A DNA stretch of 35,229 bases. Source: an uncultured Roseburia sp. (GTDB taxonomy: Bacteria; Bacillota; Clostridia; Lachnospirales; Lachnospiraceae). Shown piece after piece: positions 1-35,229 of the stretch; within the stretch, counting starts at the first letter, position 1; each line of letters begins with the position of its first letter. A program made the position numbers and the translations under genes. The notes beneath the pieces were generated by a model. The model saw only the letters and a list, made by a program, of their open reading frames with translations. It searched no databases and was not told where the DNA came from. Location of the stretch: contig CAMUHN010000033.1 in NCBI GenBank assembly GCA_947088675.1, positions 1 to 35,229 of the forward strand, read 5' to 3'.

Positions 1-407
1 GGAAGCCCTCCGACTCCCTCACCCTCGCTTTCATCATTTCCCGTAGCGTCATAGGCGAAAACATAATATCCATGACAGGCAAAATAATTCACACAATCCA
101 TATAGGAATTATGCCCTCCTCCGCCAAAGCCATGTGCCATTACAAGGATGCCGCGCTGGTTTTCCCCCGAATTATACATATATCCTGCCAGTTTCTGCCC
201 CTCATTGGAACGAAACTCATATTTCGTGCGCTGCAATCCATCAAAATCATCAACATGGAGCATAAGCGGCTCATAGCTCTCAAAACGCTGGTTAAAATTT
301 TCGTCATATACCATTACAGACAAAGTCCAATCGCCGGCAATGATTAGTACAGCCATGATAGCAAATACAAGAAAGAGAAGCTTTTTCTTTTTAGATTTCG
401 GTTTCAT
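1..407 (-). CDS. alpha/beta hydrolase, N-terminal part (cut by window edge)
   Basis: An open frame reads from an ATG at 407 leftwards to the window edge without a stop, about 135 residues. It begins with a Lys-rich stretch (KPKSKKKK) and one hydrophobic segment at about residues 10-24, so it is probably a signal anchor with the enzyme outside the membrane. The motif VMAHGFGGGGHNSY is the usual HG oxyanion-hole loop of serine alpha/beta hydrolases, and YYVFAYDATGNDES is the following strand-loop (normally YDxRGxGxS). The nucleophile elbow and the catalytic Asp/His would lie beyond the edge, so activity cannot be judged. An AGGATAGG ribosome binding site lies upstream of the ATG. The substrate is unknown; lipase, esterase and acyltransferase roles all occur in this family. 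Confidence 0.85.
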   Translation of the reverse strand, partial: MKPKSKKKKLLFLVFAIMAVLIIAGDWTLSVMVYDENFNQRFESYEPLMLHVDDFDGLQRTKYEFRSNEGQKLAGYMYNSGENQRGILVMAHGFGGGGHNSYMDCVNYFACHGYYVFAYDATGNDESEGEGVGGL

Positions 408-634
408 ATTTTTCCTATCCTTTTCCGTTTATAGTTGTGTCGGGAAATCCCGATGGTGATTTGATGATTTTTAAGGGAAGTATCAGTTGCTATGAATCTA
501 TGATAACATATTCTTTTGCATTTATCATCAGGAAAAATCACATATACCACAAATACTTCATAGCCAGTAAAACGTTCTGTGCCTGTATTGGTGTAAACAG
601 AATTGTCTGATGCCAACTGCGTAAAAAGTTTCCC

Positions 635-663
635 TTGCGTTCAAAGGTTATCAGTTATATAAT
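635..663 (+). promoter_or_regulatory. sigma-A promoter of the alcohol dehydrogenase gene
   Basis: TTGCGT (635-640) and TATAAT (658-663) are separated by exactly 17 bases, 33 bases before the start codon at 697. The rest of the 408-696 interval holds no gene I can support; a 70-codon minus-strand frame at 404-616 starts at TTG and resembles nothing I know. Confidence 0.75.
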
Positions 664-696
664 GAAAGCATCAGTAAACCGAAAAGGAGAAGAAAA

Positions 697-1878
697 ATGA
701 GCAGATTTACATTACCGAGAGATGTATATCACGGCAAGGGATGCCTGGAAGAGCTGAAAAATTTAAAGGGCAATAAGGCAATTCTTGTCGTAGGCGGCGG
801 CTCGATGAAGCGCCAGGGGTTTTTAGACAGGGCAGTGGGGTATTTAAAGGAAGCGGGCATGGAGGTTGCGCTTTTCGAAGGAGTGGAACCGGATCCGTCA
901 GTTGAGACAGTGATGAAAGGCGCGGAGGCAATGCGTAAATTTGAACCTGACTGGATCGTGTCGATGGGCGGCGGTTCTCCGATTGATGCGGCGAAAGCGA
1001 TGTGGGCGTTTTATGAATATCCGGATACCACGTTTGAGGATTTATGTATTCCGTTTAATTTTCCGGAGTTAAGGCAAAAAGCAAAATTCTGTGCAATTCC
1101 GTCAACATCCGGAACGGCCACAGAGGTGACGGCGTTTTCTGTTATTACAAATTACCAGACAGGCGTAAAATATCCGCTTGCCGATTTTAATATCACACCG
1201 GATGTTGCGATTGTTGATCCTGATCTTGTAGAGGGGCTTCCGGAAAAACAGGTTGCGTATACAGGGATGGACGCGCTGACGCATGCGATTGAGGCATATG
1301 TATCCACGTTGAACGGCCCGTTTACAGATCCGCTTGCGCTGCAGGCAATTGAGATGGTACTGGATTATCTGCCGGCGTCTTATCGCTGCGATATGGCGGC
1401 AAGAGAGCAGATGCACTATGCACAGTGTCTGGCCGGGATGGCATTTTCCAATGCGCTGCTTGGCATTGTTCATTCTATGGCGCACAAAACCGGCGCTGCC
1501 TTTGATACAGGCCATATTCCGCATGGGTGCGCAAATGCGATTTATCTGCCATATGTCATTCGCTATAATGCCAAAGAGCCTGTCGCAGCAAAACGTTATG
1601 CGGAGATTGCCCGCAGAATGGGACTTTCCGGGACTTCTGAAAAAGCGTTGGTTAACAGCCTCTGTGAAAAGATTGACGAGTTTAATGTGAAGTTAAATAT
1701 TCCCAGAACATTAAAAGAATTTGGCATCAGAGAAGATGAGTTTAAAGAAAAAATCGCAGGGATTGCTGAGAGGGCTGTCGGAGATGCATGTACAGGTTCT
1801 AATCCGAGAGAGATTGACCCGGCAGCTATGGAAAAATTATTTACATGTACATATTATGGAACAGAAGTAGATTTCTAA
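697..1878 (+). CDS. iron-containing alcohol dehydrogenase
   Basis: This 393-residue protein is a full-length group III (iron-dependent) NAD(P)H alcohol dehydrogenase, the family of clostridial butanol dehydrogenases and 1,3-propanediol dehydrogenase. Seen in the sequence: the nucleotide-binding GGGS near residue 33, the family signature GGGSPIDAAK near residue 92, PSTSGTATE near 135, and the metal-binding helices GMDALTHAIEAY near 190 and HSMAHKTGAAFDTGHIPHG near 260, which carry the Asp and His ligands. The start is set by AAAGGAG six to ten bases before the ATG. It is monocistronic between its own promoter and the terminator at 1899. The likely role is aldehyde/alcohol interconversion for fermentative redox balance in the cytoplasm; the substrate cannot be read from sequence. 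Confidence 0.93.
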   Translation: MSRFTLPRDVYHGKGCLEELKNLKGNKAILVVGGGSMKRQGFLDRAVGYLKEAGMEVALFEGVEPDPSVETVMKGAEAMRKFEPDWIVSMGGGSPIDAAKAMWAFYEYPDTTFEDLCIPFNFPELRQKAKFCAIPSTSGTATEVTAFSVITNYQTGVKYPLADFNITPDVAIVDPDLVEGLPEKQVAYTGMDALTHAIEAYVSTLNGPFTDPLALQAIEMVLDYLPASYRCDMAAREQMHYAQCLAGMAFSNALLGIVHSMAHKTGAAFDTGHIPHGCANAIYLPYVIRYNAKEPVAAKRYAEIARRMGLSGTSEKALVNSLCEKIDEFNVKLNIPRTLKEFGIREDEFKEKIAGIAERAVGDACTGSNPREIDPAAMEKLFTCTYYGTEVDF

Positions 1879-1898
1879 CATACGCAGAATCAGACGGG

Positions 1899-1928
1899 AA
1901 AAAGCACATCAGAGATGGTGTGCTTTTT
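1899..1928 (+). terminator. intrinsic terminator after the alcohol dehydrogenase
   Basis: A 13-bp stem (AAAAAGCACATCA pairing with TGGTGTGCTTTTT, one G-T pair) closes on a GAGA tetraloop 20 bases after the stop codon and ends in a T run. Confidence 0.85.
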
Positions 1929-2005
1929 ATCTTATAGAAAATGGCTGCCATCTGGTAAAAACTATATTTTTTTCATAAATGTATTTCTTTATCAGGAAAA
2001 CATGT

Positions 2006-2053
2006 TATAATAAAATACAAAGATGCCGGGGTCAAAAGGTATTTTGATCCTGG
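2006..2053 (+). promoter_or_regulatory. -10 element and leader hairpin before the zinc-ribbon gene
   Basis: TATAAT at 2006-2011 is a consensus -10; the -35 is weak. About 15 bases downstream, 2026-2037 and 2042-2053 form a 12-bp stem (CCGGGGTCAAAA with TTTTGATCCTGG, two G-T pairs) around a GGTA loop. No T run follows, so it is a leader structure or an operator rather than a terminator. The start codon is at 2102 behind GGGAGAGG. Confidence 0.5.
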
Positions 2054-2101
2054 TATCATATCGTGAAGCAGTTTGTATCAGGAAAATAAGGGAGAGGAAA
2101 T

Positions 2102-2518
2102 ATGAGAGAAAAAGGATTGTTTGCTGATTTAAGGTTTTGTGAGTTATGCAGAAGGCCGCTGCCAGCTACATTTACGGAAACCGTATGCCCCAATTGCCGG
2201 GAGCAGGCGCTGTTTCAGAAAGTAAAAGAATATATACGAAACAATGACGTTACGGAATATGATGTGGCGAATCATTTTGAGATTCCAATCTCCAAAGTGA
2301 AACACTGGATTCGTGAGGGGCGAATAGAATATAAGGATAAAGAACTTAACGAGAGCATAACATTCTATTGTCAGAAATGCGGCGCGCCGATTTCGTTTGG
2401 CTCGCTTTGTACGAAGTGTTTAAAGACTGCCAATATGGCCGGTCATGCCGGAGCGCTTGAGGCGGAGGATACGCGGATGCGCTTTTTGGAGAATGCCGAC
2501 CACAGTGGCAAAAGATAA
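2102..2518 (+). CDS. zinc-ribbon / helix-turn-helix protein (YvyF-like)
   Basis: This 138-residue protein has two cysteine clusters around a helix-turn-helix. The first is CELC (13-16) with CPNC (32-35). The middle segment, near residues 42-75, reads KVKEYIRNNDVTEYDVANHF then ISKVKHWIREGRI, which is a MerR-like HTH. The second cluster is CQKC and CTKC near 90-108. This layout matches the 'flagellar operon protein' family to which Bacillus YvyF belongs, although no flagellar genes are nearby. It may act as a small regulator; this is inference. The gene ends tail-to-tail with the minus-strand gene at 2519, with no spacer. Confidence 0.75.
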   Translation: MREKGLFADLRFCELCRRPLPATFTETVCPNCREQALFQKVKEYIRNNDVTEYDVANHFEIPISKVKHWIREGRIEYKDKELNESITFYCQKCGAPISFGSLCTKCLKTANMAGHAGALEAEDTRMRFLENADHSGKR

Positions 2519-3016
2519 TTATTTGGTTACGACTTTGGAATATTTAATGAGCATTGCGTCAAGCATTTCCTCATCCGGTTCAAATTCGTACCGGCTGATG
2601 CCTTTTTCACCTTTTGCGATCAGTTCGTATACTTTGGCATCCGGCCTGCCGGATCCGAAGTTTTTGTATGTAAGCGATTTATCGTTTTCATATTTGTAGA
2701 CGCTTCTGTCGCCTTTGGGCGCGATCAGAATGATATGGTCTTCCATGGTAAGCCATGCAACGTTTTTACGCTTTCTCTTGTCTGTAATTTTTGCAATGCG
2801 CAGATCACCGTCAAAATAGACATATTCATATTCCACATCAGAGCGGTAGTTCTGGTAGAACCAGATGATTCCACAGATGATTGCCGGTATTAAAAAGAGG
2901 ATTGGCACCGGGATAGAAGCAATGATCAGAAAGCATGTCAAAAGAAACAGAACCAGGATCATTGTTTTTTTGAAAGCTGTTCGTTCTTTGGGTACGATCA
3001 CCAGACATTGGCGCAT
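2519..3016 (-). CDS. two-TM membrane protein of unknown function
   Basis: This 165-residue protein has two adjacent hydrophobic segments near residues 18-35 and 38-54, followed by a soluble domain of about 105 residues. That domain looks like a beta-rich recognition fold (YEYVYFDGDLRIAKI, then NVAWLTMEDHIILIAP). It ends in an acidic segment (EFEPDEEMLDAMLIKYS). Similar short proteins are common in Lachnospiraceae, but I do not recognise a function. The start is supported by AAAGGAA before the ATG. It stands alone, converging on the zinc-ribbon gene and diverging from the tRNA-Phe promoter. Confidence 0.8.
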   Translation of the reverse strand: MRQCLVIVPKERTAFKKTMILVLFLLTCFLIIASIPVPILFLIPAIICGIIWFYQNYRSDVEYEYVYFDGDLRIAKITDKRKRKNVAWLTMEDHIILIAPKGDRSVYKYENDKSLTYKNFGSGRPDAKVYELIAKGEKGISRYEFEPDEEMLDAMLIKYSKVVTK

Positions 3017-3120
3017 AGTTATCAGTTCCTTTCTGTTTTTTATTTTCGAAATCTATTATGGCACATCTTGTCGTCTTTCGCAATCTATTCTTGCAGATTG
3101 TAAACAGTTATTTTTTATGC

Positions 3121-3149
3121 TTGACAAAACATGGTAATTCCTATAAAAT
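3121..3149 (+). promoter_or_regulatory. sigma-A promoter of tRNA-Phe
   Basis: Perfect TTGACA (3121-3126), 17-base spacer, TAAAAT (3144-3149), 15 bases before the tRNA. A second TATAAT at 3153-3158 lies just downstream. Confidence 0.85.
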
Positions 3150-3163
3150 GAATATAATAAGTT

Positions 3164-3236
<73 letters not shown>

Positions 3237-3292
3237 CTTTCTTTGTACTTTTACAGGTCCGGATTGAGTAAATAGTGATTTTGAGGTAAAGA

Positions 3293-3637
3293 ATGGACAA
3301 TAAGTTGATTCCGATATTATTGAAAGAGCAGCGGGAGAATAATAATCTTTCTGTAAAAGACGTTGCCTCTCTGTTAAAGGAGCGCTCAATTGCGGTAGCG
3401 CCGAAAACGATTTACGGATGGGAGAACGGGCAGGCATGTCCGAGTGCGGATGTACTCCTGACACTTTGCGAAATCTATAATATCAAAGATATCCTTGCCA
3501 CATTTGGCTATGCAGATCGAGAGACATTTCACATCACAAAACAGGAACAGGCAGTAGTCGAGGCATACCGCAGCCACCCGGAACTTCAGGAAGCGGTAGA
3601 TTTACTGCTGGGACGAAAGAAGCATACAGCATTGTGA
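3293..3637 (+). CDS. XRE-family HTH regulator, copy 1
   Basis: This 114-residue protein has a Cro/C1-type helix-turn-helix at about residues 8-62 (LLKEQRENNNLSVKDVASLL, then KTIYGWENGQACPSADVLLT) and a short C-terminal helical tail (VEAYRSHPELQEAVDLLLG). GAGGT precedes the ATG. The gene begins 56 bases after tRNA-Phe, with no clear promoter or terminator between, so it may be read through from the tRNA. It is closely related to the next gene. Target and ligand are unknown. Confidence 0.88.
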   Translation: MDNKLIPILLKEQRENNNLSVKDVASLLKERSIAVAPKTIYGWENGQACPSADVLLTLCEIYNIKDILATFGYADRETFHITKQEQAVVEAYRSHPELQEAVDLLLGRKKHTAL

Positions 3638-3706
3638 AATGCAGGTTGAGTGGGTTTTTGCCCGGGTTTGGCGGTAAAGCCGGAAATTATACATACGAGG
3701 TGTCTT

Positions 3707-4033
3707 ATGCACAAGGAACAGATAGCGAAAATGTTAAAAGAATACCGGGAAAAGAATCACTATACAGTAAAAGATGTTTCCTGTATGCTGCATGAGCGTT
3801 CTATTGATGTCGCGCCCAAAACGATCTACGGATGGGAGAGCGGACAGGCGGCGCCGCGTGCGGATATGCTTCTTGTGTTGTGCCGGTTATATCATATTTC
3901 CGATGTTCTTTATACCTTTGGCTATGCGCAGCAGAATGATTTTACTTTATCGGATTCAGAAAAAGAACTGGTTGAAGCATATCGGGACCATCCTGATCTG
4001 CAGGAAGCAGTCAGGGTTTTACTGGGGTCATAA
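3707..4033 (+). CDS. XRE-family HTH regulator, copy 2
   Basis: This 108-residue paralogue of the preceding gene keeps the block VAPKTIYGWE-GQA-P-ADMLL-LC, then TFGYA and the tail VEAYRDHPDLQEAV-LLGS. The frame is open further upstream, but GAGG at 3697-3700 ahead of the ATG at 3707 and the alignment with copy 1 both place the start here. The two copies are 69 bases apart in one orientation, a tandem duplication that has diverged strongly outside the recognition core. They may heterodimerise or read the same operator; this is inference. Confidence 0.88.
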   Translation: MHKEQIAKMLKEYREKNHYTVKDVSCMLHERSIDVAPKTIYGWESGQAAPRADMLLVLCRLYHISDVLYTFGYAQQNDFTLSDSEKELVEAYRDHPDLQEAVRVLLGS

Positions 4034-4091
4034 TTCTGTTATATGTCGAATGGTTCATGCAGTATCTGTCTTCAAAATCCGCCTTTTTTCA

Positions 4092-4120
4092 TTGTATTTC
4101 CTTTTGTAATATGATATTAT
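4092..4120 (+). promoter_or_regulatory. probable promoter of the HD-GYP-like gene
   Basis: TTGTAT (4092-4097), 17-base spacer, TATTAT (4115-4120). The roughly 95-base leader holds two hairpins: GTTTGC with GCAAAC at about 4138-4159, and TTTACCGG with CCGGGTAAA (one bulged G) at 4184-4206. The second lies directly against the GGAGGGGG ribosome binding site at 4208. Confidence 0.5.
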
Positions 4121-4222
4121 AAGAACAGAATCAAAATGTTTGCTTAAAATACGGCAAACCTCTTTTGGTATACGATTATATCTTTTACCGGGAGTTTCCG
4201 GGTAAACGGAGGGGGTTACTAT

Positions 4223-5404
4223 ATGCAATTTGTGAAAACAGCTGACTTATTGCCGGGTATGAGGCTGGCAAAACCGATTTATAACAAAATGGGCGTTCTA
4301 TTATATGAACGCGATACGAAACTTACTATGCAGGGCATTAACAGCATTGAGAATTTTGGACTGATCGGCATTTTTATCTTAGAACCGGCCGAACCGCTTC
4401 CGCCGCTTTCAAAAGAGGATATTGAGTTTGAACAGTTCCAGACCATCTATATGTTTAAATTAAAGGACAATATGGATCTGCTGCAGAAAGGAAAATCGCC
4501 GGAATCCATTCTGGATCTTGTTGTCAGTATCCAGACGCGCTACGGTGTTTTGGATCATAAGGTGAATTTTGCACAGACGCTCAGAAGCTCCGTTGATTTT
4601 GTATATAAGCGTTCGATCAGTGTTGCCATTTTAACGGCCATGGTTTCCAATCGTCTGCATTTTGGACCGCAGGAGCGCATTGCGTTAATAACGGCGGCGC
4701 TGTTGTACAGTTATGGATATCTGCATATTTCCCAGAAGATTTTGGATAAAGGAGATGAGCTTGATCAGGCAGATATGGATTTGGTTCAGTTAAACCTGGA
4801 GCGTGGCTATGAGGAGATTCAACCGGCTTTTTCCAGTACGAATCTGCCGGCTCTTGCACTTGAGATTATTCAGCAGGTGATTTTTGCAAACAGCGAGCGT
4901 ACGAAAGTAAAAGAGCCGACTGCCAAACTGCGTCAGCTGACCGATGTGTTAAAGGTCTGCGATCAGTTTGACCGAATGACTGCGATGAGTATCAACAAAC
5001 CGCCGGTATCTGAGATTGCAGCCATTTATTATCTGCGTTCTCATAAAACGGAATTTAAGCCGAAAGTGGTAGGGGCGCTGTCCGAAGCAATACATATTCT
5101 GCCGACAGGCGCATGCGTCGATTTGTCCGACGGAGAAAAAGCGCTGGTACTTGTGGAGAATCCGGCAGACTTTTTGCATCCAATGGTATTAAAATTTTCA
5201 AACAATGTAATTTATGATTTGAGTGATCCGGCGATTGCACAGAACCTGTATGTCAAAGATATTATGAAGACAATGGATAACCGTATTACCATTGACGAGA
5301 CGACACTTGAGCAGTTCACCGGCGATAAATATATTCATGATATGACGGCACGATTCCGTAAGCGCAAGATGGAGATTGCCGCAAGGCATACCAGCAAAGT
5401 GTAA
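4223..5404 (+). CDS. degenerate HD-GYP domain protein
   Basis: This 393-residue protein has the architecture of HD-GYP cyclic-di-GMP phosphodiesterases. The N-terminal module is LLPGMRLAKPIYNKMGVLLY (9-28). The helical HD domain spans about 115-260, with CDQFDRMTAM near 250 matching the conserved D-x-x-D helix, and the C-terminal module is GACVDLSDGEKALVLVENP. The metal and catalytic residues are gone. The first His is missing near 130, HDIGK is replaced by YSYGY at 162-166, the next His position reads LNLERGYE near 191, and the HHE...GYP block is replaced by IFANSERTKVKEP. It should therefore be a non-catalytic sensor or scaffold rather than a phosphodiesterase. The start is fixed by a strong GGAGGGGG site. 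Confidence 0.82.
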   Translation: MQFVKTADLLPGMRLAKPIYNKMGVLLYERDTKLTMQGINSIENFGLIGIFILEPAEPLPPLSKEDIEFEQFQTIYMFKLKDNMDLLQKGKSPESILDLVVSIQTRYGVLDHKVNFAQTLRSSVDFVYKRSISVAILTAMVSNRLHFGPQERIALITAALLYSYGYLHISQKILDKGDELDQADMDLVQLNLERGYEEIQPAFSSTNLPALALEIIQQVIFANSERTKVKEPTAKLRQLTDVLKVCDQFDRMTAMSINKPPVSEIAAIYYLRSHKTEFKPKVVGALSEAIHILPTGACVDLSDGEKALVLVENPADFLHPMVLKFSNNVIYDLSDPAIAQNLYVKDIMKTMDNRITIDETTLEQFTGDKYIHDMTARFRKRKMEIAARHTSKV

Positions 5405-5432
5405 GTCAGTATGAGCAGTAAGCGATTTGAAA

Positions 5433-5560
5433 AACAGCGATGCTGCGACTCCTGTCCGGGCGGAGCATGCCTGATCTTTGGAAGTCGCCAACGTGAACTT
5501 TGTTTACGTTGGCGACTTCGCTGTTCTTCGCGCGTGAACCTGTTTCGCGTGTGCCCTCTG
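5433..5560. other. structured intergenic element with an 18-bp hairpin
   Basis: In the 257-base gap between converging genes, 5481-5498 (GAAGTCGCCAACGTGAAC) pairs with 5502-5519 over a three-base loop, 18 bp with one G-T pair. An outer stem, AACAGCGA at 5433-5440 with TCGCTGTT at 5518-5525, encloses this hairpin and a GC-rich segment. A second hairpin follows near 5530-5548 (CGCG and GAAC pairing with GTTT and CGCG, one bulged T). The element may include a bidirectional terminator, but it is much larger than termination requires. No gene is supported here. Confidence 0.6.
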
Positions 5561-5661
5561 GCGTAAGTTTTAGAACGTTTATTGCTTCCTGCAAAAGCGT
5601 AACAGAGCCGTTCCTGTAAGATAAGAACAATGATCTGCGCAAAGGAAAGAGGGCGATGCAG

Positions 5662-6189
5662 TCAGAGGTCGATTTGAAACCAGATGGATGCGCCGGTTAT
5701 GAGAAACGGCAGTATGCCTCCAAAAAATAATACATGCAGAATGTTGAACAACGACAGAGTCTGATAAAAAATCAGAGCGGTCAGACATTGAAAAATCAGA
5801 GATACCGGCAGCGTCTGGCCGAGAAATTGCAGCAGATATCCAATCCGAACAAGGCGCAGTTGTTTCGGATCTACAGGCAGATATTTTATTTTCTGGGAAA
5901 AGGGTACGAGTCTGGTATTTTCTTTGAGATACAAAAATATTGATATGTAGTTTGTTGGCGCAAGAATAGACCAGCTGAGCATTAGGAACCAGAACGCAGT
6001 CCACTCGCCGCTGCCATAAACAGCCTGAACGGGGAAAATCAAAAAGAATACTGCCATAAATCTGTGCAAACCTGTACGCCAGGATACGGGCAGTCCATAA
6101 GTCTGCAAGGAGAGCATCTCCTGGTCAAAAGCGCGGATCAGTTCGCGCTGTTTTTTTTGTTCGAATTTCTTTGTACGATCGGTTGTCAT
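5662..6189 (-). CDS. ABC transporter-associated membrane protein (last operon gene)
   Basis: This 175-residue protein has about four hydrophobic segments (near 44-60, 66-87, 115-140 and 145-165), preceded by a charged N-terminus (TTDRTKKFEQKKQRELIRAF). It follows the ATPase gene at 6226 by 36 bases in the same orientation. Position and size suggest the permease or a permease half for that ATPase, as in YtrABCDEF-type operons. I see no diagnostic motif. The long third-to-fourth segment (RLVRIGYLLQFLGQTLPVSL) is similar in style to the permease at 7378. Confidence 0.72.
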   Translation of the reverse strand: MTTDRTKKFEQKKQRELIRAFDQEMLSLQTYGLPVSWRTGLHRFMAVFFLIFPVQAVYGSGEWTAFWFLMLSWSILAPTNYISIFLYLKENTRLVPFSQKIKYLPVDPKQLRLVRIGYLLQFLGQTLPVSLIFQCLTALIFYQTLSLFNILHVLFFGGILPFLITGASIWFQIDL

Positions 6190-6225
6190 GATCCAGCCTT
6201 TCTGTCTGCCGCAGCGGCAGACGAT

Positions 6226-6915
6226 CTAGTATGTGTTTGAAAAATACTGTGTTGTGTTAAGAGCGCCGTTTTCCTGAAAAGAACTCAGATGCCCGTCTGT
6301 CAGGATGCCGGTAAAATCCATTTTTTGTTCAATTTCTTCGGCAATGTGGCTTGTCATAAGGACAGAGGCCTCTTCCTGCTCAATCACTTTTTGCAGGATA
6401 CGAAAGAAATCAATGCGGAAAACAGGGTCCATGCCGGCCGTTGCTTCGTCCAGCAGATAGACTGCGGGATGATGCGCGATCGCAAATGCCATTTGAAAAC
6501 GCATCTGCTCGCCGCGGGACATTTTCCCTACAATTTTTGTTTCCGAAAGTTCCATTTGCCGCATGGCAGAGAGAAATCGCTCATAGTCGAAATGCCGGTA
6601 AACCATGCCGAAAATTTTTGCGTTCTGCGCTGCGGAGTGCTCCAGCAGGAAGTTGTTCTTTTCGGAGACAAAGCCGATTTTATTCTGCATGGCGGCATGA
6701 TCCTTACGAATGTCCTCTCCCTGGATGCTTATGACGCCGTTGTACCGCTGCTTTGGATTGACAATGTAATCAATCAATGTCGTCTTTCCGGCCCCGTTTT
6801 TTCCGGCCAGTCCCATGATATAGCCTGCCGGCAGGGCAAAACTGATATCGGACAATACAAATCCTTTTTTGGCAAGCCCCGATACATGATAAAATTCTAA
6901 AATAACAGGTTCCAT
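6226..6915 (-). CDS. ABC transporter ATP-binding protein (second of the operon)
   Basis: This 229-residue ABC ATPase has Walker A GKNGAGKTT near residue 40, a divergent signature SRGEQMRFQMAFA near 135, Walker B VYLLDEATAGMDP near 155, and the switch His in MTSHIAEEIEQ. The frame continues upstream, but GGAG before the ATG at 6915 and alignment to ABC N-termini put the start here, after the GntR gene ends at 6947. It probably drives an exporter with the small membrane protein at 5662. This type is common in operons that respond to cell-wall-active compounds. The substrate is unknown. Confidence 0.88.
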   Translation of the reverse strand: MEPVILEFYHVSGLAKKGFVLSDISFALPAGYIMGLAGKNGAGKTTLIDYIVNPKQRYNGVISIQGEDIRKDHAAMQNKIGFVSEKNNFLLEHSAAQNAKIFGMVYRHFDYERFLSAMRQMELSETKIVGKMSRGEQMRFQMAFAIAHHPAVYLLDEATAGMDPVFRIDFFRILQKVIEQEEASVLMTSHIAEEIEQKMDFTGILTDGHLSSFQENGALNTTQYFSNTY

Positions 6916-6946
6916 TTTTTCTCCATTTCTGTGCTGTGTCCGGAAT

Positions 6947-7312
6947 TCAAAAGAGCGCATTTGCCATTTCCAGAAATTCTTCACGTGAAATGCCTGCTCC
7001 TTTTGCTTCTTCGATTGTTTCTAAGAGACGTTTTTCCAGCATCATATATTGTTTTTCTTTCAGGTAGTCTGTATTGTATTCACAGACGTAAAAGCCTTTT
7101 CCCGCGACCGGGCGGATCAGCCCTTCCTGTTCGAGTTCTGCATAGGCGCGTTTCGTGGTGATTACGCTTACCTGAAGATCTCCTGCAAGTGCGCGGATGG
7201 AGGGAAGAGCTTCGTTTGGTTTTAATTCGCCGGAAACAATTGCGTTTTTGAGCTGGTTTACAATCTGTTCATAAATCGCAAGCGTTCCCTGCGGCTGAAT
7301 CACTATTTTCAT
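6947..7312 (-). CDS. GntR-family regulator, YtrA type
   Basis: This 121-residue repressor has a winged HTH at about residues 10-75 (IYEQIVNQLKNAIVSGELKPNEALPSIRALAGDLQVSVITTKRAYAELEQEGLI, read in segments) and a short C-terminal helical dimerisation tail. That is the YtrA subfamily, which has no large effector domain. An AGAGGAAAC site precedes the ATG at 7312; the frame is open further upstream but lacks similarity there. It lies in the middle of the ABC operon and very probably binds the perfect inverted repeat at 8931-8974 over the operon promoter. Confidence 0.9.
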   Translation of the reverse strand: MKIVIQPQGTLAIYEQIVNQLKNAIVSGELKPNEALPSIRALAGDLQVSVITTKRAYAELEQEGLIRPVAGKGFYVCEYNTDYLKEKQYMMLEKRLLETIEEAKGAGISREEFLEMANALF

Positions 7313-7377
7313 GTTTCCTCTCATTCTGTCAGTCGTTATGGCTGTTCTCTCTGTTTTTATTCTGCAAAAAGACCCTG

Positions 7378-8049
7378 TTAACTGTTTTCGTAACGGAGCG
7401 ATAATGTGATCGCATGTTTCAGATAAAACAGCATCCGTATGGTCAGGGGCAGCTGTATGGCAAGAAACAGGGATCCGATCAACAGGGAGGTGGAACGGCT
7501 GCATCCCGTTATTACAAACAGATAGCCGACGATGCAGAAAGCTCCGTAAATGGAGGAGAGGATCAGCCATACGCTGATATAGCGCAGCGGGTGTTTTTCG
7601 GACATTTTTGGCGTGGCCGGATTGACATTGACGCAGATGGAAAAACAGATAAAAAAAAGCAATTCAAAGCATGTTTCTGTAAGATTTGTCCATCCGGCTG
7701 CAATTAACGGCAGGCGAAAGGCCGCATGTAAAAGAGTTGGAAACGCTATGCGCAGGCAATACATACCGGTCAGATAGGTCTTTCGTTCCCTTTCGGTCAG
7801 CGGACATAAATATTGTATTTTTGTCAGTTTAAACGGCATCAGCTGAGGGACGGTGACAGCCCAGATAAGCGGGATAACAACAGCATAATACCTTGCCGCT
7901 GTTTCGGGCGTTTCAAGCAGTCTCATAAGCACCGGAAATATGGTTAAGAGGTACAGAGAACCCCACCAGTTGTTGAATTGCTTTAGATAGATTCGTAGTT
8001 TTTCGCGGCTGAATGTGAAAAAATAGTCGCAGATAATTTTCGCAGTCAC
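7378..8049 (-). CDS. ABC transporter permease
   Basis: This 223-residue protein has about six hydrophobic segments, including YAVVIPLIWAVTVPQLMPF near 55, FELLFFICFSICVNV near 130 and YISVWLILSSIYGAFCIVGY near 155. It overlaps the upstream ATPase gene by four bases (ATGA at 8046-8049), which signals translational coupling and a shared complex. No substrate motif is visible. It resembles the permeases of YtrA-regulated export systems in size and placement. Confidence 0.78.
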   Translation of the reverse strand: MTAKIICDYFFTFSREKLRIYLKQFNNWWGSLYLLTIFPVLMRLLETPETAARYYAVVIPLIWAVTVPQLMPFKLTKIQYLCPLTERERKTYLTGMYCLRIAFPTLLHAAFRLPLIAAGWTNLTETCFELLFFICFSICVNVNPATPKMSEKHPLRYISVWLILSSIYGAFCIVGYLFVITGCSRSTSLLIGSLFLAIQLPLTIRMLFYLKHAITLSLRYENS

Positions 8050-8909
8050 TTTTTATGCCTCCTTTTGGTAAGAAAATACATCAGATCTTCGACGGTCGGT
8101 GATGTGACGGCAAGTTCTCTGTCATACTTCACCCAGTGTCTGTGCCTTACAATGGCGCGCGCACCAAATTCGCCCGGTTCTGTGTGTATCACAAGTTCGG
8201 CGGGAAGAAGTCTGATCTTGTAGGATTCTCCGGTTACAATGCGGTATTGTTCGCGCATGCTCTCAATATCGCTGGCGAGCAAAATACGTCCGTTTTCCAG
8301 ATATAACAGATAATCGGCAATACGGTCGAGGTCTGCAGTCAGGTGCGTTGCAAGTACGATACTGTGCCTGCCGTCCGAGATAAAATCCTTTAAGCATTTT
8401 AGAAAACGGCTGCGAAATTGCGGGTCAAAGTTTGCGGTCGGTTCGTCTAACAGCAGCAGTTTTGGATGGTGAGCAAGAGCAAACGCAAACTGGAATTTCA
8501 ACTCTTCTCCTTTTGAGAGCGTGCGGTAGCGGTTATCTGTCTGTAATTCGAAGTCGCGGCAGAAAGAGTGAAAATCGCTCTGACTGTATGAGCTGTAGTA
8601 TTTTCCGTAAAACGCGGCATTTTCGGAAAGTGTTTGGCGCCGGTCAAACAACTGTTCCTGAAAGACAAATCCCAGTTCGTCATGCAGTATTTTTTCATCC
8701 TGCGGGTAACTTTTTCCGTTAATCTGCACGATCCCCTGATCCTGCCGATAAAGGCCGGAAAGAAGATGCAGCAAAGATGTTTTTCCGGAACCGTTTGTCC
8801 CGATGAGGCCGATGATATATCCTGCCGGGAACGAAAAAGAGAGATCTTTTAATGCGAAGTTTCCGAGGTATTTTGTAACGCCGGAAAGATTCAGAACAGG
8901 TGCAGCCAT
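8046..8909 (-). CDS. ABC transporter ATP-binding protein (first gene of the operon)
   Basis: This 287-residue ATPase has Walker A GTNGSGKTS near residue 36, signature LSKGEELKFQFAFALAHHP near 138, Walker B LLLLDEPTANFDP near 155, and the switch His in LATHLTADLD. A C-terminal extension of about 70 residues after the ATPase core (IRLLPAELVIHTEPGEFGARAI, read in segments) is typical of bcrA/YtrB-like exporters. A perfect AGGAGG lies before the ATG at 8909. Its leader overlaps the GntR operator. Confidence 0.9.
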   Translation of the reverse strand: MAAPVLNLSGVTKYLGNFALKDLSFSFPAGYIIGLIGTNGSGKTSLLHLLSGLYRQDQGIVQINGKSYPQDEKILHDELGFVFQEQLFDRRQTLSENAAFYGKYYSSYSQSDFHSFCRDFELQTDNRYRTLSKGEELKFQFAFALAHHPKLLLLDEPTANFDPQFRSRFLKCLKDFISDGRHSIVLATHLTADLDRIADYLLYLENGRILLASDIESMREQYRIVTGESYKIRLLPAELVIHTEPGEFGARAIVRHRHWVKYDRELAVTSPTVEDLMYFLTKRRHKK

Positions 8910-8930
8910 CTGTTACCTCCTATTTTTGTT

Positions 8931-8974
8931 GTGTATATTTACTGTATATATAATTATATACAGTAAATATACAC
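8931..8974. promoter_or_regulatory. perfect inverted-repeat operator of the GntR/ABC operon
   Basis: GTGTATATTTACTGTATAT (8931-8949) and its exact reverse complement (8956-8974) are separated by ATAATT. The repeat covers the promoter's -10 and spacer and is the natural site for the YtrA-type GntR encoded in the operon (autoregulation inferred). Confidence 0.85.
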
Positions 8975-8983
8975 ATTTGTCAA
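8953..8983 (-). promoter_or_regulatory. promoter of the GntR/ABC operon
   Basis: On the minus strand TTGACA (8983 to 8978) is followed after 17 bases by TATATA, or after 19 by TATAAT (8958 to 8953). Both lie inside the 44-base palindrome, so repressor binding would block polymerase. Confidence 0.75.
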
Positions 8984-9012
8984 GAGGGATTAGCAAAGAT
9001 AACGAAAAGAGG

Positions 9013-9041
9013 TTGTGTATGGAAAGCGTCTGGTGTATGAT
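9013..9041 (+). promoter_or_regulatory. possible promoter of the MmcQ/YjbR gene
   Basis: TTGTGT (9013-9018), 17-base spacer, TATGAT (9036-9041), 37 bases before the ATG. Confidence 0.45.
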
Positions 9042-9078
9042 TTTACTGTAAAGTAATAAACGAAAAGGGGCAAACGAT

Positions 9079-9465
9079 ATGAGATATACTTGGATAGACG
9101 GGTATTTGCTGGAAAAAGCAGGTGTGGTCAGGGATCTTCAAAAAGACTGGAACTGGATTCGTTATCAGGTTGGCGGTAAGATGTTTGCGGCAGTCTGTCT
9201 GGGAGAGACAGGGGAACCTTACTATATTACGTTAAAGCTGGAACCTGAGGAGGGGGCGTTTTTGAGAACGCAGTATGAGGATATTGTTCCCGGTTATTAT
9301 ATGAATAAGATTCACTGGAATTCAGTCAAACCGGACGGGAAAGTGCCGGATGATTTGTTAAAAGATCTGCTGGACAAATCGTATAAGCTGGTACTGGGGG
9401 GCTTAAGCAGAAAAAAACAACGGGAAATTTTGGGGGATGATGAGGAAGAGAAGACAATATCTTAG
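9079..9465 (+). CDS. MmcQ/YjbR family protein
   Basis: This 128-residue protein matches the MmcQ/YjbR family (cyaY-like/CyaY-fold 'DNA-binding' proteins). The conserved features are GGKMFAAVCL, a beta-strand plus LKLEPEE, Q...IVPGYYMNKIHWNSV near 70-85, and DKSYKLVLGGLSRKKQREIL near 105-120. AAAAGGGG precedes the ATG. The biochemical role of the family is not settled. It stands alone between a divergent operon promoter and a terminator. Confidence 0.88.
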   Translation: MRYTWIDGYLLEKAGVVRDLQKDWNWIRYQVGGKMFAAVCLGETGEPYYITLKLEPEEGAFLRTQYEDIVPGYYMNKIHWNSVKPDGKVPDDLLKDLLDKSYKLVLGGLSRKKQREILGDDEEEKTIS

Positions 9466-9477
9466 CCGGATAAAAGC

Positions 9478-9523
9478 AAAGAGGCATTTTCCGACAACTC
9501 CTTAAGCCGGAAAATACCTCTTT
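9478..9523. terminator. bidirectional terminator between MmcQ and MCP genes
   Basis: AAAGAGG-ATTTTCCG pairs with CGGAAAAT-CCTCTTT (one C-A mismatch) around a 14-base loop; T runs occur in both reading directions, fitting the two converging genes. Confidence 0.8.
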
Positions 9524-9605
9524 TTATTATTTCGCCTGTCCCCTGATCTGTAATTTTTTACATCAGACTATGTAATATAACGCGGAATGCTGCTTTGAAT
9601 CTAAG

Positions 9606-11294
9606 TTATAATTTTAATTTAAACTGTGAAACCAGTTCTTCCAGACTCTCAGACTGTGCGGATAATTCCTCACTTGTTGCGGATGTCTGCTGCGCCGCAG
9701 CGGAATTGCTTTGGATAACTTCTGCAATCTGCGATACGCCGGCCTCCAGCTGCTGCATGGATTCTGCCTGAGTGACAGACAGTTCACTGATTTCTTTTGT
9801 GGAGGTTGCCAGCATATTGATGCCGTTGATTACGGATTCGATTGCCTTGGTTGCCTGTAAAGTAATCTCGTTTCCAGTCTGGACTTCCAGAAGGGTATTT
9901 TCAATCAGTTTCTTTGTATTGATTGCCGAAGTAGCGCTGTCGGTTGCGAGCTTGCCGATCTGGTCGGCTACGACAGCAAAACCTTTTCCTGCTTCGCCGG
10001 CTCTTGCTGCCTCAATGGAAGCGTTCAGTGATAACAGGTTAGTCTGTGAAGCGATATCTTCAATGTCTTCAATGATATTGGCGATTTCCTGCGAAGTATT
10101 GCTGATACGTTCCATCGCCTCAGTCAGATGTGTGATAACCTCGCTGCTTTTTCTTGCCTCCTCCCGGAATTCTTCCGCATTGTGGTAGGACAGATTTGCC
10201 TTATCGGAAGTGTCTACAACAGCTTCTGTAATATTTTGGATTGTTGCGGTTAATTCCTCTACGGAACCGGCCTGATCCGTTGCGCCTTCTGCAAGGGACT
10301 GTGCGCTTTCCGCCATTTGGGTCGCTCCCATCGCAACCTGCTCGGAGGCTTCCTTAATCTGTCCCATCGTTTTGCTTAAGGAGTCAATAATCATATTGAT
10401 TGAATCAGCCAGGGAAACAAAATCGCCCTTAAAGTCGACTGTCGATGAGATATCAAAGTTTCCGGAGGCTATTTCACTTAAGCCGCGGTTTAATTCCTGG
10501 ATATAGTGCTGTATCATGGCGGTTGCTTCTTTAAAAGAAGTTGTCATTTCACCGATTTCATCCGGGTACATTGGTTCTATGTCTACGTTCAGGCGTCCTT
10601 CTGCAAGCGCTGCCGAAGTGCCCTTTACTTTTCCGATCGGTTCCGCAAACAGTTTTGTGACAAATTTTGCAAAACGCATGGAGATCAGAATTGACACTGC
10701 GATAATAATGATCATTACCGCGAGCATGATATAAGTCTGGATTGTCAGCCGGGTGGAAACGCTGTCTCCCGCTTCCACATTATAGTCAATTAATTCTTCC
10801 ACTGCACTGGTGAGCTGTTTTAGCGTCGGTTTGCCCTGCGTAAGCAGCATATCCAACGCCTGTTCATTTTCATTTGCAATGGCCAGCCGCTCCACTTCGG
10901 CAAAAATTTCCCGGTATTTTGGAAGCGTTTCCTGAATCGTATTGATAAACTCCGCTTCCTCTTTGGACTGGCAGCTTTTTACCATTTCCACCAATGCGGC
11001 GTCTGTTTTTGCCTGAATCTCATCCAGTTCTTTGACTGCATCATCCAGTTCGGAGTCTTCTGTGACAAGGATCATTTCACGCACGATGGCGGGTTCTTTG
11101 TTTAAATAGGTGCTGAATATTCCGATCTTACCCTGAGAAAATCCGTTGTTAACCAAAGCTTTCTCATAACCGCTATTACAGATCAACAGGACGATCATTC
11201 CCAGAATACCGGCAATGCTCGCGACTATTACAACTGCAGTAAAACAGAAAGTCAGCTTTTTCCCGACTTTCATATTTTTAATTTTATCAAACAT
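9606..11294 (-). CDS. methyl-accepting chemotaxis protein
   Basis: This 562-residue transducer has TM1 near residues 16-38, an extracytoplasmic four-helix-bundle-type sensor of about 145 residues, TM2 near 188-207, a HAMP domain ([20 protein letters not shown], near 216-262), a second HAMP-like segment, and a cytoplasmic signalling hairpin. The hairpin tip reads [20 protein letters not shown], the region that binds CheA/CheW. The C-terminus ends LVSQFKLKL without a CheR-binding pentapeptide. GAGAGG precedes the ATG. No other chemotaxis or flagellar gene is in the window. The ligand is unknown. The 245 bases upstream (11295-11539) hold nothing else I can name. Confidence 0.95.
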
Positions 11295-11539
11295 AAGTGT
11301 TCCTCTCTTCCCTGCATCGCAGGGGATGTTTTAAATCATGCTTCTGAACAGCTTACTACAGCGTTATATTCTAATGTCAAGGTTCGGGCTGTCTCCTGTA
11401 AACCATATTTTCATCTGAAAAATATCAGAAAATTGTAATCCATATGATAAATATGTGTTTACAACAGATCTAACTAGATAATATCATATTTTGTCTGTTC
11501 CTGCAACCCGATTCTGGGAAATCAGTTTTTACAATTTCA

Positions 11540-12328
11540 TCATTTTGTATATAAATTTTCAAAACGCAGCGGTTTTTGTGTCTTTTTATTATAGGCAAGC
11601 AGCATTGCCTCGGAGAAGCCAAGGGAACCGGCGCGCCGGTCCTTTGCAGTACGGCTGATCTCCTTGACGGAAATACAGCCAAGTTTTTCTTTGAAAGTGA
11701 TATCTTTGATGTTTTCTCCGTAACAGTGCAGCAGCCTTGCAAGGCCGTTCATCATATTGGCGCAGAAAGAGTTCGCCGCGCCCTCCCAGGTGGCTGAAAT
11801 CAGTCCCAGCGTGCGGTCTAAAATGTGAAATCCATAGCTGTCATAAATACGTTCCAGGGCTGAGACTGCGCAGATACAGCCGGGACCGGATTTGTCGGAG
11901 ATGGTAAGCCGGTAGGATTCCACAAGAGACAGGATCATAAGCTGTTTGTCGTTTCCGGCCTCAATATTCGCCATAAAAATTTCATAGGGAAGAAGCGCTT
12001 TTGTGTATTTCATCTGATTGGCAAAGATATCTGCTTCCTGCGTATATTCCAGATCATCGTAAATCATACACCACACGGGCGTCTCGCGGGAACCCGAAAC
12101 GAGCGCAATAATTTCAATCGTATGCTGGCCGTTAAAGACATAGTTGACGCCGTCACGGCGGCTGACTTTCACCGGATTGATCTGGCACAGGTCAAAATGG
12201 CCGGCTGCTTTCTGTACATGCTTTAGGGACAGATTGCGCTGATAAGTCTGGTTTGAGACAAGATTTTTGATCGGAATCAGCTCATAGTGCACATTCGGCA
12301 CATAGGCGCTTAAATTTTCTTCATGCAT
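11540..12328 (-). CDS. ParB-like fold protein, last gene of the recombinase operon
   Basis: This 262-residue protein starts at the ATG at 12328, with AAGGAGG seven bases ahead, overlapping the upstream stop by eight bases. Residues about 20-75 look like a ParB/sulfiredoxin-fold domain: IPIKNLVSNQTYQRNLS, a short linker, NPVKVSRRDGVNYVFNGQHT. NGQHT corresponds to the (D/N)GxHR loop that binds CTP or DNA in ParB-type proteins. The remainder is helical. It resembles uncharacterised proteins of Clostridia. ParA is absent, so plasmid-style partition is unlikely. It probably works with the recombinase and the other ParB-like protein; this is inference from coupling. Confidence 0.75.
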   Translation of the reverse strand: MHEENLSAYVPNVHYELIPIKNLVSNQTYQRNLSLKHVQKAAGHFDLCQINPVKVSRRDGVNYVFNGQHTIEIIALVSGSRETPVWCMIYDDLEYTQEADIFANQMKYTKALLPYEIFMANIEAGNDKQLMILSLVESYRLTISDKSGPGCICAVSALERIYDSYGFHILDRTLGLISATWEGAANSFCANMMNGLARLLHCYGENIKDITFKEKLGCISVKEISRTAKDRRAGSLGFSEAMLLAYNKKTQKPLRFENLYTK

Positions 12329-13193
12329 GGCGGGCCTCCTTAATTGCATTTTTCAAAAGAGCAGCAGCCCCGCAGAGATCGGTTAATTTATCGTCCAGTC
12401 TCTGCAGGGCGTCCGGAGAAATACGGAGCAGATCGGCTTTTTCCTGTGTATGTTTTATGGAAGAGATCCATGTGGGAATGGTAAGCGTCAGGCCGGAAAG
12501 AGCGTCGTCCGGAATATAGGAAGGCATCTGTTTGACAGCCGGCACAGGTTTGTGTGTCTGCAGATGATCAAATGCTGCGGTCATCTTTTCGGACGGGAGT
12601 TTGGACAGTCTGATGCACTCCCTTATGGACACAGAGAGTTCATTGCGAAAGAGCCTGACTGAAATTTCAGGCGCTTTTCCTGCGATCGCATCCATTGCTT
12701 TTGCGTAAGCGCCATATAAAGATATGGTTGTTGGCGTGATGCCGAATATGCTTTCCGCAACTGCCAGTGCGGAGCGGCGCTCTGATTCGTCGGTGAAGAT
12801 TTTATCCGGTAGAGAAAACGGGCATTTCCTTTTTCCGGAAAAGACATCGGAAAGAATACGTTTCATGGAAAGGTAACACTTTCCGGTTACATATCGGTGG
12901 TAAACACCGGTTGGCTTTTCTGATTTCAGAATGGTCTGGCAGGTAAAATAAAGCGCCTCATCACGGTTAAGATAAGCACGGTTTTCGATTTGGAATGATA
13001 AAGACCATTTGCGGCAGATGTTATAATCCAGATAATTATACAAAATAATGTTGTTCCACACTTGAATCGGTTTCTGGCAGCCGTTGTTTAGGAGATCCAT
13101 TTCCAGTTCGTGATATTTCAAAGGAGCAGGTTTTGGACAGATGCGTTCAAATTCCGGGTCGTATTTGAGAGGGGGGCAGTATTCTTTCGTCAT
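12321..13193 (-). CDS. ParB-like protein with a degenerate motif, third gene of the recombinase operon
   Basis: This 290-residue protein has an N-terminal segment (about residues 25-110) that follows the ParB N-domain pattern: ELEMDLLNNGCQKPIQVWNN, then IILYNYLDYNICRKWSLSF, where ParB-like proteins read IIDGHNRYEICKKHGIPF. Next comes NRDEALYFTCQTIL, where they read REEAIEWIIENQLG, and then YVTGKCYLSMKRI. The key DGHNR is thus replaced by LYNYLDY, which suggests loss of nucleotide chemistry but retained fold. A possible HTH lies near 140-165. AAGGAG precedes the ATG; the four-base ATGA overlap with the preceding gene (13190-13193) indicates coupling. Confidence 0.72.
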   Translation of the reverse strand: MTKEYCPPLKYDPEFERICPKPAPLKYHELEMDLLNNGCQKPIQVWNNIILYNYLDYNICRKWSLSFQIENRAYLNRDEALYFTCQTILKSEKPTGVYHRYVTGKCYLSMKRILSDVFSGKRKCPFSLPDKIFTDESERRSALAVAESIFGITPTTISLYGAYAKAMDAIAGKAPEISVRLFRNELSVSIRECIRLSKLPSEKMTAAFDHLQTHKPVPAVKQMPSYIPDDALSGLTLTIPTWISSIKHTQEKADLLRISPDALQRLDDKLTDLCGAAALLKNAIKEARHA

Positions 13194-13777
13194 TGCGGGT
13201 TCTCCTTTTTCTTTTTATCGTTTCGAATGCCAAATATAATACGATCATCCACAGCCTTTATCTGCATAATTGGTATTGGTTCTGCAGCAGACGTTTCGGA
13301 TCGTTTTATCGGTTCTTTCGGACAGGCCAAGTCAGATAAGCCGGCGGAGATGCTTACCGAAGGCCGGCATAAAATCTCCGGTGCAGTCAGATCAAATACA
13401 AGCAGGGAAGCAGAGTCGGACTGCAGACATTTTCCGATTATTCTGTATCGGAACTGCGGATGCCACTCCATAAGGAGGAAGAGTCTGGCGGCAAACAGCG
13501 GACAGCTGATCTGCCGGGGCGTACGACATGTTCGGCGGTGCCAGCGAAGAGAATCTTTCTCATCTTCTTTGCAGGGGCGTATGATCAGTTTTTTTTCGGC
13601 GGAATGTACCAGAATCTGGATATGCGTACAGTCCGGCAGTTTCTTAAGACAGGCGGCATTTACGGAACATTTGTTGTGCCAGACGCTGAAAGCCGGTTCC
13701 GATACATGGGAAAAATATTTGCGATGCGCTGACGGATCTTCGCCGTTCGGAAAAAAAGGGGAATTTGTTTCGATCAT
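13190..13777 (-). CDS. small protein sharing the recombinase C-terminal domain
   Basis: This 195-residue protein of unknown function lies second in the operon. Residues 34-139 align with the C-terminal region of the adjacent recombinase. HIQILVHSAEKKLIIRP matches YVELLVHPLQKTIVIRP, FRYRIIGKCLQSDSASLLVFD matches HKYRLSGVRLTRGAETVLLFD, and between these blocks both read W-R-PRQ-A-LF-W. The two are therefore paralogous domains. There is no catalytic serine or recombinase core, so it is likely a partner or accessory subunit. An AGGAGG site precedes the ATG, and ATGA overlaps occur on both sides. The last 50 residues are basic and variable. Confidence 0.8.
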   Translation of the reverse strand: MIETNSPFFPNGEDPSAHRKYFSHVSEPAFSVWHNKCSVNAACLKKLPDCTHIQILVHSAEKKLIIRPCKEDEKDSLRWHRRTCRTPRQISCPLFAARLFLLMEWHPQFRYRIIGKCLQSDSASLLVFDLTAPEILCRPSVSISAGLSDLACPKEPIKRSETSAAEPIPIMQIKAVDDRIIFGIRNDKKKKENPQ

Positions 13778-15615
13778 TTCGTAACCTCCTGTATGTCGTT
13801 TTTGATCACGGCAGAAATACCGAGTTTCAATTGCCCGGCGTCTGTGATGTTAAGACGGGAAGACTTTTCGCAGGGCTGACCGGCCTGCTGCGTGTTCCAG
13901 ACAGACAGCTGGCAAAAAGGGCTTGCTTCCTGCTTGTGTGCGCGCTGTTCGACGCTTTCCCCAAATTGGTGCATCCATTCTTTGGGACAGGCAGGGATAC
14001 ACTGGTTTGTAGTATAGGCAGATATGCCGGCTTCAAAATCCGGGGCATTCCGTGTATCCTGATTGGACGGACAGTTTGGGAGCAGCAGTTCGGCCCCTGC
14101 CGCGTCAAACAAAAGAACCGTTTCGGCGCCGCGCGTCAGCCTGACGCCGGAAAGTCTGTATTTGTGCTCCGTTTTCCAGCAAAACAGCTCATATAGTGTT
14201 GGTAAAAAAGCAGAGCCGCCTGTTTGGCGCGGTATAAGACGATCTTTTTTTTGTCTGGCCCATGGGATATAGTATTTGCTTTGCGACGACACAGATGGGC
14301 GTATGACAATTGTTTTCTGCAGAGGATGAACCAGCAGTTCCACATACAAAGACGGAGATTTTGCAATACAGGATGTGCTAAAATGCAGGGAGGAACGGGA
14401 GACGGTCATCGTAATTTTACCTGCAGTGCGGAAGAACTGCTCTCTGACAATTTCAAATCCCTGCAGTTGAATCTGATCTTCTTTCGCAGAATACGGGCGA
14501 ACAAAAACCGGTTTTTCATCAGGCCCTGATACAGACTCCGAGGCGCTGCGGTAATCGTTTGCGCAAAAACCGGCCCATTTTGGATGGACAATTACATAAC
14601 CGCGCAGCGCTCCTTCCGGTATAACGCTTAATATGGGAAAGAATGTCCGGTTTCCATATCGGGCGTTGCGGATCAATTGCTGTACGGCGATAAAGTCGTC
14701 GCGCTGTATAATCGGTTCATGGTGATTTTTACTCAGATACTGCGGACAGTTCTGCTTATTTTTTATGGCTCTGTGGTCAAGGTAATTTGGCGTCCATGTT
14801 TTGTGTGCCAGTACGTCTCCGCAATGGCGTTCGTTTTGCAGTATGCCAAGAACGGAGGAGGAGGACCAGCCGGAAGTTCCCTTTTTTGTATGACAGCCCG
14901 CAGCAGTCAGTAATTCTGCAATTTTCTGACAGCTGTAACCATAGAGGTACAGGAAAAAGATGCAGCGCACCGTTTTTGCTTCCTGCTCATTAATGACCAG
15001 ATTTCCGTCTGCATCCTGGTCGTATCCAAGCAGAGGAGGCGTAAGGAAAATGCCGCGCCGAAAACGCATCTCGATGGATGCGTTCATAATTTCACTTTTT
15101 GTATGGCTTTCTTCCTGCGCAAGCGTTGCAATAAATGACAGCATCATTTCACTGTTGTTTTTTAACGTGTCAATCTGTTCCGTTTCAAAGAAAACCCCGA
15201 CCGGCGGCTTCAGAGCGGCAAGCTGGCGGATATAACCGATACAGTCAACCACATTTCTCGAAAATCGGGATACGCTTTTTGTGACGATCAGATCAATTTT
15301 TCCGTCCGTGCAGTCTTTGATCATGCGCAGGAATGAGTCGCGGTGCGACAAAGACGTACCGGAGATCCCCTCGTCCGCGTAAATGCCGATGAGCTCCCAG
15401 CCGGGATGTCGGGCAATAACATCCTGAAAGTGATTTTTCTGAAGTTCATAGGAAGAGGTCTGTCCTGGGGCGTCAGTGGAAACTCTGGCATAGACGGCAA
15501 CGCGCAGTGTCTGGCCGGCAGAGTCAGAAGATGCCTTTTCCTGCGCCGGGATTACAATCAGATCGTCCGGATTGGCGCCGCGATAGCGCTGTCTGATTTT
15601 TTCCTTTTGTTCCAT
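13774..15615 (-). CDS. large serine recombinase without zinc ribbon
   Basis: This is a 613-residue large serine recombinase. The resolvase domain (about 35-175) has the nucleophile in VYARVSTD (Ser46), the DEGISGTSLSHRDSF block, and the arginines of SVSRFSRN (Arg117, Arg120). The recombinase domain spans about 175-300 (LLGYDQDADGNLVINEQEAK, WSSSSVLGILQNERHCGD). There are no paired CxxC motifs for the usual zinc beta-ribbon. Instead there is GALRGYVIVHPKWAGFCAND near 335-355 and a domain near 407-513 shared with the next gene. The start at 15615 is chosen because GGAGG lies just upstream; the frame opens 21 codons earlier. All catalytic residues appear intact. No att sites are visible. It leads a coupled operon with ParB-like genes. 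Confidence 0.9.
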   Translation of the reverse strand: MEQKEKIRQRYRGANPDDLIVIPAQEKASSDSAGQTLRVAVYARVSTDAPGQTSSYELQKNHFQDVIARHPGWELIGIYADEGISGTSLSHRDSFLRMIKDCTDGKIDLIVTKSVSRFSRNVVDCIGYIRQLAALKPPVGVFFETEQIDTLKNNSEMMLSFIATLAQEESHTKSEIMNASIEMRFRRGIFLTPPLLGYDQDADGNLVINEQEAKTVRCIFFLYLYGYSCQKIAELLTAAGCHTKKGTSGWSSSSVLGILQNERHCGDVLAHKTWTPNYLDHRAIKNKQNCPQYLSKNHHEPIIQRDDFIAVQQLIRNARYGNRTFFPILSVIPEGALRGYVIVHPKWAGFCANDYRSASESVSGPDEKPVFVRPYSAKEDQIQLQGFEIVREQFFRTAGKITMTVSRSSLHFSTSCIAKSPSLYVELLVHPLQKTIVIRPSVSSQSKYYIPWARQKKDRLIPRQTGGSAFLPTLYELFCWKTEHKYRLSGVRLTRGAETVLLFDAAGAELLLPNCPSNQDTRNAPDFEAGISAYTTNQCIPACPKEWMHQFGESVEQRAHKQEASPFCQLSVWNTQQAGQPCEKSSRLNITDAGQLKLGISAVIKNDIQEVTK

Positions 15616-15622
15616 AGAAAAC

Positions 15623-15662
15623 CTCCGGAAGTTATAGTTATATCGTATCACAGTGTTCTGTT
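15623..15662 (-). promoter_or_regulatory. weak promoter and possible operator of the recombinase operon
   Basis: On the minus strand TCGAAC and TATAAC are 17 bases apart, a poor match at the -35. An imperfect palindrome ACAG-AACA-CTGT falls in the spacer and could be the site of the divergent XRE protein. Tentative. Confidence 0.3.
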
Positions 15663-15794
15663 CGATTTTACCCCGCATGACAGAAAAAGAAAACAGACTG
15701 CAGGTTGATTTTTAACCGACAGGGCAAGAAATTTGAGAGAATATAGATGCCTTTGTCCAAACAGGGGTTAAAATACGGCACAGGAGGAAGAAAG

Positions 15795-16145
15795 ATGGGA
15801 TCAGTTAATTATTGCAGAATCGGAAAGACAATACGGGAGGCGAGACTCAAACGCGGTTGGTCGCAGGCTCGTCTTGCAGAAATGGCAGGTGTGAGCGCCC
15901 AGTATTTAAGCCGGATTGAAACCGGAAAGAAACAGGCGAGTTTACAGGTAGTTTACGGTATTGCGCGCGCATTGCAGGTGTCCATGGATTTGCTGACGGG
16001 AAACGAGAGACTGGAACAGGAGCGGGAGCTGCCTGCTGCGGGGCGTATCCTGTCGGATTGCAGCGAGTATGAAAGGCAGGTTCTGCTTGACATATTGGAA
16101 GCCTCCAAACAGAGCCTGCGGGTAAATGCGCGGTATCGGGAATAG
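15795..16145 (+). CDS. XRE-family HTH regulator, divergent from the recombinase operon
   Basis: This 116-residue protein has a Cro/C1 helix-turn-helix at about residues 8-65 (IGKTIREARLKRGWSQARLA, then SAQYLSRIETGKKQASLQVV) and a C-terminal helical tail. The start at 15795 is set by AGGAGG at 15782-15787. It diverges from the recombinase across a 179-base gap and ends 12 bases from the convergent GNAT gene. The layout resembles phage-type repressor/integrase control, and it is the natural candidate repressor of the recombinase operon; this is inference. Confidence 0.9.
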   Translation: MGSVNYCRIGKTIREARLKRGWSQARLAEMAGVSAQYLSRIETGKKQASLQVVYGIARALQVSMDLLTGNERLEQERELPAAGRILSDCSEYERQVLLDILEASKQSLRVNARYRE

Positions 16146-16157
16146 AGATGGGATATT

Positions 16158-16700
16158 CTAAACAGAATCTTTCGGCGGACTGCAGTGATAGACTGTCTGA
16201 TACAAAGTATTCCGAATCATTCGAAATTCTTCTGTTGTGACAGGCGCGCCGTAAGTCAGCAGGAGTAAAGGGAGAGGATTTTTTCCGTTGGAGATAGGCG
16301 GCTGTACATAATAGTATTCATTTACATAGAAACCGTTTCGCTGGTAAAACCCGACCCGGCGTGAGGAAAGCGCGTCTGTCGGCGGTTCCGCCTCAAGGCA
16401 GAGCGGAACGGGAAGCAGCCCGATCAACTCTTTTAAAGCGGCGGACCCGACGCCGCTGCAGCGACAGTCGGGGTTTACCGCAAAATGTTCCAGAAAAGCA
16501 AAGGATGCAAATTGCCAGACGGCCAGAAATGCCTTGATATCCGGTGCATGCGTATCCTCCTGTACAGTATAAACGGTATACTGCGGCTGTTTCAGCAGTT
16601 CTTTCTGTTCTTTGTACGGGCGTCGTTCGTCAGGCGGGAAGCTTATTTCCATCAGGCGGCTGACCGGATCAAATTGCTGTTCTTTTACAGGTGTTAACAT
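16158..16700 (-). CDS. GNAT-family acetyltransferase
   Basis: This 180-residue protein has the GNAT core: beta-strands FAFLEHFAVNP, then the acetyl-CoA pyrophosphate loop CRCSGVGSAALKELI (R-x-x-G-x-G) near 85-95, and CLEAEPP followed by YQRNGF, the GNAT motif B. A short insertion (PPISNGKNPLPLLLLTYG) precedes a C-terminal helix. GAGGT lies before the ATG. The substrate is unknown. It lies 18 bases downstream of leuA in the same orientation and may share its transcript. Confidence 0.85.
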   Translation of the reverse strand: MLTPVKEQQFDPVSRLMEISFPPDERRPYKEQKELLKQPQYTVYTVQEDTHAPDIKAFLAVWQFASFAFLEHFAVNPDCRCSGVGSAALKELIGLLPVPLCLEAEPPTDALSSRRVGFYQRNGFYVNEYYYVQPPISNGKNPLPLLLLTYGAPVTTEEFRMIRNTLYQTVYHCSPPKDSV

Positions 16701-16718
16701 GGCGTACCTCGTTTGATC

Positions 16719-18713
16719 TTACTGATACTGTCTGCGGAACTGTACCGGAGTCATATCGTAGGAAGCTTTAAACAGGCGGTTGAAATGTTCGACGTTTTCA
16801 TACCCGACATAGGCCGCAATGGATTCTACTGTCTGGTTCGTCTCCTTTAACATTTTGCGCGCTTTTTTCATGCGAGCCTGTTTGACTGCATCCTGAAATG
16901 TGACGCCTGCTTTCTCTTTAATATATTTGGAGAGATAAGTGCGCGACAGGTTAAAATGTTCGGACAGAGAGTCGAGCGTTACGTCCACATAGTTTTTCTG
17001 AATATAATTCATGATATCGACAATACGCTCCTCACGGCCCTCTTTGATATTTTCATATTTTGCCATCTTATTGGCGGCAGAGACAAGTGCGGCGATCGAA
17101 CTTTTGATAATATCTTCATCTATGCCGACGCCCCAGTAATTTTTGCCTTTGCAGATGATTTCAACATACGCGGCCGCTTTCGAGGAAGAACCCTGTGAGA
17201 TTGCGTGTTCCTCGTAGTTTGCAAGCTCGTAGCTGACGCCAAAATACATTTTAATTGCATTGCTGACGGCATCCAGACGGCCGTTTCCGCTGGTCTCAAT
17301 GACGCGGGCGGCCAGATCCTGTTCGATGGTTACTTTTGCAGTAATACCGTCTTTTTGTTCGAAGTGACAGTCCGGTATTTTGAAGATATCGTGGATATTG
17401 ATATAGTTTTCCTCAAAGATACGGTAAATATCGGTTGGGGACAGCTCCTGGTGCATACGGTCGGAGACGCCTTTGACCAGATACCCGATCTCCTCTTTCA
17501 TTTTATTCGGAAGCGACATCCCAAAGTTTTGTTTCAGGATATAGGCTACGCCTCCCTTGCCCGACTGGCTGTTGATGCGGATTACATCAGATTCGTATTC
17601 GCGTCCGACGTCTTTGGGGTCAATCGGAAGATAGGGCACATCCCACCGCTCGCCGCTTTTTCCTGCCTGCCGCCATTCCATGCCCTTTGAGATGGCATCC
17701 TGATGGGAACCGGAAAATGCGGTAAACACAAGATCGCCGGCATACGGCGTTCTCTCATATACATCCATTCTGGTAAATGTTTCATATTTTTCGCGGATGG
17801 AAGAAATATTGCCAAAATCCAGTTTCGGATCGACGCCGTGGCAGACCATATTCATGGCAAGCGTTACGAGATCGACATTGCCGGTGCGTTCACCGTTGCC
17901 GAACAGCGTGCCTTCGACGCGGTCTGCGCCTGCCAGAATGCCAAATTCCGCGTCGCTGATGCCGCAGCCTCTGTCGTTGTGCGGATGGACGCTCAATATG
18001 ACATTGTCCCTGTAATTTAAATGTTTATGAATATATTCGATCTGGCATGCGAAAACATGCGGCATTGCAATCTGTACTGTCGTAGGGATATTGATAATGG
18101 CCTTATGCGCTGCATCGGGCTTCCATACGTCAAGTACGGCGTTGCAGACTTCCACTGCGTAATCCACTTCTGTCCCGGGGAAACTCTCCGGACTGTACTC
18201 AAATGTGAAATTGCCGTCTGTCTCTTCGGCCAGTGTTTTTAAAAGTACGGCCCCGTCGATGGCAAGCTGTTTTACCTCTTCTTTGCTTTTTTTAAATACC
18301 TGCTCGCGCTGAGCGACTGAAGTTGAGTTGTAAAGATGAATCACTGCATGAGGCGCGCCTTTTACGGCTTCAAAGGTTTTTCGGATAATATGTTCCCTTG
18401 CCTGCGTCAGAACCTGGACTGTCACATCATCCGGTATCATATTCCGTTCAATTAAGGCGCGCATAAAATTATATTCGGTATCGGAGGCGGCAGGAAATCC
18501 TACTTCGATTTCCTTGAATCCGATGTTTACCAGCATTTCAAAAAATTCGAGTTTTTCTTCCAGGCTCATCGGCTCGATTAAAGCCTGATTTCCGTCTCTT
18601 AAATCCACACTGCACCAGATCGGCGGCTGCTCAATTGTATCTTTTTTTACCCAGTCATATGTCACTTCCGGCGGCATAAAATATGACCTGCCGTATTTCT
18701 TTGCGATATCCAT
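16719..18713 (-). CDS. leuA: 2-isopropylmalate synthase fused to an AraC DNA-binding domain
   Basis: This 664-residue protein condenses acetyl-CoA with 2-oxoisovalerate, the first step of leucine synthesis. The catalytic barrel has RDGNQ (39-43), the metal ligands His243 and His245 in VHPHND, and Asn279 in GERTGN. The spacing from His243 to Asn279 (36) equals that of the known family ligands. A LeuA C-terminal regulatory domain runs to about 545, and the last 105 residues are an AraC-type double HTH ([20 protein letters not shown], then [20 protein letters not shown] and [17 protein letters not shown]). GGAGG fixes the start at 18713. The fusion joins a leucine-binding enzyme to a DNA-binding domain, so it may be a self-sensing regulator; this is inference. 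Confidence 0.93.
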
Positions 18714-18746
18714 TGTAATCCTCCGTTCGGTTTTCTCATGTCGTAT

Positions 18747-18776
18747 ATCGTAACACAACTTTTGCCGGTTGCGCAA
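18747..18776 (-). promoter_or_regulatory. possible promoter of leuA
   Basis: Minus strand TTGCGC (18776 to 18771), 18-base spacer, TACGAT (18752 to 18747), 34 bases before the start. TTGCGCAA just at the -35 is self-complementary. There is no room for a T-box leader. Confidence 0.4.
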
Positions 18777-18823
18777 GGTATGAATTTATCAAATTTATTG
18801 ATGTATTTTGTGGCTGCTGGTGA

Positions 18824-20170
18824 TCAGAGTTCGCACAGGCAGATTTTTGTATCGGCGCAGTCTTCTGTTTCGTACAGTCCGTTTTGATCGATTGTGTAGG
18901 GAGGAGTAAATCGGATATATCCATTTACAGAAAGCCGGTTTGCGCATCTTGCATACAGGCCGGGTATGCTGTGCGGGTACACATGGCGCACGGACGGCTG
19001 TTCGTCAAACCAGCCGGGAGATTGTGTGCCCTGTGGGCACATGGTAATTTCAAAATCAGACAGTCTGATATCGGAAAGGCGTGCGTTTTCCTCCCCTCCG
19101 AGAAAGATGCTGGATTCCGCTTTCATATAGATATGGTCAAACGTAATATTTCGGATGCTGCCGATTGGTGTTTTGGCGTCCATGCGCGATTTGTTCCGGT
19201 AGGTTGCATTGATAAAAATCGGTTCGCCGTTTCCCCACCACATAGCCGGGCCATTTTCGCGGTAAGCGTCCGCATATTTTCTGACGCTGCCGGTAATATG
19301 ATGGATATGAATGTTTTCAATGACGGCTCCGTCCCGGACCCAGATGCCGATTCCGCGGGAACAGTCCTGAATCACACAGTTTCCCATAACGAGGTTTCGA
19401 ATATCGCCGTGGGTTTCCGTCCCGATTTTCAGTGCGGAATCATGTGAGTAGAGGATGCAGTCGCTGATTGCAATATTTTCGCAGGATCCATAGCGTTCTG
19501 CCATCGGTTTTGTCGACTTTACGACAATCGCATCGTCGCCTGTTTTGACAATGCAGTTTGTGATAATGACATCTTTACAGCTGTCCGGGTCGATGCCGTC
19601 ATTATTTGCCCCGCGCAGATCGTTTAAGATGCGCACGCCGGAAACGATGACATGGCGGCAGCCTGCCATGTGCAGCGTCCAGAACGCAGCGTCCTTGATG
19701 GTGATATCACGTATGGTAAGGTTTTCCACATCCTCAAAAAAGGTAAGCCTTGGGCGAAACGACGTTACATGCAATGGGCTTTCATGGAAGCCTCCGTCCG
19801 TATCGTCGTCAAAGAAGACCTGATCGCCCTGTCCGTAGAGGACGCCGTTTCCGGAAATTGTGATGTCTCTGGCATGGCAGGCAAACAGAAAACAGCCGCC
19901 GTCCCATCCGGTTTCACGGTTATCGTCGGTAAAGAGCGCTGCAAAGTCCAAAATCTCGGAGGGTGAGAGGCTGCTGATTAAAACGGCTCCTCCCGCAAGG
20001 TGAAATTCGATATTGCTTTTTAACGTAATTGTCCCGCTTAAGAACCTGCCTGCCGGAATCACGACGCGCCCGCCGGAGACGGAAGCGTCGTCAATCGCTT
20101 TTTGAATGGCAGAAGCGCAGTTTGTACGGCCGTCCGCTACGGCCCCATAATCTAAAATATTATAATCCAT
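18824..20170 (-). CDS. glycoside hydrolase family 28 (polygalacturonase-like)
   Basis: This 448-residue right-handed beta-helix protein has the GH28 opening (YNILDYGAVADGRTN), PAGRFLSGTITLKSNIEFHL, and the catalytic blocks ANNDGIDPDSC (equivalent to NTDG), TGDDAIVVKS (the DD pair), and YSHDSALKIGTET near 265, where classical members have GHG. GAGG precedes the ATG at 20170. There is no signal peptide, so it acts in the cytoplasm, presumably on short galacturonide or rhamnogalacturonan oligomers already imported. It lies downstream of glgC-glgD, behind a terminator-like hairpin. Confidence 0.88.
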   Translation of the reverse strand: MDYNILDYGAVADGRTNCASAIQKAIDDASVSGGRVVIPAGRFLSGTITLKSNIEFHLAGGAVLISSLSPSEILDFAALFTDDNRETGWDGGCFLFACHARDITISGNGVLYGQGDQVFFDDDTDGGFHESPLHVTSFRPRLTFFEDVENLTIRDITIKDAAFWTLHMAGCRHVIVSGVRILNDLRGANNDGIDPDSCKDVIITNCIVKTGDDAIVVKSTKPMAERYGSCENIAISDCILYSHDSALKIGTETHGDIRNLVMGNCVIQDCSRGIGIWVRDGAVIENIHIHHITGSVRKYADAYRENGPAMWWGNGEPIFINATYRNKSRMDAKTPIGSIRNITFDHIYMKAESSIFLGGEENARLSDIRLSDFEITMCPQGTQSPGWFDEQPSVRHVYPHSIPGLYARCANRLSVNGYIRFTPPYTIDQNGLYETEDCADTKICLCEL

Positions 20171-20201
20171 GTTTTTCCTCATTTCTAATCTGGTGAAAGG
20201 G

Positions 20202-20247
20202 AAAACCCCCTGTATATCAGATGAAGAAATCAAATACAGGAGGTTTT
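20202..20247 (-). terminator. terminator-like hairpin between glgD and the GH28 gene
   Basis: AAAACC-CCTGTAT pairs with ATACAGG-GGTTTT with one mismatch, and on the minus strand it ends in GGTTTT. It begins only nine bases after the glgD stop codon, so it should end most glgCD transcripts. Confidence 0.65.
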
Positions 20248-20255
20248 GCGATTGA

Positions 20256-21398
20256 TTATACAGTTTGTTTTTTTGCGATAAATACAGGGAATGTATCGGT
20301 GCCTTTTAATTCTTTTCCGGCTGTGATATGTACATTCTTATCTGAAACGACATATTCCAGCTGAGCGCCCTCTTCTACAGTGGTATCCTGCATCAGTACG
20401 CAGTTTTTCACTTTTGCCCCTTTGGCAATTTTGACGCCTCGGAATAAAATAGAGTTTTCTACATCGCCCTCAATGATACAGCCGTCCGCCGCCATAATAT
20501 TATTGACTTTTGCGCCTGTGATATAGCGTGTCGGCGTATCGTCACGTATTTTGGTATAAACCGGATTGCCCTCAAAGAGCGCGTCCAGATTTTTGGCATC
20601 CAAAAGCTTCATGTTTTCGTCAAAATAACTCTTCATGTCGCAGATGCGCGCCGCATACCCCGTATGTTCATATGCCTGTACATTTAAAGTGTCAAGCTGC
20701 GGTTCCAGAATATCGCGTTCAAAGTAGATATAACCCTTGACATATGCGGATTCAATCTGGCTGATCAGAAGTTCGCGGTCTATAATATAGATGTTCATCG
20801 AGAAATCCTGTACGCCGGCATCTTTTGGATTGATGCGAATTTCTCTGACACGTCCGTCTTCGATACGAAGCGTATAGGAAAACGTATCGCTGGTCGGATT
20901 TTCTTCCACTGCTTTGGCCGGAACCTCCGCTTTCACATAGGCAACCGTAACATCGGCGCCGCTATTCATATGTGTATTGATAAAATCGCTGAAATTAAAG
21001 TTTACGGCGATATTCGCATCTGACATCACGACATATTTTTCTTTCTGGCTTTTCAGAAATGTCAGTATGCTTGCAAGCGCTTCCACACGGCCATGATAGA
21101 TTTTAACTGCTTTCTGCGCGAACGGAGGGATAATATTCAGTCCGCCGTTTTTGCGGGTCAGATCCCAGGCGCGGCCGGAACCTAAATGGTCTAACAGGGA
21201 GTGGTAGTTTTTGCGTACCACAATGGAAATATTGTCAATCCCGCAGTTTGCCATTCCCGAAAGGATAAAATCAATCATCCGGTAACGGCTTGCAAACGGT
21301 ATGGATGCCATTAGCCGCTCGCTTGTGAGCTCCGGCACAAGTGAATCGTAACTGTTTGGAAAAATGATGCCAAGAGCATCTGCATTAGAATTTACCAT
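20256..21398 (-). CDS. glgD: glucose-1-phosphate adenylyltransferase subunit GlgD
   Basis: This 380-residue protein is the second, regulatory-type subunit of the Firmicute ADP-glucose pyrophosphorylase. It keeps the nucleotidyltransferase fold ([20 protein letters not shown] near 36-55), but the N-terminal GGxGxRL loop is replaced by [11 protein letters not shown], as in other GlgD proteins. The C-terminus is a left-handed beta-helix ([20 protein letters not shown]). It starts inside the end of glgC (seven-base overlap), with GGAGGG ahead, so the two subunits are made together for a heterotetramer. Role: ADP-glucose supply for glycogen. Confidence 0.95.
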
Positions 21399-22600
21399 TG
21401 TTCTTCACCCTCCTTTACATCATTGCTGACCATTGCGTTCGGTCCTACTTTAGCGCGTTCTCCGATGGTGACGCCCGGTCCTACCGTTGCAACGCCTTTT
21501 TCGCCTTCGGCCGGCATTGCGCCAACGACGGCATGCTGCCCGATTTCAACATTTTCTCCGACAATACAATGGGATACGACTGCGCCGGAGCGTATTACGG
21601 TATTGCCCATGATAACGGCATCTTCAACCTTTGCACCCTCCTCTACTTTAACGCCGGCGAAGAGGATGGAATGTTTTACGGTTCCGTCAACGCGGCATCC
21701 GTCTGTGATCATCGAATTTTCTACGAGGGCGTCGGCGCTGATGCGATGGCCTGTCATACCGCTGTTGCGGCTGTAGATTTTCCAGTTTTCGTCAAACAGG
21801 TTGATCCCGCTGTCCTCCGGGTTTAAGACCTCCATATTTGCTTCCCAGAGAGAGGGAATTGTTCCGACGTCTTTCCAGTATCCGCTGAAATGGTAGGCAT
21901 ACATACGGCGACCGTCTTTCAGCAGATTCGGAATGATATTGTTGCCGAAATCGTTTTCGGATGTGGGGTCGGCTTCGTCTTCGACAAGATATTTGCGAAG
22001 GACGTCCCAATTGAAGATATAAATTCCCATGGAGGCGAGATTTGATTTCGGCTCCTTTGGTTTTTCCTGAAACTCGGTGATCCGGTCGTCTTCATCTGCA
22101 ACCATAAGGCCGAATCGTGATGCGTCTTCCCACGGAACCTCCATAACTGCCACGCTGAATTCAGCGTTTTTTTCCTTGTGGAATTTTAAGAAATCGCTGT
22201 AATCCTGCTTACAGATCTGGTCGCCCGACAGGATGATGACATACTTCGGGTTGTAACGCTCAATAAACGGAATGTTCTGATAAATTGCATTTGCCGTTCC
22301 TTTGTACCAGTCGGAGCCGGATGCCTGCTGATAGGGCGGCAGGACATGTACGCCGCCGTGCAGCCTGTCAAGATCCCAGGGCTGTCCGTTTCCGATGTAT
22401 TCATTCAGTACCAGCGGCTGATACTGCGTCAGAATGCCGACCGTATCAATGCCGGAGTTTACACAGTTTGACAGTGGGAAATCAATAATGCGGTATTTCC
22501 CGCCAAAAGGTACTGCCGGTTTTGCCAGTTTTTGTGTCAGTACGTAAAGTCGTGAGCCCTGACCACCGGCAAGAAGCATTGCTATCATTTCTTTAGCCAT
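21392..22600 (-). CDS. glgC: glucose-1-phosphate adenylyltransferase GlgC
   Basis: This 402-residue catalytic subunit makes ADP-glucose from ATP and glucose-1-phosphate. Visible motifs: [11 protein letters not shown] near 8-18, [19 protein letters not shown] near 26-44, GTANAIYQN near 105, [10 protein letters not shown] near 130, [10 protein letters not shown] near 190, and YWKDVGTI near 246, followed by the beta-helix domain. GAGGGGG lies before the ATG. Glycogen synthase, branching and debranching enzymes are not in the window. Length and motifs are intact. Confidence 0.96.
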
Positions 22601-22635
22601 AACGAAATTACCCCCTCATGCGGTTTTATTATCCA

Positions 22636-22644
22636 ATTCTACCA
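22636..22644 (-). promoter_or_regulatory. extended -10 of the glgCD promoter
   Basis: On the minus strand TGG-TAGAAT fits an extended -10 (TGnTAnnnT); the -35 is weak. It lies 36 bases upstream of the glgC start. Confidence 0.45.
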
Positions 22645-22715
22645 TAAAGCTTTGAAAAATGATAGAGAAAATGTACATTTTTCCCAAAAAAATTACACAC
22701 ATTTCCAGAAAACCA

Positions 22716-23537
22716 TCACATTTCACAGATCATTTTGTCGGATTTTAAAATATGATTGGACAGCCAGCCAAACAGAAATTCGGTCAGTTCCTCCAGATAG
22801 CTCTGTTGGTTGTCATCCATCTGCTCTAAATTGATTTCGCGCAGTTTTGTGATAAAGCTCTGATGGGCAAGCTTTTGTGCCTCCAGTCCGGAATAGTGGA
22901 TGCTTTCCATATACTCTTCTTCGTCCCGGAAATGTTCTTCCGTATAGTCTTTTAGTCTGTTTAAGACGGCCACGATTTCGTCGTAACGGTCAAAACAGTC
23001 CTGATCCTGTACAAGACGGTTTGCCTCCGCGATAATTTCAAACAATGTCCGGTGCTCCCCGTCGATCAGTGGAATACCGGTTTTGTATCTGTCCGTAAAT
23101 TCACATGGATTTTTGGTGTTGCGCCATTCCTGCAGCGGCGGCATCTTACCGATCAGTATATCACTGTTGATAATATGGGCATAAAGCCATCTGGTCAGAT
23201 AATGCATCAGGTCTGTTAATGCGGTCTGCTGCTGTTCCAGTTCGTCGATTTGAAAGATGTCCATGGCGTTCATCTTTTCCCGAAACTGCATATGCTGTTT
23301 TTTCTGGATATCCAGCTCCGGGTCATTGATTGCCGCCATATATGCTTCTTCGCGTGTAAAATGGCAGTCCGCATAATCCTGCAGTTCGGCTACGATGTCT
23401 TTGATCTGATTGTATTTGTCAGGTATGTACTGGTTGCCAAGCAGCACGAGCACTTCGTTCATCAGTTCGAACAGTTTTTTGTGGTCGCTGTCCAGTTGTT
23501 CTATGCCAATCAGGCAGTCATCCGTAAATTTGTACAA
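22716..23537 (-). CDS. tandem two-domain bacteriohemerythrin
   Basis: This 273-residue protein is two hemerythrin domains in a row. Domain 1 (about 1-132) has ligand motifs DSDHKKLF, CHFTREEAYM, KKQHMQF and WLYAHIINSD. Domain 2 (about 145-273) repeats them as DGEHRTLF, EHFRDEEEYM, LAHQSF and WLSNHILKSD. Each set should bind a di-iron centre for oxygen binding or sensing, which in anaerobes is thought to serve oxygen scavenging or delivery to signalling proteins. The only in-frame start is TTG at 23537, preceded by AAAGGAAG. No transmembrane or signalling domain is attached. Confidence 0.93.
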   Translation of the reverse strand: MYKFTDDCLIGIEQLDSDHKKLFELMNEVLVLLGNQYIPDKYNQIKDIVAELQDYADCHFTREEAYMAAINDPELDIQKKQHMQFREKMNAMDIFQIDELEQQQTALTDLMHYLTRWLYAHIINSDILIGKMPPLQEWRNTKNPCEFTDRYKTGIPLIDGEHRTLFEIIAEANRLVQDQDCFDRYDEIVAVLNRLKDYTEEHFRDEEEYMESIHYSGLEAQKLAHQSFITKLREINLEQMDDNQQSYLEELTEFLFGWLSNHILKSDKMICEM

Positions 23538-23575
23538 AGCAGTCTCTTCCTTTCCCGTTTAATTTATTTTTTTCA

Positions 23576-23604
23576 ATTGTATCATATCAAAAACAGGTTG
23601 TCGA
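23576..23604 (-). promoter_or_regulatory. promoter of the hemerythrin gene
   Basis: Minus strand TCGACA (23604 to 23599), 17-base spacer, TACAAT (23581 to 23576). Confidence 0.6.
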
Positions 23605-23644
23605 GCATTCCCGTTCGTCAAAAAGTCCGATAAATAGAGGATGG

Positions 23645-24214
23645 TTACTGTTCATGGACGAAAGGCCGCTCATCGTATTTTTTACAGGGTCCCTTCTGGA
23701 TGATATTTAAATTTTTGCAGAGGACATAGCGTTCCCAGCCGTTTGGTTTTATGGTTTTGCAGACGATTCGGTAGCCAAGACGCAGAAAATTCTGCAGGCT
23801 GTACGGATTTTTGGGTGAGACGGTCGCCATCAGATAACGGTACGGCGAAAGCTGTTCGGCTGCTTCTGCTGCAGAAAGAAGTTTTCGCTGTAGTCCCATA
23901 CCGCGGAAATCTGAAAGAATTGCGACAGAGTCCATATAGGCGGTTTTCAGGAGTTCCGCAGGGGACAGATTAAGATAACGGCCGAGATGATCAGGTTCGT
24001 CTCCTGGAAAATGCACAAGCAAAAACCCGACAATGCGGTTTTTTTCGTCGCAGGCCTTTAATGCAAATCCTTTTTGTGTCAGTGTTTCCTGGATATAGGC
24101 GAGGTCGTCTGCAAAATACAGTTCTTTGTCAGTCATAGAATTTTTTACTTCGTGCATGACGCGATAAATATCCTTATCGTCAGTTGGTTTTGCGAAAGTC
24201 AAAACAGGTTCCAT
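23645..24214 (-). CDS. GNAT-family acetyltransferase
   Basis: This 189-residue protein has motif A MDSVAILSDFRGMGLQRKLL near 95-115 (R-x-x-G-x-G acetyl-CoA loop) and the motif B segment MATVSPKNPYSLQNFLRLGY near 130-150, where the substrate amine usually lies. GGGAG precedes the ATG. The C-terminal tail (KGPCKKYDERPFVHEQ) is polar. The substrate is unknown. It is transcribed towards the hemerythrin gene, with its promoter near 24230-24290 not clearly resolved. Confidence 0.87.
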   Translation of the reverse strand: MEPVLTFAKPTDDKDIYRVMHEVKNSMTDKELYFADDLAYIQETLTQKGFALKACDEKNRIVGFLLVHFPGDEPDHLGRYLNLSPAELLKTAYMDSVAILSDFRGMGLQRKLLSAAEAAEQLSPYRYLMATVSPKNPYSLQNFLRLGYRIVCKTIKPNGWERYVLCKNLNIIQKGPCKKYDERPFVHEQ

Positions 24215-24315
24215 ATCAGTCTCCCTGCGCTGAATTATGATTCAGCTCTTTTTCCTTATTTTATCTGATTTGTCTTCGGATGCAACAAAAAATAGAAAAA
24301 AAATGAAAAAAACAC

Positions 24316-24344
24316 TGGACAAATAAAAGTCAGTGTGATAATAT
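24316..24344 (+). promoter_or_regulatory. promoter of tRNA-Pro
   Basis: TGGACA (24316-24321), 17-base spacer, TAATAT (24339-24344); an overlapping TATAAT sits at 24342-24347. The tRNA begins 42 bases on. Confidence 0.6.
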
Positions 24345-24386
24345 AATTAAGCGCGATTCAGTAAGGAATCGGCGATACATATTTAG

Positions 24387-24460
24387 CGGCGCGTGGCTCA
24401 GCTTGGTAGAGCGCATCGTTCGGGACGATGAGGTCGCAGGTTCAAATCCTGTCGCGCCGA
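24387..24460 (+). tRNA. tRNA-Pro(CGG)
   Basis: A 74-base cloverleaf: acceptor CGGCGCG pairs with CGCGCCG, the D-arm is GCTCAGCTTGGTAGAGC, and the anticodon stem CATCG pairs with CGATG around TTCGGGA. The anticodon CGG (24421-24423) is followed by G37, as expected for proline. The T-arm is GCAGGTTCAAATCCTGT. CCA is not encoded. Confidence 0.95.
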
Positions 24461-24468
24461 TTCTTACT

Positions 24469-24505
24469 AAAAAATATGGGCTTTTTCGGAAGCCCATATT
24501 TTTTT
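24469..24505 (+). terminator. intrinsic terminator after tRNA-Pro
   Basis: AAAAAATATGGGCTT pairs with AAGCCCATATTTTTT around TTTCGG, nine bases after the tRNA, ending in a run of T. The A run on the other side lets it also serve the convergent gene ending at 24537. Confidence 0.9.
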
Positions 24506-24536
24506 AATATGTACTTATAAGTTTGCTCTGAAAATG

Positions 24537-25289
24537 TTATCCCTGTACAAGCAGCGGCACATATCCTCTGTTTTCAATACGTTCAAGTTCCCTTTCAAGC
24601 CAGAGATATTTCCGTCTCACGCTGTCTTCTTTATAACCGTTTAAATTTCTGTCAATCAAATTTTTCAGCTTAAGATACTGTTCAGAATTTTCAATTTCTT
24701 CCCAGGTGCGCTCTTTTCCCAGATATCGTTCGATACAGTCGATGTAATAATACCCGTCTTCATCTTTTGGTAAGTCATGGCCGTGATCTACGGAAACTCT
24801 TCTTCCAACAGTAATGTCGTTAGATATAATGATTCTCGGATATACAGCATACTTTTCCTGTGCCCAATATGCGTCTACAAGTCCTTTGCCAAATACGAGA
24901 TTTTTATTCAGGTAAAAATCTCCTACGGCAATGGCGCCGCGGAGTAATATCGGGTCTTCCAGATGCAACAGCAGTTCCTGAATGCTGTTGCAGACGTCGA
25001 TAACGACGGCCAGAGATTCAGGATGCCAATCTGGTGCGGCGACTACGATGCTGTCCGACATAATATGTATTTTCGTTTCTTTCAGAGATTCGTTATAGCG
25101 GCGGTATCCCTCTCCCTTTGGAGAGAGATCATCATCTGTGACTGCATGCCACAAAGCTCTGACTGCTTCCCTGTCTGTTATGATGGACTTAAAGATATCA
25201 AGAACTCTGTCAAAACTACTTGTATTGACTATATTTTTGAAACCCAGAATATCCAGAAAAGCAATTATAAATGATTCATAGTCAGTCAT
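24537..25289 (-). CDS. class III nucleotide cyclase-fold protein
   Basis: This 250-residue soluble protein has the sequence pattern of the cyclase homology domain. The first strand is IIAFLDILGFKNIV, with a metal-type Asp at 13. The second is IHIMSDSIVVAAP, with Asp79. Then come ILLRGAIAVGDFYLNKN near 115-130, GKGLVDAYWAQEKYAVYPRI near 135-153, and a helical C-terminus. Both Asp positions are kept, so nucleotide cyclisation is possible but unproven; many proteins of this kind have no assigned function. AAGGAG fixes the start at 25289; the frame is open upstream. It lies 109 bases downstream of the LtaS-like gene in the same direction. Confidence 0.65.
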   Translation of the reverse strand: MTDYESFIIAFLDILGFKNIVNTSSFDRVLDIFKSIITDREAVRALWHAVTDDDLSPKGEGYRRYNESLKETKIHIMSDSIVVAAPDWHPESLAVVIDVCNSIQELLLHLEDPILLRGAIAVGDFYLNKNLVFGKGLVDAYWAQEKYAVYPRIIISNDITVGRRVSVDHGHDLPKDEDGYYYIDCIERYLGKERTWEEIENSEQYLKLKNLIDRNLNGYKEDSVRRKYLWLERELERIENRGYVPLLVQG

Positions 25290-25398
25290 TTTTATTTTCT
25301 CCTTTGATTTTCCACATTGGAACGGATACGGTATAGGAAGCGCATACCGTATCCGGTGGGAAGCGGCGTTACGTATTATTCTGTTGACAGCAGCAATC

Positions 25399-27441
25399 CT
25401 ACTCGGATTCCAGATAGAAAAAATCATTTATCGTGTGTTCTTTGTCGAACAGATTGTTATATTGCAGAATTTCGTATTCTTTGAGTCTGTCGTAATAGGG
25501 TGAAGTTTCATCGTCGACTTCATATAAAACGCCGTCGTCGCCGATATAGCCGTTTTGCGTCAGAGCCGGTATTTCTTCATACAGATCAAGCAGGAACTTC
25601 TGGTATCCGGTCAGCGCCCCGCCGGAAAGTTCTGTGACAAATGCGCCAAGATAGTTCGGGCTGATCTGATCCAGATGCTGTTCTTCGATATCGTAGTTTG
25701 TCCATATTTTAAAAGGCACCTGGTATTTTTGCAGCGCTACTTTCTTTTTTCGTTTTACCTTGATATTCGGCTGGTGATCTCCGAAAAAGACGATCATAAC
25801 AGGGTCTTTTTGCTGCTTAAAGTAGGAAATCAGGTATTCGTAGGCTTCATCCGTTTTTTTCATCAGGTTCACAAACGTCTGTATGTCCACTCTGTCTTTA
25901 TACAGCGTATCGTTTACCGTAATATCAAGGTTGAAATTCGGGTAAATTTTGTTGTAGGAGCTGTGATTCTGCATGGTGACATTAAAGCAGAACAGGGGGC
26001 TGTCTTCGTCTTTATGTTCCTCATAGACCTCAATAATCTTTTCAAAATGCGACTGGTCGGAAATAAATTTCCGGTATGAGTGCGGGTCGGTGAAATCTTC
26101 CATTCCCAAAAAGGTATCAAATCCGAGCGCATTGTAGGATGCGATGCGGTTATAACCTGTTTTGCCGAATGAATGGATGGCAAGTGAATCCTCATAACCC
26201 ATGCTCTCAAAATTTCGCGTAAGCGAGGTGTGCGGAATGTTGATCTTTAAATATGACTGGTAAGGAACCACTCCGGCGGAGAGGAATGCCATGCTGTTTC
26301 CGGTTAAAAATTCATATTCGGTGTTTGCGGTCTGGCCGCCGAATCCGGTTACATACATGGTTCCGTCTACGACATTTTCCGACAAGCTGTGGAAAAAGGG
26401 CAACGGATCTTCACTTGTGTCCAATTTGTATAAGCTGGCAAAATCCGTAAACGATTCGTCCATAATTATGATCAGGTCCGGGGCATCGGCGGCGTTAACG
26501 ATATCTGCCCGATCGGAAGTATATTTGGAAGTCAGTTCGGCAAGCGTTTCATCTGTGTAATTTTTTGGTTTTTCCAGTACCAGAAATCTGGCGCTGCCGA
26601 CGATTGTAAGCGATGTCCCCATACTTTTATAGCTTTTCTGCGGTTTGTACTGGTTGATTTTCATACCGTTATCTGTAATAATACTGCTTTTTACAACAAT
26701 CAGATAGCAGAGTATGGCCAGAAACGGGATGGAACCAATTGCCGCAATTCTTTTCTTTTTGTCGAAATAGCGGATGTTTTTCAGTTTGCAGACTATGATA
26801 AAGTAATCGACCAGAGCGATTAGCATGACGACCATAGAGTAGGTCAGCGTATAGTCATAAGATTCCGCAACTTCAAGCGCTGTCCCGATCTGCAGAAAAT
26901 CAGTCAGCAAAAGGGCAAATCCGCGGAAGCGCAGTACATAAATGTTGGCGAATCCGTAGATCATCCAGATCGTTGCCGGAATCAGCACCGCAGGCCGAAA
27001 GCGGTTGCACAGCGCAGCAAACAAAAAGGTGCAAAAGCCTAAAATCAGCATATTCAGCAGAAATGCGACCGGATGCATGGTAATATAGTCGGACTGATAA
27101 CTCAGCTCCAGTAAGGTGAAAGTGATAAAAGGAGAACCGAAAGTGATCGCAAGGATCAATTGTCTTTCTTTTTGTTCCGTGAGGTTGTTTTTCCAGCGGA
27201 TAAAAAAAATGCTGCCGCAGTAAGCAAAGAACAGCAGCACAATTTTGCCGATATTAACAGTGTCTACATGAGTGACGGAGTTTACCACGTCATAATCGAC
27301 AGAATCGATGCCTGTGATATAGAGCTGATTTGCCATAATGTAAAGAAAAGTCGCAAACAGCCAGAGGTATCCGATCCATTCTTTCCATGTTGTTTCTTTG
27401 AAAGCAGATACAAAATTTTGTTTTGAAAATTTTACACGCAT
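25399..27441 (-). CDS. LTA synthase-family membrane sulfatase (phosphoglycerol transferase)
   Basis: This 680-residue protein has about seven membrane segments in the first 250 residues and an extracytoplasmic sulfatase-fold domain (about 320-600). The domain has LIIIMDESFTDF (Glu329, metal), GGQTANTEYEFLTG (Thr371, the likely nucleophile), MQNHSSY, and FFGDHQP (Asp and His, metal). These match lipoteichoic acid synthase-type enzymes, which transfer glycerol phosphate from phosphatidylglycerol to a polymer or glycolipid at the cell surface. GGGAG precedes the ATG at 27441. The acceptor cannot be read. The C-terminal tail is acidic (EVDDETSPYYDRLKEYEILQ). Confidence 0.92.
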   Translation of the reverse strand: MRVKFSKQNFVSAFKETTWKEWIGYLWLFATFLYIMANQLYITGIDSVDYDVVNSVTHVDTVNIGKIVLLFFAYCGSIFFIRWKNNLTEQKERQLILAITFGSPFITFTLLELSYQSDYITMHPVAFLLNMLILGFCTFLFAALCNRFRPAVLIPATIWMIYGFANIYVLRFRGFALLLTDFLQIGTALEVAESYDYTLTYSMVVMLIALVDYFIIVCKLKNIRYFDKKKRIAAIGSIPFLAILCYLIVVKSSIITDNGMKINQYKPQKSYKSMGTSLTIVGSARFLVLEKPKNYTDETLAELTSKYTSDRADIVNAADAPDLIIIMDESFTDFASLYKLDTSEDPLPFFHSLSENVVDGTMYVTGFGGQTANTEYEFLTGNSMAFLSAGVVPYQSYLKINIPHTSLTRNFESMGYEDSLAIHSFGKTGYNRIASYNALGFDTFLGMEDFTDPHSYRKFISDQSHFEKIIEVYEEHKDEDSPLFCFNVTMQNHSSYNKIYPNFNLDITVNDTLYKDRVDIQTFVNLMKKTDEAYEYLISYFKQQKDPVMIVFFGDHQPNIKVKRKKKVALQKYQVPFKIWTNYDIEEQHLDQISPNYLGAFVTELSGGALTGYQKFLLDLYEEIPALTQNGYIGDDGVLYEVDDETSPYYDRLKEYEILQYNNLFDKEHTINDFFYLESE

Positions 27442-27494
27442 TACTTTTGTCTCCCGTTTATTGAGAATTTTATTAATGTTTAATCCGAAAATCC

Positions 27495-27523
27495 AGTATA
27501 GCACGGCGATTTTTATATTGCAA
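27495..27523 (-). promoter_or_regulatory. promoter of the LtaS-like gene
   Basis: Minus strand TTGCAA (27523 to 27518), 17-base spacer, TATACT (27500 to 27495), with a leader of about 45 bases. Confidence 0.75.
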
Positions 27524-27719
27524 GTAGCAGTTCATAAAAACTTAATAAATTTTTAATAACTTTTGATGCCAGGCGCGCTAGTTCATTCTGATCATTCCGG
27601 GTGATTTTGGAACCGGTTATGTCAAATCACTTGAAAAATACGGATGTAATGTCGATATAAAAAATAACAGATTTCAGATTACAACAGCAGTGTTTTTTGT
27701 AAAAGCGAAAGGAGCGCTT

Positions 27720-28136
27720 ATGATATCACAAATTGGCCAGTGGAAGAAAAACAGTATATTTTCAACCGGATCAGGCGGAAAATCCACATCGAAAAGTTTT
27801 GAAGCGCAGATGGTTTCGGCTGTGGAACGCGTGCAGGATGCGGCGGAACTGGAAGCGGCGGCGGAAAAAAAGAATGAGCCGGAAGAGACGCAGGATTTTG
27901 TGCGCATGATCGTGGATAAAATCAATGATCTGTACGAAAAGATTAAGAACGGTGAGGCGGCGCCGTCTTTTCAGATTGGCGCGCGTTCGTTTACCATTGA
28001 GGAATGGGATAAATTTTTAAAACAATTTGATTCACTGGAAGATGCCATCCGTGAACTGATGGCGCAGGAGCAGCGGAAACGGGCAGAAGAAGAGGAGCAG
28101 CAGGAAATGCTGCTGGAGGTTGTGATTACGGAGTAG
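27720..28136 (+). CDS. small acidic protein, family of Lachnospiraceae, unknown function
   Basis: This 138-residue protein starts at the ATG at 27720 behind AAAGGAG. It has a Ser/Gly-rich N-terminus (WKKNSIFSTGSGGKSTSKSF), an Ala/Glu helix, a central block SFQIGARSFTIEEWDKFLKQFDSLEDAI near 85-112 and a charged coiled-coil C-terminus (EQRKRAEEEEQQEMLLE). No signal peptide or cysteine occurs. The SFQIG...EEWDKxLxxxD block is one I have seen in hypothetical proteins of related bacteria, without known function. It may be structural or a secretion-associated protein, but nothing here decides this. Confidence 0.75.
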   Translation: MISQIGQWKKNSIFSTGSGGKSTSKSFEAQMVSAVERVQDAAELEAAAEKKNEPEETQDFVRMIVDKINDLYEKIKNGEAAPSFQIGARSFTIEEWDKFLKQFDSLEDAIRELMAQEQRKRAEEEEQQEMLLEVVITE

Positions 28137-28144
28137 GAGCAGAA

Positions 28145-28167
28145 AGAGGGCCGGTCAGCGGCCCTCT
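28145..28167. terminator. hairpin between converging genes
   Basis: AGAGGGCC pairs with GGCCCTCT around a seven-base loop. It begins eight bases after the stop of the acidic protein gene and contains the stop codon of the minus-strand reading frame at 28155. The T run is weak, so its efficiency is uncertain. Confidence 0.5.
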
Positions 28168-28683
28168 GTACTTTCTGTAAATGCAGGCTGATTTATCTTT
28201 GCATCACGCGATTCGACAAATCCGATATACCAGAATAGAACAGTGAGACATAACAAACCTATAATAACTGCATTTGAAATCAGAATTGGCTTTATCGTTT
28301 TGTCCCGATTGACCAGGTTGTTTATATAGAAAAAAAGGGCAAAAAGAATATTAAGCAGTATAAGGCCGATAATAAGGGAGATGATAATAAGCCGATAAAT
28401 ACTTGCACCTGAAATATTGTTTAACACAGATGTTGAAAATGTAATACCGCCGGTAAAGGCCAGTACCACGGCGGCAAAGATACCTAAAATAGCGATATAC
28501 TCTTTTTGCTGGTTTGAAATGCCGGAACCGTTCTTCCCGGCCAGGCGGATGATAAAGATCTTCCAGTTGTTTATAGATGCGGATGCGTTCCTGTTTATCC
28601 TGCAGGAGGTCCTGTTTTTTGGCAAGTAAAAATAAAAGATTGCGGAAAGTACTGCGTTGTTCGGATTCTCTGCTTAAGTCCAT
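28155..28683 (-). pseudogene. membrane partner of the Panacea gene, reading frame broken
   Basis: From an ATG at 28683 a charged helical segment is encoded (SEQRSTFRNLLFLLAKKQDL, then KQERIRIYKQLEDLYHPP). The natural continuation lies one base shifted: AGKNGSGISNQQKEYIAILG, FAAVVLAFTGGITFSTSVLN, then two more hydrophobic segments (RLIIISLIIGLILLNILFAL and NAVIIGLLCLTVLFWYIGF). The switch must occur near 28535-28553. A helical N-terminus joined to three TM segments matches a family of small membrane proteins. A one-base insertion or two-base deletion, or less likely a +1 programmed shift, would explain it. The gene starts two bases after the Panacea stop, so it is the probable toxin or effector of that pair. 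Confidence 0.55.
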
Positions 28684-28685
28684 GC

Positions 28686-29108
28686 TCAGCCTACTTTCTT
28701 AATTAGTTCGATGGGAATGATGTTATGATTATCGAGTCCGTTTTGATAGATTTTTGACCAGGCTCTTTCCGGTTTGTGTGTTTCTGATACCATAACCCAT
28801 GGATCCAGTGTTCTTTTTGCTTCCACGATCTGGTCAACCACATTTAAACCGAAATCCATGACCAAATTGGTCTGATAGGAAGCGGTAATTGGCATTGCAC
28901 CATATCCGCAGAAGTAGTAATAGAAATTTGGGACTACGGGACCAAACTGCCAGGCTTCAATATCGTCGGCAAAAGCCTGACTGCCGTTCTGAAGAAAGGC
29001 TTTCTGGATATAATACAGTATTTTCTGCAGCTGCAGATTACTGATTGGATAACCGTCACTGACGCATTTTGTAACAATGTACTTTGACAGGTCAATTGCA
29101 TGATACAT
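28686..29108 (-). CDS. Panacea-domain (DUF4065/SocA-like) protein, probable antitoxin
   Basis: This 140-residue protein matches the Panacea family: YHAIDLSKYIVTKC, NLQLQKILYYIQKAFL near 23-40, DDIEAWQFGPVVPNFYYYFC near 48-67, and a C-terminal tail (WVMVSETHKPERAWSKIYQN). The family is known from toxin-antitoxin pairs in which it neutralises varied toxins, including membrane-acting ones, and from proteolysis adaptors such as SocA. AAAGGAGG lies before the ATG. It precedes its likely partner by two bases. The promoter with a LexA-like box lies 80-130 bases upstream. Confidence 0.9.
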   Translation of the reverse strand: MYHAIDLSKYIVTKCVSDGYPISNLQLQKILYYIQKAFLQNGSQAFADDIEAWQFGPVVPNFYYYFCGYGAMPITASYQTNLVMDFGLNVVDQIVEAKRTLDPWVMVSETHKPERAWSKIYQNGLDNHNIIPIELIKKVG

Positions 29109-29190
29109 GAAATGCCTCCTTTCGGTGAAATCAGTTTATTTAATGTTGAAATCCTGTGTCTGTGATTTGTTTTCAGGCATATCATAAAAT

Positions 29191-29204
29191 AGAACGTATG
29201 TTCT
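29191..29204. promoter_or_regulatory. LexA (SOS) box
   Basis: AGAACGTATGTTCT is a perfect palindrome with the GAAC-N4-GTTC core of the Gram-positive LexA site, matching 12 of 14 consensus positions (CGAACRNRYGTTYC). It sits six bases downstream of the -10, over the expected transcription start of the Panacea gene. Confidence 0.75.
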
Positions 29205-29210
29205 GGAAAT

Positions 29211-29239
29211 ATTATAACGGATACAGTAAGAAATTGCAA
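29211..29239 (-). promoter_or_regulatory. promoter of the Panacea operon
   Basis: Minus strand TTGCAA (29239 to 29234), 17-base spacer, TATAAT (29216 to 29211), a near-consensus sigma-A promoter. Confidence 0.85.
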
Positions 29240-29273
29240 CCCTTTTTTGTTAGTTTGTGTTGACTTTACTCAA

Positions 29274-30059
29274 TTATTCCTGATGAAACCGGGACAAAAA
29301 CTGTTTTGTCCGCTCTTCTTTTGGGTGTTCAAAAACCTCGTTCGGATCGCCCTGCTCTAAAATTTTCCCATCATCCATAAAGATTACATGGCTTGCCACA
29401 TCGCGCGCAAAAGCCATCTCATGTGTCACAATAATCATTGTAGTTTTCCGGTCTGCCAGTTCCCGTATTACCTTTAATACTTCGCCGGTCAGTTCGGGGT
29501 CCAGCGCCGATGTGGGTTCGTCGAAACAGAGAATATCGGGCGAGAGTGCAAGTGCGCGCGCAATCGCAACGCGCTGGCACTGTCCGCCGGAGAGCTGGTG
29601 CGGATAATTTGACATGCGTTCGGAAAGACCCATCTGATGCAGCAGATTTTTTGCCTGCTGCGAAATCTCCCGGTGCAGTTCTTTTTTCCTTGATTTGTAG
29701 TCGGGAAGTTCCTTTGCAAGCAGTTCTTTGGCCAGCATTACATTTTCCAGCGCGGTATACTGAGGAAAAAGGTTGAATGACTGAAAAACAAGCCCAAAGT
29801 GAAGTCTCTTTCTGCGTATCTCGGATTCCTTTTGTGTGGCGGGGTCATCTGCATCGAAGATTGTTTCGCCGTTTACACGAATTGTGCCGCAGTCGGGTCG
29901 TTCCAGAAAGTTCAGGCAGCGCAGCAGCGTCGTTTTTCCGCTTCCGGAGGAGCCGATGATGGATACGGCCTGTCCTGCTTCCAGGGAAAAACTGATATCG
30001 TCAAGTACTCTCGTATGTTCAAACGATTTTTTGATATGTTCCACTTCTAAAATAGGCAT
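29274..30059 (-). CDS. polar amino acid ABC transporter ATP-binding protein
   Basis: This 261-residue ATPase of the GlnQ/HisP type has Walker A GSSGSGKTT near residue 36, signature QLSGGQCQRVAIARALAL near 155, Walker B ILCFDEPTSALDPE near 178, and the switch His VTHEMAFARDVA. An N-terminal insertion (DDPATQKESEIRRKRLHFGL) precedes the Q-loop FQSFNLFPQYTA. It forms the importer with the permease at 30076 and the binding protein at 30843. Which amino acid is carried cannot be read safely; glutamine, cystine and arginine systems look alike. GGGG precedes the ATG. Confidence 0.95.
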   Translation of the reverse strand: MPILEVEHIKKSFEHTRVLDDISFSLEAGQAVSIIGSSGSGKTTLLRCLNFLERPDCGTIRVNGETIFDADDPATQKESEIRRKRLHFGLVFQSFNLFPQYTALENVMLAKELLAKELPDYKSRKKELHREISQQAKNLLHQMGLSERMSNYPHQLSGGQCQRVAIARALALSPDILCFDEPTSALDPELTGEVLKVIRELADRKTTMIIVTHEMAFARDVASHVIFMDDGKILEQGDPNEVFEHPKEERTKQFLSRFHQE

Positions 30060-30075
30060 ATATGTTCCCCTTTCG

Positions 30076-30762
30076 TTAACGGAAATAATTTAATTTCTTT
30101 TCCAGACGCCCTAAAAGTACCGTTAAGATGCCGTTGCAGATCAGATAGTAAACAGCCGTAAAGAAGAGGGGCCAGATCGCGCCCGCAATTCCCTGCGAAC
30201 CCTTGAGAAACGACTGGCCGGCCCAGATGATCTCCTGCAGTGCGATAATACGGGCAAGTGAGGTGTCTTTTACCAGCGTAATGATTTCGTTGGACATGGG
30301 CGGTACGATGCGCTTGATCATTTGCAGCAGCGTTACCTTAAAAAAGATCTGCCGTTTTGTCATTCCAAGCACAAGTCCGGCTTCGTTTTGTCCGACCGGT
30401 ATGCTCAAAATGCCGCCTCGGTAGATTTCCGAGAAATAACATGCATAGTTTAAAATAAATGAGACGCTGGCAGCCAGAAAACGACCTGTCTCTCCACTGC
30501 CCCAGATCGGGTTGCCAAGTACAAGTCCGGGAAAATAATAGATAATAAGAAGCTGTATCATCAGCGGCGTGCCGCGCACAACCCAGACAAGAATACGGGA
30601 AAAATAACGAAGCGGGCGAAACCGCGACATAGATCCGAATGCGATGATAAGGCCAAGCGGAAAAGCCCCGATCAATGTCACAAAAAATAGTTTTAAGGTC
30701 TGTAAAAAGCCGACATTTAACGAGTGGATGACAATCGGCATTTGTTCCAAAATAAGTTCCAT
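30076..30762 (-). CDS. polar amino acid ABC transporter permease
   Basis: This 228-residue HisM/GlnP-type permease has about five membrane segments and the EAA-type loop (EAGLVLGMTKRQIFFKVTLL, then SNEIITLVKDTSLARIIALQ) near 125-175 that docks the ATPase. The first segment reads LQTLKLFFVTLIGAFPLGLI, a typical N-terminus. It is transcribed with the ATPase (16-base gap) and downstream of the binding protein, from which it is separated by a strong terminator. Confidence 0.94.
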   Translation of the reverse strand: MELILEQMPIVIHSLNVGFLQTLKLFFVTLIGAFPLGLIIAFGSMSRFRPLRYFSRILVWVVRGTPLMIQLLIIYYFPGLVLGNPIWGSGETGRFLAASVSFILNYACYFSEIYRGGILSIPVGQNEAGLVLGMTKRQIFFKVTLLQMIKRIVPPMSNEIITLVKDTSLARIIALQEIIWAGQSFLKGSQGIAGAIWPLFFTAVYYLICNGILTVLLGRLEKKLNYFR

Positions 30763-30794
30763 AGGAAAACCCCCTGATTTTTCCGTTTGTCCGG

Positions 30795-30819
30795 AAAAAA
30801 AGAGCGGACTATCCGCTCT
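30795..30819 (-). terminator. intercistronic terminator between binding protein and permease
   Basis: On the minus strand AGAGCGGA pairs with TCCGCTCT around a three-base loop, followed by six T. It lies 23 bases after the binding protein stop and ends part of the transcripts, as expected for importers that make more binding protein than permease. Confidence 0.88.
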
Positions 30820-30842
30820 CTTTTCCGTTTATGACTGGTTGT

Positions 30843-31649
30843 TTACTGGGCAATGACTGCGGCCGAAACACCGTATGTTGTTGCGCATGTCATCATGCTG
30901 CCGTCTTCATAGCTGGAAGAAAAGAATGCGTTTAATGCGGCCGCAAGGTCAGAATCTTTGCGGAAGCCGACACCGTATTCCTCACTGTTTAAGCTGACCG
31001 TATAGGTAAGGTCTGCATAGCCTGTCCCGTCTCCGACCATTGCAGCCGCCATCAGCGAATCAATGATCGCGCCGTCCGAAGTGCCGGAGGCAACCTCCAT
31101 CAGTGCGTCGGCCTGTGTGTTTACCGGGGTGAAAGAAAGGCCGTTTTCGGTGGCCTGCGCTTCTCCTGCGCTTCCGGCCTCAACTGCAAAGGTGAGATCT
31201 TTTAAGCTTTCTTTGTCCTGGTATTGATCGGCAACGTCTTTGGGGACAATGACAATCTGTCCATTGTTTAAATAGGGGTTCGTGCATGCCATCGCGCTTT
31301 TTACTTCGTCATTTAATGTCATGCCGTTCCACACGCAGTCGATCGTTTTGCCGTCCAGTTCCATTACCTTATTATCCCAGTCGATCACGACAAACTCAAC
31401 GGAAACGCCAAGGCTTTCTGCAAATGCTTTTGCCATATCGGCGTCAAATCCGATCCAGTCGCCATTTTCGTCTTTGTAGTCCATCGGCTCAAAGTCAGTG
31501 ATTCCTACGACCAGAGAGCCTTTTTCTTTCACATAGGCAAGATCGCTCTCCGAAGCCGATGCGCCGGCATTTTCAGTTTCCGGTCCGCCGCAGGCGGTAA
31601 GTGAAAATGATAATAAAAGTGTCAGGGTCAGTGCAAGTAATTTTTTCAT
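30843..31649 (-). CDS. amino acid ABC transporter substrate-binding lipoprotein
   Basis: This 268-residue family 3 solute-binding protein has a signal peptide ending in the lipobox LTAC (Cys20), so it is lipid-anchored outside the membrane. The mature part shows VKEKGSLVVGITDFEPMDYK, GDWIGFDADMAKAFAESLGV and VIDWDNKVMELDGKTIDCVWNG (read in segments), the standard pattern. The second lobe runs SLKDLTFAVEAGSAGEAQA, then ADALMEVASGTSDGAIIDSL. GGAGG lies before the ATG. The ligand residues are not clear enough to name the amino acid. Confidence 0.95.
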   Translation of the reverse strand: MKKLLALTLTLLLSFSLTACGGPETENAGASASESDLAYVKEKGSLVVGITDFEPMDYKDENGDWIGFDADMAKAFAESLGVSVEFVVIDWDNKVMELDGKTIDCVWNGMTLNDEVKSAMACTNPYLNNGQIVIVPKDVADQYQDKESLKDLTFAVEAGSAGEAQATENGLSFTPVNTQADALMEVASGTSDGAIIDSLMAAAMVGDGTGYADLTYTVSLNSEEYGVGFRKDSDLAAALNAFFSSSYEDGSMMTCATTYGVSAAVIAQ

Positions 31650-31684
31650 AATTTCCTCCGTGTTTTTGAATATTTTACGTTATC

Positions 31685-31713
31685 ATACTAGCAGGTTAGC
31701 AAAATAAAGTCAA
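31685..31713 (-). promoter_or_regulatory. promoter of the amino acid importer operon
   Basis: Minus strand TTGACT (31713 to 31708), 17-base spacer, TAGTAT (31690 to 31685), 36 bases before the ATG. Confidence 0.75.
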
Positions 31714-31742
31714 GAGAGGAAAGTAGTTACAGTTCATCCTGC

Positions 31743-31868
31743 AACTGCGCACTTGCTGCGCAGTTAGCAGCAAGCAGTGCCAAATAGCCAGGAATCCGCT
31801 CCTTTGCCGCAGGCAAACTTTAAATGGAGCGGATTCTGTAACAGTGAAGCCGAAAGCTGAACTGTTAC
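31743..31868. other. cluster of three hairpins between divergent genes
   Basis: Within the 308-base gap between the binding protein and the MATE gene are three units. AACTGCGCA (31743-31751) pairs with TGCGCAGTT (31757-31765), and an alternative pairing CTTGCTGC (31752-31759) with GCAGCAAG (31767-31774) excludes it. GAATCCGCTCC (31792-31802) pairs with GGAGCGGATTC (31826-31836), holding an inner TTTGCC/GGCAAA hairpin. GTAACAGT (31838-31845) pairs with ACTGTTAC (31861-31868), holding AGC/GCT. No reading frame here is supported. Confidence 0.65.
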
Positions 31869-31957
31869 GGAAAATGTGAGAAGAACGAACTTGAATAATT
31901 GAAAAAAGATGATATAATCGGTAAAGGCCAGGGTTGTTAAAAGAAGGAGAGAGAAGA

Positions 31958-33307
31958 TTGAAAGCGGCAGATTTTAAACACAGCCGAAAAGCGCATAATA
32001 AAAAATTGACGGAAGGCCCGATTTTAAAAAAGTTAATGATGTTTGCGCTGCCAATGATGGCAGGCAATTTTTTACAGCAGATCTATAATATTGCGGATAC
32101 GCTGATTGTGGGACGCTATGTGGGAGCGCAGGCGTTGGCGGCTGTCGGGTCTGCGTATACGTTGATGACATTTTTGACGTCTGTGATTATCGGGCTTTGT
32201 ATGGGCAGCGGAGCGCTGTTTTCCAAATGGTACGGGGCGCAAAAACCGGAAGAGTTAAAGCAGGACATACGCCTTTCCTTTTTCTTTATCGGCGCGGTAA
32301 CGCTGGTTCTGTATCTCATTGTATTTGCGGGAACAGATATCATCTTACAGATGCTCTCGGTTCCGGAAGATGTGTACGGCCCGATGCGAACGTATGTAAA
32401 GATTGTTTTTGTGGGGATTGGATTCACCTTTCTTTACAATTTTTTTGCCTATCTGCTTCGGTCGCTTGGAAACTCTGTTGTTCCGCTTTTATTTCTTGCT
32501 GTGTCATCGGTGTTGAATGTCATACTCGATCTCTGGTTTGTGATTTCTCTTGGTATGCAGATTCCGGGCGCAGCAGCGGCGACCGTGTTGTCTCAGGGAG
32601 CAGCAGGCATCGGAATCTTATTGTATACCGGTTGGAAATATCCGCAATTGATCCGCCCGCAGAGAAAGATATGCCGGAAACGACTGGGAACGATTATCAA
32701 AAACGATGTCTTTACCGGAGTACAGCAGTCGGTGATGAATCTTGGTATTTTAATGATACAGGGGCTGGTCAACAGTTTCGGAACAACCGTTATGGCAGCG
32801 TTTGCTGCTGCCGTAAAGATTGACACGCTCGCCTATATGCCGGCCCAGGAATTTGGAAACGCCTATTCCCTGTTTGTCTCGCAAAATTTTGGCGCCGGAC
32901 AAAAAGAGAGGATTCAAAAAGGCACTGAAATTGCGGTCGGGGTATCGGTAATTTTTTGCGCGATTGTTTCCGCCGTGGTGTGGATCTGGTCAGAACCGTT
33001 CATGCGCTTGTTTGTGGAGGCGGAGGAGACGCAGATTATTGCAGAGGGAGTCAGGTACCTTCGGATTGAGGGCGTCTTTTATTTCGGGATTGGCTGCCTG
33101 TTTTTGCTGTATGGTTTTTACAGAGGTATCCAGCGTGCCGGGATATCTCTTGTGCTGACAATTATTTCTCTTGGAACAAGAGTGCTGCTGTCCTATCTGC
33201 TTGCACCGCGCACATCGTCAGGTGTGGCGGTGATCTGGTGGTCGATTCCAATTGGGTGGATTTTGGCGGATATTGCCGGAATCGTTTACTACAGGAGGAA
33301 TATATGA
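31958..33307 (+). CDS. MATE-family multidrug/cation exporter
   Basis: This 449-residue protein has twelve predicted membrane segments in two related halves (ILKKLMMFALPMMAGNFLQQ, IYNIADTLIVGRYVGAQALA, then FTGVQQSVMNLGILMIQGLV, FAAAVKIDTLAYMPAQEFGN). These are MATE-type signatures. MATE proteins export drugs or metabolites in exchange for Na+ or H+. TTG at 31958 is chosen over TTG at 31934 because AAGGAG (31943-31948) lies eight bases ahead. The stop overlaps the next start (ATGA at 33304-33307), so the transporter and the glycosyltransferase are made together. Distantly, this superfamily also includes lipid-linked sugar flippases. Confidence 0.92.
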   Translation: MKAADFKHSRKAHNKKLTEGPILKKLMMFALPMMAGNFLQQIYNIADTLIVGRYVGAQALAAVGSAYTLMTFLTSVIIGLCMGSGALFSKWYGAQKPEELKQDIRLSFFFIGAVTLVLYLIVFAGTDIILQMLSVPEDVYGPMRTYVKIVFVGIGFTFLYNFFAYLLRSLGNSVVPLLFLAVSSVLNVILDLWFVISLGMQIPGAAAATVLSQGAAGIGILLYTGWKYPQLIRPQRKICRKRLGTIIKNDVFTGVQQSVMNLGILMIQGLVNSFGTTVMAAFAAAVKIDTLAYMPAQEFGNAYSLFVSQNFGAGQKERIQKGTEIAVGVSVIFCAIVSAVVWIWSEPFMRLFVEAEETQIIAEGVRYLRIEGVFYFGIGCLFLLYGFYRGIQRAGISLVLTIISLGTRVLLSYLLAPRTSSGVAVIWWSIPIGWILADIAGIVYYRRNI

Positions 33308-34899
33308 AAGAAAAATTAAAGCGTCTGCCGAAATCGGCAGTCTGGTATCTGTTGTTTGCTGTTTTCATGATTATAGTCATTTCATTGAAAGCAAATTATT
33401 ATCTGGATGAGATATATTCCTATGGCCTGGCCAATGGTGTAAATGATGGAATTGACATGGAGATTACTTATAATTTCAAATATGAACCGGGGGAATCGGT
33501 TTATTACGATTATATGCGGGTACAGGACGGGGAGCGTTTTGCATGGCGGAATGTCTGGAAGAATCAGAAAAACGATGTGCATCCTCCGCTGTACTATTTC
33601 GTATTGCATACGATCTGTTCTCTGTTTCCGAATACATTTTCCAGATGGTATGCCGGGGGAATTAACATTGTATGCGCGTTGTTTGTGCTGTTTTTGCTGC
33701 GAAAACTGATCTCTCTGCTGACGGATGAGGGGTATATCCGGGAACTCCTGTCATTTACGTTCATTATGCTGACCGGGGTTTTGCATCAGGCGGCCAATTT
33801 CCGTATGTATCTGATGGGGATGTTATTTGTGACGCTGTTTACGTTTCTGTTTGTCAGACAGGTTGGGAAAAAACAGCAACATTCTTTTTATATGGCAGTT
33901 TTCATCACAGCTGTCTGCGGCGCACTGACCCATTATTATGTCACGCTCTATATTGTGTTTGCGTCCATAGTCTATGGGATCTGTCTGTTATCGGAGAAAC
34001 GGTTGCGGGAGACCCTGCTGTATACGCTTACGATGGCTGGCGCTGCAGCAGTTTCACTGCTGATATTTCCGCCGATGATTGAACATATGTTTTTTGGCTA
34101 CAGGGGCGCGGAAGCCGTTGCCAATCTTGCAAAGAACAGCAGTTACGCAGAAAATCTAAAAGGTTTTTTTGAGTTTTTGGATCAGCAGATGTTTGGAAAA
34201 ATATTGGGGATACTGCTTGCGGTTTTGCTGGTTTTGGCGCTGCTTCGTTTTGCCGGACGATTTTTTCAGGTATCCTCGCTGATGGGGCAGGAAAAACTTG
34301 TTTTTGGTTTTCGAAAATATGACAGGATACGATACTGTATTGTTTTGCTGCCGTGTTTCTTCTATTATATAGTAGTTTCAAAAATTACCTTTGCGGTAGC
34401 TGACCGCTATATCTCTCCGATCTATGCGGTTTTGTTTGCGGGCTTGCTGTGTATGGTATATCGGCTTTTGCGGTATGCGCTGCAGGGGAAATCATTCCTT
34501 ATGATGACGGCGTTTGTCACGGCTGCGCTTATTTTGGGAAGCCATCAGGCGTTTGCCTGGGAATATCTGTTTCTGGAGAGCAGACAGACGCTTGTACCGG
34601 TAGAAGAACACAGCAAGTACGACTGTGTCTGCGTATTTGACGAGGACGAGACATATCTTTTATATCCGGAATATGCAGAATTTTCCTTATATAAAAGCGT
34701 CACATTTGTCACGACCGCAGATTTGAAAGAGAACGGGATTCAAAGATGGATTACTTCGGATGGAATTGTGGTTTCTTTTTTTCTGCGCGAGAAGGACGCA
34801 AAAAAATATCTGAAAAGGATAAAGAGAGAAACCGGATTTGAGAATGTCCAAAAGCTGGGGACATTTGGATTTGACAATACATATTTTCTTGGCAAATAG
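33304..34899 (+). CDS. GT-C membrane glycosyltransferase
   Basis: This 531-residue protein has about ten to eleven membrane segments and the GT-C pattern: YYLDEIYSYGLAN near residue 28-40, whose acidic pair follows the first TM and is the usual catalytic position. NDVHPPLYYFVLHTI near 88 matches the HPPLYY motif of ArnT/PMT-like enzymes, and NFRMYLMGMLF near 165 is also typical. The C-terminal 90 residues are soluble and outside. It should use a polyprenyl-phosphate sugar as donor; the acceptor is unknown. GGAGG precedes the ATG. Confidence 0.85.
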   Translation: MKEKLKRLPKSAVWYLLFAVFMIIVISLKANYYLDEIYSYGLANGVNDGIDMEITYNFKYEPGESVYYDYMRVQDGERFAWRNVWKNQKNDVHPPLYYFVLHTICSLFPNTFSRWYAGGINIVCALFVLFLLRKLISLLTDEGYIRELLSFTFIMLTGVLHQAANFRMYLMGMLFVTLFTFLFVRQVGKKQQHSFYMAVFITAVCGALTHYYVTLYIVFASIVYGICLLSEKRLRETLLYTLTMAGAAAVSLLIFPPMIEHMFFGYRGAEAVANLAKNSSYAENLKGFFEFLDQQMFGKILGILLAVLLVLALLRFAGRFFQVSSLMGQEKLVFGFRKYDRIRYCIVLLPCFFYYIVVSKITFAVADRYISPIYAVLFAGLLCMVYRLLRYALQGKSFLMMTAFVTAALILGSHQAFAWEYLFLESRQTLVPVEEHSKYDCVCVFDEDETYLLYPEYAEFSLYKSVTFVTTADLKENGIQRWITSDGIVVSFFLREKDAKKYLKRIKRETGFENVQKLGTFGFDNTYFLGK

Positions 34900-35229
34900 C
34901 GTGAAAAGTACATCTAAGGCTCATGCCGGAGGGCATTTCGCCAAGATGTACTAAGTTTCACGCCGAAAAACGCAAAAAAAATGTGACGTAAACGTCACAT
35001 GGCGTTTTTCATCTTGATTTGAGTCACAGCGAAGCTGTGACATGTGGATTAGAGTGAGAAAAAAAGGGAGATTCGTGTGAAAAATCAGCTTGATAGCTGA
35101 TTTTATCACACATGAACTTGTTCATGTTGGCTATATTGTGCCGAGAACGTCACAAATAAGCCCTGATCCGACAAGAGAAACTGCATTCGCAGATTTCTCC
35201 TGCGGTTCCTCGAACGTAAACGTTCTCGG
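34899..35229. other. string of at least six inverted repeats after the glycosyltransferase gene
   Basis: No gene is visible in these 330 bases; they hold back-to-back hairpins. (A) 34899-34963: GCGTGAAA/TTTCACGC outside, AGTACATCT/AGATGTACT inside, then ATGCC/GGCAT around GGAG. (B) 34965-35010: GAAAAACGC/GCGTTTTTC enclosing ATGTGACG/CGTCACAT. (C) 35023-35041: GTCACAGC/GCTGTGAC. (D) 35075-35111: GTGTGA/TCACAC with AAAATCAGCT/AGCTGATTTT. (E) 35111-35126: CATGAAC/GTTCATG. (F) 35141-35150 pairs with 35220-35229 (CCGAGAACGT/ACGTTCTCGG), enclosing (G) 35175-35199, GAGAAACTGC/GCAG-A-TTTCTC. A and B could terminate transcription; the rest exceed that role. The window ends exactly at the arm of F. Confidence 0.7.

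Follow-up and report, generated by a model that had tools for sequence, protein, structure and literature searches.

What is the function of a compact locus in which a serine recombinase is joined to a partner resembling part of itself, to two candidate ParB-like proteins and to a divergent regulator? The locus lies in 35,229 nucleotides of DNA from an uncultured Roseburia sp. (contig CAMUHN010000033.1), the whole of which is called the window here. An XRE gene on the plus strand (15795-16145) diverges from a tight minus-strand operon (15615-11540) with the order recombinase, ORF2, ORF3 and DUF6551. The whole module measures about 4.6 kb and is composed as follows.

15795..16145, plus strand: XRE-family regulator, 116 aa (PF01381, E 1.7e-18), divergent from the operon
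15616..15794, no strand: intergenic control region separating XRE from the recombinase; its only inverted repeats are short and imperfect
13774..15615, minus strand: serine recombinase, 613 aa; a catalytic and a Recombinase domain are joined to a beta-rich C-terminal domain, and there is no zinc ribbon
13190..13777, minus strand: ORF2, 195 aa, stand-alone homologue of the C-terminal half of the recombinase (E 9.5e-37)
12321..13193, minus strand: ORF3, 290 aa, member of a family that is ParB-like; this copy has lost the nucleotide-motif residues
11540..12328, minus strand: DUF6551 protein, 262 aa (PF20188, E 1.1e-28), of a ParB-CTPase-fold family according to the accessible part of PMC12704722

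The five genes named in the original prediction all proved to be open reading frames at these positions. Start sites were chosen from ribosome-binding sites and from the sister species, giving 15615 for the recombinase, 15795 for XRE and 12328 for DUF6551; the last is preceded by AAGGAGG. An alternative recombinase frame from 15678 would encode 634 aa and runs into the promoter region. As predicted, the operon genes overlap at 13774-13777 and 13190-13193, both ATGA, and, with the DUF6551 start at 12328, over eight bases at 12321-12328. The flanks had been described as free of phage and relaxase genes, and a Pfam scan of 12 neighbours in the window indeed detected neither of these, nor any secretion family; for the remainder of the window the list of open reading frames was read. 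The adjacent LeuA (isopropylmalate synthase, 16719-18713) is fused to a C-terminal AraC-type HTH (PF12833, E 2.5e-21), a fusion also present in the sister species as a 664-aa protein with 97% identity.

The recombinase contains a Resolvase catalytic domain (PF00239, E 1.9e-26) followed by a Recombinase domain (PF07508, E 9.4e-22), the latter being found in 60/60 relatives, and its N-terminal half matches serine integrases on att DNA. The catalytic serine is kept in all 134 recombinases compared, in solo and element-borne copies alike. The zinc ribbon PF13408, which had been reported missing, is absent from the window protein and from all 60 relatives scanned, its place being taken by a beta-rich C-terminal domain. 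As it lacks the zinc-ribbon domain with coiled coil, we file the protein as a variant and not as a standard serine integrase. ORF2, first described as a domain-sharing partner, is a free copy of the C-terminal half of the recombinase. A PDB sequence search with the ORF2 profile gave no match. Sliding clamps ranked top in a Foldseek search with ORF2 and were dropped, with E values of 0.02 or higher, a TM of about 0.1 and an rmsd of about 16 A. In one branch of the family the recombinase is preceded by an extra recombinase-like protein (L080 5355-5996, L140 5362-6048, L064 5306-5926; L numbers denote mapped loci), which is probably inactive because its catalytic serine region is altered.

Among ORF2, ORF3 and the DUF6551 protein, Pfam returned a family match for the last alone, with 100.8 bits against a curated cut-off of 26.8. 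DUF6551 proteins adopt the ParB-CTPase fold, and CTP or ATP binding has been reported for phage DUF6551 fusions, both according to the accessible part of PMC12704722. The assignment of ORF3 is less direct. Its family shows a weak profile match to the host Spo0J (E 9e-4, probability 22%), and no match to ParB_N or another ParB family of Pfam was obtained in 98 ORF3 members at E 0.01. Residues of the C- and P-motifs are present in the family consensus and missing from the window copy. ORF3 is thus, as judged from its sequence family, ParB-like at family level by its motif, but not a canonical ParB by profile or by the motif residues of the window copy. The claim of two ParB-like proteins therefore stands for the DUF6551 protein, a clear family member, but holds for ORF3 only at the level of its family. 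Nothing was returned by profile comparisons of DUF6551 with the host ParB (4 rows) or of ORF3 with DUF6551, and PDB sequence searches gave three chance-level matches for the ORF3 profile and none for that of DUF6551.

Relatives were sought through the DUF6551 protein at 58% identity or more. With one genome per species 211 were found and 80 kept; viral contigs yielded 82 DUF6551 relatives, of which 80 were kept; and deposited phages contributed 17 records at 60-80% identity, two of which were opened and belong to Ca. Heliusvirales. On plasmids, five records contain a distant actinobacterial DUF6551. In total 165 loci were mapped, 110 of them with more than 6 kb upstream (roomy loci), 90 with room on both sides and 75 short on one side. 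The original prediction took the four overlapping genes for one functional unit, and the neighbourhoods bear this out: recombinase, an ORF2-type gene, ORF3 and DUF6551 occur together and in the same order, at unrelated loci, in 109/110 roomy relatives. The grouping is therefore more than chance. Taken singly, the recombinase is present in 109/110, ORF3 and at least one ORF2-type gene in 110/110 each and an upstream XRE in 108/110, the lone exception to the complete set being a broken copy (L032). As all loci were fetched via DUF6551, many are near-copies and 75 lack room, these counts speak for the DUF6551 subfamily.

The module also travels as a block with defined borders. Near-identical modules were found between unrelated flanks, for instance L049 and L051 (5.5 kb at 95.7%) and L035 and L037 (7.8 kb at 92%). 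In a quick FastTree of 99 rows out of 134, the window copy belongs to a supported clade of nine rows without adjacent integrases, which includes L030, the copy on a mobilizable element. An intact solo module was noticed at L067 (5879-10837), far from Clostridia, in a record named Deltaproteobacteria bacterium Smac51, flanked by small open reading frames at one end and by transposase-like fragments and polA at the opposite end.

Where do the relatives reside? The locus had been judged unlike an ordinary mobile element, and this view does not survive the comparison: modules of relatives sit in prophages that split comEC, in ICEs and in one mobilizable element, often near the element's end, or else alone. 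In Kineothrix alysoides, comEC is split by a 58-kb prophage. Its module lies 8 kb from one end, and two other serine recombinases form a pair 5 kb from the opposite end. Another comEC prophage has its module 280 bp from comEC; at six further loci comEC starts at about residue 250 of the full-length homologue; and in four genomes the tadA beside the module matches a 409-aa homologue only as far as residue 288. Elements with the module that interrupt tadA or comEC, both secretion or DNA-uptake genes, were recorded at L034, L035, L037, L038 (about 11366), L042, L053, L071, L075, L077, L188 and L207-L210. In 8/39 carriers the module has a T4SS coupling gene at a distance of about 2-37 kb, and in 2/39 a portal gene at 26-35 kb; missing genes mean little here because many carriers are draft contigs. 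We read the cassette as one that spreads horizontally, mainly among Clostridia, and that viruses and conjugative elements mostly carry in related gut bacteria. Many relatives are part of prophages and of conjugative or mobilizable elements, where they probably serve as the integration/excision module.

Two carriers gave no second recombinase. In the 60-kb Butyrivibrio ICE region, the left end of which was not reached, and in the 47-kb contig with the mobilizable element, the far end of which was not reached, profiles found no tyrosine or other serine recombinase; the tyrosine recombinase profile did give matches elsewhere. Ten unknown proteins of the Butyrivibrio ICE yielded no integrase or transposase. 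Its module occupies a middle position, not an end. Other carriers are better equipped. A large serine recombinase follows downstream in 38/90 loci (14/56 genome loci, 23/30 viral loci and one phage record), and in the one phage scanned for it both members of the extra pair carry zinc ribbons. A tyrosine recombinase is located 6-39 kb away in at least 10 of 22 carriers; at L058 and L069, additional serine recombinases occur within about 17 kb. Across several clades of the module, the target of the comEC prophages tracks the other serine pair. On the tree, the label "integrase downstream" undergoes at least 20 changes, the mean after shuffling being 31. A low ORF2 count as a mark of integrase-less copies (6/52 versus 0/38, p 0.037) was not used, as it ignores kinship and counts one site twice among the six.

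Carriers that often hold another integrase lend themselves to the main rival explanation, in which mobile elements carry the module as a cargo cassette that serves defence or inter-element competition, its recombinase complex acts on incoming DNA and the solo copies are chromosomal defence genes. Its spread over phages, ICEs and solo sites would fit, as would its frequent position near element ends beside defence-type genes, among them C5 methyltransferases, AspBHI- and NgoFVII-type nucleases and, by eye, Dnd-like genes next to L083 and L030. Selection on the solo copies, described below, would fit too. However, mobile elements bear defence genes anyway, and these neighbours were seen without a background count for enrichment. 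Moreover, the four operon proteins have no PADLOC match at E 0.1, XRE matches generic HTH models, and the catalytic serine is kept in every recombinase compared. We regard a cargo or defence role as unlikely, but give it some weight on account of the second integrases, the defence-type neighbours, the mid-ICE position and the fact that no att site was found.

Direct repeats between the ends of 21 loci reach 8-11 bp at most and share no common core, which leaves room for a short att core. In five members of the genus the GNAT homologues have different surroundings and offered no empty site for the window copy, and genome G176 has some flank genes of L066 in a different order. In the loci and genomes examined, no att core, excised circle or empty site was found. 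Thus, in line with the original prediction, the window copy cannot be recognised as an element's edge, there being no phage, relaxase or T4SS family in the 12 neighbours and no end repeat above 11 bp in the 21 loci.

Solo copies like that of the window occur at about 10 chromosomal sites where, as judged by eye, both flanks consist only of host-like genes or IS fragments: the window and its sister, L025, L032, L040, L055, L061, L066, L067, L102 and L106, of which L032 is broken and L040 partly so. The XRE stop may come very close to the stop of a host gene, at 12 bp in the window, 8 bp in L102 and 27 bp in L040. A DNA-level search detected the module in 4/60 genomes of the genus, one of them the L066 genome, at three sites that are all solo. 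The copies of the window and the sister species share site and neighbours, and their dS (0.48-0.74) resembles that of five flanking genes (0.42-0.60). Omega is 0.05 for DUF6551, 0.21 for ORF3, 0.31 for ORF2, 0.21 for the recombinase and 0.15 for XRE (flanks 0.02-0.17), and over 60 bootstrap values no module gene goes above 0.57. The shared site, flank-like dS and low omega values indicate that the solo copy was inherited vertically and kept by selection. The sister recombinase contains an in-frame TAG, either real or an assembly error. Between XRE and recombinase, the sister locus (L024 7040-7414) also has roughly 160 bp of extra sequence that resembles a small palindromic insertion, its inverted ends being CGAGAACGT/ACGTTCTCG.

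Two further explanations concern these solo copies. A decaying prophage or ICE remnant kept by chance could explain the stop codon in the sister, broken copies such as L032 and in part L040, and the loss of ORF3 motif residues in the lineage of the window. Yet the five window frames are open, omega does not exceed 0.31 or, at the bootstrap maximum, 0.57, and the 12 scanned neighbours contain no element debris, so that we consider a remnant very improbable. A domesticated chromosomal host system, for instance a switch that works by recombination or inversion at sites of its own, would agree with vertical persistence at one site under purifying selection and with solo copies at about 10 sites, including all three in the genus. 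Against it stand the rarity in the genus, the unrelated sites, the stop in the sister recombinase and the failure to see an invertible repeat pair at the ends; domestication has, in our estimation, a small probability.

We lean slightly towards the view that the locus is a horizontally spread DNA-recombination (integration) cassette of which the window holds a minimal solo copy under purifying selection. This reading is favoured because of the anatomy, the invariant catalysis, the place near element ends and the transfer as a bounded block. Counting against it are the failure to find an att core, excised circle or empty site, the other integrases of many carriers, the comEC target that tracks the other serine pair, the mid-ICE position and the in-frame TAG of the sister recombinase. 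Nor would one usually expect an element that is purely selfish to persist alone by vertical descent and under selection. The recombinase would cut and rejoin DNA by serine-integrase chemistry, as its domains and catalytic serine suggest. Site binding and synapsis are probably the task of the C-terminal domain that replaces the zinc ribbon and, by homology, is also supplied in trans by ORF2. Judging from family properties, ORF3 and the DUF6551 protein may be loaded onto DNA close to the sites, possibly with the help of CTP or ATP, and may assemble or gate the recombination complex. XRE presumably represses the operon. A bolder proposal, which we put forward tentatively and hold to be somewhat doubtful, is a new multi-subunit serine recombination machine with an AbrB/MraZ-like DNA-binding domain in cis and in trans for the zinc ribbon, gated by two ParB-fold nucleotide-binding proteins; the solo element, about 4.6 kb long, would then be the smallest form in which this machine is autonomous.

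If true, this would reveal a widespread, unstudied class of serine recombinases that work without the domain held to control direction and synapsis and have ParB-fold NTPases as partners. Site-specific recombination would become a further field of action of the ParB-CTPase fold, hypothetical genes close to the termini of common gut prophages and ICEs would find an explanation, and a recombinase tool with a new kind of control might result. Our literature search, beyond the reach of which lay subscription papers and preprints, found no description of this operon. Its parts are known families or their relatives; what appears to be new is their conserved association, in which the recombinase has no zinc ribbon and its C-terminal half recurs as detached copies.

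Three known systems come closest to the locus. Two deposited members of the Ca. Heliusviridae/Heliusvirales gut phages carry the module at one end, whereas the window has no phage genes among the 12 Pfam-scanned neighbours, and the nine core genes listed for Ca. Heliusviridae in the accessible part of PMC9226167 do not include the module. With the DUF6551 proteins of PMC12704722, as far as that paper is accessible, the window protein has PF20188 membership in common, well above the cut-off; nucleotide binding, reported there for other members, is putative in the window subfamily, and the main text of the paper does not contain the words recombinase or integrase. With large serine recombinases and serine integrases, such as the C. 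difficile conjugative-transposon recombinase 3g13 and the Listeria prophage, Bxb1 and phiC31 integrases, the window recombinase shares the Resolvase and Recombinase domains. In contrast to these enzymes, recombinases of the window type have no zinc ribbon (0/60), carry another C-terminal domain that also exists as free proteins, and are accompanied by obligate-looking ParB-like partners.
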